From: an uncultured Methanobrevibacter sp.
GTDB taxonomy: Archaea > Methanobacteriota > Methanobacteria > Methanobacteriales > Methanobacteriaceae
Assembly (NCBI RefSeq): GCF_902784195.1
Contig: NZ_CACZTX010000004.1
Span: forward strand, 1 to 64,000
Direction of reading: 5' to 3'
DNA length: 64,000 nucleotides
Shown here: positions 1 to 64,000 of the stretch, one piece after another
How the letters are laid out: each line of letters opens with the position of its first letter
How positions within the stretch are numbered: the stretch's first letter is position 1
Made by a program: the position numbers and the translations under genes
The notes under the pieces: model-generated
The model's input: the letters and a program-made list of their open reading frames with translations, nothing else
Told to the model about the DNA's origin: nothing
Databases searched by the model: none

Positions 1-2803
1 TGTCAGACCTCCTAGTGTGACTGTTATCTTGTATGCTGATGGCACTGAGATCAACCGTACTGTTTTGTCTGAGGAGAACAATTGGAAATGGACTTTCCCT
101 GAATTGGACAAATACAGCAACGGAGCATTAATCGTTTATACTGTTAATGAGACTGCTGTAGCTAACTATACTGTCAACATTACTCAAGTGGGCAATGATT
201 TCATCTTGAACAACACTCATATTCCTGTTGTTACTGAATTGAATGTGACCAAGGTTTGGAATGACTCAGATAATCGTGATGGTCTTAGGCCTAACAATGT
301 AACTGTTTACTTGTTTGCTAATGGTGTAAAGATTAATGAAACCAACTTGACTGAAGCTAATGGTTGGAAGTTTACTTTCCCTGACTTAGACGTTTATGAA
401 AATGGTGAACTAATCAACTATACTATTCGTGAAGTTTCCGTTGATAATTATACTGTAGTTATCACTAACGGCACTGCTTATAATTGGACAGTTACCAATA
501 CTCATATAAGTATTCCTAATATGACTGTTCAAAAAATTGCTAACGATGAAATCGTTTACGTTGGTAATGTGACTAGCTTCACTATTGTAGTTACTAATGA
601 AGGTCTTTGTAATTTAAGTGGCGTTTATGTAGTTGATACTGACTATAGCGCTGGCTTAGAGTATATCAGGTATGAAAATGGTTCTCGTGATTGGACTTAT
701 GATGGTACTAAATGGACTTTAGTAGGTGATCTTAATACAGATAATCCTACTGCTGACTTCACTGTTTACTTTAATGTACTCTCTAACGGTACTTTAGTGA
801 ACAATGTTACCGCTAAGTCTAATTTAACCAACGAAACCAACGGAACTAATAAAACTAAAGCGTATAATCCTAACATGACAGTCATTAAGGTAACTCTTGA
901 CAAGGAAGTTTATGTCGGAAATACTACTAGATTTACTATCGTAGTTGAAAACACAGGGGACTGTGTATTAGATAAAGTTTATGTTGTTGATACTGATTAT
1001 GATCACACAGCATTAGCTTATATCAAATATGAAAATGGTAGTCGTAACTGGAATTATGATGATGAGGGTAAGTGGACCTTAATCGGTACTCTTGCTGTAG
1101 GTGAAAAAGCTAACTTTACAGTATGGTTTGAAGTATTAACCAATGGTACTTTTGTAAACAATGTTACCGCTGGTTCCAATTTAACCAACGAAACAAACAA
1201 TACCAACAATACCACTGGTAAACCTATTTGTGATTTAGCTATAACCAAAATTGTTAACACTACACATTGTTATGTAGATGACTTGGTAGAATGGAATATC
1301 ACTGTTGTCAATCACGGCCCAAGCACTGCTTTAGACGTTATTGTAAAAGATGTTTTACCTGAAGGTCTTAAATTAGTGGATGTAAGAGGCGGAACTTATA
1401 ATAATGATACCCATGAATGGATTATAGGTACTTTAGATAAGGATCAATCTGTATCCATTGTCTTAGTTACCCAAGTTCTCATTAATGGAACTATCAGAAA
1501 CAATGCTTCCGTAAATACAACTATTAATGAAACTAACTATACAAATAATAATGCAACCAATGTAACTGAAGCTGAATACATTTGTGATTTAGTCATTACA
1601 AAAGCAGTCAATTGCACAAGCTGTTATGTTTCAGATGTTGTGGAATGGAACATTACAGTTGTAAATGTCGGTCCGCATAACGCAACTAATGTCATTGTAA
1701 AAGATATCCTTCCAGAAGGAATGGAATTAATTAGTTATAGAGTTAGTGTTGGTAATTTTAATGAGGTTATTAGTGAGTGGTCTATTGGTACTTTAGAAAA
1801 GGATACTCCAGTATCTCTTGTCTTAGTTACTAAAGTCCTTATTAATGGTACTTTTATTAATATTGCTACTGTTAATACTACTACTCCAGAATCAGATTAT
1901 ACAAATAATGAAGCAAATAACACTACAAGAGTTGATCCGATTTGTGATTTAGTCATAATAAAGGTTGTTGATTCTAAGAAAGTTTATTTAGGTGAAATAG
2001 TCTCATGGACTATAAAAATAACTAATAACGGCCCAAGTGAAGCTTTAGATGTTAAAGTTGAAGATATTTTACCTGATGGCCTTGTATTACTCAATTACAA
2101 AGCATCCAAAGGTAAATATGTAGATGGTGTATGGACTGTTGGCACATTAGCTAACGGTGCTAGTGAAACCATTACTTTAAAAACTAATACTTCAGGTGTA
2201 GGAAACATTACAAACCCTGCTTCTGTAAATACTACTACTCATGAGTCTAATTATACTAATAATAACGACAATGATACTACAGAAGTTCTTCCTTACGTCG
2301 ATTTAGTATTAATTAAATCATCTGATAAACCTAAGTATAATGTGAATGATACAATGCATTGGATTATAAAAGTCGTTAATAGAGGACCTTGTGATGCGAT
2401 TGATGCTTACGTACTTGATGTATTGCCTTCAAGTACTAAATTTGTAAGTTACACTTCATCTAAAGGATCTTTCGATGCGGCTGCTGGTGTTTGGTCAATC
2501 GGTGACTTAGCGAATGGTGAAGAAGCTGTTTTAGACATAATTTGTAAAGCACTTTCCGCTGGAAACTTTACAAACAATGCGACTGTAAACAATTCTGTTT
2601 ACGATGTTAACACTTCAAATAACTATGATAACGCTACTATTGAGGTCGTCCAAGAGGATGAACCTGTCCCTGAACCGCCTGAACCTACTCCAGATGAGCC
2701 TGTCCCACCTGTTCAAATTTTAAAAACAGGTAACCCATTAGTGGTTCTTTTAATAGCTTTAATGGCTATTTGTGGAAGTGCTCTAAGATGCAGGAAAGAA
2801 TAA
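1..2803 (+). CDS. Adhesin-like surface protein (C-terminal part, 5' end outside window)
   Basis: The reading frame is already open at the left edge, so this is the C-terminal part of a longer protein; the first Cna-B-like unit is cut. Visible order: a partial and one complete Cna-B-type unit (WNDSDNRDG..RPNNVTVYLFANG), two DUF11-like repeats starting PNMTV.K, four more starting CDL.I.K or VDL.L.K, a Pro/Glu/Asp-rich spacer, then ILKTGNP, a hydrophobic segment and the basic tail RCRKE. The tail resembles a Gram-positive sortase sorting signal with Leu in place of the Pro of LPxTG. Many N-x-T/S sequons suggest N-glycosylation. Methanobrevibacter genomes are known for large families of such adhesin-like proteins. 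Surface location and anchoring are inferred; the ligand is unknown. It is followed by a hairpin terminator. Confidence 0.9.
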   Translation, partial: VRPPSVTVILYADGTEINRTVLSEENNWKWTFPELDKYSNGALIVYTVNETAVANYTVNITQVGNDFILNNTHIPVVTELNVTKVWNDSDNRDGLRPNNVTVYLFANGVKINETNLTEANGWKFTFPDLDVYENGELINYTIREVSVDNYTVVITNGTAYNWTVTNTHISIPNMTVQKIANDEIVYVGNVTSFTIVVTNEGLCNLSGVYVVDTDYSAGLEYIRYENGSRDWTYDGTKWTLVGDLNTDNPTADFTVYFNVLSNGTLVNNVTAKSNLTNETNGTNKTKAYNPNMTVIKVTLDKEVYVGNTTRFTIVVENTGDCVLDKVYVVDTDYDHTALAYIKYENGSRNWNYDDEGKWTLIGTLAVGEKANFTVWFEVLTNGTFVNNVTAGSNLTNETNNTNNTTGKPICDLAITKIVNTTHCYVDDLVEWNITVVNHGPSTALDVIVKDVLPEGLKLVDVRGGTYNNDTHEWIIGTLDKDQSVSIVLVTQVLINGTIRNNASVNTTINETNYTNNNATNVTEAEYICDLVITKAVNCTSCYVSDVVEWNITVVNVGPHNATNVIVKDILPEGMELISYRVSVGNFNEVISEWSIGTLEKDTPVSLVLVTKVLINGTFINIATVNTTTPESDYTNNEANNTTRVDPICDLVIIKVVDSKKVYLGEIVSWTIKITNNGPSEALDVKVEDILPDGLVLLNYKASKGKYVDGVWTVGTLANGASETITLKTNTSGVGNITNPASVNTTTHESNYTNNNDNDTTEVLPYVDLVLIKSSDKPKYNVNDTMHWIIKVVNRGPCDAIDAYVLDVLPSSTKFVSYTSSKGSFDAAAGVWSIGDLANGEEAVLDIICKALSAGNFTNNATVNNSVYDVNTSNNYDNATIEVVQEDEPVPEPPEPTPDEPVPPVQILKTGNPLVVLLIALMAICGSALRCRKE

Positions 2804-2820
2804 TCAAAATACAATATAAT

Positions 2821-2847
2821 AACTAGATTCTTTCTAGTTATTTTTTT
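2821..2847 (+). terminator. Hairpin terminator after the adhesin gene
   Basis: AACTAGA and TCTAGTT form a 7-bp stem with loop TTCTT, followed directly by a long T-rich run. It starts 17 nt after the stop codon. Confidence 0.75.
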
Positions 2848-3155
2848 ATTTTTTTTATTTTTTTTTATTTTATTAAAATCTCAAAGTATTAATCTCAAAG
2901 TATTAAAATTGCTGATTAGCTTTTATTGATGATGTCGTCGTATTTTAATAAGTTTTATTTCAAATTTAATAAATTGAATTTTTAAAACATTTCTTATGTT
3001 TTTTATTTAAATTATTTTAATTCTTATAAATTTTTTAAAAAATTTTTATTTCCAATCGAATATTTTTAAATATTTTTAATTTTCATTCGAACTAAGGATT
3101 TTTTAAAAAATTTATATAATATAAATAATATAACTAATATCATAATGATATATTA
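2848..3155. other. AT-rich intergenic region, promoter side of the coiled-coil gene
   Basis: No coding potential seen. It is almost pure A/T with T-runs from the terminator, two copies of a TTTTTTAAAAAATTT motif near 3030 and 3100, and a TATA-like stretch (TTTATATAATATAA) near 3110-3124 that could serve the downstream gene. Confidence 0.4.
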
Positions 3156-3190
3156 TTGACAAGTTTGTAACATGCTGCAAGTTTTGTCAA
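3156..3190 (+). repeat. Imperfect inverted repeat in the leader of the coiled-coil gene
   Basis: TTGACAAGTTTG and CAAGTTTTGTCAA pair as a 12-bp stem with two G-T pairs and one bulged T around a 10-nt loop. It lies about 40 bp before the start codon and downstream of a TATA-like stretch, so it would be in the leader RNA or act as an operator. Function is not known. Confidence 0.4.
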
Positions 3191-3229
3191 TGAATTTTTG
3201 TTAATAGGTTACATTCTAGAGGGAATATT

Positions 3230-3979
3230 ATGGATTTCGTAAAAGGTATTGTTAAAAAATATTTTAGGTCTTACAATAGGACATTGAAGGATGGTACTAA
3301 AAAGACCTATAAGACAGAACAGGTTCAGGTCACCGTATCTAAATCTGACAATATCTTTGAGGATAAGGAAGAAGTCTTTATCATTTCTGCAGATCAAGCA
3401 GAAGAATTCAACGAGTTTGATGAATTGAAATCAGCTTTAGAATTGTTTAACATCATGCTATTGGAAGAAAACAAGAAATTAACCAAAAATTTCACTATTG
3501 CTGATGAAGATTTACAGACAACTTCCTCTAAATTGAAAGCACTTTCTGAAAAATTAGATCAAAGAGAAATGGAATTAGCGAAATCCAACGAAAAATTACT
3601 TGTTTTAAAAGAAGATTGCTCTGGCTTGAAAGAGCAGCTTGAAGAAAATCAAAACACCATTGCCAGTTTAAGAAAACAATTGGAAGATAAGAACTTCATC
3701 ATTGCAGATTTAAACGATGATTTGAATTTATTGAACGAAAAATCAAATTCACAAAGTATTGATTCTCTCATAGATTCTGAATTCATAAGCAATGAACAGT
3801 TCACATCCAGTTCAAGTTCATATTCCTTTGACGATTATGTGGAATTGCAAAAGGAATACATTGCATTACTCAAAAAATACGAAAGATCTCAAGAAGATTT
3901 ATATAACGAGAAAGTTAAAGTCATTCACTATAAAAATCTCTTGGATAAATTCAAAAACTTTATTTTAAGAATACAATAA
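3230..3979 (+). CDS. Coiled-coil protein of unknown function
   Basis: A 249-residue acidic protein I do not recognise as a named family. Residues about 1-60 form a short basic-then-acidic globular part (KKYFRSYNRTLKDGTKKTYKTEQ..). Residues about 65-170 are a long heptad-rich coiled coil (LKALSEKLDQRE, LKEQLEENQ, LRKQLEDKN). A Ser-rich linker (SSSSSYSFDD) near residue 195 leads to a second short helical part ending in a basic tail. No signal peptide or membrane segment is visible, so it is probably cytoplasmic. The GAGGG ribosome site 7 nt before ATG supports the start. It stands alone, with AT-rich DNA on both sides. Confidence 0.8.
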   Translation: MDFVKGIVKKYFRSYNRTLKDGTKKTYKTEQVQVTVSKSDNIFEDKEEVFIISADQAEEFNEFDELKSALELFNIMLLEENKKLTKNFTIADEDLQTTSSKLKALSEKLDQREMELAKSNEKLLVLKEDCSGLKEQLEENQNTIASLRKQLEDKNFIIADLNDDLNLLNEKSNSQSIDSLIDSEFISNEQFTSSSSSYSFDDYVELQKEYIALLKKYERSQEDLYNEKVKVIHYKNLLDKFKNFILRIQ

Positions 3980-4196
3980 ATATCTATTTTTCATATCAAT
4001 ATTCTTAAAAACTCTAAAATTCAATATTTTCAAAATTAGTATTTAATGGTTTATTTTTTCTACTTTTTTTAAAGTTTTTAATAAAAATAGCATCTTTTTA
4101 TTTTTTAATCAGTTTTAAAGTTTTTAATAAAAATAGTTAAATTATAGAAGTCAAAACTTCAAAAAACTTCTATAAATTTATAAAAATCTTTTTTAA

Positions 4197-4523
4197 TTAG
4201 AACATGTCTCTTGCATTTCCTCTGTAACCCATGACAGGTTCCTCATCCTCATCAATCTCATCATCAGGATTAGGATTCCATCTTTTCAAGTTTGGAAGGA
4301 AATTGCAGAGTAATCCAGTTGCTTCCTCTTCACGCAAATCCGGATTCCTTTTCATCATTCTTTTTGCATGTCTAATGATCATTTCATTTACGGTAATGTC
4401 AGGTTCAGTGAACTCTCCATTTTGGAAACAGTCTTTACAGTAATCCATATTCGGACTTCCGTCTTCATTGCTTCCATAGTCATTTCTTCCCATTGGTCTA
4501 CCGCAAGAATTGCAAAATGCCAT
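4197..4523 (-). CDS. Small zinc-ribbon protein
   Basis: A 108-residue protein. Residues 4-32 hold two Cys pairs, CNSCGRPM and YCKDCF, spaced as in the putative zinc-ribbon family (Pfam Zn_ribbon_2). The middle is helical and basic (IIRHAKRMMKRNPDL), and the C-terminal third is acidic (DDEIDEDEEP) with a short basic end. A GGTGA ribosome site lies just before ATG. No partner gene is adjacent. Zinc binding is inferred from the cysteines; the function is unknown, with nucleic-acid or protein binding both possible. Confidence 0.85.
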   Translation of the reverse strand: MAFCNSCGRPMGRNDYGSNEDGSPNMDYCKDCFQNGEFTEPDITVNEMIIRHAKRMMKRNPDLREEEATGLLCNFLPNLKRWNPNPDDEIDEDEEPVMGYRGNARDMF

Positions 4524-4583
4524 TGTTTCACCTTAATTAATTTCACTTAAAATGATTTAAATCAGTTGAACATTAAAAAATTA

Positions 4584-4621
4584 TTTAAAAAAAATAGCTA
4601 ATTAGAATTATCTAATTAGCT
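4584..4621 (-). terminator. Hairpin terminator of fae-hps
   Basis: A perfect 11-bp stem (AGCTAATTAGA / TCTAATTAGCT, loop of 4) 34 nt after the stop codon, followed on the minus strand by a run of eight Ts. Confidence 0.8.
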
Positions 4622-4654
4622 AATGCATAATAATTTTAATCAATCGATGACTAC

Positions 4655-5872
4655 TTAAATTTGCTCATCGTCTTCCATAACCACTCTCATGTGGTTTGGA
4701 TCTACAGGCATGTGAGCTAAGAAGTCTTCTGCAGCTCTTCTTGGGTCACCAGAACCAATGATGTATCTTCCTGCGATGATGATATCTGCACCTTTTTCAA
4801 ATGCTTCTTCTGCTTTTTCTGGGGTGATTCCTCCAGCTACTGCAGCAAGACCGCCAGTGAGTTCTTTAATCTCTTTAATGTTACCCCATGCACTTACGTC
4901 ATCAAGGTTTTTACCTTCAGCTCTAAGTTTACTTTCAAGGTCAACATTTCTGTGTAAAAGAACAATGTCTGGCATGAACTCTGGGTTGAGTTGTTTGATT
5001 TTATCAGTGAAGTTATCTACATTCATCATATCGAGGATAGAGTAAATACCTTGCTTTTGAGTTTCGTGGATTGCTTTTTCAATTGATTCAATGGTACCGA
5101 GACCGGAAATAGCAACTGCATCAGCAGTTTCATCCGCTGCCATTTTAACTTCCACTCTTCCCACGTCTAAAGTTTTCAAATCAGCAATGATGAATGCACT
5201 TGGTGCCAATTCTCTGATTTTTCCAACAATTCCAACTCCGAATTTTTTAACGAGAGGAGTTCCTGCTTCAAGGAGGATTCTTTCTCTGTTAGGGAGTTGT
5301 TTAATGATTCTTGCCATTGCCTCTTCATTGTCAAGGTCAAGAGCAACTTGCAAGTAAGGTGGTTCGTAAAGCTTGATTGCTTTGAATCCCATAATTGCGT
5401 GGGTTCCACGATCTTTTTCGTATAATACTTTGTCAATGTCTGGGTAACCTTTCAATGCTCTTTTGATTGCAAGTTTGGTTGCTGCATAGTTGTATTGGTA
5501 GATTTTTCTGTAATCTTGAGCAGCTGGGCTGATGAATACGCTTGCATTAATTACCCAATCTTCAGCCTTGTCTTTAGGAATGATTCCTTCTTCTACACAA
5601 TCAGCTACAGCTCTACCTACAGCAGTTTGAGCTGGTCCAAAGATTTTGCTTGCATCATCTAAGTCACCAACAGTTACTTTAGGAATAATGATTGTAGCTG
5701 GTTTGGTAATTAAGTTAGGTCTGATTACACTGAGTAATGGGGTGTGTCCAACAGATAATTGGCTTAATCCATTAGCAAAAGCGTTTCCTACAGGACCGTC
5801 TTTTTCACCAATAAGTAAATCAACGTGTGCTAATTCGTCTCCGTCTCCGATAAGAGCTTCTCCTATAAACAT
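4655..5872 (-). CDS. fae-hps: Bifunctional formaldehyde-activating enzyme / 3-hexulose-6-phosphate synthase
   Basis: A 405-residue fusion. Residues about 1-165 are Fae ([38 protein letters not shown]), which condenses formaldehyde with tetrahydromethanopterin. Residues about 170-390 are the TIM-barrel hexulose-phosphate synthase ([35 protein letters not shown]). The fusion is typical of methanogens, where Hps is thought to run towards ribulose 5-phosphate and formaldehyde, giving pentoses without the oxidative pentose phosphate route, while Fae captures the aldehyde. A GGAGG ribosome site 7 nt before ATG fixes the start. It is a single-gene unit with its own hairpin terminator. Confidence 0.95.
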
Positions 5873-6204
5873 TTCATATCCTCCAATTTCAAGAATAATT
5901 TTATAATCATGATTTTTAATTTAAATCATTTTTAAGTCATTTTTGTATTATTTAGTTAAATATTACCATTATTACTTTCATAATATAGTAAGTATTTATA
6001 CAATATAATTTATGATTTTAATACAATATATAGTTAAGTAATTATATTTTGAAAAAGAGTAAGAAAAATTAAAAAATAATTTTAAAAATCAATTCTAAAA
6101 AATTTATCTAAGCCTATCTAAAAAAATTTAAAATTAATCTAAAAATAAATTAAAAAATTAGTTAAAAATTAGTTAAAAATAATACGAACAAATGAAAAAC
6201 TGTT
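5873..6204. other. AT-rich region upstream of fae-hps
   Basis: No coding or RNA gene is seen. It holds the fae-hps promoter side, with several TATA-like stretches between 5960 and 6040 (read on the minus strand) that cannot be told apart by eye, plus repeated TTAAAAATTAG-like A/T words nearer thrS. Confidence 0.4.
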
Positions 6205-6240
6205 AAAAAAAAAGAAATTATAAGTTGATTTAATCAACTT
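6205..6240 (-). terminator. Hairpin terminator overlapping the thrS stop codon
   Basis: AAGTTGAT/ATCAACTT form an 8-bp stem with loop TTA. The first bases of the stem are part of the stop codon, and a T-run follows on the minus strand. Confidence 0.75.
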
Positions 6241-8065
6241 ATTTGAAATTAATTCTTTCAGCAACGTTTCTTGGTAAAGGAAGTCTTCTGAATGGCATTC
6301 CTTCAGTTTCTTCCTTAACTGATGCGATAAGTTCATCTGCAGTCATGTCAACTTTCTCACCAGTTTTTCTTACAGTCACATTGTAATTGTTGGTTTCAAT
6401 TTCCTTGTCACCAATTACAACAATGTAAGGGATCCATTCTTTAGAAGCGTTTCTGATTTTCTTACCTACTCTGTCATCGCTGTTGTCAACATCTACACGA
6501 ATGTTTTCTGCTGCAATCTTGTCAGCCAATTCATTAGCATAGTCTAAGTGTTTTTCACCTATTGGCAAGATTCTTACTTGAGATGGGCTTAACCAAATTG
6601 GTAACATTGGAGCTTTTCCATCTTCTTTTGCAGTGTTTTCAAGTAAGCTGCAGATAACTCTTTCCACACTACCGGTAGGGGAACAGTGTAAGATGATTGG
6701 GTTTTGAGCATCTTCATTTTCATCAACATACTCGATGTTGAATCTTCTACCACTTTCAACATCTATTTGTACAGTAGGGTTTTCAATAGGTCTTCCTAAG
6801 TAGTCAATAGCTGCAAAGTCAATTTTACAGGACCAGTAATGTTTTCTTTCAGGCAAGATTTCGAGTAATAATGGTTTGCCTATTCTTTTAGCGGTTGCTT
6901 CCATCCAGTCCTTGTGTTCATCGTAGAAGTCTTTGGTTGCTCTGAAGATTGCTTCGTAGTTAACGTCAAGGTCTACACCGGTTTGAACACACATGTCCAC
7001 TTGAGCATCAAACTCTTCAAGTGCTTGTGGCATGTCAGCACAGAAACTGTGCATATCAGGCATGGTAAATGCTCTGAGTCTCTTAAGACCTACAACTTCT
7101 CCTCTTTTCTCGAATCTGAAACTGTAAGTGGATAATTCATAAACCTTAGCAGGCAAGTTTTTCCAAGTTAAGAAAGATTCACCAAGAACTCTGAATGCAC
7201 CGAAACAGCATGCAAATCTAAGCATTAAGTCTTTTTTAGTTGCGGTTTTATATTGTCTTTCACCGAATTTAGCTGCATGTTCCCTGATAGCATCATTTGC
7301 AAGGTCATAGAAGATTGGAGTTTCGATAGGCATTGCACCTAAGTCAACTACAAAATTGTAAACGTAATCTGCAAGCAAGTCACGCACTAATCTACCTTTA
7401 GGATACCATTTGAGGTTTCCAATGTCGGATGCAAGTTCATAGTCACACAATTCCTTTTCTCGCATGATCTTTACATGTGGTGGCTCTCCTTCATCACTTG
7501 CACCTTCACCTAATTCATATGCAACTAATTTTTCCAAATCTTTGCTTTCATAGTTGTATTCCTTAGGGTCAAAGGTTTCACCATCCTTGAATATTAACCA
7601 GGTGGATGGTTTTTTCTCTTCCTTTTCTTCCTCTTCTTCGACATCTGCAGTAATGGTTCTTGAAAGTTCGGATAATGGGTGTCCTTTACAAGAAATTTCG
7701 AATGCCTTATACCAACCGAATGGTACTCTAAACACATCCAATCCTTCTTCTTTAAGTGCTTCCTCAGCATCTTTCAATATTTGCACAGCTACTTTAGGAG
7801 CACCAAGGGATGAAGAAAGGTGAGCATATGGGTATAAGACGATTTTTTCTGCATTAACTTCTTCATTGGTTTTTATAACTTCAGCAACTAAGTTCTTGAC
7901 GATAGCGCTTGGGTTTTCTTCGTCCTCTTTTTCAATGGATGAGAAAACAACCAAAGCTTCATCAAAAGCTCCATTTTTTTGAGCTTCCTCTATTTCTTCA
8001 GCCACTGGAGTTTTGTTTTTTACTTGATATTTTATATAATCAGAGTGAATAAGTAAAACTCTCAT
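6239..8065 (-). CDS. thrS: Threonyl-tRNA synthetase, archaeal type
   Basis: A 608-residue class II synthetase. Residues about 1-140 ([23 protein letters not shown]) are the archaeal editing domain related to D-aminoacyl-tRNA deacylase, which removes mischarged serine. The catalytic core follows ([11 protein letters not shown] motif 1 region, FRFEKRGE near motif 2, [12 protein letters not shown] motif 3), then the anticodon-binding domain from about residue 500 ([21 protein letters not shown]). Length is normal for archaeal ThrRS. The gene is monocistronic, separated from the barnase/barstar pair by about 220 bp and ended by a stop-overlapping hairpin. Confidence 0.96.
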
Positions 8066-8254
8066 ATTTTCACCAGTTTTTGTTTTAAAAATAATTTATT
8101 GATAAATATTATATACACAATAATATTATAACTTTATTTTTTATATTATTTAATTATTAGTAATAATCGGATAATAATCATGATAATAATTGTGATTTCA
8201 AATAAAGTAATTATGAATCTAAAATTTAATCTTGAATTAACGATATTTAATTAA

Positions 8255-8294
8255 AAATAAAAAAAGAATTTAGATTAATAAGCATTAATCTAAA
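8255..8294 (-). terminator. Hairpin terminator overlapping the barstar-like stop codon
   Basis: A perfect 11-bp stem (TTTAGATTAAT / ATTAATCTAAA, loop AAGC). The stop codon of the inhibitor gene lies within the stem, and a T-run follows on the minus strand. Confidence 0.8.
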
Positions 8295-8587
8295 ATTAAT
8301 TTCAAATCAGGATTTTCTACTGATGCATCCTTAAAAGTAGCTATTAGGTCTTTATCAAGAATTGAACTGTCCTTGATAATGATGATTTTATCAGGCAATT
8401 CACAAAGACAATCGTATAATGCATCAAGATTTTCACCGTAATAATCTGGGAAATCCAGTTTTTCCTTAATGTATTCATGAGGATTCTCTTTCATTTCTTC
8501 CCCATACAAGACTATTTCATTCATGTTATCTATTATCTTTTTTAGTTTTCTTCTCAGTCTTCTATTTTCCAATAGTTTATTTGTCAT
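8285..8587 (-). CDS. Barstar-like ribonuclease inhibitor
   Basis: A 100-residue protein from ATG; a TTG 14 codons upstream (8629) and an internal ATG (8524) are alternatives. The internal start aligns best with the mature barstar N-terminus (MNEIVLYGEE vs MKKAVINGEQ). The diagnostic barstar segment FPDYYGENLDALYDCL is present, keeping the residues that match Tyr29, Asp35 and Asp39 of barstar, which plug the barnase active site; Trp38 is Tyr here and Glu76 is Asp. There is no signal peptide, so it acts inside the cell. It directly follows the barnase-like gene (43 nt gap), as expected of an immunity protein. The absence of a strong ribosome site leaves the exact start open. Confidence 0.88.
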   Translation of the reverse strand: MTNKLLENRRLRRKLKKIIDNMNEIVLYGEEMKENPHEYIKEKLDFPDYYGENLDALYDCLCELPDKIIIIKDSSILDKDLIATFKDASVENPDLKLILD

Positions 8588-8630
8588 AGTATCATTTCTA
8601 AGTAATTTGCATATGCAGATTACAAGCAAT

Positions 8631-9089
8631 TCAAGTTAAATGCTCAAAGCTTGCATAATGGTCTCCAGTATAGTAAACTTCAAAGTCATCAGTTGAATAA
8701 ACTATTCTTTTAGGACCTCTGCTTGATGCACCTAATGTATCAATATCACATTCCCTATACTCATGGGTTATAGGCAAGATTGATTGGCGGTTTGTAAATA
8801 TGTCCCCTCCAATGCATTTTCCAGGAGCATATTTTTCAACACTTCCACCATGCCATCCAAGAGCCTTTGCCTCTCCTTTGGTAATGTAATTGGAAGGAAG
8901 CTTGTGATATGTGCTTATATAGGCTGCAACTTCTTCCTTAGAGTCATAAGTCCCATCTTCTGTAATATTAATGTCATTTAAAGCAAGTGTAGAAGAGCCA
9001 GAGTCTGAATCATCTCCAATGCAACCGCTCACTGCAACAACAGCAAGCAAGACGATTAATACCAATCCAATAATTTTCCAATTTTTCAT
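8631..9089 (-). CDS. Secreted barnase-like ribonuclease, lipoprotein
   Basis: A 152-residue protein with a signal segment (IIGLVLIVLLAVVAVSGC) ending in lipobox VSGC at Cys23, a short acidic linker, and a barnase domain from about residue 50. TYHKLP.NYITK.EA.ALGW and GGDIFTNR match barnase of Bacillus closely. All catalytic residues have counterparts: Lys71 (K27), Arg101 (R59), Glu113 (E73), Arg124 (R83), Arg128 (R87), His144 (H102). Barnase Glu60, which helps read guanine, is Gln102. The activity expected is cleavage of RNA after G. The ATG with AGGGATTG 8 nt upstream is preferred over a TTG two codons earlier. It is the first gene of a two-gene unit with the barstar-like inhibitor. Bacterial origin by transfer is likely but not tested. 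Confidence 0.93.
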   Translation of the reverse strand: MKNWKIIGLVLIVLLAVVAVSGCIGDDSDSGSSTLALNDINITEDGTYDSKEEVAAYISTYHKLPSNYITKGEAKALGWHGGSVEKYAPGKCIGGDIFTNRQSILPITHEYRECDIDTLGASSRGPKRIVYSTDDFEVYYTGDHYASFEHLT

Positions 9090-9340
9090 TTTCAATCCCT
9101 TTTCATTTTATAAAAATATTGGTTAATCTTAATTTATTTCTTATTTTTAATAAAATTTTTTAAGTTTTTTTAAGGGATATTCTGTTTTTAAATAATTTTT
9201 CTAAAAAACTTTCTTAATCCGATTAATTTTTCTTAAAGTATATAAAATATTATGAATATAAATTTAATAGTACAATTATTGGTTTATTAAAATCAAAAAT
9301 TTCTATTATTTATTTTTATTTGCATATGAGAGGAATCTTT

Positions 9341-10432
9341 GTGGATAAGAAAAGGATATTGATCATTGTAACAGGAAGAGGTATAGGCGGAGATGCTGGT
9401 ACAGCATTGAATGTTTACAATGCGCTTGAAAAAAGAGGATATGATTGTGAAATCGCTTTGGATGAGTCCGCTCCAGGATTATTATTCAAAAAGAATAATA
9501 TAGGATGGAATAAGGTTATTATTCCACAGGCTGGAGGTCACTCTGCAACAATCATGACCACCATTAAAGCAGGTATTCGTGCTATTAGAGGTGTTCTTCA
9601 AACAAGAAAGCTTTTGAAATCCAAGAAATTCGATTTGGAATTAGGCATTCTTGGGGGAGGGGCTATTGTTGGCGCTCTTGGTGCAAAATTAGCTGGAATT
9701 CCTACTGTAAGTCTTTTGATTACTCCACTAGACACTAAAGTATGCAGTCATATTGGAACTCCAATCATACTTCCTGAAAACAATTTATTTTTAGTTGAAG
9801 ATGTTCCAGACAATATGGTAAAGTCTTTCTCTCCAGTAAGTGATAACCTTACCCACGGGGATAAGAACAAGGCATTGGAAAAGTTAAAGGAATACTCTAA
9901 AGAAGCTAAAGAGAAAAACCCTGATGCAATTGAGTTCGATGAAAACAAGCCAACCATAGTATTTTCATCCGGTTCCTCATTATTTGAAAAGACCGCTCAA
10001 GCAATCAATCAATTCTCTAAATACGCTGATAAGTACAATCTTGTTTTATGTGGTGATCCTTTGAATGAATCAGTTCTTGATTATATTGATGAAAGCAAAA
10101 TGATCAATGTTGGTTTTATTGATTGGGTAAATGACCTATTGTGCCTTGCAGACCTTGCAGTACTCACAAATGACGGATTGATGCTTCACGAAGCCATGGT
10201 ATGCAATTTGCCTGTTGTAATATTAAAAAGAGTAAAGTGGGGCAGATACCATGACATGGTTTCAATATTCAAAGGTGCAACTGTAGAGTGTGACCTTGAA
10301 GACTTGGATGAAAAGATTTTTGAAGTCATGGACAATTATGATGAGTTTGCAAAAAGAACAGATGAGTATAGAACAGCTATTTTAAATGTAGGAGACAACA
10401 TTTGCGATATAGTTGATGGTTATTTAAAATAA
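9341..10432 (+). CDS. MurG-like GT-B family glycosyltransferase
   Basis: A 363-residue protein with GT-B architecture. The N-terminal half starts ILIIVTGRGIGGDAGTALNV (Gly-rich loop) and has a hydrophobic acceptor-side segment (LGILGGGAIVGALGAKLAGIPTV). The C-terminal half carries the donor-site pattern TNDGLMLHEAMVCNLPVVIL, as in MurG-type N-acetylglucosaminyl transferases. In a pseudomurein archaeon a role in envelope polymer synthesis is plausible but not shown. The GTG start with AGAGGA 6 nt upstream is chosen over TTG (9320) and ATG (9326). It is divergent from the barnase gene and convergent with tyrA; TATA-like TATATAAAATA lies near 9240. Confidence 0.75.
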   Translation: MDKKRILIIVTGRGIGGDAGTALNVYNALEKRGYDCEIALDESAPGLLFKKNNIGWNKVIIPQAGGHSATIMTTIKAGIRAIRGVLQTRKLLKSKKFDLELGILGGGAIVGALGAKLAGIPTVSLLITPLDTKVCSHIGTPIILPENNLFLVEDVPDNMVKSFSPVSDNLTHGDKNKALEKLKEYSKEAKEKNPDAIEFDENKPTIVFSSGSSLFEKTAQAINQFSKYADKYNLVLCGDPLNESVLDYIDESKMINVGFIDWVNDLLCLADLAVLTNDGLMLHEAMVCNLPVVILKRVKWGRYHDMVSIFKGATVECDLEDLDEKIFEVMDNYDEFAKRTDEYRTAILNVGDNICDIVDGYLK

Positions 10433-10537
10433 GTTTAATAGCTATTCTATCATTTAACTAATCGTCAACCAACTCATTAATTAACTTTAATTATTCTATT
10501 TCTATTTTTTCTCAAATATCTATTTCAATATTAATTA

Positions 10538-11869
10538 TTATTTTCTTATGGTTCCGCCAATTCCTTCAATGAATTCTTCAACATAATCTTTTTCTTGTCT
10601 ATCGAAGACTGAATAATGGAATGTATAGCTTGTTTGAGAATCATCAATCTGTTCACCATTATAAACATCCACTATTTTCACATCAATGACAGGTTCAATG
10701 TTTTTAAACATTTCAATTAAGTATTTCTCATTACAATTTGAAGGAAACAGCACTGATAAATTGAAATACTCCAGTTTAAGGTTATTCTTCTTCCATTCAA
10801 AGATTTCATTTTCAGACATTATGTCTACATTGGAAAGCTTGAAGCAAATTTCATCATTGCCCCCAGTATCCAGTATAACATTTTTTGCGCCGACTTCCTT
10901 CACGATTCCCATATGCACATTTTCAGAGTGCTGGTGCTTTAAGCCGACTTCCTTGCCTATTGATTTTGACAAGACATTTGATTTCTGGGTTAGCATGCTT
11001 ATTGCTTTATCTGAACGAGCCAAAGCATCCTCATATCCGTCCAAATGCTTTGCTGATTCAACTACAGATTTGACAAAGTCATCCTCTTTTCCTTCCTCAA
11101 TCAGATTTGATAGGTATATGCTTTCATTTATCAATGTTTCCCTTGCATTTGATGTTTCCCTGTTATTCTTTTGAATGGAATAGTAAAGATAAGGGTTCTG
11201 ATAAACTACACGGCTGACCATATCCAGCATTATGGTGTATACAGGGCTTGAAAAGTTTCTGGATTCCTTAACACTGATATTCAGTTTCCTTATGGTTGAA
11301 GCTAGGCTAATGTATGAAAAATGAGTCAATCCTTGGACGATGCTCATATACTTGTCATGTTCCTTTGGGGTTGTGATTACAACTTCACAATCGGTTTTAT
11401 CTAAATAGTCGTTTACACGAGGCAACCACTTAGAGGACCTGTTTTCGATAGGAGTCAATATGATGATTTGCCTTTTTAGTGTAGGGACTCTTGGACCGAA
11501 CATAGGGTGGCATGGCAATATCTCTGCATTTTCTGGAGCATATTTTTCTAAGGCTTCTGACGGTTCTGTCTTTACGCTTGCAACATCCATCAAGAGTGAT
11601 CCTTCAGGCGCATGTGGAGCCACTTCCCTTATGGTTTCCACCATATGTTCTATAGGAACGCTGAAGAGGATAATGTCTGCATCTTTTATCGCTTCAATGT
11701 TGTTGTTGCTGTATTCAACACCTATTTCCTCTGCAACTGGTTTGCCAGAGCTTTCGTCACGACTTGTGATTCGTATGTTGAAGTCATTGTTCAAGTGTTC
11801 CGCAAGCCACCTGCCTAAGCCATGTGTACCTCCAATGATTGTCATATTGCTATTATCATCCTGTGCCAT
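10538..11869 (-). CDS. tyrA: Prephenate dehydrogenase with C-terminal FDX-ACB-like domain
   Basis: A 443-residue protein. Residues 9-150 form the NAD-binding domain (MTIIGGTHGLGRWLAEHL, LFSVPIEHM). Residues 150-300 are the helical dehydrogenase domain with CHPMFGPRVP. It makes 4-hydroxyphenylpyruvate for tyrosine. After a linker domain, the last about 85 residues (YFNLSVLFPSNCNEK, VIDVKIVDVYNGEQI, YTFHYSVFDRQEKDYVEEF) look like the ferredoxin-fold anticodon-binding domain of PheRS beta; this is my reading of the pattern. The ATG 6 nt after GGGGA is preferred over one two codons earlier. It is convergent with the glycosyltransferase and downstream of the TrmB-type gene, with a 156-bp gap. Confidence 0.88.
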   Translation of the reverse strand: MAQDDNSNMTIIGGTHGLGRWLAEHLNNDFNIRITSRDESSGKPVAEEIGVEYSNNNIEAIKDADIILFSVPIEHMVETIREVAPHAPEGSLLMDVASVKTEPSEALEKYAPENAEILPCHPMFGPRVPTLKRQIIILTPIENRSSKWLPRVNDYLDKTDCEVVITTPKEHDKYMSIVQGLTHFSYISLASTIRKLNISVKESRNFSSPVYTIMLDMVSRVVYQNPYLYYSIQKNNRETSNARETLINESIYLSNLIEEGKEDDFVKSVVESAKHLDGYEDALARSDKAISMLTQKSNVLSKSIGKEVGLKHQHSENVHMGIVKEVGAKNVILDTGGNDEICFKLSNVDIMSENEIFEWKKNNLKLEYFNLSVLFPSNCNEKYLIEMFKNIEPVIDVKIVDVYNGEQIDDSQTSYTFHYSVFDRQEKDYVEEFIEGIGGTIRK

Positions 11870-12025
11870 TTTCATTCCCCATATCCTTATGCCATTATTT
11901 TTATCAAATAGTTTTATGGCTTGCCAATCATTATTTTTCTTACATTATATATTAATCTAACTTTTTTATAACTTTTTTAACTTTTTTATAATTTTTCATA
12001 AGTTAATCCATTTCCTTAATTGCCT

Positions 12026-12817
12026 TTATTTTTTTACTTTTTTAGATTTCAACTTTTTGAACTGATTCAGGAATCGTTCATCGAAGTTTTGACAAATCTC
12101 GTCATATCTGTTATGCACTCCTACACAACTATCCGGAACTATGGATTTCTCATCGCCCGCAGATTTAACAATTGTACGGAACAGCTCTTTCCCATCCCTC
12201 ATGATTATTTTCACAAATCTAATATCCGCTTCCTCTATCTCGAGATTGTCTAAATTCGCATCTTCAAACAACTTTATGATTTCTATTTTTTTGCCATCAA
12301 TATAACATTCAGGTGTAGCCATTATTTTTATCGGAATCCCTCTTGGAAGTTCCTTAAACGCTTTGATAAGCTCTTCACCTTCCCCCGCAAGCAAGTATCC
12401 TATTCTCATGTTGATTGATTTTCTGGCCCTCTTAACGATTTCTATCTCTTTATTAATGATATTTTCGCTAGTTTTGACTAGCCAAACTGGAGCCTGTATC
12501 TCAGATATTTGGTCATTATAGATTTCATCAAGTTTCTCTTGGGAGGATTCAAGTTCCTTAATCAGTTCATCTTTTTTCATTTTGATTATTTCACTTGGAG
12601 GGACTACCTTATATTCAAGAGGTCTGGTATGGGTTATTTCAATAAATCCTTTTTTATCCAATGCTTTTAGAGTATTATATATTTTTGATCGGGGGATCTC
12701 TGAAGATTTAGCAATCTCTTCAGCCTTGCCTGTAATTAAATTGCACATTCCTATATATGCCTTAGCTTCGTATCGTGTTAATCCGAATTTTTCTAAAGAT
12801 TCTATAATTTTTTCCAT
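12026..12817 (-). CDS. TrmB-family transcriptional regulator
   Basis: A 263-residue protein. Residues 5-70 are a winged helix-turn-helix (LEKFGLTRYEAKAYIGM, EEIAKSSEIPRSKIYNTLKALDKKGFIE) typical of TrmB. A short coiled coil (residues 78-100) leads to the C-terminal sensor domain (VWLVKTSENIINKEIEIVKRARKSI). Family members are archaeal repressors or activators that bind small ligands. It is divergent from hcp, and a 44-bp inverted repeat sits between the two start sites and overlaps both TATA-like boxes, which suggests control of hcp and of itself. The ligand cannot be read from the sequence; a nitrogen-oxide or redox signal is a guess from the neighbour. Confidence 0.88.
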   Translation of the reverse strand: MEKIIESLEKFGLTRYEAKAYIGMCNLITGKAEEIAKSSEIPRSKIYNTLKALDKKGFIEITHTRPLEYKVVPPSEIIKMKKDELIKELESSQEKLDEIYNDQISEIQAPVWLVKTSENIINKEIEIVKRARKSINMRIGYLLAGEGEELIKAFKELPRGIPIKIMATPECYIDGKKIEIIKLFEDANLDNLEIEEADIRFVKIIMRDGKELFRTIVKSAGDEKSIVPDSCVGVHNRYDEICQNFDERFLNQFKKLKSKKVKK

Positions 12818-12896
12818 TTTAATCCCTCTTGAAAATGATTTTAAAGATTTAGATTAAGTTTTTTCTTCATATTCTAGTATAAGTGTTGTTTTATAA

Positions 12897-12940
12897 AAAT
12901 ATTTTGTTACTTTTTACCCTATGCTAGTTACAAAATATTT
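12897..12940. promoter_or_regulatory. 44-bp inverted repeat, candidate TrmB operator over divergent promoters
   Basis: Left arm AAATATTTTGTTACT and right arm AGTTACAAAATATTT are reverse complements except one T-T mismatch, with a 14-nt spacer. The right arm runs into TATA-like AATATTTATAAG for hcp; the left arm, read on the minus strand, runs into ATTTTTATAAAAC for the regulator gene. Binding would be expected to block both promoters. Confidence 0.65.
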
Positions 12941-12981
12941 ATAAGTGCTATAAAAAATATGTTTAGTTAATTAAGGATAAA

Positions 12982-13026
12982 ATGGAAAAAAGCGTTTTCA
13001 TATTAGGATTTGAGAAAAACCAATAA
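12982..13026 (+). CDS. Possible 14-residue leader peptide before hcp
   Basis: ATG follows a good AAGGAT ribosome site by 3-4 nt and reads MEKSVFILGFEKNQ then TAA. It lies inside the expected hcp leader RNA, about 65 nt before the hcp start. It may be chance; nothing beyond the ribosome site and position supports translation. Confidence 0.25.
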   Translation: MEKSVFILGFEKNQ

Positions 13027-13091
13027 AACGATATTTCTATTTTATATTTAATAAATGACAGAAGAAATTTTTAAAGAAGGATGTGTGTTAT

Positions 13092-14390
13092 ATGAGTGAT
13101 TTCAACATGTTTTGTTATCAATGTTCCCAAACTGCAAGAGGCAGTGCATGTACAAATGTAGGGGTATGCGGTAAAAATGGTACTGTTGCAAGACTTCAAG
13201 ACAACTTGATCTTTGCAATGAAAGGTATTTCTGCCTACAACTACCACTGCAACGAATTAGGAGTAACTGATGATAGTGTAGACGAATTCTTGACTAAAGG
13301 ATTATACTCCACTTTAACCAACGTAAACTTTGATGTAGGAGATTTAGTTCAATTAGGACTTGACTCTGGAGAAGCAAACTTTAAGGTCATGAAAATGCTT
13401 AAGGAAGCTCATATCAAAAACTTTGGTGAACCAGTGCCAACTGAAGTGAAAGTAGGAGCTCAAGAAGGTCCGGCTATTATAGTAACCGGTCATGACTTAA
13501 AGGCTTTAGAAGAATTATTAAAGCAAACTGAAGGAACTGGTGTAAAGGTTTACACACACAGTGAAATGTTGCCTGCACATGGTTACCCAGAGTTAAACAA
13601 ATATGAATCTTTAGCAGGTCAAATCGGTGGAGCTTGGATTGATCAAAAGAAAATATTCTCCAAGTACAATGCAGCAATCTTAGGTACTACCAACTGTGTA
13701 TTGTTACCAAAACCTGAGTATGCTGAAAGATTGTTCACTATGGATATCGTAAAAATCCCTGGTGCACAGGTAATTGAGGATTATGACTTCAAGCCATTGA
13801 TTGATAAAGCTATTGAATTAGGCGGTCTTGAAGCTGAAGAGCTTTCTACTGTAACTACTGGTTTCGGTTTAAGCACTATTTTATCCTTAGCACCTCAAAT
13901 CAAGGAACTAGTGCTTGCTGGTAAAATAAAAAGATTCTTCCTTGTAGCTGGTTGTGACACTCCAAACCCAAGAATGAGCTATTACAGAGAATTCGTAAAG
14001 GAATTGCCAGAAGATACAATTGTATTAACCCTCGCTTGTAATAAGTTCAGATTCAATGACCTTGACTTAGGAGACATTGAAGGAATTCCAAGACTATTGG
14101 ACTTAGGTCAATGTAACGATGCTATTGTAGCTATTGATCTTGCTGTTGCATTATGTGAATTGTTTGAAATGGAATTGAATGAATTGCCTCTTACCATTGT
14201 ATTAAGTTGGATGGAACAAAAGGCAGCTGCAATCCTCTGGACCTTGTTATACCTTGGAAAAACAGATATGTTCATTGGACCTGTTCTTCCTGCTTGGGCT
14301 AATGAGGACATATTGAATGTTTTAGTTGAAAACTTCAACTTGACTCCAATATCAACTCCAAAAGAAGATATCAAAAAGATTATGGGATAA
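13092..14390 (+). CDS. hcp: Hybrid cluster protein (hydroxylamine reductase), short archaeal class
   Basis: A 432-residue protein. The N-terminal motif has Cys8, Cys11, Cys20 and Cys26 (C-x2-C-x8-C-x5-C) for the cubane cluster. Further cysteines ([26 protein letters not shown]) and KAA near the end provide hybrid-cluster ligands. It is about 100 residues shorter than enterobacterial Hcp, fitting the class that lacks one helical domain. Hcp reduces hydroxylamine in vitro and is linked to nitric oxide detoxification. ATG is preferred over a GTG three codons earlier, as [11 protein letters not shown] is the usual beginning. It is transcribed with the cupin gene downstream (84-bp gap) and is probably controlled by the divergent TrmB-type regulator. 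Confidence 0.95.
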
Positions 14391-14474
14391 ATCCCATAAT
14401 TTGTTTTATTTACAAATTCAAAACATTAAAATCATATATAAAACTTAAACTATTAATTAAAAGGAGAAATTACT

Positions 14475-14798
14475 ATGGATTTAAAAGGAAAACCAATCGA
14501 ATTGGAAAGCTTGATTGAATATCAGGAAGGCTCAGTTGTGAGCATGGAAGTAATCAAAAAGGAACTTGGTACTGTAACTGTATTTGCATTTGACAAGGGA
14601 CAAGGATTAAGTGAACATAGTGCTCCTTTTGATGCTATGGTTCAAATAATCGATGGTGAAGCGGAAATCACATTGGCTGGTGAACCTCACACAGTCAAGA
14701 AAGGGGAATTCCTCATCATGCCTGCAAATGTTCCACATGCTTTGCAAGCAGTTAACGGACCATATAAAATGGTTTTAACAATGATTAAATCAGATTAG
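14475..14798 (+). CDS. Cupin-domain protein
   Basis: A 107-residue single-domain cupin: GQGLSEHSAPFDAMVQIIDGEAEITL is motif 1 and GEFLIMPANVPHAL is motif 2, with His and Glu positions for a metal. The substrate is unknown. The AAGGAG ribosome site before ATG is strong. The gene follows hcp at 84 bp, in the same direction, and ends at a stop-overlapping hairpin, so the two may form a stress-response unit. Small stand-alone cupins of this kind are common in anaerobes beside oxidative or nitrosative defence genes; a specific role is not claimed. Confidence 0.85.
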   Translation: MDLKGKPIELESLIEYQEGSVVSMEVIKKELGTVTVFAFDKGQGLSEHSAPFDAMVQIIDGEAEITLAGEPHTVKKGEFLIMPANVPHALQAVNGPYKMVLTMIKSD

Positions 14799-14826
14799 AT
14801 TTAATCAACTTTTTTTCTTTTTTTCC
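14783..14826 (+). terminator. Hairpin terminator spanning the cupin stop codon
   Basis: GATTAAATC (still coding) pairs perfectly with GATTTAATC (9 bp, loop of 6 containing the stop codon), followed by a T-run. Confidence 0.8.
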
Positions 14827-14998
14827 AAAACCTATTTTTATTTTTCAATCTCAACTCTTTTTAATTACTATTTTTAAACTATTTTAAATTAAATTTAATA
14901 AAGATTAATTACTAATAAATAATTAGTAAATCATTAAATTCTTGATTTAAATTAAAAAAATTATTTTAATTAATTTACAATTTATTCGGATGATAATT

Positions 14999-16654
14999 AT
15001 GAACAGTGATAAAGTAAAAGCAGGAGTCCAAAGAGCACCACACAGATCTCTTTTACGTGCTTGTGGATTGAAGGATGATGATTTTGAAAAACCATTCATT
15101 GGTATTGCAAACAGTTACACTGACATTGTACCTGGCCATATTCACCTTAGGGAATTAGTGGAATATGTAAAGGAAGGTATTAGGGTAGCTGGAGGAATTC
15201 CATTTGAATTTGATACCATGGCTATCTGTGATGGTATTGCAATGAACCACGAGGGTATGAAATATTCACTTGCTTCACGTGAAATCGTAGTAAGCACTGT
15301 AGAGAGCATGACAATGGGGCATTGCTTTGACGGTCTTGTAATGATTCCAAGTTGTGATAAGGTTGTTCCAGGTATGCTTATGGCTGCTGCAAGACTTGAT
15401 GTTCCATCCATCTTTGTAACCGGTGGACCAATGGAACCTGGAAAATACAATGACAAGAATGCAGACTTGATCACTGTATTTGAAGCAGTCGGTGAATTGT
15501 CCTCTGGAAAGATTACTGAAGAGGAACTATATGAATTGGAATGCTGTGCTTGTCCTGGAGCTGGAAGCTGTTCTGGATTATTTACTGCAAACACCATGGC
15601 ATGTGTCACTGAAACTCTTGGTATGAGCTTGCCTACCTGTGCTACAGCTCTTGCATTAAGTGATAAGAAAAAGGAATTGGCTGTAGCTAGCGGTAAAAGA
15701 ATTGTAGAAATGGTAAAAGAGGACTTAAAGCCATCTGACATCATGACTCAAGCAGCATTTGAAAACGCTATTGCAATGGATATGGCTCTTGGTGGATCAA
15801 GTAACACAGCATTGCATATTCCAGCTATTGCATATGAACTAGAAGAAAAGCAAGTTCATGCAGACTTGGATTTATTTGATGAAATCAGTGATAAGGTAGC
15901 TCATATTGCACTTTTATCTCCTGCAGGAGAAGACACCATGGCAGACTTGCATGCTGACGGAGGTATTCCTGCAGTATTGAAAACTATAGAGTCAAAATTA
16001 GACACTTCAGTCATGACCTGTACTGGAAAAACATTGGAAGAAAATTTGAAAGATGCAAAAGTCACTGGAAATGGTGTCATTCATACACTTGATGATCCTA
16101 TTCACGAAGCTGGAGGACTTACTGTACTTAAAGGTAACCTTGCTCCAAACGGTTCAATTGTAAAGTCTGCAGCTGTACCTGAAGACATGATGCAACTAAA
16201 AGGCCCTGCTAAAGTCTATAATAGTGAAGAGGATGCTGTTGAAGCTATTTTCAATCATGAGCTTAAGGAAGGGGACATTCTTGTAATCAGATGTGAAGGT
16301 CCAAAAGGAGGTCCTGGAATGAGAGAGATGCTAAACCCAACTTCCGCTATTATGGGAATGGGTATCAAGAATGTTGGACTCATTACAGATGGACGTTTCT
16401 CTGGAGGAACAAGAGGTCCTTGCATAGGTCACGTATCTCCTGAAGCGATGAGTGGCGGACCAATTGCAGCACTCAAAGATGGAGACATAATTGAAATCGA
16501 CATCACAAACGGTAACTTGAATGTTGAATTGTCTGATGAGGAAATCAAGGAAAGAATTGCAAATGCAGATCTTCCTGAGAAAAAGGTCAAAGGATGGCTA
16601 AACATCTACAGACGTTCAGTATCCTCTGCAGACGAAGGGGCTATCTTAAGATAG
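14999..16654 (+). CDS. ilvD: Dihydroxy-acid dehydratase
   Basis: A 552-residue enzyme of valine/isoleucine synthesis. Cysteine motifs [10 protein letters not shown] and [20 protein letters not shown] bind the Fe-S cluster; the swivel domain holds [12 protein letters not shown] and [20 protein letters not shown]. Length is normal. The start MNSDKVKAG matches the family beginning; ATG at 14990 would add three residues but lies within the GGATGAT ribosome site. It stands alone between the cupin terminator and the signal peptidase. It works with ilvBN, ilvC and ilvE elsewhere in this window. Confidence 0.96.
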
Positions 16655-16876
16655 CTTCATTATTTTTCTTTTTTTTAATTTTCAAAAGTTATTCTATCAT
16701 TTCTAGTAGAACTTTTTATCCTTTTAACTTTTTATCCTTTTTTTAAATAAATTTAAATATTTTAGAGTATATAATATTCATATTATAATAGTATTAAAAA
16801 TTTTTTCTTTGGAAAAAAGAATTTTTAATTTTTATAATTATCTTAATAATTAAAAAAAATATGAAAAGGTGTTATT

Positions 16877-17302
16877 TTGGATATAGATTTAAAAGAAATA
16901 GCAGTTTATATTGTCCTTATCATCCTTGTTCTTATTGCTGCACAACACTTGAATGTAGTTGTATCCGGCAGTATGGAACCTGTTATGTATAGGGGAGATA
17001 TTGTAGTGCTTGAAAAAGCAAACTTACTTGGATTGCAGGAGTTCAATCCAGATGAAGTTGAAGTTGGAGACATTGTAGTCTACAATGCAGCTTGGCATGA
17101 TGGGCCGGTTATCCATAGAGTGATTGAAAAAGGTCAAATAAATAGCACTACAGTCTTTAAGATAAAAGGGGATAATAATGATGTTGCAGACCCTTATTGG
17201 GTAACTGAAAGTCAGATTACCTCTAGAGTCTTAACTTTTAATGGCCAACCTGTAATTATTCCTAAAATAGGATACATCTCCATATGGATAAGAGGACTTT
17301 AA
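16877..17302 (+). CDS. Signal peptidase I, archaeal S26B type
   Basis: A 141-residue membrane protease. One N-terminal membrane helix (residues 8-25) is followed by VVSGSMEPVMYRGD with nucleophile Ser32. His80 in VIHRV replaces the bacterial lysine, as in archaeal and ER signal peptidases, and KGDNND supplies the conserved Asp. The catalytic part faces outside and removes secretory signal peptides. The start is TTG with AAGGTG upstream. It is short for the family but complete in motifs. It is a single gene between ilvD and argS. Confidence 0.92.
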   Translation: MDIDLKEIAVYIVLIILVLIAAQHLNVVVSGSMEPVMYRGDIVVLEKANLLGLQEFNPDEVEVGDIVVYNAAWHDGPVIHRVIEKGQINSTTVFKIKGDNNDVADPYWVTESQITSRVLTFNGQPVIIPKIGYISIWIRGL

Positions 17303-17513
17303 TATTTTAAGGTTAATTATATTGATTATATGGTAATTTTAAATAATAGTTTCATATATTAAATCAATTTTAATTAATCGTTATTTTTATTATTTTTATA
17401 ATAATTTTTTTATAGAAAATGGCTTTGGTTTTTGCCTATGGTGGAAGCTATTTTTAATGTTTTAATGAAATCCATTTTCAATCAATTAAAAATTTATATT
17501 TATCGGTGTTTAT

Positions 17514-19235
17514 ATGTACTTTAAAATAAAATCTGAAGCTCAAGAAGCTTTAAAAAAAGCAGTTGATCAATTCGACTGTGATTTTGAAGATGAAATTAAA
17601 TTGGAGTTTCCACCTAATCCAGAGTTAGGTGATTTGGCCAGCACTGTTTCTTTCCAATTGGCTAAACATTTAAGAAAGGCTCCAAATTTAATTGCTCCTG
17701 AAGTTGTAGAAAAAATAGAACTTCCTGAAATTTTTGAAAAGGTTGAAGCTACTGGCCCTTATGTAAATTTCTTCATCAATCATGATATCTTTGCAAAGCA
17801 ATTGTTGGATTCTGTAGATGAGGATTATGGTGAACTTCCAAAAGTTGATGAAAAAATCATTTTGGAACACACTTCAGCTAACCCTAACGGTCCATTGCAT
17901 ATTGGTCACATCAGAAACTCTGTTTTAGGGGATTCCTTAAGAAGACTTTTAACCACAGCAGGTAGAGAAGTGGATACCCAATACTATGTAAACGATATGG
18001 GAAGACAATTGGCTATGATTGTTTTCGGTATGGAAGAGCTTGGATTGAAACTTGAAGACCAACCAGCTGAAAAGATTGACCACAAAGTTGGAGAATTATA
18101 CTTTAAAGTCAATCAAATGCTAAAAGAGGATGAGTCCTTAGGTGAAGGAGTAGATGCAACCATCAGAAAATATGAAGGTGGCCCATCAGACCTTGATGAA
18201 AAGTTCGAATATGCTGTTAACAGTTGTCTTGAAGGTGTAAAGGAAACCTTGAAAAGAATGAATGTAAAGCATGATGCATTTGTTTGGGAAGGACAATTCG
18301 TAAGGACAGGCATTGTTGACAAGATCACCAATGAATTGTATGAAATCGGTTATGCAAGAAAAGAGGATGTATTATACCTTGACTTGACTGAATATGGCAT
18401 TGACAAGCATCTTGTCTTAAGAAGAGCAGATGGAACAAGCTTATATTCTACAAGAGACATTGCATATCACATTTACAAATGCAAGAAATGCGATAAGGTA
18501 TTGGACATCTTCGGTTCTGACCATAAATTGGCTGCAAGACAAGTGGAACTCGCTCTTGAAATACTCGAAGAGATTGAACCTAACAGTGACAAGATGGAAG
18601 TTATCTTCTATGAATTCATTACATTACCTGAAGGTTCCATGTCTACAAGAAGAGGAGTGTTCATATCTGTAGACGAATTGATGGATGAAGCTGTAAAGAG
18701 AGCTAAGGAAGAAATTGTCTCAAGAAGACCTGATCTCGATGAGGAAACCATTGATGAGATTGCTGAAGAGATTGGTATCGGTGCAATCAGATATTACATT
18801 GCAAGGTTATCCCCTGAAAAACACATCACTTTCAAATGGGATGAAGCCTTAAGCTTTGAAAGAGGTTGCGCTTCAATTCAATACGCTCATGCAAGAGCTT
18901 GCAAATTACTTAGAAAAGCTCAAGATGAAAAAGATATTGATTTAGCAAGTCTCAAAGCTGAAGAAAACTGGTCATTGGATGACAATGAGAAAGAATTGGT
19001 AAAATTGATTGCTAAGTTCCCAAGCTTGATTGAAGATTCAGCAAACATAAAAAGAGTTCATCCAATTGCTCAATACTGTCAAGACTTAGCTGGTGCATTC
19101 AACAGATTCTACAAATCAGAACAGGTAATCGGTTCTGATGTGGAAAGTGCAAGATTGATTTTAGTTGAAAAGGCTAGAATCACCTTAAGAAATGCATTGG
19201 ACATTTTAGGAGTTAGTGCTCCTGAGTTAATGTAG
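17514..19235 (+). CDS. argS: Arginyl-tRNA synthetase
   Basis: A 573-residue class I synthetase. N-terminal tRNA-binding domain (residues 1-100); HTSANPNGPLHIGHIRNSVLGD with the HIGH signature near residue 128; the KMSKS position is the variant GSMSTRRG, usual for ArgRS; the C-terminal helical anticodon domain contains HARACKLLRKA. Length is normal. It charges tRNA-Arg. The gene stands alone and is followed without a gap by copy 1 of the repeated 3' hairpin element. Confidence 0.96.
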   Translation: MYFKIKSEAQEALKKAVDQFDCDFEDEIKLEFPPNPELGDLASTVSFQLAKHLRKAPNLIAPEVVEKIELPEIFEKVEATGPYVNFFINHDIFAKQLLDSVDEDYGELPKVDEKIILEHTSANPNGPLHIGHIRNSVLGDSLRRLLTTAGREVDTQYYVNDMGRQLAMIVFGMEELGLKLEDQPAEKIDHKVGELYFKVNQMLKEDESLGEGVDATIRKYEGGPSDLDEKFEYAVNSCLEGVKETLKRMNVKHDAFVWEGQFVRTGIVDKITNELYEIGYARKEDVLYLDLTEYGIDKHLVLRRADGTSLYSTRDIAYHIYKCKKCDKVLDIFGSDHKLAARQVELALEILEEIEPNSDKMEVIFYEFITLPEGSMSTRRGVFISVDELMDEAVKRAKEEIVSRRPDLDEETIDEIAEEIGIGAIRYYIARLSPEKHITFKWDEALSFERGCASIQYAHARACKLLRKAQDEKDIDLASLKAEENWSLDDNEKELVKLIAKFPSLIEDSANIKRVHPIAQYCQDLAGAFNRFYKSEQVIGSDVESARLILVEKARITLRNALDILGVSAPELM

Positions 19236-19297
19236 CCAAGCTTTTCCACCAAGCTTTTCCAGGCCTTCGGCCTGCAAAACCTTGACCAAAATTCTTT
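19236..19297 (+). repeat. 3' hairpin element, copy 1 (after argS)
   Basis: It begins the base after the argS stop. A 13-nt start segment (CCAAGCTTTTCCA) is repeated twice, then the inner stem CAGGCC-TTC-GGCCTG and the constant right flank AAAACCTTGACCAAAAT. Outer pairing AAG/CTT and TTTT/AAAA brackets C-C mismatches. A second hairpin with a 9-bp bulged stem (AGTGGAGAG / CTCTTCAACT) and a T-run follow to about 19340. Confidence 0.8.
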
Positions 19298-19390
19298 CTT
19301 ATAGTGGAGAGTGATATGCTCTTCAACTACTTTTTTTATTATTTTTAAAATTAGATATTTTTTATTTTTTTTGATGATGTTGGATTTATT

Positions 19391-20059
19391 TTAAGCTATT
19401 TTTGCAAATGGTGTATCATCAAGTGACTTTATCCAATTGATTACAGTTCTGGTTATTGGATAAACAATGATTTCATAAATTATCTTGAATGCGCCTTGAC
19501 AGATTATCATTGTAATCAAAACCTCATTAGGCATTAATCCTGCAAATGCAATTGTAATGAAGATTATTGCATCCAATCCTTCACCAAACAATGTGCTTAT
19601 TGAACATCTTGCAAATAGGTAATCTGTGTATCTTTCCTTTAGTATTTTCATAAAATAAGCGTTTACATAAGATCCTACAAGGTATGATATTAAACTTGCA
19701 ATCAATATTCTTGGAGTGCTTCCTAAAATAATGCTGAATGCATTTGAAGTTGCAAGATCTGTTCCAGGTAAGAATATGGCTATCTGATATGCTATGACAG
19801 CTATTAAATTTATTATAAAACCTAAATAGATGGTTCTTTTTGCAAGTGTAAATCCATAGATTTCAGTTAGCACATCTCCTACAATATATACAAGTGGGAA
19901 TATGACAACGCCGCATGGCAATATTATATCGTATAATGAAAATGTTTTTGAAGCAAGAATGTTTGAAATTATAAGGCATCCGCAAAACAATGCAGTAATT
20001 ATTGGATATAATTCCATTTGGCTTGGCTTATTTTTCAAAAAACTCACATTACCACCCAT
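19391..20059 (-). CDS. VUT family transporter (queuosine-precursor transporter-like)
   Basis: A 222-residue membrane protein with about six hydrophobic helices. VGDVLTEIYGF is the family signature of the YhhQ/VUT group, whose studied members import 7-deazaguanine precursors. In an archaeon such a compound would feed archaeosine synthesis in tRNA; this is inferred. No strong ribosome site precedes ATG, but GGTGGT lies inside the first codons, so a GTG four codons later (VSFLKN) is an alternative start. It is 35 bp downstream of the TPR gene, same strand, probably cotranscribed. Confidence 0.85.
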   Translation of the reverse strand: MGGNVSFLKNKPSQMELYPIITALFCGCLIISNILASKTFSLYDIILPCGVVIFPLVYIVGDVLTEIYGFTLAKRTIYLGFIINLIAVIAYQIAIFLPGTDLATSNAFSIILGSTPRILIASLISYLVGSYVNAYFMKILKERYTDYLFARCSISTLFGEGLDAIIFITIAFAGLMPNEVLITMIICQGAFKIIYEIIVYPITRTVINWIKSLDDTPFAKIA

Positions 20060-20094
20060 ATTTAAAATATAATTTTGCCAAAAATTTGATAATA

Positions 20095-21081
20095 TTATAT
20101 CAATTTCTCTACTCTTTCTTTCGCTTCCACTACTTCAGAGTCAGTGTTGTCGAATTCAAGGAATTTTTCATAGTTTTTCAAAGCGCTTTCATATTTCTCC
20201 CTGTCCTCTTGGATTATTCCAATCTCATAATAGGAGTAGTGATAGTTTGGATTGATTCCAAGTGCAAGAGAGAATGCTTCAAGAGCTTCGTCATCTTCCT
20301 CTAAGGCATGCAATGCAACACCTTTGTTGTGGTATGCATTCTCCAATTCGAAAATTGTTTCGTATGGGTTGTCGCTGTATCTTTCAATGCATTCATCTAA
20401 GGTTTGAACAGCTTCATTATGCTTTTGAAGCTTGATTAAACAGCTTCCTTTTAAAAATAGAATGTTTGAATTGTTTTTGTCAGATTTGAGAGCCTTATTA
20501 TAGGTTTTTAAGGCATCTTCAAATCTTTGATGATTTTCAAGGACATATCCTTTACTCATTAAATCGTAAATTCCACTTACTTCCACATCCATAACAATGT
20601 CATAGACCTTGGAAGCCTCTTCGTAATTTTCCATAAGTTCGTAAGTGTTTCCTTTTGAAATTAATGCGGAAAGGTTATTCGGATCTAATTCCAATGCATT
20701 ATTGAAGCAGTCTAAAGCATCTTCAAATTGCTCTGTAATTGTCAAGACAGTACCTTTTTGAATGAATTCCTGAGCAGTTGTAGGCTCAATATCCAACATT
20801 GCGTTCATGTCATCAATGACTCTTTGCTCATCGATTTCCATGCTGTTTCCAGGCTTGATGATATCTTCATCACTTAATGCATGAGATTCATTTTCAACTA
20901 TTTCCTCATTTTCAGCCATCAATGTTTGGAATTCTATAGAATTCATTAAGATATTCGCCACTTCCGGATACTCTTCAATGATGATATCCATGTATCTTGC
21001 TGCCTCTTCCCTATTGTTTTCTTGGAGTGCAATTGTAATTTTATTTACTAAGTGTTCTAATGCAGGGTCATTAAAGTCCAT
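20095..21081 (-). CDS. Tetratricopeptide-repeat protein
   Basis: A 328-residue acidic protein. From about residue 100 it is built of TPR units (FEDALDCFNNALELDPNNLSALISKGNTYELMENYEEASKVYD and several more up to residue 315). The first 90 residues are helical and acidic. No signal peptide or membrane segment is visible, so it is a cytoplasmic protein-interaction scaffold of unknown partner. The GGGTGGA ribosome site supports the start. It precedes the VUT transporter and lies 161 bp downstream of argF, possibly as a read-through unit. Confidence 0.88.
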   Translation of the reverse strand: MDFNDPALEHLVNKITIALQENNREEAARYMDIIIEEYPEVANILMNSIEFQTLMAENEEIVENESHALSDEDIIKPGNSMEIDEQRVIDDMNAMLDIEPTTAQEFIQKGTVLTITEQFEDALDCFNNALELDPNNLSALISKGNTYELMENYEEASKVYDIVMDVEVSGIYDLMSKGYVLENHQRFEDALKTYNKALKSDKNNSNILFLKGSCLIKLQKHNEAVQTLDECIERYSDNPYETIFELENAYHNKGVALHALEEDDEALEAFSLALGINPNYHYSYYEIGIIQEDREKYESALKNYEKFLEFDNTDSEVVEAKERVEKLI

Positions 21082-21242
21082 GTTTCCACCCTTTCCCTAA
21101 ATACTATAATTAAATTGTTTTTTGAAAATTTTTTAAATGATATTGGAATCTTTAAATTCTCTAAATCAGATATTTTTTAAATGATTATGGAGTCGTCAAA
21201 TTGTCTAATCAGCATAGATTATATCATTTTAAATCAGATTGA

Positions 21243-22160
21243 TTATTGGTTTTGCAATTCTTTCAAGAAGTAGTACAATACTCCTTTTTGTGCATGCATT
21301 CTGTTTTCAGCTTGGTCATACACTACAGAGTGAGGGCCGTCAATAACTTCAGCGCTTACCTCTTCTCCTCTTATTGCAGGCAAGCAGTGCATGAAGATCA
21401 CGTCATCATCTGCCAAATCAATAAGTTCTTGATTTACTTGATATTCCTTAAAGTCAGCTCTTCTTTTCTCTGCTTCAGCTTCATCACCCATACTTACCCA
21501 AACATCAGTATAGATAACATCTGCACCGCTAACAGCAGCTTTTACATCACTTGTAATTGTGATAGTGGAATTGTTTTTTGCAGCATATTCTTTAGCTTTA
21601 GCTACAATTTCTGCATTTGGCTTGTATTCGTCTGGACAAGCAACAGCCATGTCCATTCCTAAACATCCGCAGATTAATAAAAGTGAGTTGCATACGTTGT
21701 TTCCATCACCTACATAAACGAATTTTCCATCAAATCCTCCTTTATGTTCCTTGACAGTCAACATGTCTGCCAAAGCTTGGCAAGGGTGTTCTAGATTGGT
21801 TAAACCGTTTATGATTGGCACATCTGCCTCATCCCTAAGCTCTATTACATCATCGTGTTCAATAGCTCTAATCATGATTGCATCAACGAATCTGGATAGG
21901 ACTTTTGCAGTATCCTTAATAGGTTCCCCTCTTCCCAATTGGATATCGTTAGTGGATAGGAACAATGCAGTTCCGCCTAATTCATACATTCCAACTTCAA
22001 AGGAAACTCTTGTTCTTGTAGATGATTTTTGGAAAATCATTGCTAACTTTTGATCTTTTAGAGGTTTTTCCTCCATTTTTCCTGCTTTGAAGTCACTTGC
22101 AATATCTAAGATTCTAGTGACTTCATCTTCAATATCACTTACTGATAATAGACTTCTCAT
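21243..22160 (-). CDS. argF: Ornithine carbamoyltransferase
   Basis: A 305-residue enzyme making citrulline from ornithine and carbamoyl phosphate in arginine synthesis. Carbamoyl-phosphate site FQKSSTRTRVSFE, the NLEHPCQALAD motif and the ornithine-side motif FMHCLPAIRG are all intact. Length is normal. AGGAGTC 7 nt before ATG supports the start. The upstream 258 bp is AT-rich, with two copies of an AGCGTAT-GCTTT word (near 22215 and 22300) that might be regulatory. Confidence 0.96.
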   Translation of the reverse strand: MRSLLSVSDIEDEVTRILDIASDFKAGKMEEKPLKDQKLAMIFQKSSTRTRVSFEVGMYELGGTALFLSTNDIQLGRGEPIKDTAKVLSRFVDAIMIRAIEHDDVIELRDEADVPIINGLTNLEHPCQALADMLTVKEHKGGFDGKFVYVGDGNNVCNSLLLICGCLGMDMAVACPDEYKPNAEIVAKAKEYAAKNNSTITITSDVKAAVSGADVIYTDVWVSMGDEAEAEKRRADFKEYQVNQELIDLADDDVIFMHCLPAIRGEEVSAEVIDGPHSVVYDQAENRMHAQKGVLYYFLKELQNQ

Positions 22161-22418
22161 TTAGACTCCTTCATAAAAATTATTTAAATCTTAAAAATTC
22201 ACTAAAAATTAAAAATAGCGTATTGCTTTATATTAATTTTTAGTATAATAAAATTAAATATTTATTTTTAATAATATTAAAACTTATCACTTTAAAAGCG
22301 TATGCTTTTTATAAAATGCTAAAAAAAATAGTTAAAAAAAATATCTAAAAATAATTGTAAAAAATTAATGATTACATTACATTAAAAATATATTAAAGCA
22401 TTTTTTCTGACAATCACA

Positions 22419-23408
22419 TTAAAAGTCAGAAAGTGTTCTTTGCTTCAAATCAGCTTCACGTTGTGGTTTTATGTTTTCCTCTCTTGCCAATTTAACAAGT
22501 CTTCTTTGATATACCAATGCTTTCTTGAACTGATTCTTGTCATTCAAATATGAAATGATTTCTTTAAGGCCTTGGATTTCTTCTTCAATGCTGTATTCTT
22601 TAGCAAATTCAGTCTTATCCTCTGTTTCTAGAATGTCCTCATCATCATTCTCTATAGGGTTGATTATTTCTCCTAAAGTAACTACACTTTTCTCTTCAAG
22701 CTCAGATATTTCATCTGCTTTTTCACAAGCAGTATCTTCTTCATCTTTTCCAATTTCAGGCAATAAATCATCAATTTTATCTTCACTTGAATCCAATTTA
22801 GCATCTTCTTTTTTAGGTTCAAGGAATTGTCTCAATTTAGATTTGATTGCATCGAGATTGAAATTGGAACTTGCTATTTGCTCTTTGGGATTTTCTAAAA
22901 TGAGTTCTAAGTATTGATAGGATGTTTTTGAAACATTTTCCACAAAGTTCTTAAGCTCTTGAGGAACCTTGTTTTCAATGAATTCCTCATCATTTTTTAT
23001 GCTTTCATAATTGTCCTTGACCATTTCATTCAATACAAGAATGGTTTCCAGATTATCAATCAACAATCCCCCAGCAAGGTATGACTTGACGATGCCCTCA
23101 TTTGCCAAGTTTTGGGTTTTGAGTTCAAGATAATTGTCAAGGGTATTGTAGATTTTTAAAAGCTCTATTTCTTGGCCTTCTTCTAAAAAATGAGTTAATT
23201 TGATTTTATATTCATTTATCAATCCTATAAAATAATCGTTATTGTAATATTCAACAAGGAGATCTATTTTTAATAAAATTAGGGTTTCAGCGATAGCATT
23301 GTCTAAATATTCGTCACAAAGCTTTAATGCCTTTTGGTATTTCCCTTGTCTTTCTAATTTCTTCACCTTTTTCAAGGTAGCATTTATAGACTTTGTTGAT
23401 TTAGACAT
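22419..23408 (-). CDS. Helical repeat protein of unknown function
   Basis: A 329-residue protein, not recognised. The N-terminus (KKVKKLERQGKYQKALKLCDEYLD) looks like a single TPR-like helical pair. The middle is helical, and residues 190-260 are an acidic low-complexity linker (DEEDTACEKADEISELEEKS). The last 45 residues (NDKNQFKKALVYQRRLVKLAREEN) resemble another TPR pair. No membrane part is visible. A GGTGAT ribosome site supports the start. A perfect 12-bp inverted repeat lies 72 bp upstream. Confidence 0.75.
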   Translation of the reverse strand: MSKSTKSINATLKKVKKLERQGKYQKALKLCDEYLDNAIAETLILLKIDLLVEYYNNDYFIGLINEYKIKLTHFLEEGQEIELLKIYNTLDNYLELKTQNLANEGIVKSYLAGGLLIDNLETILVLNEMVKDNYESIKNDEEFIENKVPQELKNFVENVSKTSYQYLELILENPKEQIASSNFNLDAIKSKLRQFLEPKKEDAKLDSSEDKIDDLLPEIGKDEEDTACEKADEISELEEKSVVTLGEIINPIENDDEDILETEDKTEFAKEYSIEEEIQGLKEIISYLNDKNQFKKALVYQRRLVKLAREENIKPQREADLKQRTLSDF

Positions 23409-23480
23409 AAAATCACCGAATTAATTGTTTAATCTAAATTTTAAGTGTTCCAATAGTTTTATTGTTATAAAGTATTAGTT

Positions 23481-23509
23481 GTTAATTAGTTAATGAATAA
23501 CTAATTAAC
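23481..23509. repeat. Perfect 12-bp inverted repeat between purD and the helical repeat gene
   Basis: GTTAATTAGTTA and TAACTAATTAAC flank a 5-nt loop. No T-run follows on either strand, so it is not a clear intrinsic-like terminator; an operator or RNA processing site is possible. Confidence 0.5.
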
Positions 23510-23541
23510 CTTTAGCTATCAATCTAAAACAGATTAAAAGC

Positions 23542-24858
23542 TTATTCGTTTCTGATTGCTTCCATATGATCGATACGTTTTTGGATTAAAGCTGCAGTTC
23601 CAACGTCTCTTCTATGGTAAACATTTCCTTCAACTATGTTACAAGCTTCTTCAGCTATTTTTTCAGCTTCAGCAATGCTTTCTCCTTGAGCAACAATTCC
23701 TAAAGCTCTTGAACCTGAAAGATGGATTCCATCTTCCTCTTGGCTTACAGCTGCATAGAACACTTTTGCACCAAGCGCTTCAATAGCTTCCTCATCCACT
23801 TCAATGAGCTCTCCTGCATGAGGAGTGTCTGGGTATCCGTCAGGCACTATGTATTTGCATACTGAAGCCAAGTCTTCAAATTCAACTTCACCAAGATTTC
23901 CTGCAACGATATCCTTACAGATATCAAGCATTGAGGTTTTTAAAAGTGGAAGCACGTTCATTGCTTCAGGGTCACCGAATCTTGCATTGTATTCAATTAA
24001 TTTAGGGCCCTCATTGGATAACATGAATTGGCCGTAAAGAATTCCTTTGTAAGGAGTTGTTTCCTTAGCTATTGCCTTTAAGGTTTCTTTCATGATGTCA
24101 ACAGCTTCATCGTAATCCTTTTGAGTCATGAATGGCAATAATCCACCAACATCAGAGTAGGAACCCATTCCACCAGTGATCAATCCTTGGTCATTTTCAA
24201 AAGCATGAGGGTGGTCTTGAGCTGCAGGCATCGGAGCTAAGTTTTCCCCATCACAGAATGCTTGGATGGTGAATTCCTCTCCAACGACTTTCTCTTCAAT
24301 GATTACTTGTGCAAATCCGCCCATCGCATTATCCATAACTTCCTTTGCATAAGCTTTTGCATCTTGGTTGTCTTTAAGGTGGTCACCTACGATTTTTACC
24401 CCTTTACCGCCAGTCAATCCTACAGGTTTCACTACAACGTCCTTTTCATATTCATCAAGGAAAGCGCTGATGTCTTCATAATTATCAAATACCTTGTAGG
24501 TCAATGATCCTTTGATTTGGTATTTTTGAAAGAGGTTTCTCATAAAGGATTTGTCAGTTTCAATTCTTGCGGATTCTTGTGCTGGTCCAACACAAGGGAC
24601 TCCAACCGCTTCAAGAGCATTTACAATTCCTTTTCCAAGAGGAGCTTCAGGTCCGATTACAGCCAATTCGATTTCATTTTCCTTTGCGAATTTAGCCACT
24701 TCATCAACTTCCCCTTCATCTCCCTTCTTAAAAGTGGATATTTTACTGATTCCAGGATTGTTCTTGCTCATGTAAGCATATAATTCTACATCATCTTTTA
24801 TCAATGCATCACAGATTGCATGTTCTCTTGCACCGGTTCCAACAACTAATACTTTCAT
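23542..24858 (-). CDS. purD: Phosphoribosylamine-glycine ligase (GAR synthetase)
   Basis: A 438-residue ATP-grasp enzyme of purine synthesis. N domain [18 protein letters not shown]-grasp region [18 protein letters not shown]; metal site [21 protein letters not shown] domain with [12 protein letters not shown]. Length is normal. A GGAGAT ribosome site supports the start. It is divergent from ilvB across about 275 bp that contains a perfect 12-bp palindrome (TATCTTAAGATA at 24999). Confidence 0.96.
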
Positions 24859-25133
24859 TTTTAATCTCCATTCAAGAGTTTTGAGTTTAATATTTCAGAT
24901 TAATTTTTCATGTCAATAAAAAATTAAAATCCTTATTATTATGATTTATGTTTTTATTAGTATATATTTTTTAAAAAACATATGTTAATATTTATATCTA
25001 TCTTAAGATATATATTATTATATTACAAATAATTGAATAAAATTTGATGAAAATTTTTTGTTTTTCAAAACAGGATTTTCTAAAATTAAAATCATGATTA
25101 TTAAATTTATTAAAATGAAAAGGATGGTTGAAA

Positions 25134-26882
25134 ATGAGAGGCGGAGACGCTATTATTAAAGCTTTAATGGATAAGGGTGTTGACACCATTTTCGGTTACC
25201 CTGGAGGTACCGTAATTCCATTTTATGACATGCTATATGATTCAGATTTAAGGCATATACTTGTTAGACATGAACAATGTGCAGCACATGCTGCAGAAGG
25301 TTATGCAAGAGCTTCTGGTAAAGTTGGTGTCTGTTTAGCTACTTCCGGACCTGGTGCAACAAACTTGGTCACTGGTATTGCAAATGCATATATGGATTCA
25401 TCTCCACTTATTGCAATTACCGGACAGGTTGTAAGTAATTTAATCGGTAATGATGCATTTCAGGAAGTAGACATCATGGGTATTACAATGCCTATCACTA
25501 AACATTCCTATCAGCCAAAAGACGCAAACGATATTCCAAGCATCATAAATACCAGTTTTGAAATCGCTTCAACTGGCAGATGCGGACCTGTATTAATCGA
25601 TGTTCCTAAAGAAGTGCAAGAGCAAGAATTGGATGATTATGTATTGGGAACAATTCCAACTCCTGGTTATAAGCCTACTGTGAAAGGTAATTCTAAACAA
25701 ATTGCAAAAGCTGCTAAAATGCTTCTTGAAGCAGAAAGGCCATTTATTTTAGCAGGTGGAGGTACCATTTTATCCGGTGCTAATGAGGAAGTCAAGAAAC
25801 TTGCAGAATTGATCAATGCTCCTATAGCTACTACATTGATGGGTAAAGGTATTGTTGATGAGAAGGATGACTTGTCCATGGGAATGCTTGGTATGCATGG
25901 AAAGCAAGTAGCTAATCAAAATATCAATAAAACAGATTGCCTTCTTGCAATTGGTTGCAGATTCTCTGACAGAACTACCGGTAAACTGGAAGAGTTCATA
26001 CCTAACGCTAAGGTTATCCACATTGACATAGATCCTGCAGAGATTGGTAAGAATGTTGCTGTAGACTTGCCTATTGTAGGTGATGCTAAGATTGTATTGA
26101 ATCAATTGATTAAAGAGCTTGAAGCAAAACCAAGCGATAAGAATGCTTGGTTAAAATCTATTGTAGAATTTAAGAAATCTACAATACCAAGAGTAAGTTA
26201 TGATGATATTCCATTAAAACCTCAACAGGTAATCAAGGAAATTGCAAACTCAATTACTGAAGATACCATTGTAACCACTGATGTAGGTCTTCACCAAATG
26301 TGGGCGGCACATTTCTTGGACATTTCAAAACCTCGCAAGTTCATATCTTCAGGAGGTCTTGGAACTATGGGATTCGGTTTCCCAGCAGCTATTGGTGCAA
26401 AAGTTGCATGTCCAGATGATGCAGTGCTTGCAATTGTAGGTGATGGAGGATTCCTAATGGTTTCTCAAGAATTGGCTACAATCAAGGAGTATGATATTCC
26501 TGTAGTTATCGCTATGTTAAACAACAGAAAATTAGGAATGGTTTACCAATGGCAAAACAAGATGTACAACCAAAGATACTCCCAAACTGATATGGGAAGC
26601 ACTCCTGATTTTGTTAAATTAGCTGAAAGTTACGGCATCAATGCAGTAAGGGTCGAAGAAGTAGGCAAGACTCAAGAGGTCTTATCCAAAGCATTGAAAG
26701 ATAATGAAGCTATTTTAGTAGACATTACTGTTGAGAAGAATGAGTTCATTCCAATGTTCCCACCAGGTGGAGGAATAAATGACCTTCTTGGTGAGTATAA
26801 ATATGAAAGTGATGTTGAAGTTGATTATTTAGATGACAAGGAGCTTTCTAAAGATTCCCAATATGCAGAAGGAGGAAAATAG
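25134..26882 (+). CDS. ilvB: Acetolactate synthase, large subunit
   Basis: A 582-residue thiamine-diphosphate enzyme condensing pyruvate (or pyruvate plus 2-oxobutyrate), first step of valine and isoleucine synthesis. FGYPGGTVIPFYD, the catalytic Glu in VRHEQCAAHAAEGYARASGK, and the GDGGFLM...NN diphosphate/Mg motif are present. ATG is preferred over a TTG two codons earlier because of spacing from AAGGATGG. It is followed immediately by the small subunit gene, whose ribosome site is inside the end of ilvB. Confidence 0.95.
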   Translation: MRGGDAIIKALMDKGVDTIFGYPGGTVIPFYDMLYDSDLRHILVRHEQCAAHAAEGYARASGKVGVCLATSGPGATNLVTGIANAYMDSSPLIAITGQVVSNLIGNDAFQEVDIMGITMPITKHSYQPKDANDIPSIINTSFEIASTGRCGPVLIDVPKEVQEQELDDYVLGTIPTPGYKPTVKGNSKQIAKAAKMLLEAERPFILAGGGTILSGANEEVKKLAELINAPIATTLMGKGIVDEKDDLSMGMLGMHGKQVANQNINKTDCLLAIGCRFSDRTTGKLEEFIPNAKVIHIDIDPAEIGKNVAVDLPIVGDAKIVLNQLIKELEAKPSDKNAWLKSIVEFKKSTIPRVSYDDIPLKPQQVIKEIANSITEDTIVTTDVGLHQMWAAHFLDISKPRKFISSGGLGTMGFGFPAAIGAKVACPDDAVLAIVGDGGFLMVSQELATIKEYDIPVVIAMLNNRKLGMVYQWQNKMYNQRYSQTDMGSTPDFVKLAESYGINAVRVEEVGKTQEVLSKALKDNEAILVDITVEKNEFIPMFPPGGGINDLLGEYKYESDVEVDYLDDKELSKDSQYAEGGK

Positions 26883-26883
26883 A

Positions 26884-27375
26884 ATGAGCGAAAAATCTCA
26901 TGTTATCAGTACTTTAGTTGAACACAAGCCAGGTGTACTTCAAAATGTTGCAGGATTATTGAATAGACGTGGATTTAACATTGACAGCATTACCGTAGGG
27001 ACATCTGAAGTTGAAGGTTTGGCTAGAATGGTTTTCGTTGTAAAAGGCGATGAAAAGGTCTTGGAACAAGTCATCAAGCAATTGCACAAGCTTGTTGATG
27101 TTGTAAAAATCAAGGATCTTGACCCTGATTATGTTTTAAAAAGAGAGCTTTGCTTAGTTAAAGTTAAGACCACACGAGAAAAATCAAGGTCTGAGATTAT
27201 AGAATATGCAGATATTTTCAAGGCAAAAATCATTGATGTATGTGATGATTTCATTACAATGGAAGTTACAGGCAATCCTGAAAAGATCGATTCATTCTTA
27301 AGATTGCTTAAGCCATTTGGAATCAAAAAAATAGCTCGTACTGGACCTACTGCTATTGCAAGAGGTCATCACTAG
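26884..27375 (+). CDS. ilvN: Acetolactate synthase, small regulatory subunit
   Basis: A 163-residue protein. The N-terminal ACT domain (HVISTLVEHKPGVLQNVAGLLNRRGFNIDSITVG) binds valine in the family and gives feedback inhibition. The C-terminal domain (EIIEYADIFKAKIIDVCDDFITMEVTG) activates the large subunit. The start follows the ilvB stop by one base, with GGAGG upstream, so the two are translationally coupled. It ends in a hairpin that includes its stop codon. Confidence 0.95.
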   Translation: MSEKSHVISTLVEHKPGVLQNVAGLLNRRGFNIDSITVGTSEVEGLARMVFVVKGDEKVLEQVIKQLHKLVDVVKIKDLDPDYVLKRELCLVKVKTTREKSRSEIIEYADIFKAKIIDVCDDFITMEVTGNPEKIDSFLRLLKPFGIKKIARTGPTAIARGHH

Positions 27376-27410
27376 TTAAGGGATTTCTCTTAACTACTTT
27401 TTTTATTTTT
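27374..27410 (+). terminator. Hairpin terminator overlapping the ilvN stop codon
   Basis: AGTTAAGGG pairs with CTCTTAACT (9 bp, one G-T pair, loop ATTT), starting at the last two bases of the stop codon and followed by a T-run. Confidence 0.8.
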
Positions 27411-27499
27411 TAAAATAAAACCAATTTTTAATTATTTTATTTATCTATTTTTAATAATTTTTTAAAAAAAATTTTTTATTTAGTTTTATTTTTCTTTTT

Positions 27500-28897
27500 T
27501 TATGACTCTACGCCATCGTACCTGTCTTTGGATATCTTTTCGAACTTTCTAATGAAGAATTTAGCCCATACATATCCAACTGTTCCTCCAAGGAAACAAC
27601 CAAGCACTACTCCAGCATATATTCCAATTACTCCCCATCCAAAGATAAAGCAGAATAGGTATGCTAAAACAGATTCCAAGATAAGTGATCTAAGAAGGGT
27701 AATGATAAGTGAGTATGTTCCCTTTCCAACTCCTTGGAACATCATTGAAGACATAATACCATGAGGAATTGCAAGCACAAAAAAGCTTAATATGCTGATT
27801 GCAGTTGCGATTTGTGATGAAAGTCCTGCACTTGCGTTTGTATAACTGAATGCTGTAGCAATTTGGCTTGAGAAAATAACCATGATTGCTCCAAGCAAGA
27901 TTGATACTGCAAATCCTAATTTAATAGAGTAACTATGTCCAATCTTAAGGTTTTTATAATTATGTGCACCGTATGCCACTCCTGCTACTGTAAGAACAGC
28001 TGTTCCAATACCTATCAATGGTATCATACATAATTGAACAATCCTCATGGAAGCGGTATATACAGCCACTGCATCAGTTCCAGCTGTAATAACAAGCATG
28101 GAATTGATTATGATTGCAAGTGCTGAGAAGATTACGTTTTCAAGGGTTGAAGGGATAGCCACTTGAAGGGTGTCAATTAGAATTCCACTATTGTATTTAA
28201 AGTTTTTAGGGTTTAAATCAAGAAAAAGGTCTTTTTTACCCCAAATCCAATAGCTCATTACAAGAATTGACATTGTACATGAGATGATTGTTGCCCAAGC
28301 AGCTCCTACGATTCCTAAATCCAATACATAAATGAAAATAGGGTCTAAGATAATGTTGAGTATAGCTGTAACTGCAATAGCTATTGTTGCTCTTCTCATA
28401 TCTCCTTCAGATCTGAATATTGCAGACAATACTCCTGAGAAAACAAAGATGAATAGGAATCCAAAGATAATGTAACCGTAATCGAGTGCATATCCTATTG
28501 TATCGCCTGCTCCCATAAGTTGTAGAATAGGAACCATTAATACAGTCATTATAACTGTAAATATGAGAGATACAACTATTGAAAGTACGATTGCATGCAA
28601 ACCTGCATTGTTTGCCTGTCCGAAATTATTTGCACCGATATATCTTGCTATAAGTGAGTTTGCACCTGAACCGATACCGTTTCCTAGTCCTACAAGAACC
28701 ATGAATAGTGGTGTGATGAATCCAATTGCAGCCAATGCATCTGAACCGATACCAGCTACCCATATGCTGTCTGCAAGGTTATACATCATAATCAATAGCA
28801 TGGAAACCATCATAGGCACACTAAGCTTTCTTATAGCCCTTTTCGGATCTCCAGTAATTACCTCAATATTTTTATTCTTTTCTTTATTTTCGCTCAT
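27500..28897 (-). CDS. MATE-family multidrug/sodium efflux transporter
   Basis: A 465-residue protein with twelve hydrophobic helices in two related halves. KRAIRKLSVPMMVSMLLIMMYNLADSIWV and GNGIGSGANSLIARYIGA are typical of the DinF/NorM-like MATE group. It exports small cationic or metabolic compounds using an ion gradient; the substrate is unknown. AAGGATTA before ATG fits a ribosome site. It is divergent from ilvC across 314 bp and convergent with ilvN. Confidence 0.92.
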   Translation of the reverse strand: MSENKEKNKNIEVITGDPKRAIRKLSVPMMVSMLLIMMYNLADSIWVAGIGSDALAAIGFITPLFMVLVGLGNGIGSGANSLIARYIGANNFGQANNAGLHAIVLSIVVSLIFTVIMTVLMVPILQLMGAGDTIGYALDYGYIIFGFLFIFVFSGVLSAIFRSEGDMRRATIAIAVTAILNIILDPIFIYVLDLGIVGAAWATIISCTMSILVMSYWIWGKKDLFLDLNPKNFKYNSGILIDTLQVAIPSTLENVIFSALAIIINSMLVITAGTDAVAVYTASMRIVQLCMIPLIGIGTAVLTVAGVAYGAHNYKNLKIGHSYSIKLGFAVSILLGAIMVIFSSQIATAFSYTNASAGLSSQIATAISILSFFVLAIPHGIMSSMMFQGVGKGTYSLIITLLRSLILESVLAYLFCFIFGWGVIGIYAGVVLGCFLGGTVGYVWAKFFIRKFEKISKDRYDGVES

Positions 28898-29211
28898 TAA
28901 TCCTTTTCCCCTTAATCATAACATTTTCTAAAAATAATTCTTACAGTATTTCATTATATATCTTTATCAATATATAATTGTTGTATAAAATATTTAAAAG
29001 ATATCATCTGAGCTATCAATTATTCTATTGATAAGTTTTATAAACTATTAAATTAAATATATAAACATTATATTTAATACTAAAATTAGTAAACGTTTCA
29101 ATAAACTAATTTCTCTATTGAATATATTGGTTTATTGTTTAAAAATTAAAACGATAAAACCTTACTATTAAATTTATAAAATTATTAAAAAACAAAAAAG
29201 GAGTCTTTAAT
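28898..29211. other. Divergent promoter region of the MATE gene and ilvC
   Basis: No gene seen. TTTATAAA at 29173-29180 is the best TATA candidate for ilvC, giving a very short leader before AAGGAGTC. Several further AT-rich TATA-like words lie near 28960-29070 for the other direction. A leucine or valine control element is not recognisable by eye. Confidence 0.4.
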
Positions 29212-30207
29212 ATGAAAATGTATTATGATGACGATGTTGACGCAGAAGTCGTTGCAGACAAAACCATTGCTGTAATCGGATATGGAAGTCAAGGACGTGG
29301 TCAATCTAGAAACATGGCTGACAGTGGATTAAATGTAATTGTTGGTCTTAGAGAAGGAGGTTCATCCTGGCAAAAAGCTGTTGATGATGGAATGAATGTA
29401 AAAACTATTGAAGAAGCTGCTGAAGCTGCAGACATTATCCACATCTTATTACCTGATGAAACCCAAGAAAAAGTTTACAAAGAACAAATCGCTCCTTATG
29501 TTGAAGCTGGAAACACAATTTCATTCTCTCACGGTTACAACATTCACTTTGGATTAATCCAACCTGGAGAAGATGTAAACATTGTAATGTTTGCACCTAA
29601 AGGACCTGGTTCTCGTGTCAGAACCACTTACTTAGACGGTTTCGGTATTCCTGGTCTCGTAGCTATTGAACAAGATGCTACCGGTGACGCATTGCAAATT
29701 GCATTAGGTATGGCAAAAGCTGTTGGCCTTACCAGAGCAGGTGTAATTGAAACCACCTTCCAAGAAGAAACTGAAACTGACTTATTCGGTGAACAAGCAG
29801 TATTATGTGGTGGACTCAGTGCACTTATCAAAGCAGGATTTGAAACTTTAGTAGAAGCAGGTTACCAACCTGAAATCGCTTACTTTGAAACCTGTCACGA
29901 AGTAAAACTCATTGTAGATGATATCTACGAAAACGGTATGGCTGGAATGTGGCATGATGTAAGTAACACTGCTGAATACGGTGGATTAACCAGAGGTAAC
30001 AGAATTATCACTGATGCTACTAAAGCTGAAATGAAAGCAATCTTAACCGAAATCCAAGATGGAACCTTCAAAAAACAATTTGCAGATGAAAACGCAACTG
30101 ATGCAGCAAACTTAAAAGAAATGAGAGCTGCTGAAGAAAAAGAAGACATCGAAATTGTCGGTAAAAGATTAAGAATTGCTTGTGGATTACAAAAAGAAGA
30201 TGAATAA
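29212..30207 (+). CDS. ilvC: Ketol-acid reductoisomerase
   Basis: A 331-residue class I enzyme converting acetolactate to dihydroxyisovalerate with NADPH and Mg. [17 protein letters not shown] is the nucleotide-binding loop; catalytic His/Lys lie in [11 protein letters not shown] and [10 protein letters not shown]; Mg ligands lie in [12 protein letters not shown] and FETCHE. Codons such as AAA, GAA and CAA are strongly preferred, suggesting high expression. AAGGAGTC precedes ATG. It is followed immediately by copy 2 of the 3' hairpin element. Confidence 0.96.
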
Positions 30208-30252
30208 CCAAGCTTTTTAGCCTTCGGCTAAAAACCTTGACCAAAATTTTTT
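30208..30252 (+). repeat. 3' hairpin element, copy 2 (after ilvC)
   Basis: CCAAGC begins the base after the stop. TTTTTAGCC and GGCTAAAAA form a 9-bp stem with a TTC loop; outer AAG/CTT pairs across a C-C mismatch; then GACCAAAA and six Ts. A second hairpin (ACTAGT-6-ACTAGT) and a T-rich run follow to about 30300. Confidence 0.82.
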
Positions 30253-30494
30253 ACTAGTTACTATACTAGTTTCTTCTTTCTTTTTTATTTTTTCTTTTTT
30301 TAGTTATTTTTACAATATTATCTATTTTTATCAAATTTTTCTTTCAAACTTTTTAAATACTTCTTGTTTTTAAATATTATATAAAAGTTTTTAAACTATG
30401 CCAAATATATCTAAATTAACTAATGAAAACTCTAATTAATTTCAAATTTTAAATTATTATTCTTTAAAATTTTAAAAAATTTATTGTGATTAAA

Positions 30495-31496
30495 ATGGTA
30501 TTTGTAGGTATGGATCATGGAACTACCGGCATTTCATTTGCAATAATGAATGAGAGGCAAGTTCTTGATGTTTTTAAGATATCTCGTGAAGATAGTAAGG
30601 CTGGAAAAGTGTCAGCTATTGAAGAGTTGTCTAAACGTATAGATTTGGATGATATTGAATTAATGATTATCACTTATGCAATGGGGGATGGAATCAGCAC
30701 CATTCTTCCAATGGAAAGGGTTGAAAACAGAGGAATTCTTTCAATTGGCGGTGCAGGTAAGGTAACTGGTGGAGGAACATCAGTTTATTCAGAAATTGAA
30801 AATGCTGACTTGCCGGTATTGATGATTCCAGGAATTCATAAGAATTGCGAGTGGCTAGACCCATTATTCAGAGCAGCTTATTCCCATCATGCAAGCCCTG
30901 AAAAAATAAGCATTGTCTATAACGCTTATCTTGAAACCAATTGGGAAAACATGATTGTTGCAGACATCAGTTCCAACAGCGTTGACTTGCTTGTTGAAGA
31001 TGGCATTATAAAAGGAGCTATTGATGCTTGTTGCGGTGCAATGGGTGTTGTTCATGGTCCTCTTGACTTGGAAATGATTCGGGACATCGATGATGGAAAA
31101 CGCACAGCAAATGAATGCTTCTCACATGCAGGAGCTATAAAGATTGCTGGAATTGACAATAAGGTTGCATTCATGAAGGATGAGCTTTTAAACAATTACA
31201 GAAATGGTGATGAGAAAGCAAAGCTTGCTATCGACACTATGATAATGACTGTAGCTATGGAAATAGCAGGATTGATAGCAGTCAGTAAAAATGAGATTGA
31301 AGGAATTGTTCTTACAGGGTCTATGGGTTCTATGAAAGATCCTGTTGATTTTGAGAAAGAGTTGAACAAGTACTTCAAGAACAAGTACCCAACCAAGATC
31401 ATTTCAAGCGAATCTGGAGCTATTGGTGCAGCACAGATTGCAAGGGATATTGCTCATGGAAAAAGAGAAATCATGGGTATAAAAGTTGAGCTTTAA
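30495..31496 (+). CDS. Methanogenesis marker protein 12, ASKHA-fold
   Basis: A 333-residue protein of a family found in methanogens (marker 12). The N-terminus VFVGMDHGTTGISFAIM is an actin/sugar-kinase (ASKHA) phosphate-1 loop; IVADISSNSVDLLVEDG and GIVLTGSMGSM fit the second and adenosine loops. It is related to BadF/BadG-type ATPases, but the reaction is not known to me. ATG is preferred over a GTG three codons earlier because GTGAT there is itself a good ribosome site. It is followed by a perfect hairpin terminator. Confidence 0.82.
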   Translation: MVFVGMDHGTTGISFAIMNERQVLDVFKISREDSKAGKVSAIEELSKRIDLDDIELMIITYAMGDGISTILPMERVENRGILSIGGAGKVTGGGTSVYSEIENADLPVLMIPGIHKNCEWLDPLFRAAYSHHASPEKISIVYNAYLETNWENMIVADISSNSVDLLVEDGIIKGAIDACCGAMGVVHGPLDLEMIRDIDDGKRTANECFSHAGAIKIAGIDNKVAFMKDELLNNYRNGDEKAKLAIDTMIMTVAMEIAGLIAVSKNEIEGIVLTGSMGSMKDPVDFEKELNKYFKNKYPTKIISSESGAIGAAQIARDIAHGKREIMGIKVEL

Positions 31497-31528
31497 TTGT
31501 ATACAAGTTGTATACAATATATTTTTTT
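31497..31528 (+). terminator. Hairpin terminator after methanogenesis marker 12
   Basis: TTGTATACA and TGTATACAA form a perfect 9-bp stem with loop AGT, starting right after the stop codon and followed by eight or more Ts. Confidence 0.82.
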
Positions 31529-31734
31529 TAAACTATTTTTCTATTTTTTTCTGTATTCTTTGATTTTAAATTTTTTAAAAAAAGACTTTAAAATTCATGC
31601 TTTAAAAAAATACACATTATTTTTTCTTTTTTATAAAAATTTTTTCTACAATAGAAAATTAAAAATAGCTATTTTAAAATAGGGATAAATAATTTTTTAA
31701 AATGATTATATAATAAATTTCATGAAATAAATAA

Positions 31735-31774
31735 AAAAATAAAAATAGTAAAATTTAGAGAAATATTCTCTAAA
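31735..31774 (-). terminator. Hairpin terminator downstream of uppP
   Basis: TTTAGAGAA and TTCTCTAAA form a 9-bp stem with loop ATA, 18 nt past the uppP stop and followed by T-rich sequence on the minus strand. A T-run on the plus side means it could also act in the other direction. Confidence 0.65.
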
Positions 31775-31791
31775 CTTTTTTTTTAAGTTGA

Positions 31792-32616
31792 TTAGAGTAT
31801 TAAACTTCCAATCAAGACGATTAATCCTACAATCCAACAGTAGTATGCGAATATGTCCAAGCTTTTTTCTCTAACGATTTTAAGCAATACGCTAATAGCT
31901 AAGTATCCTGAAATAACTGCAACGACAAATCCTGCAATGCAAGCACCTATTTCAATATTTCCTCCGCTTAAATCCTTGAGTTGGAAAACCGCCGCACCTA
32001 AAATTGCTGGAATTGATAAGATGAAACTGAATTTTGCTGCAAATTCCTTATCCAATCCTGCAAACAATCCAGCAGCTATTGTGGTACCTGAACGAGAAAG
32101 TCCTGGCAATACAGCTAATGCTTGTCCGCATCCCATGATAAGAGCTTCTTTAATGGTCACGTTTCTAACATCTATTCTGCCGCTGTTCATTCTTTGGGAT
32201 GCATATAAAAGACAACCGGTTACTAAAAGTAGGAATGCAGGTATGGTCAATCCCTGAAACATTGATTCAATCATATCGTTGAACAATACTCCCACAACAC
32301 CTACAGGAATGGTAGCCAATATTGTAAGCCAAGCCAATTTCTTGTAAGGGTCTTTCTTGATTTCTCCCATGAAATTCCCGTTCTTTAAGTCAACAAGACT
32401 TAAAAGGAATCCTTTAATCATATTTACAATATCATTAAAGAAATACACTATTACAGCCACAAGGGTTCCTACGTGCATCAACACATCAAAGGCAAGTCCT
32501 ACATCGCTTACGCCTAATGCCTGTTGAGCAAAAATCAAATGAGCAGAACTGCTTACAGGCAGAAATTCAGTTAATCCTTGGACAAGTCCAATGATTATTG
32601 CTTGAAAAATATCCAT
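31792..32616 (-). CDS. uppP: Undecaprenyl-diphosphatase-like lipid phosphatase
   Basis: A 274-residue membrane protein with about eight helices. The two family motifs are EFLPVSSSAHLIF near the N-terminus and LPGLSRSGTTIAAGLF in the second half. Bacterial UppP/BacA recycles the lipid carrier of wall synthesis. In a pseudomurein archaeon the substrate would be an equivalent polyprenyl diphosphate, an inference that fits the Mur ligases in this window. It is monocistronic between marker 12 and ilvE. Confidence 0.92.
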   Translation of the reverse strand: MDIFQAIIIGLVQGLTEFLPVSSSAHLIFAQQALGVSDVGLAFDVLMHVGTLVAVIVYFFNDIVNMIKGFLLSLVDLKNGNFMGEIKKDPYKKLAWLTILATIPVGVVGVLFNDMIESMFQGLTIPAFLLLVTGCLLYASQRMNSGRIDVRNVTIKEALIMGCGQALAVLPGLSRSGTTIAAGLFAGLDKEFAAKFSFILSIPAILGAAVFQLKDLSGGNIEIGACIAGFVVAVISGYLAISVLLKIVREKSLDIFAYYCWIVGLIVLIGSLIL

Positions 32617-32671
32617 TATTTCAACTCGTTTATTTTTTTATAAGAATTTTAATTCAGTTAAGTCTTAAAAA

Positions 32672-32716
32672 GTTTTAAAAAAAATTTAATTAACTCATGT
32701 CTATTCGACATAAGTT
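32672..32716 (-). terminator. Hairpin terminator overlapping the ilvE stop codon
   Basis: AGTTAA and GACAT arms pair with TTAACT and ATGTC (11 bp with one mismatch, 5-nt loop). The stop codon is inside, and a T-run follows on the minus strand. Confidence 0.72.
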
Positions 32717-33624
32717 AACCAATTATGAATGTCTTCAGATCTTCCATATACTGCATCGAAGTATTTTTCTTGCAATTCTTTAGTTACAGGTCCTCTTGAT
32801 CCAATACCAATTTGTCTGTTGTCAATTGCACGGATTGGAGTAACTTCTGCTGCACTTCCAGTAAAGAATACTTCATCAGCTAAGTATAATCTTTCTCTTG
32901 AGATGGTTTCTTCAGAAACTTCATAACCTAAGTCTTTTGCAATGGTCATGATACTGTCCCTGGTAATTCCTCTAAGAATGGAAGAACCTAAATCTGGAGT
33001 GATGATTTTTCCATTTTCTACGATGAAAATGTTTTCTCCACTACCTTCTGCAACATGTCCATGATAATCTAATTGTATAGCTTCATCGTATCCATGTTCT
33101 CCTGCTTCCAAGTTAGCAAGTTGGGAGTTCATGTAGTTAGCTGCAGCTTTTGCAAGAACAGGTAATGTTCCTGGTGCAGGTTTTCTCCAGGTGGAAATAC
33201 CGATGTTTGCACCTTGTTCCATTTCCTCTTCTCCAATGTATGCTCCCCATTCCCACACAGCAATGGTAGTGTTTACAGGACAGTTTAATGGGTTTACACC
33301 TAATTCACCAAAGCCTCTGAAAGTGATTGGTCTGATGTAACATCCTTTTAAGTTGTTTTCCTTAATGGTTTCTATGATTGCATCACAGATTTCCTCTTGA
33401 GTAAATGGAATTTCCATTTTGTAAATTTTAGCGGAATCAAATAATCTTTGTACGTGTTCTTTTAAACGGAATACAGCAGGTCCATTTTCAGTTTCATAAC
33501 ATCTTATACCTTCGAATACTGCAGTTCCATAGTGGACTACGTGAGAGAGAACGCTGATTTTAGCATCTTTTAATGCTACAAATTCTCCATCCATCCAAAC
33601 TTTTAAATTTTCATCAAATGCCAT
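32701..33624 (-). CDS. ilvE: Branched-chain amino acid aminotransferase
   Basis: A 307-residue fold-type IV PLP enzyme, last step of valine, leucine and isoleucine synthesis. [45 protein letters not shown] and the C-terminal [22 protein letters not shown] are family landmarks; the PLP lysine lies in [10 protein letters not shown]. Length is normal. AGGTGAAA before ATG is a strong ribosome site. It faces away from the tRNA-Val pair. Confidence 0.96.
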
Positions 33625-33892
33625 ATTTTCACCTTTTGTTTTTTTAAAAGTATTTATTTAATGTCAAATTTTAATGTCAATGTAGTTAGTTAAGAATTGT
33701 TTTATTTAATCAGCACTTTGGGTTGATTAAAAGTTTTTAAAAAATAATTCCTTTATTAACTATTTATTTTTTATATTTTAAATATATTGCTTATTTTAAG
33801 GATTTTTCATTAGATATTTTTGTATTTTATTCATTTATAGCTTATTTTTTTAAGATAACCTCTAAGATTTTTATTTTAAATCTTTTCCATCG
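33625..33892. other. AT-rich region between ilvE and the tRNA-Val pair
   Basis: No gene seen. It contains the ilvE promoter side near 33650-33700 (minus strand) and a long T/A-rich stretch. Nothing with stable secondary structure stands out. Confidence 0.35.
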
Positions 33893-33906
33893 AAAGTTTT
33901 AAATAA
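33893..33906 (+). promoter_or_regulatory. Promoter (BRE-TATA) of the first tRNA-Val
   Basis: GAAAG followed by TTTTAAATA, centred about 33 bp before the mature tRNA 5' end, matches an archaeal BRE plus TATA box. Confidence 0.5.
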
Positions 33907-33934
33907 GATGTTAACAATATTTATTATGTAGTAT

Positions 33935-34006
33935 GGTTCCGTGGTCTAGGGGTATGATATCTCGCTTACAACGAGAGGATCACGAGTTCGAATCTCGTCG
34001 GAACCA
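33935..34006 (+). tRNA. tRNA-Val (anticodon UAC), copy 1
   Basis: A 72-nt cloverleaf: acceptor GGTTCCG/CGGAACC, anticodon stem TCTCG/CGAGA with loop CTTACAA (anticodon TAC), T-arm ACGAG-TTCGAAT-CTCGT, discriminator A. CCA is not encoded. It is identical to the second copy 128 bp downstream. Confidence 0.97.
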
Positions 34007-34008
34007 CT

Positions 34009-34054
34009 CCCAAGCTTTTTGACCTTCGGTCAAAAACCTTGACCAAAATTTTTT
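34009..34054 (+). repeat. 3' hairpin element, copy 3 (after tRNA-Val copy 1)
   Basis: Two bases after the tRNA end. TTTTTGACC and GGTCAAAAA form a 9-bp stem with a TTC loop, outer AAG/CTT, then GACCAAAA and six Ts. A second hairpin (TTTTCTCA / TGAGAAAA) and a T-run follow to about 34081. This copy can also pair GGTCAA with TTGACC as an alternative fold. Confidence 0.82.
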
Positions 34055-34103
34055 CTCATTTTTTGAGAAAATTTTTTTTTACTTTATTTTTTGAATTAAT
34101 TTT

Positions 34104-34111
34104 TTTATAAA
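34104..34111 (+). promoter_or_regulatory. TATA box of the second tRNA-Val
   Basis: TTTTATAA, about 27 bp before the tRNA 5' end, so the second copy has its own promoter and the element upstream probably ends the first transcript. Confidence 0.5.
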
Positions 34112-34134
34112 CTTTAATTCTATTTTTTTGCAAT

Positions 34135-34206
34135 GGTTCCGTGGTCTAGGGGTATGATATCTCGCTTACAACGAGAGGATCACGAGTTCGAATCTCGTCG
34201 GAACCA
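34135..34206 (+). tRNA. tRNA-Val (anticodon UAC), copy 2
   Basis: Identical over all 72 nt to copy 1, including the bases AT just before the acceptor stem. It is followed by AACTTTTTTTT-like sequence, without the 3' hairpin element. Confidence 0.97.
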
Positions 34207-34457
34207 CTTCTCAACTTTTTTTTTGAAATTTTTTTATCATTCATTTCTTTTCAATTAGCTATTTTTAGTTCCCATTCATCTGTTCGTTAATGATAGAATA
34301 ATTATTTTTTTTAAAAACTAATTTTTAAAATCAGATAAAAAAGATGAAATAAGTAATTTTTTTTAAATAAGAATAATGAAAAAAATAAAAATAAAAATAG
34401 TGGTTTAAAAAATTTAAATTAAGATTTGGTTGAAACGCTTTGTGTAAAAGCACTGAT

Positions 34458-35591
34458 TTAGAAAGCAACAATCAATATCATAATTATTACTAATGAAATA
34501 AAGAACACGATTGATCCTTTTACTAAAACATCCGCTTCTTTGTCTGAGTATAATACGATACCATAAGACAAAATCAATGCTATTACTAGTTCAGCAATAC
34601 CTAAGTATCCTGTAGGCACTTTTACTATTTTTCCAAGGATAAATCCAATTAAATATGAAATGATGACTACCACAGCAACAGATGCTATAGGATTGCTTAA
34701 TATAGGTTTTATAATTTCTCCCCAAGGTTTTCTTGGCTTTTGAGGAACATGTCCACTAAAATTGCTTAAAGCATTGTCAGAAGATGAGAAGAAACTATGG
34801 TTGTTTGTAGGCCTATTGCTTCTTTGGCTAAGTGAGCCAACTCTTCTATTTCCTGAAAGGGACGGAGCCCTTCTTCTTTTTGGAGCTTGTTGCTGACGGT
34901 TTGCAAATAATGTGCTAGCTGGGCCTGAATAGTTGTCTCTTGGAGTTTTATTTAAAAATTCAGCACGGTATAGGTCATCATCATACTCACTGTAATGACT
35001 TAATTCCAATCCGCCCACTTCATCCTCATAATATTCCATGTCTTCAGAGAATTCCTCATAACCTTCATAAGCACCTTGAAGCCTATTATATGACCTGTCA
35101 TCATCATAATCCCTATTATAATTTGATGTATTGTCAATATAATCTCTATTAACATCTCTATTATAGAATGAATCGCTATCAATATCTGTTAGTCTGCTTG
35201 CTCCACGGTCTAATCTTGACTTAGTTTCCTTGTTTTTATTTGAATATTTTTTAGCTAAAGTGACAAGGTTGTTTCTATCGATCAATTTGATCTTTCTCTC
35301 TTCAGCATATCTTTTCGCTTGAGAGGAAAAACCGGAACTGGTTACAACAGCTACTTTGGAGGCTCTAAGTTTTTTACCAATGACTTCCATTTCCTTTAAA
35401 ACATCGATTCCAACTTCCCAGTCCTTATCGTAGTTTTTACATGCAACCACTAAACCAAAATCCCCCATGGATGTTTGAAGGATTGCATATATGTCTACAA
35501 CCTGTTGTGATGTCTTAAAATTTTTATAAACTTTAAAGCCAGAATCTTCAAGAACTTTAGCTATAAAATTCACTAATTGTGGCTTTTCCAC
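34458..35591 (-). CDS. Membrane-tethered Mrr-like (PD-(D/E)xK) nuclease domain protein
   Basis: A 377-residue protein from a GTG start with AAGGTGAAA upstream. Residues 1-110 resemble the Mrr-type restriction endonuclease domain: Asp33 in VVDIYAIL and GLVVACK with Lys52 fit the D...xxK catalytic pattern, followed by VLKEMEVIGKKLRASKVAVVTSSGFSSQA. Residues about 115-290 are a low-complexity linker rich in Asp, Tyr, Asn, Arg and Ser, with a basic patch (PKRRRAPS). The last 85 residues form three membrane helices. Membrane anchoring of an Mrr-like domain is unusual. Activity is unproven, as the usual acidic residue before the lysine is Ala or Cys here. It is divergent from thyA. Confidence 0.8.
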   Translation of the reverse strand: MEKPQLVNFIAKVLEDSGFKVYKNFKTSQQVVDIYAILQTSMGDFGLVVACKNYDKDWEVGIDVLKEMEVIGKKLRASKVAVVTSSGFSSQAKRYAEERKIKLIDRNNLVTLAKKYSNKNKETKSRLDRGASRLTDIDSDSFYNRDVNRDYIDNTSNYNRDYDDDRSYNRLQGAYEGYEEFSEDMEYYEDEVGGLELSHYSEYDDDLYRAEFLNKTPRDNYSGPASTLFANRQQQAPKRRRAPSLSGNRRVGSLSQRSNRPTNNHSFFSSSDNALSNFSGHVPQKPRKPWGEIIKPILSNPIASVAVVVIISYLIGFILGKIVKVPTGYLGIAELVIALILSYGIVLYSDKEADVLVKGSIVFFISLVIIMILIVAF

Positions 35592-35670
35592 GGTTTCACC
35601 TTATCTTAATTTTAATATAATATATTTATATTTTCTCAATATATAATTTTTATTAAATTTTTCTAAAAAA

Positions 35671-35770
35671 TTAATCAATTTCACTAATATCATCATTCAA
35701 TTTCCATAGTTTTTCTCATTTTAATCAATTTCATTGATATCTTCATTTAATTTTCATAATTTTTTTCATT
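35671..35770. repeat. 50-bp imperfect tandem duplication upstream of thyA
   Basis: Two adjacent 50-bp units both begin TTAATCAATTTCA and run through TTTTTCTCATT or TTTTTTTCATT. They lie between divergent genes, and no coding capacity is visible. Confidence 0.55.
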
Positions 35771-35849
35771 TTTTCAAATTTTTTCATAATATTTATAATC
35801 ATGAAAAAATATATTATTATTAATTATATAATCTGATTAAACATTAAAT

Positions 35850-35891
35850 TTAAACATTAATTTTTAAAAGTTAAACATTAATTTTTAAAAG
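35850..35891. repeat. Perfect 21-bp tandem repeat in the thyA leader/promoter
   Basis: Two exact copies of a 21-nt unit beginning TTAAACATTAATTTTTAAAA, with a partial third copy just upstream (35838). The repeat ends 42 bp before the thyA ATG and contains TATA-like sequence. Confidence 0.6.
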
Positions 35892-35933
35892 ATTTAGATT
35901 ATTTTTTAATTATAATTTTAAGGAACGTTTATT

Positions 35934-36632
35934 ATGTTATCTATTGGTCAATGTTACTTAGATTTTGTTGATAAAATCTTAAAAGAAGGAAAGGAAACCT
36001 ATAAGGACAGTGATCATCATTTAAAAGAAAGTCTTGGTAATTATTATTATATTGATGATCCGTTGGATTTAAAATTCAGAGCAAAATATCAGCACATGAC
36101 TCCTGAATTGATGTTGGAAGAGATCAAAAGCGGAAAATTTGATATTCCTTCATGCCCTATAAAAGGAGACGCATTGTATGAATATGTTAAATCCTTTGAA
36201 ATCAGAGATGATCAAGGTTTTGTTTACACTTATCCTAATCGTATCTTGGAGCATTTTGGTGTAGACCAATTTGAAACCATGAAACAAAGAATCCTAACTG
36301 CTACTGGAAGTAATCGTGCAGTTGCTGTTACAATTGACCCGGCATTGGATGGAGATAGGGAAGACATTCCTTGCTTGCAGGTTATACAGATTCTTGTCAG
36401 GGATGGGGAATTAACCATTCACTGTTTCTTCCGTTCCAATGACATTTTCGGAGCATTTTATTCCAACATGTTTTTCATAACATACATTGGAATCAAAATG
36501 AAAGAGGAAGTGAATAAGGAAATCATGGGAGATAAACTAAACTTCGGTGGTCTTCATTACCATTCCACTTCTGGCCACATATACAGCAATGATATGAGGG
36601 CAGCTAGAAAATTGATTTCTGCAAATAAATAA
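35934..36632 (+). CDS. thyA: Thymidylate synthase, archaeal ThyA type
   Basis: A 232-residue enzyme making dTMP from dUMP. Catalytic Cys147 is in DIPCLQVIQI; FRSNDIFGAFYSN is the nucleotide-binding motif. It is shorter than bacterial ThyA, lacking much of the N-terminal part, as in other methanogens, whose enzymes are thought to use a methanopterin carbon donor. AAGGAACG upstream of ATG is the likely ribosome site. It is divergent from the Mrr-like gene across 342 bp with tandem repeats. Confidence 0.92.
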   Translation: MLSIGQCYLDFVDKILKEGKETYKDSDHHLKESLGNYYYIDDPLDLKFRAKYQHMTPELMLEEIKSGKFDIPSCPIKGDALYEYVKSFEIRDDQGFVYTYPNRILEHFGVDQFETMKQRILTATGSNRAVAVTIDPALDGDREDIPCLQVIQILVRDGELTIHCFFRSNDIFGAFYSNMFFITYIGIKMKEEVNKEIMGDKLNFGGLHYHSTSGHIYSNDMRAARKLISANK

Positions 36633-36638
36633 TTTTAG

Positions 36639-36675
36639 AGCTAATGTTTTAAATTAGCTTCTTTTTTTATTCTTT
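36639..36675 (+). terminator. Hairpin terminator after thyA
   Basis: AGCTAAT and ATTAGCT form a 7-bp stem, loop of 7, six bases after the stop and followed by a T-run. Confidence 0.75.
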
Positions 36676-36770
36676 ATTCATTTTATTGAGAATAAATTTA
36701 TTTTATCATTTTAATTCGAGAGGAAATAATTTTATCATATTTTTCTAATTTTTATTGTTTGTTGATTCGT

Positions 36771-37550
36771 ATGAAAATTTTATTATCTAATGATGATGGT
36801 GTAGATGCATCAGGAATTTTAGCAGCTAAGCAAGTTGCTGATGAATTTGGAAAAACCTTTGTGGTTGCACCATCTAAACAGCAAAGCGGAATCGGTCATG
36901 CATTGACTCTTGTTGAACCTATTAGGGTGAATGAAGTCAATTTGAGAGATGGTGACATTGGATATGGGGTGACTGGAACTCCTACAGATGCAGTGACTAT
37001 AGGCATTTATGAAATAATGGATGATTGGCCTGACTTGGTGATTTCTGGAATAAACACTGGAAGAAACACAGGTAAAGGAGAACTATCCACCTCTGGTACA
37101 ATTGGTGCTGCAACAGAGGCTGCTTCTCTTGGAATTCCTGCAATTGCTGTGAGCCAGCACACTCCTGATGACAATATCAAGTTTGATGAAGGCCATATTG
37201 AAATTGACTTTTCATCAAGCCAAAAGGTCTTAAGGGAACTTATCCAAAAAGTCATTGATAATGGATTTCCAGAAGGGGTTGACATATTGAACTTGAATGT
37301 TCCAGCTGATCCTGATTCCTATGAACCTAAAATATGTCCATTGGCTACAAGAATGTATGAGCCTGTTGTTGAAATGCGTATAGACCCAAGGGGAAGACCT
37401 TATTATTGGATTGATGGCGCTTTTTACGAAGGAAATCCTAAAGACAGTGATGACTATGTCCTTTTAGAGGAGAATGTGCCTACATTGACTCCTTTGATCT
37501 TGGATATGGCTCATGATTTGGATGCCTTAAATGCATGGTATGACAAATGA
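36771..37550 (+). CDS. surE: 5'-/3'-nucleotidase SurE
   Basis: A 259-residue metal-dependent phosphatase of nucleoside monophosphates. MKILLSNDDGVDASGI carries the Asp-Asp metal site; VSGINTGRNTGKGELSTSGTIGAATEA and the AP/SKQQSGIG loop complete the active site. Length is normal. ATG is preferred over a TTG four codons earlier; neither has a clear ribosome site. Together with the neighbouring thyA and rdgB (4.7 kb away) it fits nucleotide-pool maintenance. Confidence 0.93.
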   Translation: MKILLSNDDGVDASGILAAKQVADEFGKTFVVAPSKQQSGIGHALTLVEPIRVNEVNLRDGDIGYGVTGTPTDAVTIGIYEIMDDWPDLVISGINTGRNTGKGELSTSGTIGAATEAASLGIPAIAVSQHTPDDNIKFDEGHIEIDFSSSQKVLRELIQKVIDNGFPEGVDILNLNVPADPDSYEPKICPLATRMYEPVVEMRIDPRGRPYYWIDGAFYEGNPKDSDDYVLLEENVPTLTPLILDMAHDLDALNAWYDK

Positions 37551-37679
37551 TTAAATTTTATTTCATAATACACAAACAATATATAATATAAGATACATAG
37601 TAAAATTAATTATAATTAAAATAATTGGGATAATTAAGATAATTAAATTCAATTTATAAAAAATTTTAGGAGATAAAAC

Positions 37680-37826
37680 ATGTCTGTAAACCAACTTGAA
37701 GCTACATTACAAGCTGTTACACACACTTTAGCAAAATTGGAAAAAGAAGGGTGCAATGATGAAAAGCTTTTAAAAGAGCTTAGAAAAGAAAGAGATAAAC
37801 TTTTAAATGAGTTAAATTTAAACTAA
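37680..37826 (+). CDS. Small 48-residue helical protein
   Basis: ATG with a strong AGGAGAT ribosome site 7 nt upstream, reading MSVNQLEATLQAVTHTLAKL and ending KLLNELNLN. The heptad pattern (L at regular spacing, KELRKERDKLLNEL) predicts one or two helices forming a coiled coil. No known family recognised. It sits 130 bp after surE and 198 bp before the Sm-like gene. The ribosome site, AT-rich flanks and clean helix make it a likely real gene of unknown function. Confidence 0.7.
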   Translation: MSVNQLEATLQAVTHTLAKLEKEGCNDEKLLKELRKERDKLLNELNLN

Positions 37827-37849
37827 TTTAGTCATTATTGTTTCTTAAT

Positions 37850-37912
37850 CTATTCTTATTTCAATTTATTCTATTCTTATTTCAATTAATTCAATTCTTA
37901 TTTCAATTGATT
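37850..37912. repeat. Three tandem 21-bp repeats before the Sm-like gene
   Basis: Three adjacent units share CTTATTTCAATT (CTATTCTTATTTCAATT twice, CAATTCTTATTTCAATT once) at an exact 21-bp period. An 18-bp part of the third unit recurs at about 39502 upstream of kae1-bud32. Confidence 0.55.
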
Positions 37913-38024
37913 AATTTGATAAATTAATTAAATAAGTTTATAATAGATTAAATATAAATAATATTTTACGAATATTATTCAATTAAATTAAGATTTTATT
38001 TTTATAATTTAAAGAGGCTATATA

Positions 38025-38222
38025 ATGAGTGACAATTTCCAAGTAAACAAACAATTTGCTAGATTCAAAGGCAAAGATGTTCTTATTGGTTTAAAAAACT
38101 GGGAAGAAGTAGAAGGAAAAATAATTACCATTGATAACTTTTTAAACTTAGTTTTAGATGATGGTGAAGGTTTAAAAGTTATTAAAGGCGGAAAAATAGC
38201 ATTTATTTCTATTCAAGAATAA
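38025..38222 (+). CDS. Small Sm-like (LSM) protein
   Basis: A 65-residue single Sm fold. GKDVLIGLKNWEEVEGKIITIDNFLNLVLDD is the Sm1 motif, and KVIKGGKIAFISI matches Sm2, although the usual RG of Sm2 is KG. Sm-like archaeal proteins form rings that bind U-rich RNA. It is shorter than typical SmAP1 (about 75-80). GAGGC before ATG is the ribosome site. It probably stands alone; RNA binding is inferred from the family. Confidence 0.85.
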   Translation: MSDNFQVNKQFARFKGKDVLIGLKNWEEVEGKIITIDNFLNLVLDDGEGLKVIKGGKIAFISIQE

Positions 38223-38375
38223 ATCTATTTCTCTTTTTCTATTTTTCTTAAATCTATTTTTTCTATTTTTATGACCAAATTCTCTTTTTAAATTCACTTT
38301 TAGATTTTAAACATCTGTTTTAATAGTTACGAATAATTACTTTTTTTAAAAAAATATAGTTAAATTAATTATAAT

Positions 38376-39440
38376 TTAACTACAAGCATCTTCAATGGAT
38401 TCTCTGATTTCATCGATGCTGTTTCCAAGCATAAGAGCCAAGAACATAGCTCCTCCAGCACCAGCACCCTCCTTGATGAATCCTTGTGTATAGTTCTTAA
38501 GCCCTTCTACTCTGGAAATTTCAAAGTTAGGGTTTACAGCATTTACAGTGATATCTCCTATTTGCTCTACAATATTAAGCATGTCTGCAGTGTTATCTTT
38601 CACTACAAATGCAGTAGTTGCAAGGCAACTGTTTGAGAAATCAAAGGCCGGATCCAATGCCTTTGCAATTGCACATGCAGCAGTGAGTTGAGTTCCTCCA
38701 GCCAATACAACAGGCACTTTCGCACCCATAAGCACTCCTGCAACAGCTGGAAGCATAGGGTCTCCAACAGCCCTAACCACATCAAAAGGATCATTTTCTT
38801 TGGATTCTTCCAATCCTGCGTTTTTCAATCCCTCTTCAACAATTGCATTTTTCATTTCATGAGGATTTGTGTCCATGCAACCGCTGACTTTTCCTTTTGC
38901 ATCATAGCCAAGTCCAACCAATACTCCAAGAGCAGTGGTTGTACCTGCAGGTAGGCTTTCTCCAATTACAATGTAATCATGCTTTTCAGATAGGATTTCT
39001 GCAAGTTCAAATCCTTTTTCAAAAAGCTCTTCAGGGTCTTCAACAGCATTACCTGTTCTAATGTCTTTTCCATGCTTTCCATCGCTTATGTCAAATACAT
39101 CAGAGTTTGCCTTGATTTCACTTCCTGCATCCAAAACCATAACAGGACAGTCACAAAGTGCGAGGGAACCTTTTGTAATCATTGATGGGGTAGGAGTTAC
39201 AACTTCCCCAATGATTGTTTGAGGGATGTCTGTCATACATTTGACCTCTCCATCCAAAATAAGTTCCGCATCTCCAGCAGGGGTGTATTTGGTAAGTTCT
39301 GGAGTAGCTCCAGCACCAGTAAGTCCTGGAATCTTTGAGGTTTCAGTTGTAGCTATTGTACAAATAAAAATCGGGTTTTTCAAGTCTGGCAATTCTTTTA
39401 CAAGTTTGTCTGATCCGTAAGTTTTCAATCCTTCTATCAT
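38376..39440 (-). CDS. cobT: Nicotinate-nucleotide phosphoribosyltransferase CobT, archaeal family
   Basis: A 354-residue protein of the archaeal CobT-like family (TIGR00303 type). CTIATTETSKIPGLTGAGATPELTKYTPAGDAE, GESLPAGTTTALGVLVGLG and GAKVPVVLAGGTQLTAA are conserved segments. It is thought to activate the lower-ligand base for cobamide assembly, needed for the methyltransferases of methanogenesis. Length is normal. GATGAT precedes ATG. It is divergent from kae1-bud32. Confidence 0.9.
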   Translation of the reverse strand: MIEGLKTYGSDKLVKELPDLKNPIFICTIATTETSKIPGLTGAGATPELTKYTPAGDAELILDGEVKCMTDIPQTIIGEVVTPTPSMITKGSLALCDCPVMVLDAGSEIKANSDVFDISDGKHGKDIRTGNAVEDPEELFEKGFELAEILSEKHDYIVIGESLPAGTTTALGVLVGLGYDAKGKVSGCMDTNPHEMKNAIVEEGLKNAGLEESKENDPFDVVRAVGDPMLPAVAGVLMGAKVPVVLAGGTQLTAACAIAKALDPAFDFSNSCLATTAFVVKDNTADMLNIVEQIGDITVNAVNPNFEISRVEGLKNYTQGFIKEGAGAGGAMFLALMLGNSIDEIRESIEDACS

Positions 39441-39635
39441 TTTATCATCTTGAATTTCATAAATTTTTTAACGTATTTTGATAAATTAATTAAAATTATT
39501 GTCAATTCTTATTTCAATTCGCATTGTCAATTCTTGATTAAATTAATTAACTTAGTTCTATAAATATATTATTGGTAAAAATTATATAAATGTATGTTAA
39601 TATACTTTATATGAACTGATTTTATTCATTTTTAA

Positions 39636-41300
<1,665 letters not shown>

Positions 41301-41302
41301 CA

Positions 41303-41350
41303 CAAGCTTTTCCACCCTTTAGGGGTGCAAAACCTTGACCAAAATTTTTT
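41303..41350 (+). repeat. 3' hairpin element, copy 4 (after kae1-bud32)
   Basis: It starts 2 nt after the stop. Outer AAG/CTT and TTTT/AAAA stems, C-C mismatches on both sides, inner stem CACCC/GGGTG with loop TTTAG, then GACCAAAA and six Ts. A second hairpin (CAGTG / CACTG) and eight Ts follow to about 41390. Confidence 0.8.
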
Positions 41351-41449
41351 CCTTGATGACAGTGTTTAACTTCACTGATTTTTTTTATTTTTCATTTTGT
41401 TCTAATTTTTCAGATAAATATATTAAAACTTTTTTATATAATAAAAACT

Positions 41450-42007
41450 ATGATAACATTTATAACTGGGAACGAACATAAAGTAATAGAAGCAGAGAAT
41501 ATTTTCAAACTTTTTGGTGTTGAACTTGAGCATATTGATTTAGGTTACATGGAACCTCAAGGAACTCTTGAGGATGTAGCAAAATTCGGTGCTAAATATG
41601 CTTGCCAAGAGTTGAATCGCTCTGTGATTGTTGAAGATGCTGGTTTATTCATAAGAGCTTTAAATGGTTTTCCAGGAACTTACTCAAAATTTGTACAGAA
41701 TTCACTTGGAAACCAAAACATATTAAAACTTATGGATGGAGTTGATGATCGATACGCTGAATTCAGGTCAGTTATTGGCTATTGCACACCCAATTCTGAG
41801 CCCAAGGTCTTTTTAGGGCGTGTCGAAGGTCAAATAGCTTTTGAAGAAAGAGGAAATCTTGGTTTTGCATTCGATCCACTATTTTTAGTGCCTGAAGAAG
41901 GTAAAACCTTTGGAGAACTTACTACAGAAGAGAAAAACCAGTTTTCACATAGAAGAAATTCTTTAGAAAAATTTATCAATTGGTATGTAGACCAAGATGA
42001 TGAATAA
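41450..42007 (+). CDS. rdgB: XTP/dITP diphosphatase (HAM1/RdgB)
   Basis: A 185-residue house-cleaning enzyme removing ITP and XTP from nucleotide pools. [18 protein letters not shown] is the HAM1 beginning; [24 protein letters not shown] holds the catalytic Asp/Glu; [20 protein letters not shown] and [14 protein letters not shown] complete the family pattern. There is no ribosome site before ATG and a TATA-like box about 28 bp upstream, so the mRNA may be leaderless. Confidence 0.95.
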
Positions 42008-42298
42008 TAAATTTTTAAATATTTTTTAATTGACAAAATTATAATAGGCAATTTTATCTAAGATTGGCTGTTTTATTCTAGTTTAATTGATGAAATTTGA
42101 AACTTATTATTTTTATTTTGTTTGGCTATTGGTAATTTTTTAAAGGTTTTTTCAAAAATGAATTTAAAATAATTTTTTAATGATTATTGCTTAAAGAATG
42201 ATTTTTAAAATACTTTTATAGCATGATATTTTCATTAATAATTATTTTACAAAGGACCTTACTATAAATAATCAAAAAACTTATTGGAGAGGATATTT

Positions 42299-42697
42299 AT
42301 GGCAAGACCAGAATGGATCGCATATAGTAACGAAGAAATCGAAGAATTTATTGTAAAATTCAAAAGAGAAGGTAAATCTGCAAGTCAAATCGGAGTAATT
42401 TTAAGAGACCAATACGGTATTCCTAGTGTAAAAGAAGTCACTGGTGAAAAAATTACCCAAATCTTAAAAAGAAACGGTCAAGCTGAAGAGTACCCTGAAG
42501 ATTTAATGAATTTAATCAGAAGAGCAGTAAATATCAGAGATCACTTAGAAGAAAACCCAAAAGACCTTCATGGTAAAAGAGGATTAACTATCATTGAATC
42601 TAGAATCCGTAGATTAGGTAGATACTATGCAAAGAATGGTCAATTACCAGAAGGATGGAGATACGATCCAACAAAAGCAGCACTTCTCGTTAAATAG
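42299..42697 (+). CDS. rps15: Ribosomal protein uS15, archaeal
   Basis: A 132-residue small-subunit protein. It begins [21 protein letters not shown], followed by the S15 core ([59 protein letters not shown]), matching the archaeal/eukaryal S15/S13e family in length. GGAGAGGAT before ATG is strong. Codon use (AGA, AAA, GAA) resembles highly expressed genes here. The downstream recJ-like gene starts shortly after or overlaps its end. Confidence 0.96.
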
Positions 42698-42749
42698 AGA
42701 TAATGAAAAATTTGATTCTCTATTAAGTAGAGGATGTGATGCTTCTGAT

Positions 42750-44051
42750 ATGCTAAAGAAGCATATCGAAAATGATAACATTATTAGATTAATTTCTCAT
42801 AATGATGCTGATGGATTGTCATCAGCAGGTATTATAGCTAATGCCATTAAGGAAGAGGGAGGACAATTCCACATAACAATTGTTCCTCGCCTTAAGGCTG
42901 ATGTAATTAGGGATGTTGCAAAGGAAAAATATGAATTGTATGTTTTTTCAGATATGGGCAGTGCCTGTATCAAGCAACTTAATTCTCTAAAGGCTGATGT
43001 TATTGTTGCAGACCATCACCAGCCAAGCGCTCATGAACCTAAAGACAATCTTGTTCATGTAAACCCACACTTATTTGGTGTTGACGGAAGTCGTGAAATA
43101 AGTGGTGCAGGGTCTAGCTATTTGTCAGTTAGAGACATGGACAAAAAGCATTTGGCATATATGGCGCTTATTGGAGCATTTGGCGATATGCAGTGCCAGA
43201 ACAGATTTGTTGGTGTAAACCAATTAATCTTGAAGGATGGTATGGAAGCAGGCAATTTAGAAATCCATGAAGACTTAAAGATAGTCTCTAAAGCACAAGA
43301 GCCTTTATTCAAATCAATTGCTTATACATTAAATCCCCCACTTCCAGGCTTAACTGGTAGTTTGGAGAAATCACAGGAACTCCTTGAAAAAATGGGTGTT
43401 TCCTATGGTATTAAGTTCATTGAATTGGAAGATGAGGAAAAGGATGTTGTTAAAGATGAACTTGTAAAGGTTAATCCTCAAATATTTGGGGATGTTTACA
43501 GTGTTCCTCGTGAACATCCAGTCTTACGTAATTTAGAGGAGTATTCTGCAATCTTGGATGCTTGTGGTAAAAACAAGGAATATGGATTAGCACTTAGTAT
43601 TGTTCTTGGTGAGAGAGAGGAAGCTTTAGATAAGGCTCTTAATCTCCAAAAGACTTATAGGAACGACCTTACCAAAGGCTTTGATTGGATTAGCCGTGAA
43701 GGCGCCCAACAATTGAATTACATTCAATACCTTTACAGTGAGGATAAGGTTCTTAAAAGCATTATGGGGACAATTGCAGGTGTTGGCATGTCTGCTAAAA
43801 TCTTAAATGATGATAAGCCTATTTTAGGATTATCAAGACTTCATAAGGACATTAAGGTTTCCGGCAGGGCAACACGACCAATGGTTGCACGTGGAGTTAA
43901 TTTAGGCAAAGCTTTAAGCGAAGTCGCAGTTAACTTTGGCGGGCAAGGTGGTGGACACGATATCGCAGCTGGTGCTATGATACCCTATGAAGCTAAGGAT
44001 CAATTCTTACATTTAGTTGACCAAGCTATTGAAGCTCAATTAAATAGTTAA
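42750..44051 (+). CDS. Archaeal RecJ-like DHH phosphoesterase
   Basis: A 433-residue protein of the DHH/DHHA1 superfamily. RLISHNDADGLSSAGIIANA is motif I, VFSDMGSA motif II, and VIVADHHQP the DHH motif; the C-terminal DHHA1 part ends NFGGQGGGHDIAAGAMIP. Archaeal relatives are single-strand 5'-3' exonucleases that associate with the replication GINS complex. The start is uncertain: the first in-frame ATG after the rps15 stop is used, although the open frame continues back into rps15 (ATG at 42636 or 42627), and residues just before this start (NEKFDSLLSRGCDASD) could be translated. Confidence 0.85.
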   Translation: MLKKHIENDNIIRLISHNDADGLSSAGIIANAIKEEGGQFHITIVPRLKADVIRDVAKEKYELYVFSDMGSACIKQLNSLKADVIVADHHQPSAHEPKDNLVHVNPHLFGVDGSREISGAGSSYLSVRDMDKKHLAYMALIGAFGDMQCQNRFVGVNQLILKDGMEAGNLEIHEDLKIVSKAQEPLFKSIAYTLNPPLPGLTGSLEKSQELLEKMGVSYGIKFIELEDEEKDVVKDELVKVNPQIFGDVYSVPREHPVLRNLEEYSAILDACGKNKEYGLALSIVLGEREEALDKALNLQKTYRNDLTKGFDWISREGAQQLNYIQYLYSEDKVLKSIMGTIAGVGMSAKILNDDKPILGLSRLHKDIKVSGRATRPMVARGVNLGKALSEVAVNFGGQGGGHDIAAGAMIPYEAKDQFLHLVDQAIEAQLNS

Positions 44052-44346
44052 GATAATTCTTAGCTATTATTTTTTTAATCAATTTCTTTTTTTAATCAAA
44101 TTTTTAAAAAGTTTTCATGAGTTTTCTATTTTTAACTTTTTCATAATCAACTATTTTACAAATTTTTCTTTAATATACAATTTTTTAGCCTATTTTTTTA
44201 AAAAGTATTTTATAATTAAAATACAAAAATAATAGTGTTATATTAATTTCTATTAATTAAAAAATTTAATTAATCACGAATTTTATTAATTTACTAATGA
44301 TTATTATCATTGCTAATATTATTTTATTATTGATTGGTGGAATCTT

Positions 44347-45306
44347 ATGAATGTTGATAAATTAGTTGGCAATACCCCAATGATTAAGATTGATTATGAA
44401 TATGAAGGCAAAAAAGGAAGCATTTATTCTAAAGTTGAATATTACAACTATTCTGGAAGCATTAAAGACAGAATAGCATTGTACATTATCCAAAAGGAAA
44501 AGGAAAGAGGAAACTTAAAGGATGGCCAACCTATCATAGAGGTTACAAGCGGAAACACTGGAATTGCTTTCAGTGCAATTGGAGCGCTATTAGGTCATGA
44601 TGTGCATATATTCATGCCTGATTGGGTATCTCTTGAAAGAAGGAAACTTATTCAGATGTATGGTGCAGAGGTTCATCTTGTATCCAGAGAAGATGGTGGT
44701 TTTAAAGGAGCTCTTGAACTTGTAGATGATTTTGCAGATGAAATTGGCGCTTATAAGCCTCTTCAGTTTGACAATGAATTGAATGTGGAAGCCCAATATA
44801 TGAAAACAGGTCAAGAAATCATTGATGCCCTTCCAGATGTCAATGCATTTGTTTCAGGAATCGGAACCGGTGGAACACTTATGGGAATCGGTAAAAGACT
44901 AAAGGATCATAATCCTGATGCTAAAGTCTTTGCATTGGAACCAAGCACATTATCCATTCTTAAGATGGGAATGGATGAAGGAAGCCATTTGATTGAAGGT
45001 ATTGGTGATGACTTTATTCCAGGAATCGTTGATGAGGAATTGATTGATGATATTGTTTTGATTCATGATTGTGATGCAATAAACATGTCTAAAAGAATTG
45101 CTCAGGAATTAGGATTAGGAATAGGTATTTCCAGTGGTGCAAACTTCTTGGCAAGTGTTATTATGGACAATGATGACTTGAAGATTGCAACAGTCTTCCC
45201 AGATGACAACAAGAAGTACATAACAACCAAATTGTCTGAACCTATTGATGAAGATTCTAAATTGATTTCCAATCATATCAAGCTTATAGGTTTTGAAGTT
45301 ATTTAA
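44347..45306 (+). CDS. PLP-dependent cysteine synthase-like enzyme
   Basis: A 319-residue fold-type II PLP protein. NYSGSIKDR with Lys40 is the PLP lysine; EVTSGNTGIAFSAIGALLGH binds the substrate carboxylate; VSGIGTGGTLMGIGKRL binds phosphate. This is the CysK/CysM pattern, so O-acetylserine or O-phosphoserine sulfhydrylation is likely; cystathionine synthase is the alternative. GGTGG before ATG is the ribosome site. It is 49 bp upstream of the aconitase X gene in the same direction, possibly cotranscribed without an obvious link in function. Confidence 0.88.
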   Translation: MNVDKLVGNTPMIKIDYEYEGKKGSIYSKVEYYNYSGSIKDRIALYIIQKEKERGNLKDGQPIIEVTSGNTGIAFSAIGALLGHDVHIFMPDWVSLERRKLIQMYGAEVHLVSREDGGFKGALELVDDFADEIGAYKPLQFDNELNVEAQYMKTGQEIIDALPDVNAFVSGIGTGGTLMGIGKRLKDHNPDAKVFALEPSTLSILKMGMDEGSHLIEGIGDDFIPGIVDEELIDDIVLIHDCDAINMSKRIAQELGLGIGISSGANFLASVIMDNDDLKIATVFPDDNKKYITTKLSEPIDEDSKLISNHIKLIGFEVI

Positions 45307-45355
45307 CTAAAACTGCATATTAATTTCACAAAATTTCATAGAAAAGGGGAATTTC

Positions 45356-46591
45356 ATGTTTTTAACTAAAGAAGAAGAAAAGATGGCTAGTGGTGAATAT
45401 GGAGAAACCATTAGAAAGAGTATGGATATCTTAATTGCATTAGGAGACATTTACGGTGCAGAGAAATTCGTAGACATCAAGTCTGCTCAAGTGTCTGGAG
45501 TATCCTATAAGACCATAGGCCAAGCAGGTCTTGAATATCTTGAAGACTTGGCTAGAACTGCTGAAATCATTTATAATGAAAATGGTACAATAAGCGATAA
45601 AAGTGGAATTGCAACAATATCTGCAACTCTTAACCCTGCAGGAACTGATCTTGACAATTGGGAAGATTTCGGTTTTCCTCCAGAGTTCGCTAAAAAGCAA
45701 GTTGATATCTGCAATGCTTATGGAGCGCTTGGAATAAGCACTACCTGTACATGCACTCCTTATTTGATTGGAAACGTTCCAAGATTCGGCGACCATGTTT
45801 CATGGTCTGAATCCTCTGCAGTTGCTTATGTAAACTCTGTAATAGGTGCAAGAACCAATCGTGAAGGAGGTCCTGGAGCATTGGCTGCAGCTATTGTAGG
45901 TAAGACCCCATTATATGGATTCCATTTGGATGAAAACAGAACCGCTAGCTTGCTTGTTGATGTTGAATGTGAACTTGAAAGGGCCGATTTTGGCGCTTTA
46001 GGATATGCAGTGGGCCAAGTGGTTAAGGATGGAGTTCCTTATTTCAAGATGCAAAACAAGCCTTACAAGATAGAAAACGGTAATCTGAAAGCACTTGGTG
46101 CAGCGCTTGCATCTTCTGGTGCAGTGGCTTTATACCATGTTGAAGACATCACTCCAGAGTACAAGTTTGCTGACATTGGAAATGTAGAAGACAAAATAAC
46201 TATCACTAAAGATAATATTATCGAAACAAGAGAAAAACTTAGCAGTGCAGAAGGATATGCAGACCTTGTATGCTTAGGCTGTCCACATGCTTCCCTAGAG
46301 GAAGTTAAGGAAGTTGCAGAAATAGTCAAAGGCAAAAAGATTAAAAATGAGCTTTGGGTTTGCACTTCAATAAACATTAAGGAAGCTGCTAAACGTTTAG
46401 GTTATCTTGATGCCATTGAGAATGCAGGAGGTAAGATCTGCTGTGACACTTGCATGGTAGTTGCTCCAATAGAGCAAATGGGCTATGAAGTGATTGGAGT
46501 AAACTCTGCAAAGGCAGCTAATTATGTCCCTTCAATGTGTGGATTGAAAGTTATCTACAATGACATTGAAAACCTATTAGATTTTGAATAA
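45356..46591 (+). CDS. Aconitase X, phosphomevalonate dehydratase large subunit
   Basis: A 411-residue AcnX (DUF521) protein. Landmarks are [24 protein letters not shown] with clustered Cys, [42 protein letters not shown] and [14 protein letters not shown], which supply Fe-S ligands. In archaea this family, with a separate small subunit, dehydrates phosphomevalonate in the modified mevalonate pathway for isoprenoid lipids. No small subunit is adjacent. AAGGGGAA before ATG is the ribosome site. Confidence 0.92.
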
Positions 46592-46910
46592 ATCTATTTT
46601 TTCTTCTCTTTTTTTCTTATTTTTCAATTAATTTTTATTTTTATTATTAATTTCAATCATAACTATTTTTTATTAATTTTATCCTATTTTGCTTAATTTT
46701 TTTAATAAATTTTAGTGTACAGGAATTTATTTTCCCATCTTTTTTTAATAAACTTTAAGTTATATAAAAATTATAAATAATATCATATAAATTTATGAAT
46801 CATTTATGAATCATTCACTAGCTTATATTTTTGACAAAATGATTTGTAAATTGAAAAAAATTATTTAAAATTCTAATAAAATTACATAAACCTTCAAGGA
46901 GTGTTAATTA
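46592..46910. other. AT-rich intergenic region before the Mur ligases
   Basis: No gene seen. T-rich runs just after the aconitase X stop may act as a U-tract terminator, and AAGTTATATAAAAATTATAAATAA near 46755-46780 offers TATA candidates for the Mur ligase unit. Confidence 0.4.
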
Positions 46911-48407
46911 ATGAATGTTATTGTTGTAGGAGCAGGAAATGCAGGTCGTCCTGTTGCAAGATTATTAAACTATGCTGGCCACACGGTAAAGATAACCGAC
47001 CCAAAGAAAATTGAAGACTTCCACATGGATGTTCAAAAGACTTTAAGACTTATGGAAAGCGAAGGAGTTGAATTAGATTTAGGGGTATTTGAACCAAATC
47101 TTGATGGAATCGATACAGTTTACTTATCTCCAACTGTACCTGAAAATGCTCCAGCTTATAAAATCATAAAAGAAGCTAATCTCAATGTCTTTTCCAACGA
47201 TGATTTTGGAAGATTGGCAGATAGCTTCATCGATATTGACATTATTGGAATCACAGGTAGTGTAGGTAAAACCAGTACCACCCATATGGTAACTGAAATA
47301 TTTAGAACCGCTGGCTATCAAGTTTGGATCTGTTCCTCAATGACCCAAAACCTTGTTAGTGAAGTCATTGTTGATGGAATCATTAAAGGAATTCCAGAAA
47401 AATCAGACATTGCTGTTTTGGAACTTCCTCATGGTACTGCAGGATTAATGGCTGAACTTCAGCTTAAGGTGGGTGCACTCTTGAATATTTATGAAGAGCA
47501 TTTGTCTGAGTTTGGAGGTTCAATGGAGCTTTACACTCAAAGAAAAATGTTCATTGCTAAAAATAGTGAAAACTTCATTACAAGCATTCATTGTAAAGAC
47601 ACTGTAAAAGAAGCAAGACCTGATGCAATCTTTTACGCAATGGTTAAAGATTTACCTGGATACGACCCATCCAAAAAATCCGAATACTTTGATAAGGTAG
47701 CAAACTTTGAGGAAGTTGCTATTGGTGAAGGGCAAGTATGTAATTTTATTGGTGATAGTGCAAAAGGCGCTATTGATATCGCTTATAAATTTAGAAACAA
47801 ATCCAATGAACTTAAAAAAGGTAATTTTACCTCTGATTTCCATATGATGAGCTATTACTATGAAAATGCAGTTGCTGCAACAGCTATTGCAATGGCTTAT
47901 GGATTGCCTGTAGAAATCATCAAGGAAGGCCTTGCAAACTTCAAAGGACTTTCAGTTCATATGGAATACATTGGAGACTACAACGGCAGGGAAGTTTACA
48001 TTGATGCTTCCTACTTAATTGAAGGTATTACTGCTGCGCTTGACTTCTTAGGTGATAGAAGTCTTGTTCTATTGCTTGATAACTTTGATACTTCAACTTA
48101 TAGGGATAAGAAGGAAACCGGTAAGCTTATGGGTAAGTATGCTGATGTAATGGTGGCAACTGGATTCAATGAGGTTTACCAAAGAGTTGACTTGGAACCT
48201 GCTCAGGAATTGCTTGATGCTGCAGTAGACTCTGATGCAGTCAAGGTAATTGCAGGAACCATGGAAGAAGGTGCAGAACTAGCCATTAAATATTCTAAAC
48301 CTGGAGACACTATCCTTCACTTAGGACCACAACTCATGCAGGATCCTGAAGGAATCATGGAAAAAATAGTGACTGGTTTGGAAGAAGGCTGTAAAAAATA
48401 CGATTAA
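46911..48407 (+). CDS. Mur ligase family protein, candidate pseudomurein peptide ligase
   Basis: A 498-residue three-domain ligase. Residues 1-100 are a Rossmann-like N domain (NVIVVGAGNAGRPVARLLNYAGH). Residues 113-125 are the ATP P-loop GITGSVGKTSTTH. The central domain has YTQRKMFIAKN, and the C domain holds YNGREVYIDASYLIEG and GDTILHLGPQ. The MurC/MurD-like order fits ATP-driven amide bond formation. In Methanobacteriales related proteins are proposed to build the pseudomurein peptide. Coenzyme F430 synthase (CfbE), also a Mur-ligase relative, is the main alternative; its diagnostic features were not recognised. It is upstream of a second Mur ligase, with the 3' element between them. Confidence 0.8.
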   Translation: MNVIVVGAGNAGRPVARLLNYAGHTVKITDPKKIEDFHMDVQKTLRLMESEGVELDLGVFEPNLDGIDTVYLSPTVPENAPAYKIIKEANLNVFSNDDFGRLADSFIDIDIIGITGSVGKTSTTHMVTEIFRTAGYQVWICSSMTQNLVSEVIVDGIIKGIPEKSDIAVLELPHGTAGLMAELQLKVGALLNIYEEHLSEFGGSMELYTQRKMFIAKNSENFITSIHCKDTVKEARPDAIFYAMVKDLPGYDPSKKSEYFDKVANFEEVAIGEGQVCNFIGDSAKGAIDIAYKFRNKSNELKKGNFTSDFHMMSYYYENAVAATAIAMAYGLPVEIIKEGLANFKGLSVHMEYIGDYNGREVYIDASYLIEGITAALDFLGDRSLVLLLDNFDTSTYRDKKETGKLMGKYADVMVATGFNEVYQRVDLEPAQELLDAAVDSDAVKVIAGTMEEGAELAIKYSKPGDTILHLGPQLMQDPEGIMEKIVTGLEEGCKKYD

Positions 48408-48456
48408 GCTTTTCCGTTGCCTCCGGCAACGCAAAACCTTAACCAAAAATTTTTCC
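48406..48456 (+). repeat. 3' hairpin element, copy 5 (between the two Mur ligases)
   Basis: The left flank AAGCTTTT overlaps the last two bases of the stop codon. Inner stem CGTTGCC/GGCAACG (7 bp, loop TCC) between C-C mismatches, then AAAACCTTAACCAAAAATTTTT. A short second hairpin (CTCTA/TGGAG) and T-runs follow. It differs from the other copies by TTAACC in place of TTGACC. Confidence 0.8.
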
Positions 48457-48522
48457 TCTATTATGGAGTAATGATATTTTTCTTTTTTTAATTAATTTTT
48501 ATCTTTTCATGAAGGTGTTAAA

Positions 48523-50169
48523 TTGAATAGTTTAGAGCTCTCTTCCATGTCTGATGAAGAATTGGCTTCATTGGATTTGGAAAATAAAACCTTTGGTGTA
48601 ATTGGTGTTTGTGGAGTTGTAGGAAACTTGGTTGCAAGAATCCTTATGGATAGAGGCTATTCTGTTGTTGGAACAGATATTTCATCTAAAGAGGATTGCA
48701 GATTCCACTCTTCATTTGAAGGCTATGACATAGAAATATTCTTCGGAGGTCATCCTGAAGAATTCTTTAGGAAAATAGATTTCATCGTTCCCCCTCCAAG
48801 CATGCCTAAGAATGCAAAGGTTTTAGATATGGCCTCTAATCAAGGCATTAAAATCATTGAGCTTGGAGACATTTTTAAGCTATTCACACCAGAAAAGCCT
48901 GTAATGTGCATAGGTGGAACCAATGGAAAGACCACTACAACAACTCTTTTAAAGCATATTGCATATTCTGCAGGCATCAATCCTTGTGAACATAATTTGA
49001 AAGGCATGCAAGGTAACAATGAATTCATCCCATCACTCCAAACAAGATTGAATGGTGATTTGGCTATTTTAGAGACAGGTACTGACGGCACACCAGGTGG
49101 CTTAAAGTCTATCATTGACTTGACCCATGCCAATTTTGGAATCTTGACAAACATTACAGTTGACCACTTGCAAGACCCTCACGAAAATGACGAAACAGAC
49201 TTCATTACAAGAAGCTTTTTAGAGTATGCTAAAGTCAAAGGAGAGCTTGTAAAAGGTATTGAAGAGAATGATGGTACCTTGATTTACAACAGTGATGATC
49301 CAACAATTGTAGGATTATTCAAGGAAATTGACTTTAAAGGTGATGCAATCAGCTTTGGTCTTGAAGATGAGCCATGCAGAGTTTCAACCAAGCCATGTTG
49401 GTGTGGCAGAGAAATTGAAATAAATGAGCTTATTTCCGGATGCGGAACATTTGAATGTGAATGTGGCATAAAGTATGAAAAGCCAATGTATTTGGCTAAA
49501 AACATTTCTCTAAATGACAGAACATTCACTCTTGAATCTCCTGAAGGAGAAACTGATTTCACCATTTCCCTTGATGGATTGCATAATGTTTACAATGCAG
49601 TTGGAGCAATCATTGCAGCTAGAAGATTCTTGAAGCTCTCCGATGAAGAGATTCAAAAAGGGCTTTTAAGCTTTAAGGGAACCGCTGGAAGAATGGAGAT
49701 AATGGGTAAAGTTGGAGATAAAACCATTATGGTTGATTATGCTCATAATCCCGCAGGTGTGGAAACAGTATTAAAGGAAATCACTAAAATCTATGGTGAT
49801 ACAACTGTTGTCATTACAGTAACTTCTGAGTCTGGTCATGAAGGAGACATTGAGATTTTAGAAAAGGCTTTGGATAATGTCAAATATATCGTTCCAGCAT
49901 CTCACGATTCAAGACTTGTTGTAGATGAATTATTGGCATCTGCAAAGGAAGGAAATGCTGATTTTGATTATGAAACTTTAGAGAAAACCTTTGTTTTCAC
50001 TGAAGATGCACCTGAGCAAGCTTCTAATTTTACTTTAGGAGCTAACCAAGAGCAAGTGGTTGAAGGTGTCAAGGCAGCTTTAAAAACTGATGCAAACATT
50101 GTTATAGCTATTGGTGAAGCTGCATTTAAATTCAATTCAGCTATTAGTGAATTATGCGATAAGGATTAA
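48523..50169 (+). CDS. Mur ligase family protein with MurT-like cysteine insertion
   Basis: A 548-residue ligase from a TTG start with AAGGTG upstream. Residues 20-125 are a Rossmann-like domain (FGVIGVCGVVGNLVARIL); residues 131-140 are the P-loop GGTNGKTTTT; the central domain has ITVDHLQDPH. Residues 285-320 hold an insertion with PCWCG and FECECG (two CxCG knuckles), like the zinc-ribbon insertion of bacterial MurT. The C domain has GTAGRMEIM and VDYAHNPAGVETVL. MurT works with a GatD glutaminase to amidate a wall peptide; no GatD is adjacent. A role in pseudomurein peptide assembly or amidation is inferred. Its stop lies in a hairpin terminator. Confidence 0.82.
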   Translation: MNSLELSSMSDEELASLDLENKTFGVIGVCGVVGNLVARILMDRGYSVVGTDISSKEDCRFHSSFEGYDIEIFFGGHPEEFFRKIDFIVPPPSMPKNAKVLDMASNQGIKIIELGDIFKLFTPEKPVMCIGGTNGKTTTTTLLKHIAYSAGINPCEHNLKGMQGNNEFIPSLQTRLNGDLAILETGTDGTPGGLKSIIDLTHANFGILTNITVDHLQDPHENDETDFITRSFLEYAKVKGELVKGIEENDGTLIYNSDDPTIVGLFKEIDFKGDAISFGLEDEPCRVSTKPCWCGREIEINELISGCGTFECECGIKYEKPMYLAKNISLNDRTFTLESPEGETDFTISLDGLHNVYNAVGAIIAARRFLKLSDEEIQKGLLSFKGTAGRMEIMGKVGDKTIMVDYAHNPAGVETVLKEITKIYGDTTVVITVTSESGHEGDIEILEKALDNVKYIVPASHDSRLVVDELLASAKEGNADFDYETLEKTFVFTEDAPEQASNFTLGANQEQVVEGVKAALKTDANIVIAIGEAAFKFNSAISELCDKD

Positions 50170-50196
50170 ATGCTTTTAATCCATTCTTTTTTTATT
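50163..50196 (+). terminator. Hairpin terminator spanning the stop of the second Mur ligase
   Basis: GGATTAAA pairs with TTTAATCC (8 bp, 4-nt loop); the stop codon lies in the left arm and a T-run follows. Confidence 0.78.
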
Positions 50197-50363
50197 TTAC
50201 TTTTAGTTTATTTTTATTCTTTGATTTTCTTTTATTATTTTTATTTTAATTCTTTTTTGATTTTACTTTTATTTTTGTTTTAAATCAAGATTATATTCAG
50301 TTGATTAATTTTCAACTGCTCTCTATAAATATTTAAATAATATCTAAATACATATATTATTTC

Positions 50364-52868
50364 ATGGTTACTTATATTGAACATCCTTTAATTAGGCCGA
50401 ATTCAGCAGAAGCCAGGATTTATCAACAGGTTTTAGCAGCAGATGTACTTAAGAATGGAAATACAATGATTGTAGCTCCAACAGCTTTAGGTAAGACAAT
50501 CATTGCAATACTCGTAGCTGCAGATAGGCTTCAGAAATTCAAAGGATCAAAAATTCTTATTTTAGCTCCAAGTAAACCATTAACCATACAGCACGAGGAA
50601 AATTTCAAGCACTTTTTAAACGTTCCTTGCACTTCAATTACTGGTGCTGTAAAGATAGATGAGAGGGAAAAACGATGGAAGGAATCCCAAGTTATTTGTG
50701 CAACACCACAAACCGTTGAATCAGACTTATTGAATGAAAGGTACAGTTTAGATGATGTTTCCCTAGTTGTTTTTGATGAATGTCACCATGCAGTAGGTTC
50801 CTACTCCTATGTTTACCTCGCTTCCAGATATGTCAAGGAATGTCAAAACCATCTTATTTTAGGGCTTACCGCTTCTCCAGGGCATGACAAGAACAAGATT
50901 AAGGAAGTTTGTGAAAACCTTTTCATTCAGGATATCACTATCAAGACTGAAGAAGACCCAGATGTAAAGCCATATTTCAATCCAATCAATATTGACTGGA
51001 TTAAGGTGGAAATGGGGCCTCGTCTTGAAAAGATTAGGGATTTGGTAAACAAGGCATTGAAGGTTCGTCTGAAAGGACTGAAGGATTTAGGAATCATCAA
51101 CACAGTGTCTGTAAATAAAAGGGATATATTGAAGGCAAGGTCTAAGGTTCAAAGGAGAATAGGCCAATCTGTAAATCCTCCTAAGGAATGTTTCCAGGCA
51201 ATATCCATTTTATCTGCTGTCATCAACTTGCAGCATGCATTAGGATTATTGGAAAGTCAGGGAGTAGCCCCATTCAATGATTATGTTGGAAGGCTCAGAA
51301 AGAAAACTACAAGAGCTGCGAAGAATATCCTGCTTGATCCAAACTTTTCAAAAGCGGTTTATCTTGCAAAAGAGGCAGAGGAATATGGACTCGAGCATCC
51401 TAAAATGAAAAAACTCATAGAGCTTCTTAAATTGGAATTAGGTTTGGATGGTCAAACAAGATTGAAATCTCTAAGGGAAGATGGCCAAAATGAGGACAGC
51501 CCTAAAATCATAGTGTTTACACAATTCAGAGATACTTTAGACATGATTCATGAAAGATGTGAGAAAGAAGGAATCAAAAGTGTCAGATTCTATGGTCAGG
51601 GAACCAGTGACGGAAAGAAAGGATTGACTCAAAAGGAACAGAAAAACATTATCAAATCATTTAAGACAGGAAATTATGATGTTTTGATTTCTACAAGTGT
51701 TGCAGAAGAGGGTATAGATATCCCTGCAGTTGATTTGGTTATTTTATATGAACCGGTTCCCTCTGAAATCCGTATGATTCAAAGAAGAGGAAGAACCGGA
51801 CGTAAATCCTCTGGTAGGATGAAGGTATTGATAACCAAAAAGACAATTGATGAAGGTTATTACTGGACCAGCGTTAGAAGGGAGTCTAGAATGAAGACAC
51901 AGCTTGCAACACAGGAAGCTATTGAAGAGTTAAAGCTCAATGCTGCTGAAAAGATTGAAGCTGAACGTACCGCTAAGGTCTTAGGCAAAAAGGAAAAATC
52001 AATTGTAGAGGAACCAGTCACTTCTGATATTGATGATTCATTGGAAGAGGAAGTCAGTGATGAGGACATCGAAGAAATCGATTTGGAAAATGAGAATGAA
52101 AGCAAGTTGAAAGAGATCAAGGAAAAGGAAGCTAAAGAGGAACAGGCTTTAGAGGATGCTATTTATGAAGAACTTACCAAAAGTCCTCAAAATCAGGAAT
52201 TAGTTGTTTATGTTGATACAAGAGAAGGAAACTCAAAAGTCATAAGGGCATTGGATACCATTGGCGTTAAGGTTAAAGTAAATACAATGGCTGTTGCAGA
52301 TTATCAAGTAAGTGAAGAGGTTGCGATAGAGAGAAAAACCGCTAAGGACTTTGTAGATTCCATTGTTGATAAGAGATTGTTCAAGCAGGCAAGAATGATG
52401 ATGGAAGAGTTTAAAAAGCCAATCATGATTCTTGAAGGAGATGATTTTTACTCAGGATTCATCAATCCGAATGCAATTAGAGGAGCCATGACATCAATTG
52501 CACTCGATTATGGCATCAGCATCATTCCAACAAGAACTGCAGAAGACACAGCTGCAATGCTTAAGAGAATTGCAATCAGAGAGCAAAAAGGTGAAAAGCG
52601 TAGCATTCAAATCAGAACAGAAAGAAAACCTCAAAACCTTTGGGAACAGCAATTGTTCATCATTGAATCATTGCCAAACATTGGGCCTGTTCATGCAAAA
52701 AGGTTATTGGAACATTTCGGTTCAGTCAAAGCGGTTTTGGAAGCTGATGAGAAAAAATTGCAGGAAGTTGAAGGAATCGGTAAGAAAACAGCCAAGAACA
52801 TTAGAGAAGTTGTTGAAGGCAAGTATCTCTACTTCAAAAAAGATGACAATCAAAAGAAACTTAAATAA
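50364..52868 (+). CDS. hef: Hef helicase/flap-fork nuclease
   Basis: An 834-residue archaeal XPF/FANCM-like protein. N-terminal superfamily 2 helicase: APTALGKT (motif I), DECHH (motif II), LTASPG (III), STSVAEEGIDIPAVDLVI and QRRGRTGR (V, VI). A charged linker (residues about 540-610) leads to the ERCC4 nuclease (VDTREGNSKVIRAL, EVAIERKTAKDFVDSI) and tandem helix-hairpin-helix motifs (LPNIGPVHAKRLLEHFGS, VEGIGKKTAKNIREV). It processes stalled replication forks. No ribosome site precedes ATG; TATAAATA about 35 bp upstream suggests a very short leader. Confidence 0.96.
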   Translation: MVTYIEHPLIRPNSAEARIYQQVLAADVLKNGNTMIVAPTALGKTIIAILVAADRLQKFKGSKILILAPSKPLTIQHEENFKHFLNVPCTSITGAVKIDEREKRWKESQVICATPQTVESDLLNERYSLDDVSLVVFDECHHAVGSYSYVYLASRYVKECQNHLILGLTASPGHDKNKIKEVCENLFIQDITIKTEEDPDVKPYFNPINIDWIKVEMGPRLEKIRDLVNKALKVRLKGLKDLGIINTVSVNKRDILKARSKVQRRIGQSVNPPKECFQAISILSAVINLQHALGLLESQGVAPFNDYVGRLRKKTTRAAKNILLDPNFSKAVYLAKEAEEYGLEHPKMKKLIELLKLELGLDGQTRLKSLREDGQNEDSPKIIVFTQFRDTLDMIHERCEKEGIKSVRFYGQGTSDGKKGLTQKEQKNIIKSFKTGNYDVLISTSVAEEGIDIPAVDLVILYEPVPSEIRMIQRRGRTGRKSSGRMKVLITKKTIDEGYYWTSVRRESRMKTQLATQEAIEELKLNAAEKIEAERTAKVLGKKEKSIVEEPVTSDIDDSLEEEVSDEDIEEIDLENENESKLKEIKEKEAKEEQALEDAIYEELTKSPQNQELVVYVDTREGNSKVIRALDTIGVKVKVNTMAVADYQVSEEVAIERKTAKDFVDSIVDKRLFKQARMMMEEFKKPIMILEGDDFYSGFINPNAIRGAMTSIALDYGISIIPTRTAEDTAAMLKRIAIREQKGEKRSIQIRTERKPQNLWEQQLFIIESLPNIGPVHAKRLLEHFGSVKAVLEADEKKLQEVEGIGKKTAKNIREVVEGKYLYFKKDDNQKKLK

Positions 52869-53112
52869 CTCTTAGGTTTCTTTATTTTTTCTATTTTTTT
52901 TAAATTTTTCTCATTTTAATTTTTTGCATGCTAGTTTAATTGATAAAAAAATTATTCTTATTTTAAATAATTATTAAATATAATAAATGCTAAAAATAAC
53001 TATTAGTTTAAAATACTATTATTTAAAAATTTAATAAAATAATTTTCATAACAATTTTTACATAATTTTTATTTTCAATTACTTTTACAAATTTCATTTA
53101 GATGGTGATTAT

Positions 53113-53844
53113 TTGAAGATTTTAATGGATGAAAGAGGAAAAAAATACTTAATCAAGGAAGATAGAGAGTTCCAAACTGATTTAGGTATTATTAAAAAAG
53201 AGCAAATGGAAAGAGCTACTATTGGTGATACAATAATCACTCATTTAAATAAGGAGTTTAAAGTCATTAAGCCAACTGTAAATGATTTCATTGACTTAAT
53301 GGACAGAAGATGTTCCATTCTTATCCAAAAGGATATTGGAACCGTTCTTGCTCGCACTGGACTTGGTTCCGGAGACAGAGTTATAGATGCAGGTACAGGT
53401 GCAGGAGCAATTGCATTGAACTTCGGAAATGTTGTTGGAGAAAAAGGTAAAGTCTTCACCTATGAGATAAGGGAGGACTTTGCGGAAGTCGCCAAAAAGA
53501 ACATTGATGATTTTGGAATAAAGAACATTGAAGTCAAAAACCAAAACATCAAGGATGGAATCGATGAAGAGGAAATAGATTTGGTTTTCCTAGACCTTCC
53601 AAAGCCATTTGAGATTTTTGAAGATGTTAAAAAGGCATTGCGGCTTGGAGGATGGTTAGCGGTTTATGCTCCATATATAGACCAAGCTGAAACAGCTTAT
53701 AGAATTGCAAAGAAATTAGGATTCAGAGATCTTACAATCCTTGAAACTCTTGAGAGAGAAATGGAAATAAGACCTCAAGGAACCAGACCAAAAACAAGAA
53801 TGGTTGGTCATAGCGGTTATTTGGTTTTTGCTAGAAAGCTTTAG
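53113..53844 (+). CDS. trmI: tRNA (adenine-N1)-methyltransferase TrmI
   Basis: A 243-residue SAM-dependent enzyme. The N-terminal beta domain (residues 1-80) is followed by the Rossmann fold with GDRVIDAGTGAGAIALNFGNVVG (motif I), FTYEIREDFAEVAKKNI, and VFLDLPKPFEIF (motif IV). It methylates A57/A58 of archaeal tRNA. It starts at TTG behind a perfect GGTGAT ribosome site. Length is normal for the family. It lies between hef and bioB without overlap. Confidence 0.94.
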   Translation: MKILMDERGKKYLIKEDREFQTDLGIIKKEQMERATIGDTIITHLNKEFKVIKPTVNDFIDLMDRRCSILIQKDIGTVLARTGLGSGDRVIDAGTGAGAIALNFGNVVGEKGKVFTYEIREDFAEVAKKNIDDFGIKNIEVKNQNIKDGIDEEEIDLVFLDLPKPFEIFEDVKKALRLGGWLAVYAPYIDQAETAYRIAKKLGFRDLTILETLEREMEIRPQGTRPKTRMVGHSGYLVFARKL

Positions 53845-53945
53845 GCAATTTTTTTCTAAATAAAATATTTTTTAATTTTAAGATTTATATTCTTATTAAT
53901 TATAACAGTTAATTTTTATAACAATTGTAATGTTTATGTGGTATC

Positions 53946-54926
53946 ATGTTTGATGTGAATGAGTTAAAAGACAAGGTGTTGAATGATTACAAAATCACTA
54001 AGGAAGATGCAATGAATCTCATTGATGTTCCATTGGAAGATTTGACAAGCGCAGCAAATGAAATAAGAAAGTCATTCTGTGGAAACAAATTCGATGCTTG
54101 TATGTTAATCAATGTAAAAAGCGGCAGATGCAGTGAAAACTGCAAGTTCTGTGCGCAATCAAATCATTATGATACGGATATAGAAACCTATCCGCTTCTA
54201 TCCAAAGATGAATTGAAGGAAAGGTCATTGGCTATTTACAATTCTGGATTCAAAAGGATATCCTATGTTGCTTCAGGCAGAAAAGTGACTCAAAAGGACT
54301 TTGAAATAATGTCTGAACTCATTGAAGAGTTGAAAGAGGAAAACAGTGATATTAAAATCTGCGTTTCATTAGGACTTTTAACAAAAGACCAGATTTCAAC
54401 ATTAAATGAAGTGGGTGTGGATAGAATCCATAATAATTTGGAAAGCTCAAGAAATTATTTCAAGGAAATCTGCACAACTCACTCATATGATGAAAAGCTT
54501 GACACTATAGAAATGATTCATGATGAAAACGTCATGATCTGCAGTGGAGGAATTTTTGGAATGGGTGAAAACTTTGAAGATAGGATTGACTTGGCACTTC
54601 AATTGAGAGAGTTTGGCGTCAAATCAATTCCAATAAATGTCTTGAACCCTATAAAGGGAACCCCTGTTGAAAACAATGAGATATTGTCCAATGATGAAAC
54701 CTGCAGGATAATTGCTATTTTCAGATTCATCAATCCAGATGCTTTTATTCGTATGGCTGGTGGAAGAGCGCTTTTAGGAGACAATGGTAGAAAGGCATTT
54801 GAGTCAGGTGCAAATGCTGGAATTTTAGGAAATATGCTAACCACTCAAGGTGTGGAATTGGATAATGACTTGAAACTTTTAGAAGAATTGGGTTTTGAAA
54901 TAACCTACTCAATAGATGGATTGTGA
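53946..54926 (+). CDS. bioB: Biotin synthase
   Basis: A 326-residue radical SAM enzyme inserting sulfur into dethiobiotin. GRCSENCKFCAQS is the CxxxCxxC cluster motif; NLESSRNYF, CSGGIFGMGE and INVLNPIKGTPVE follow in usual order; RMAGGRALLGDNGR near the end includes the [2Fe-2S] ligand Arg region. Length is normal. Its end overlaps the bioD start by 11 nt, so bioB and bioD are translationally coupled. Confidence 0.95.
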   Translation: MFDVNELKDKVLNDYKITKEDAMNLIDVPLEDLTSAANEIRKSFCGNKFDACMLINVKSGRCSENCKFCAQSNHYDTDIETYPLLSKDELKERSLAIYNSGFKRISYVASGRKVTQKDFEIMSELIEELKEENSDIKICVSLGLLTKDQISTLNEVGVDRIHNNLESSRNYFKEICTTHSYDEKLDTIEMIHDENVMICSGGIFGMGENFEDRIDLALQLREFGVKSIPINVLNPIKGTPVENNEILSNDETCRIIAIFRFINPDAFIRMAGGRALLGDNGRKAFESGANAGILGNMLTTQGVELDNDLKLLEELGFEITYSIDGL

Positions 54927-55629
54927 TACTTTGTCTAAAGGACTGTTTGTAATTGGAACTGGAACAGATATTGGGAAAACTTATGTCACCGGATTATTGC
55001 TCAAGTATATTCGTGACAATGGATATGATGCCACTTACTTTAAGGCAGCTCTAAGTGGTGCCATGAGGGATGAAAACGATAATCTAATTCCAGGAGATGC
55101 TGTAGAAGTATTGACAATGGCTGGTTTAGAGGAAGATACCGATTTCCTGGTTCCATACATTTATGAAACTGCGGTTTCACCACATCTTGCAAGTCAGATT
55201 GAAGGAAATCCTGTTGACTTAAGTGTAGTGAAAGATGCTTATGAAAAGGTATCCCAAAAATATGACTACATCGTGATGGAAGGAAGTGGAGGAATAGTTT
55301 GTCCTATACGTTACGAAGGAAAAGGTCATGAGAATAACATCATGCTTGAGGACATAATAAAGTATCTTGGCCTTGATGTTATACTCATTGCCGATGCTGG
55401 ACTTGGAACCATCAACTCAATTGTCACCACAGTTGAATATCTCAAAAACAGGAATGTTCATGTATGTGGAATCATCATGAATAATTACAAGGATGAACTT
55501 ATGGAAAATGACAATATCAAAATGGTTGAAGATCTTTGCAATGTTCCAGTTATAGCAAAAGTTTATCAAAATGATAAAAATTTACTGCCTAATGTAGATA
55601 CTAAAGAACTAATTTCATATTTCAAATAA
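54916..55629 (+). CDS. bioD: Dethiobiotin synthetase
   Basis: A 237-residue P-loop ATPase closing the ureido ring of dethiobiotin. FVIGTGTDIGKTYVTGLLLKY is the P-loop; YFKAALSG the substrate lysine segment; VMEGSGGIVCPI and LIADAGLGTINSIVTTVEYL the later motifs. It overlaps bioB and is followed by a weak hairpin and T-rich DNA. Confidence 0.94.
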   Translation: MDCDTLSKGLFVIGTGTDIGKTYVTGLLLKYIRDNGYDATYFKAALSGAMRDENDNLIPGDAVEVLTMAGLEEDTDFLVPYIYETAVSPHLASQIEGNPVDLSVVKDAYEKVSQKYDYIVMEGSGGIVCPIRYEGKGHENNIMLEDIIKYLGLDVILIADAGLGTINSIVTTVEYLKNRNVHVCGIIMNNYKDELMENDNIKMVEDLCNVPVIAKVYQNDKNLLPNVDTKELISYFK

Positions 55630-56014
55630 TACTATTAATTATATTGAAGATAGCTATAATTATTTTATAGTTTATCTTAATTTCTTTTTTTATTTTATAT
55701 TCTCTTTTAATTAAAATTGTACTTGTTTCTTATGCAAAAATTTTAATTAAATTTCCTATTAAATTTCAGTTCTTTTCATATCTTTCTAAATTTTTAAACT
55801 TGCTTAGTTTCTTTTTACCTTTATAATTTTTTTCACATGCTCTCAAACTTCATTTACATATACCTACTTATATCACAGATAATTGATTTCCTAACTATTC
55901 CAACTAAAATAATGTTAAAGTCAAAATCTCATAATCTTATATAATTCTAAAAGTTTAATGCATGCTATTATAAAAAAAATGATTAAAACGGGTTTTTCTT
56001 AGAAAAGGTTAAAT
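55630..56014. other. Terminator and AT-rich region between bioD and the esterase gene
   Basis: Near 55650-55675 GATA/CTATAA arms pair with TTATAG/TATC (bulged stem), followed by a T-rich run, a plausible bioBD terminator. The rest is T-rich without coding capacity. A TATA-like ATTATAAAAAAA lies at about 55968 in front of the esterase leader. Confidence 0.5.
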
Positions 56015-56056
56015 ATGAAATGGGAGCTATTATTATTACTTATGGTGGTATTATGA
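56015..56056 (+). CDS. Possible 13-residue hydrophobic leader peptide
   Basis: ATG behind AAAAGGTT reads MKWELLLLLMVVL and stops at TGA inside ATGA, overlapping the start codon of the esterase gene. The arrangement would couple translation of the two. It may be chance. Confidence 0.25.
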   Translation: MKWELLLLLMVVL

Positions 56057-57868
56057 AAAAATTACATAAACTTCTTGTAATTGCCATAATTATTCTACTA
56101 GTGATTGTAGGGGCTTTTTTCCTGATGGGCAGTTCAACGCCTATAGGTGATGGGCCTTCATATAATGCAAGTGTTTTAGCAAAATGACCTTTCAATAGAC
56201 ATGAATAATTGGCAATATGATGAAACAAATAATATTTATTATCAAATTGGACTTGTATACTGTATGAATCCGGAAGATACTGCTTATGAATCATGTGGTA
56301 TCTATGTTCCGGGAGAATACTTTGATGGAACAAAAAATTCAAATGGAACTTATACATGTAGTGTAAATGAAAATGCACAGGTGGGAAATTATACTGCGGG
56401 CTCTGCACCTATAGTTATGCCAGTAAACACGCCTGGCTATTCATCATGTGCAGCACCTACAAGCTACAATGCAGGTGAAGTTAAAGACTACACTGATGAG
56501 GGGTTCATCTATTTGGATGCTGGTTGCAGAGGAAGAGACAATGCAGAAGCGCCGGATGGTGTAGTTGACCTGAAAGCAGCTGTAAGCTATTACAGATTCA
56601 ATGGTGATGTATTACCTGGAGATGATGAGAAAATATTCACATTTGGCCATAGTGGAGGAGGAGCTCAATCTGCAATAATGGGGGCTTCCGGAAACAGTGA
56701 ATTATATAATCCGTATTTGGAGGATATTGGGGCTGCTATGGTTGATAAGGATGGAAATGCATTGTCAAATGCAATCTACGGTTCAATGTGCTGGTGTCCG
56801 ATAACCAATTTGGATACTGCTGATGGAGCATATGAATGGAACATGGGACAATATGCAAGAAGTTCAGATTCCTTTACTGCTGCATTAAGCTCTGATTTGG
56901 CAACAGAATATGCCAAATACATTAACGATTTGGGCTTAAAAGATCCGAATGGAAACACATTGACACTAGATGAAAGCGATAGTGGAATTTATGCCTCAGG
57001 CAGTTACTATGACTATATGTTAAGTGTTACTGAAGAGTCATTGAACAATTTCTTGAATGATACAACATTCCCTTACACTCCAAGTTCCAATGGCATGGGA
57101 GACATGCAATCTGGTGGGGCTCCTTCTGGTGAGGGTCCTTCTGGAAATGTGAGTGGTGGGGCTCTTTCTGGTGAGGGTCCTTCTGGAAATGTGAGTGGTG
57201 AAATTTCAAGTGAAAGCACTGATGCAGACTCTTCAACAAGTTATGAAACTGCACAGGACTATATAGATTCACTTAATGGAAACGAAACATGGATTGAATA
57301 TGATGCAAGTACAAACACAGCAAAGATCACTAGTTTGGAAGCTTTTGTAAAACATTGCAAAAACCCATCTAAATCTGTAGCTGCTTTTGATGATTTGGAA
57401 CGTTCTCAAGCTGAAAATGCATTGTTTGGTATTGATGCAAACAGTTCATCACATTTCGATAAAACATTATGTGATTTGCTTAACAATAATGGCGAATCTT
57501 ACTCCAAATACAGTGATTACTCATCTGATTATGCTAGCCAATATAAAAATGATTTGGCAGCAACAGATAGTTTAAACAATTCTATGGAAACCCGTGTAAA
57601 CATGTACAATCCAATGTATTACTTATGCGACTACTATGATGGGGCGGGAAGCTCTGATGTGGCTAACTATTGGAGAATCAATACAGGTATTGAACAGGGT
57701 GACACATCTCAATGTGTAGATGTCAACCTATATTTGGCAGTGTTAAATAAGGTTGGAAAAGATAACGTTGAGTTTTCAACTGTATGGGGCCAAGGACACA
57801 CCCAAGCTGAAAGAACTGGTGACTCCACCACCAATTTCATTAATTGGGTGAATAATTGCTTAAACTAA
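56053..57868 (+). pseudogene. Secreted tannase-like esterase with a +1 frameshift near the N-terminus
   Basis: The first frame (GGTGGT ribosome site, ATG) gives a membrane-anchor segment, MKKLHKLLVIAIIILLVIVG.., and stops at TGA after 44 codons, inside GCAAAATGACC. The next frame opens there and continues for about 560 residues (QNDLSIDMNNWQYDE..). One extra base explains the shift. The body is an alpha/beta hydrolase: FGHSGGGAQSAIMGASGN has the nucleophile Ser (codon at 56651); MCWCPITNLDTADGAYEWNM and the terminal VWGQGHTQAE resemble subtype B tannases, giving candidate acid and His residues. A Ser/Gly-rich repeat interrupts the middle. It may be a pseudogene, a sequencing error, or a programmed shift at AAA-TGA-C. 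Tannase assignment is moderate; esterase is firmer. Confidence 0.7.
57110..57193 (+). repeat. 42-bp tandem repeat inside the esterase gene
   Basis: Two copies of a 42-nt unit, one or two mismatches apart, encode GGAPSGEGPSGNVS-type 14-residue repeats in a flexible linker. It is GC-richer than its surroundings. Confidence 0.8.
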
Positions 57869-57872
57869 AATG

Positions 57873-57910
57873 AGTGGATATTTAGTTATCCACTTTTCAC
57901 TTTTTTTTAA
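57873..57910 (+). terminator. Hairpin terminator after the esterase gene
   Basis: AGTGGATA and TATCCACT form a perfect 8-bp stem, 6-nt loop, five bases after the stop and followed by long T-runs. Confidence 0.8.
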
Positions 57911-58074
57911 TTTTTTTTTTTACTTGTTTATACATTAATATAAACTTTATGCTAATTTTTATACAATATTCTTTAAACTAGTTAACTACTGAATAGCTAG
58001 TGGGATTACGATTTTTTAGGGGAATTTCAATTCAAATTTCAATTTTTTGATAATTTTAATTTCTTTTTAAATTA

Positions 58075-58098
58075 TACCTATAGTAAAACTTATAGGTA
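58075..58098. promoter_or_regulatory. Inverted repeat just upstream of the beta-helix gene
   Basis: TACCTATA and TATAGGTA (8 bp each) around an 8-nt spacer, ending 21 bp before the ATG and just before GGAG. A candidate operator or leader hairpin covering the ribosome site region. Confidence 0.45.
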
Positions 58099-58119
58099 AG
58101 TTTGGAGTTATTAATTCCT

Positions 58120-59682
58120 ATGAACAAAAAAATCTTAATTGCAGTTATTGCAATAATCATTATAATTTGTGCTGGTGCCTTTGCATTAATTAATATGCAA
58201 GCAGGTAATGGGGCTTCAATAAATGTTGATGCAAATGCACTTGAAGATAAGGGAAATTTAGTTGTTGACTCAGAAGAGATCTCAGCAGAAAATGGTTTGT
58301 ATTCAAGTTCATCTTCTGATGAAAACGCTGTTTTAGTAAAAAACAATGGAGTATTGAAATTAGCTAATTCAATAATCAATAAAACAGGTGATACAAGTAC
58401 CACTGGTGATGATGCGGACTTCTATGGAATCAATTCAGCGATTTTGGTTAATACAAATGGAAGCTTGGATATTTCAAATGTGAAGATAACTACAAATTCA
58501 AAAGGATCAAATGGTATTTTTGTAACAAATGCAGAAAGCTCTGGAAGCTCTTCATCTAATGTTGCTTTAGATGGCAATGGTTTGGCAGAAAGTTCAAGTG
58601 GCTCTGGAAGTGATTCATCTAATGGAGGAACACCTCCTAGCATGCCTTCTAGTGGTACTGGTTCTGATGGTGGTACTCCTCCTGAAATGTCAGATTCAAA
58701 TGGAGGTTCTGAAGGTGGAGACTCATCAAGTATGGCTGCATCTAACCAAGATAGTGTAGATGGAACTACAGAAGCAAATATTGAAAATGTGGAAATTACC
58801 ACATACAGTGACAAGTCTCGTGGACTTGATGCAACATACAATGGAATCATCAATGCTAAAAATGTAATAATCAATACAAATGGACAAAGCTGTGCAGCTC
58901 TTGCTACAGATCGTGGTGAAGGAGAGGTTCATGTAACTAACAGTGAATTGAATACAGGTGTAAGCAAGCAAAGCGGCAGAGGTTCACCAATAATCTATTC
59001 TACAGGAAACATAACTGTGGCAAACTCCATAGGTACTGCTTATGTTTCTCAAATAGCTTGTATTGAAGGTAAAAATAGCATTGAACTCTCTAACTGTGAC
59101 TTGTCTGCAGCTGCAGGTGGAAACAGGCAGGATAACGGGGACTATGTTGATTTAGGTGGTGTATTTATATATCAAAGCATGAGTGGAGACGCTGATGTGG
59201 GCACATCAACTTTCACTGCAAAGGATTCTGTATTGTCAATTCTATCTGATTCAGACTGCTATGAATCTGCACCGATGTTCCATGTAACCAATACCAAGGC
59301 AATCATTAACTTGGAAAAAACAGAACTTAACTTTGGTAGTGGAACTCTCTTGGATGTTTCCGGTCAAAGCCAATGGGGAACTGTAGGTTCCAATGGTGGA
59401 GAGCTCACTTTCAATGCAAAAGATGAAACTCTTGATGGAAACATAATTGTAGATTCAATCAGTTCATTGAACATGACTCTAAGCTCCACCAGCTATGTCG
59501 GAGCCATCAATCCTTCTGATGATTTTGGACAAACTGCGGTGATTATTGAATCTGGTTCTGACTGGACATTAGATGGTGATAGTCACATATCCAGTTTAGA
59601 GAATAATGGTGAGATTAATTATAATGGCCATACATTATATGTAAATGGAGTGGCTTACACCGAATCTAATCCATATAATTAA
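58120..59682 (+). CDS. Secreted beta-helix-like surface protein
   Basis: A 520-residue protein from ATG (a TTG six codons upstream is possible). One N-terminal membrane helix (KKILIAVIAIIIIICAGAFAL) serves as signal or anchor. The rest is rich in short beta-strand ladders typical of right-handed beta helices (NGVLKLANSIINKTG, NTNGSLDISNVKITTN, NATYNG..NAKNVIINTNG). A low-complexity insert at residues about 145-215 (SSSGSGSDSSNGGTPPSMP, GGTPPEMSDSNGG) resembles linkers in surface proteins of gut Firmicutes. No catalytic motif is seen. It follows the esterase by about 250 bp and has a similar N-terminal anchor. Adhesion or polysaccharide binding is a guess. Confidence 0.75.
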   Translation: MNKKILIAVIAIIIIICAGAFALINMQAGNGASINVDANALEDKGNLVVDSEEISAENGLYSSSSSDENAVLVKNNGVLKLANSIINKTGDTSTTGDDADFYGINSAILVNTNGSLDISNVKITTNSKGSNGIFVTNAESSGSSSSNVALDGNGLAESSSGSGSDSSNGGTPPSMPSSGTGSDGGTPPEMSDSNGGSEGGDSSSMAASNQDSVDGTTEANIENVEITTYSDKSRGLDATYNGIINAKNVIINTNGQSCAALATDRGEGEVHVTNSELNTGVSKQSGRGSPIIYSTGNITVANSIGTAYVSQIACIEGKNSIELSNCDLSAAAGGNRQDNGDYVDLGGVFIYQSMSGDADVGTSTFTAKDSVLSILSDSDCYESAPMFHVTNTKAIINLEKTELNFGSGTLLDVSGQSQWGTVGSNGGELTFNAKDETLDGNIIVDSISSLNMTLSSTSYVGAINPSDDFGQTAVIIESGSDWTLDGDSHISSLENNGEINYNGHTLYVNGVAYTESNPYN

Positions 59683-59914
59683 TTTTTGGAAATTTTAAAT
59701 TTTTCATTTTTTTCATTTTTTTCTTTTTATTTATTTTTTAACTATTTCTTTTAATTTTCCCTAGAGAAAAATTTTTGTATATTGTATATTTTTTAGTAAT
59801 GTAAAAAAATTAAAAATTTATTTAATATAAAGTCTAATCTTATAATAGAGTTTTAGAATTAAAATTTTTAAAAACTATTTTTAGAAAAATTATTATAAAA
59901 TATCAGGTTTTAAT

Positions 59915-61267
59915 ATGAATGAAAGTGAAAAATGTGCAAAAAAGGATTTGGCTCATATTTGGCATCCTGCTTCTCAGATGAAAGACTATGAAGATTTCCC
60001 ACCAATAATAATTGACCATGGAAAAGGGGTTAAGCTATATGATGTAGATGGCAAGGAGTATATAGACATCATCAGTTCCTGGTGGTGCAATTTGCTTGGA
60101 CACTGCAATGATGAGGTTAGTGATGCTCTAAAAAGTCAAGTGGATCAATTGGATCATGTTCTTTTTGCTAACTTTTCACACAAAACCATTATAGAATTGT
60201 CAGAGCGTTTAATCAAGGTAATGCCAGAGGGACTTAACAGGTTCAGTTTTGTTGACAACGGTTCAGCATCCATTGAATGTGCACTCAAAATGGCTTTCCA
60301 ATATTGTGCACAAAATGGAAAAGATCATAAGAAACGTTTCATGTGTTTCACTGATGCTTATCACGGTGAAACTTTAGGTGCATTGTCTGTTGGTGCATTG
60401 GATGAATATTCTAAGGTATTTGAACCTATAATGATTGATACAATCAAGGTGCAGGCACCGGATTGTTACAGATGTCCATACAATAAGCATAGGGATAGTT
60501 GTGATTGTGAATGTTTTGAGAATGCGGAGAAGGCGTTTGCAGAGTTTGGTCATGAAACCTGTGCCATGATAATCGAGCCATTGATTCAAGGAAGCGCTGG
60601 AATGAAGATCTATCCTCCATTGTATCTCAAGAAGCTTAGGGAGCTTTGTGACTTGTATGATGTGCTATTGATTGCAGATGAGATAGCTACTGGTTTTGGA
60701 AGAACAGGCAAGATGTTTGCAGTGGACCATGCAGGAATAAGTCCGGATATAATGTGCATTTCCAAAGGGCTTACAAACGGTTATATGGCAATGGCAGTTT
60801 GTGTAAGTACAGATGAAATCTATAATGGATTTTATGGAGATTATTCTGATAATGTCGCTTTCATGCACAGTCACACTTATGCTGGAAATCCCCTAGCTGC
60901 AAGTGTTGCAAATGCAACATTGAAGATTATGGAAAGAGACCATATTTTGGATGAAGCAAATGAAAAGGCAATTTGGCTAAACAATCGTTTCCATGAGATA
61001 TTCGATGAGCATCCTAATGTAGGTGAGATTAGGCAGATGGGACTCATCAATGCAATTGAACTCGTTGAGGATAGGGAGTCTAAAAAAGGATTTGATTCAT
61101 CAGAAAGAATCGGCTATAAAATCTATAGGGAAGCATTGAAACAAGGTTTGATGCTTAGGCCTTTAGGAAATGTAATGTACTTTAACCCACCTTTGGTTAT
61201 TACAAAAGAAGAGCTTGATGAATCTTTAAGAATCTGTAAAGAAGCTATTGATTCTGTATTGTTGTAA
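59915..61267 (+). CDS. bioA: Adenosylmethionine-8-amino-7-oxononanoate aminotransferase
   Basis: A 450-residue fold-type I PLP enzyme making 7,8-diaminopelargonate, the bioD substrate. HIWHPASQMKDYEDFPP is the typical beginning; ISSWWCNLLGHCN, FVDNGSASIECALKM, FTDAYHGETLGALSVG, ADEIATGFGRTGKMFA and the PLP-lysine segment CISKGLTNGY follow. A Cys-rich insertion (CYRCPYNKHRDSCDCECF) is present, as in some bacterial BioA. It lies 4.3 kb downstream of bioBD with two surface-protein genes between. No bioF or pimelate genes are in the window. Confidence 0.94.
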   Translation: MNESEKCAKKDLAHIWHPASQMKDYEDFPPIIIDHGKGVKLYDVDGKEYIDIISSWWCNLLGHCNDEVSDALKSQVDQLDHVLFANFSHKTIIELSERLIKVMPEGLNRFSFVDNGSASIECALKMAFQYCAQNGKDHKKRFMCFTDAYHGETLGALSVGALDEYSKVFEPIMIDTIKVQAPDCYRCPYNKHRDSCDCECFENAEKAFAEFGHETCAMIIEPLIQGSAGMKIYPPLYLKKLRELCDLYDVLLIADEIATGFGRTGKMFAVDHAGISPDIMCISKGLTNGYMAMAVCVSTDEIYNGFYGDYSDNVAFMHSHTYAGNPLAASVANATLKIMERDHILDEANEKAIWLNNRFHEIFDEHPNVGEIRQMGLINAIELVEDRESKKGFDSSERIGYKIYREALKQGLMLRPLGNVMYFNPPLVITKEELDESLRICKEAIDSVLL

Positions 61268-61330
61268 AAACAGTAAAAAAAGATTGATAGCGTATATAAT
61301 TTATTATTTTTTTTAAAAAAAGAAAAGAAG

Positions 61331-61353
61331 AATAGCTATTTAAAATAGCTATT
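61331..61353 (+). terminator. Perfect inverted repeat between convergent bioA and leuS
   Basis: AATAGCTATTT and AAATAGCTATT (11 bp, single-base centre) 63 nt after the bioA stop, with T-rich sequence further on. It is probably a terminator for bioA, perhaps in both directions. Confidence 0.55.
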
Positions 61354-61420
61354 AATTACTTATTTTTATTAATTTATTTTTTATCTATTTTTAACTATTT
61401 TTCATGTTTTAACAGCACTC

Positions 61421-61463
61421 AAAAAGTTTTGGTCAAGGTTTTGACCGAAGGTCAAAAGCTTGG
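61421..61463 (-). repeat. 3' hairpin element, copy 6 (after leuS, minus strand)
   Basis: Read on the minus strand it begins 2 nt after the leuS stop: CCAAGCTTTT, inner stem GACC-TTC-GGTC, AAAACCTTGACCAAAA, then CTTTTT. Orientation is sense to leuS, as in the other copies. No clear second hairpin follows. Confidence 0.82.
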
Positions 61464-61465
61464 AG

Positions 61466-64000
<2,535 letters not shown>

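Follow-up and report, generated by a model that had tools for sequence, protein, structure and literature searches.

The window analysed here, a stretch of 64,000 nucleotides from an uncultured Methanobrevibacter sp., carries at 8631-9089 and 8285-8587 the genes of a barnase-family RNase, predicted to be exported, and of a barstar, which confirms what an earlier note on this DNA had reported. The features of the locus are as follows.

9320..10432, plus strand: glycosyltransferase-like protein, divergent neighbour, beside the pair in 13 same-genus loci; lies outside the demonstrated pair
8631..9089, minus strand: barnase-family RNase gene, 152 amino acids, ATG at 9089
8631..9089, minus strand: RNase layout, an N-terminal hydrophobic segment with a lipobox-like SGC, a short linker and the barnase domain at about residues 50-150
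9015..9089, minus strand: predicted export signal of the RNase, with the lipobox-like end ...AVSGC, based on the sequence and the pattern across copies
8285..8587, minus strand: barstar-family inhibitor gene, 100 amino acids, a basic extension of about 21 residues followed by the barstar domain with YYGENLDALYDCL
6239..8065, minus strand: thrS (archaeal threonyl-tRNA synthetase), downstream neighbour, beside the pair in 12 same-genus loci; separate from the pair

The matches of both proteins to their families are far beyond chance. The RNase matched the Pfam family Ribonuclease (PF00545) with 62.5 bits (E 5.6e-17; cut-off 24) and the barstar matched PF01337 with 49.9 bits (E 3.2e-13; cut-off 23.4), each being the sole Pfam domain on its protein, and the nearest solved structures in phmmer searches were barnase 1bse (E 2.6e-24) and barstar 1a19 (E 2.8e-8). 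Thus, the pair had been identified correctly at 8285-9089, coordinates included. The catalytic residues named before, i.e. the counterparts of K27, R59, E73, R83, R87 and H102, were all found in the window RNase, as was Gln at position 60, and the barstar contains the YYGxNLDALxD motif and the interface residues Y29, D35 and D39. A model lacking the barnase fold had been proposed as grounds for rejecting this identification; the structure predicted for a same-genus RNase copy has that fold, with a TM of 0.88-0.90 to barnase. In a read-through model across the stops of one same-genus locus both domains were well folded; the pTM was 0.52, and their relative placement could not be read.

The barstar start was assigned to the ATG at 8587 (ATGACAAATAAACT...), which is retained in nearly all same-genus loci; the TTG at 8629, opening a longer reading frame, is not conserved in the genus and was ruled out. 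The basic N-terminal extension encoded at 8525-8587 (MTNKLLENRRLRRKLKKIIDN) is conserved in barstars of Methanobrevibacter sensu stricto and absent from the Bacillus barstar. The pair occurs once in the source genome.

Distribution and genomic setting of the pair

The pair is a conserved, widespread single-copy feature of gut methanogens and not an oddity of the source genome. The RNase was found in 89 and the barstar in 87 of 151 genomes of the order Methanobacteriales, with a single match of each per genome, the lack of the pair in an incomplete genome being weak evidence of absence. In the loci of this order the barstar gene lies immediately 3' of the RNase gene. The earlier note had suggested a survey of other Methanobrevibacter genomes, and the pair was present in 16 of 19 genomes of Methanobrevibacter sensu stricto; it was also present in 56 of 66 genomes of Methanocatella, in Methanosphaera and in single genomes of two other genera (genus names after PMC13135261). 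Cultured carriers include M. ruminantium M1, which belongs to the same genus as the window, M. millerae SM9 and M. stadtmanae, and the profile survey of the 151 genomes revealed no barnase-barstar pair in M. smithii.

The two genes behave as one unit, which a genome either has or cleanly lacks. RNase genes without a barstar were found twice, once at a contig end (G087) and once in G011 (locus L084), where no barstar follows within the next kilobase, a run of N apart. In the latter RNase Arg59 is replaced by Glu, which gives it the look of a tamed enzyme. In two further genomes (G037 and G075) the RNase gene is damaged and the barstar intact, where assembly errors are possible.

The surroundings of the pair depend on the genus. 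In the genus of the window it is flanked by the divergent glycosyltransferase-like gene and thrS. In Methanocatella, rmlD immediately precedes the pair in about 54 loci; rmlA-rmlC usually come next, in some loci a transporter-like gene. There, rmlD and the barnase gene abut or overlap, and the setting is a dTDP-rhamnose operon within an envelope polysaccharide cluster. Six Methanocatella genomes without the pair (G047, G063, G068, G070, G077 and G100) have rmlD and rmlA adjacent with nothing of the pair between them, and the same arrangement is found in a pair-less Methanobrevibacter (G032). Neither in this window nor in the Methanosphaera loci that were read does the pair lie near rml genes.

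Conserved genes of phosphate or nucleotide uptake were not found next to the pair in the loci examined. Genes of uracil/xanthine permeases (PF00860) are frequent in carriers, with two in the source genome; the pair occurs without any PF00860 match in M. stadtmanae, and such matches occur without the pair in M. smithii. The association of permease and pair within Methanocatella (53 of 56 carriers vs 5 of 10 non-carriers) was judged to be confounded by relatedness and genome completeness, and was set aside.

Sequence constraint and bacterial relatives

Conservation of the active site is nearly complete across the archaeal RNases. Lys27 is present in all 89 copies, Glu73, Arg83 and Arg87 each in 88 of 88, and His102 in 87 of 88, the sole exception being a frameshifted gene. 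Position 60 is occupied by Gln in 79 of 87 archaeal copies (Glu in the other 8); of 83 bacterial copies, 79 have Glu there. The Gln, which the earlier note saw as possibly relaxing the guanine preference, is thus the usual archaeal residue, and it makes a guanyl preference of the enzyme uncertain. Among the same 83 bacterial copies (loci L091-L173) position 59 is Arg in 35 and Tyr in 42, the latter with the remaining active site intact. In the archaeal barstars Y29, D35 and D39 are present in 85 of 85, with Asp for E76 in 83 and Tyr for W38 in 81 (numbers in the alignment script equal the usual barstar numbering plus one). Five Methanosphaera loci (L008, L034, L035, L037 and L067) have a second, tandem barstar-like gene without the YYGxNLDALYD motif.

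Pairwise dN/dS of the RNase was 0.062 within its own genus and 0.077 within Methanocatella, next to 0.043 for thrS and 0.059 for rmlA, and that of the barstar was 0.10 and 0.25, respectively, all values being rough Nei-Gojobori medians over non-independent pairs. Thus, the RNase is under strong purifying selection, with a constraint like that of housekeeping enzymes and no diversification.

When bacterial and archaeal species genomes were scanned with a barnase profile, at least 576 confirmed relatives were obtained, among which archaeal matches were outranked because the first query sequence was bacterial. The best 80 of these were mostly from gut Clostridia, with a barstar behind the RNase in most. 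The earlier note, which had described the two proteins as coming from Bacillus, was too narrow in this respect; a bacterial origin as such is supported. It had also suggested a phylogeny against bacterial homologues, and in the careful tree (unrooted, 109 columns) a single branch with a support of 100/100 separates the archaeal copies, as one group, from the bacterial ones. Since archaeal copies were seen in one order only, other archaeal phyla lying outside the search, acquisition of the pair from bacteria is the simplest direction of transfer. An independent study of 2012 lists the 'putative secreted RNase (barnase)' found in M. stadtmanae among bacterial transfers (PMC3445992).

Three more specific histories were considered and rejected. 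A Clostridiales copy (L155) stood as sister of the archaeal copies in a quick tree; this relation was gone from the careful tree, so no donor is named. Transfer from Methanosphaera to Methanocatella was suggested by the nesting of the latter within the former, and monophyly of Methanosphaera (without L002) was not rejected (AU p 0.42). For a phage origin, phage records gave no match, and viral contigs gave a single one that was weak and partial.

The bacterial barstars show arrangements of their own. In gut Clostridia some are in frame with the N-terminus of unrelated enzymes, with one barstar match per such genome. The partners are QueA (L150, L132, L170 and L140), a radical SAM protein (L096 and L114), a PLP enzyme (L127), a GDSL lipase (L148), carboxypeptidase Taq (L169) and a phosphoesterase (L173), assigned by Pfam for L150, L096, L114, L127, L148, L169 and L173, by QueA sequence for L132 and L170, and by frame length only for L140. 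In the family of G152 several of about 72 sampled barstars sit in frames of more than 320 codons, and two bacterial genomes (G214 and G278) have six barstar matches apiece in one array vs the single copies of methanogens.

Predicted export of the RNase and its possible role

A hydrophobic N-terminus was found in all RNase copies checked, 87 archaeal and 82 bacterial, and the barstar of the window has no N-terminal hydrophobic stretch. Judged from this segment, the RNase is predicted to be exported in every copy, and the division proposed before, of an exported toxin and a non-exported inhibitor, is borne out at the level of sequence. The lipobox is present in 66 of the 82 bacterial copies and, among archaea, in nearly all copies of Methanobrevibacter sensu stricto, being mostly absent in other genera. 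In Methanocatella the signal mostly ends in VSA|GF, with no lipobox, and Methanosphaera copies, which also have an export signal without lipobox, look membrane-anchored or cleaved. Thus, export is the conserved property and lipid tethering is not; the surface tether that the earlier note read from the lipobox is probable for Methanobrevibacter sensu stricto and fails as a general trait.

In barnase-barstar systems the RNase is exported and the inhibitor protects the cytosol of the producer. As the RNase is intact, strongly conserved and apparently exported, and its inhibitor is not exported, the simplest role would be cleavage of extracellular RNA by the enzyme, with the inhibitor guarding the cytosol. 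We therefore propose, with a probability of roughly 0.55, that the pair consists of an RNase, surface-bound or secreted, which acts on extracellular RNA, and of a cytosolic inhibitor that serves as a safeguard, both of bacterial origin. The first gene would encode an active, exported endoribonuclease of the barnase type, probably lipid-anchored on the cell surface in Methanobrevibacter sensu stricto. Should any RNase fold before export, cytosolic barstar would plug its active site, leaving the producer unpoisoned, and the exported enzyme may steadily cleave outside RNA, coming from lysed gut microbes and feed, to yield phosphate and nucleotides, or else clear the envelope of RNA. The same logic is known from balifase of Bacillus, which shares an operon with its barstar and whose induction follows phosphate starvation (PMC5021464).

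According to the earlier note, the pair could be an acquired interspecies weapon. On this reading the surface-bound or released RNase would enter, or be taken up by, competing bacteria or archaea, and barstar would serve as the immunity protein. We consider this unlikely. The RNase of 152 amino acids has PF00545 only and no trafficking or delivery domain, it is present in one copy per genome, and it is constrained like housekeeping enzymes under strong purifying selection, with no diversifying evolution; moreover, free barnase is not known to have a route into intact cells. The idea draws on the use of barnase domains as tips by polymorphic toxins, the tandem barstar-like genes of several Methanosphaera, the toxin-first, immunity-second gene order, typical of exported toxins (PMC3482391), and the ability of archaea to deploy bacterial-type secreted weapons on bacteria (PMC12352652). 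Scavenging by a surface RNase, given in the earlier note as the alternative, fits the evidence better.

It is rather improbable that the RNase acts with or on a rhamnose-containing surface polysaccharide, e.g. as part of a co-produced surface coat. The position behind rmlD, usually before rmlA-rmlC, in the Methanocatella loci and the glycosyltransferase-like neighbour in Methanobrevibacter would agree with such a link; however, the location varies by genus, the window and the Methanosphaera loci read have the pair away from rml, relatives without the pair retain their rml genes together, and co-location by itself may be hitch-hiking. It is a similarly long shot that the pair belongs to an envelope programme of the methanogen, where the RNase, co-produced with a rhamnose-bearing surface and placed on it, would condition contact with RNA of lysed gut neighbours; if this were true, its clearest trace would be the Methanocatella operon rmlD-barnase-barstar-rmlA.

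A self-directed unit, acting inside the producer in addiction, suicide or anti-virus defence like a toxin-antitoxin module, would account for the strict pairing, for the loss of Arg59 (R59E) in the one copy next to which no barstar was found (G011) and for the damaged RNase genes with intact barstar (G037 and G075), a sequence of losses that a harmful free RNase would predict, but it has little chance of being right given the predicted export signal of every copy, the toxin gene preceding the inhibitor gene, the lack of an antitoxin DNA-binding domain in Pfam searches and of any defence-family match for the pair, and the clean absences in relatives, which speak against strong addiction.

Relation to known systems

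The proposed surface or secreted RNase with its cytosolic inhibitor resembles barnase-barstar of Bacillus amyloliquefaciens, binase and balifase in RNase fold, catalytic residues, predicted export and a non-exported inhibitor, and balifase of B. licheniformis also in the adjacency of the RNase and barstar genes. The window RNase is identical to Bacillus barnase at 52 of 96 positions and differs from it by a two-residue deletion after Trp35, Gln60 and, in this genus, the lipobox; the window barstar differs from that of Bacillus by Tyr for W38 and the added basic N-terminal extension. Lipoprotein barnases of gut Clostridia (Lachnospiraceae and Oscillospiraceae) and Aerococcus share the lipobox, in the proportion given above, and, in most, a barstar immediately downstream, and their pairs are among the nearest bacterial relatives of the archaeal one among the matches listed. 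These relatives differ in their predominant Glu60, in Tyr for Arg59 in about half, and in the many barstars or barstar-enzyme fusions of some genomes.

Polymorphic toxins with Tox-Barnase tips and Imm-Barstar have the toxin domain, the immunity domain and the toxin-first order in common with the archaeal pair, which, unlike them, has no delivery module, repeats, interchangeable toxin tip or polymorphism. From type II toxin-antitoxin modules, whose toxin acts in its own cell, the pair is set apart by the putative export signal on every RNase copy.

Zhang et al. 2012 (PMC3482391) mention 'simple barnase-barstar-like systems' of a few methanoarchaea; the window pair is a unit of the same kind. 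The putative secreted RNase that was reported for M. stadtmanae (PMC3445992) belongs to the family covered by the present survey. In the passages of these two papers that concern the pairs, they are not surveyed or placed in a tree, and neither their operon context nor their residues are analysed. The breadth, constraint, clean absences and rhamnose-operon setting of the pair are apparently unreported in the literature searched. The idea of a stray weapon in the source genome is corrected: a bacterial enzyme and its inhibitor, familiar from textbooks, form a conserved single-copy pair in major methane producers of the rumen and gut, and its natural carriers and non-carriers, M. smithii among the latter, make the role of exported barnases in nature testable.
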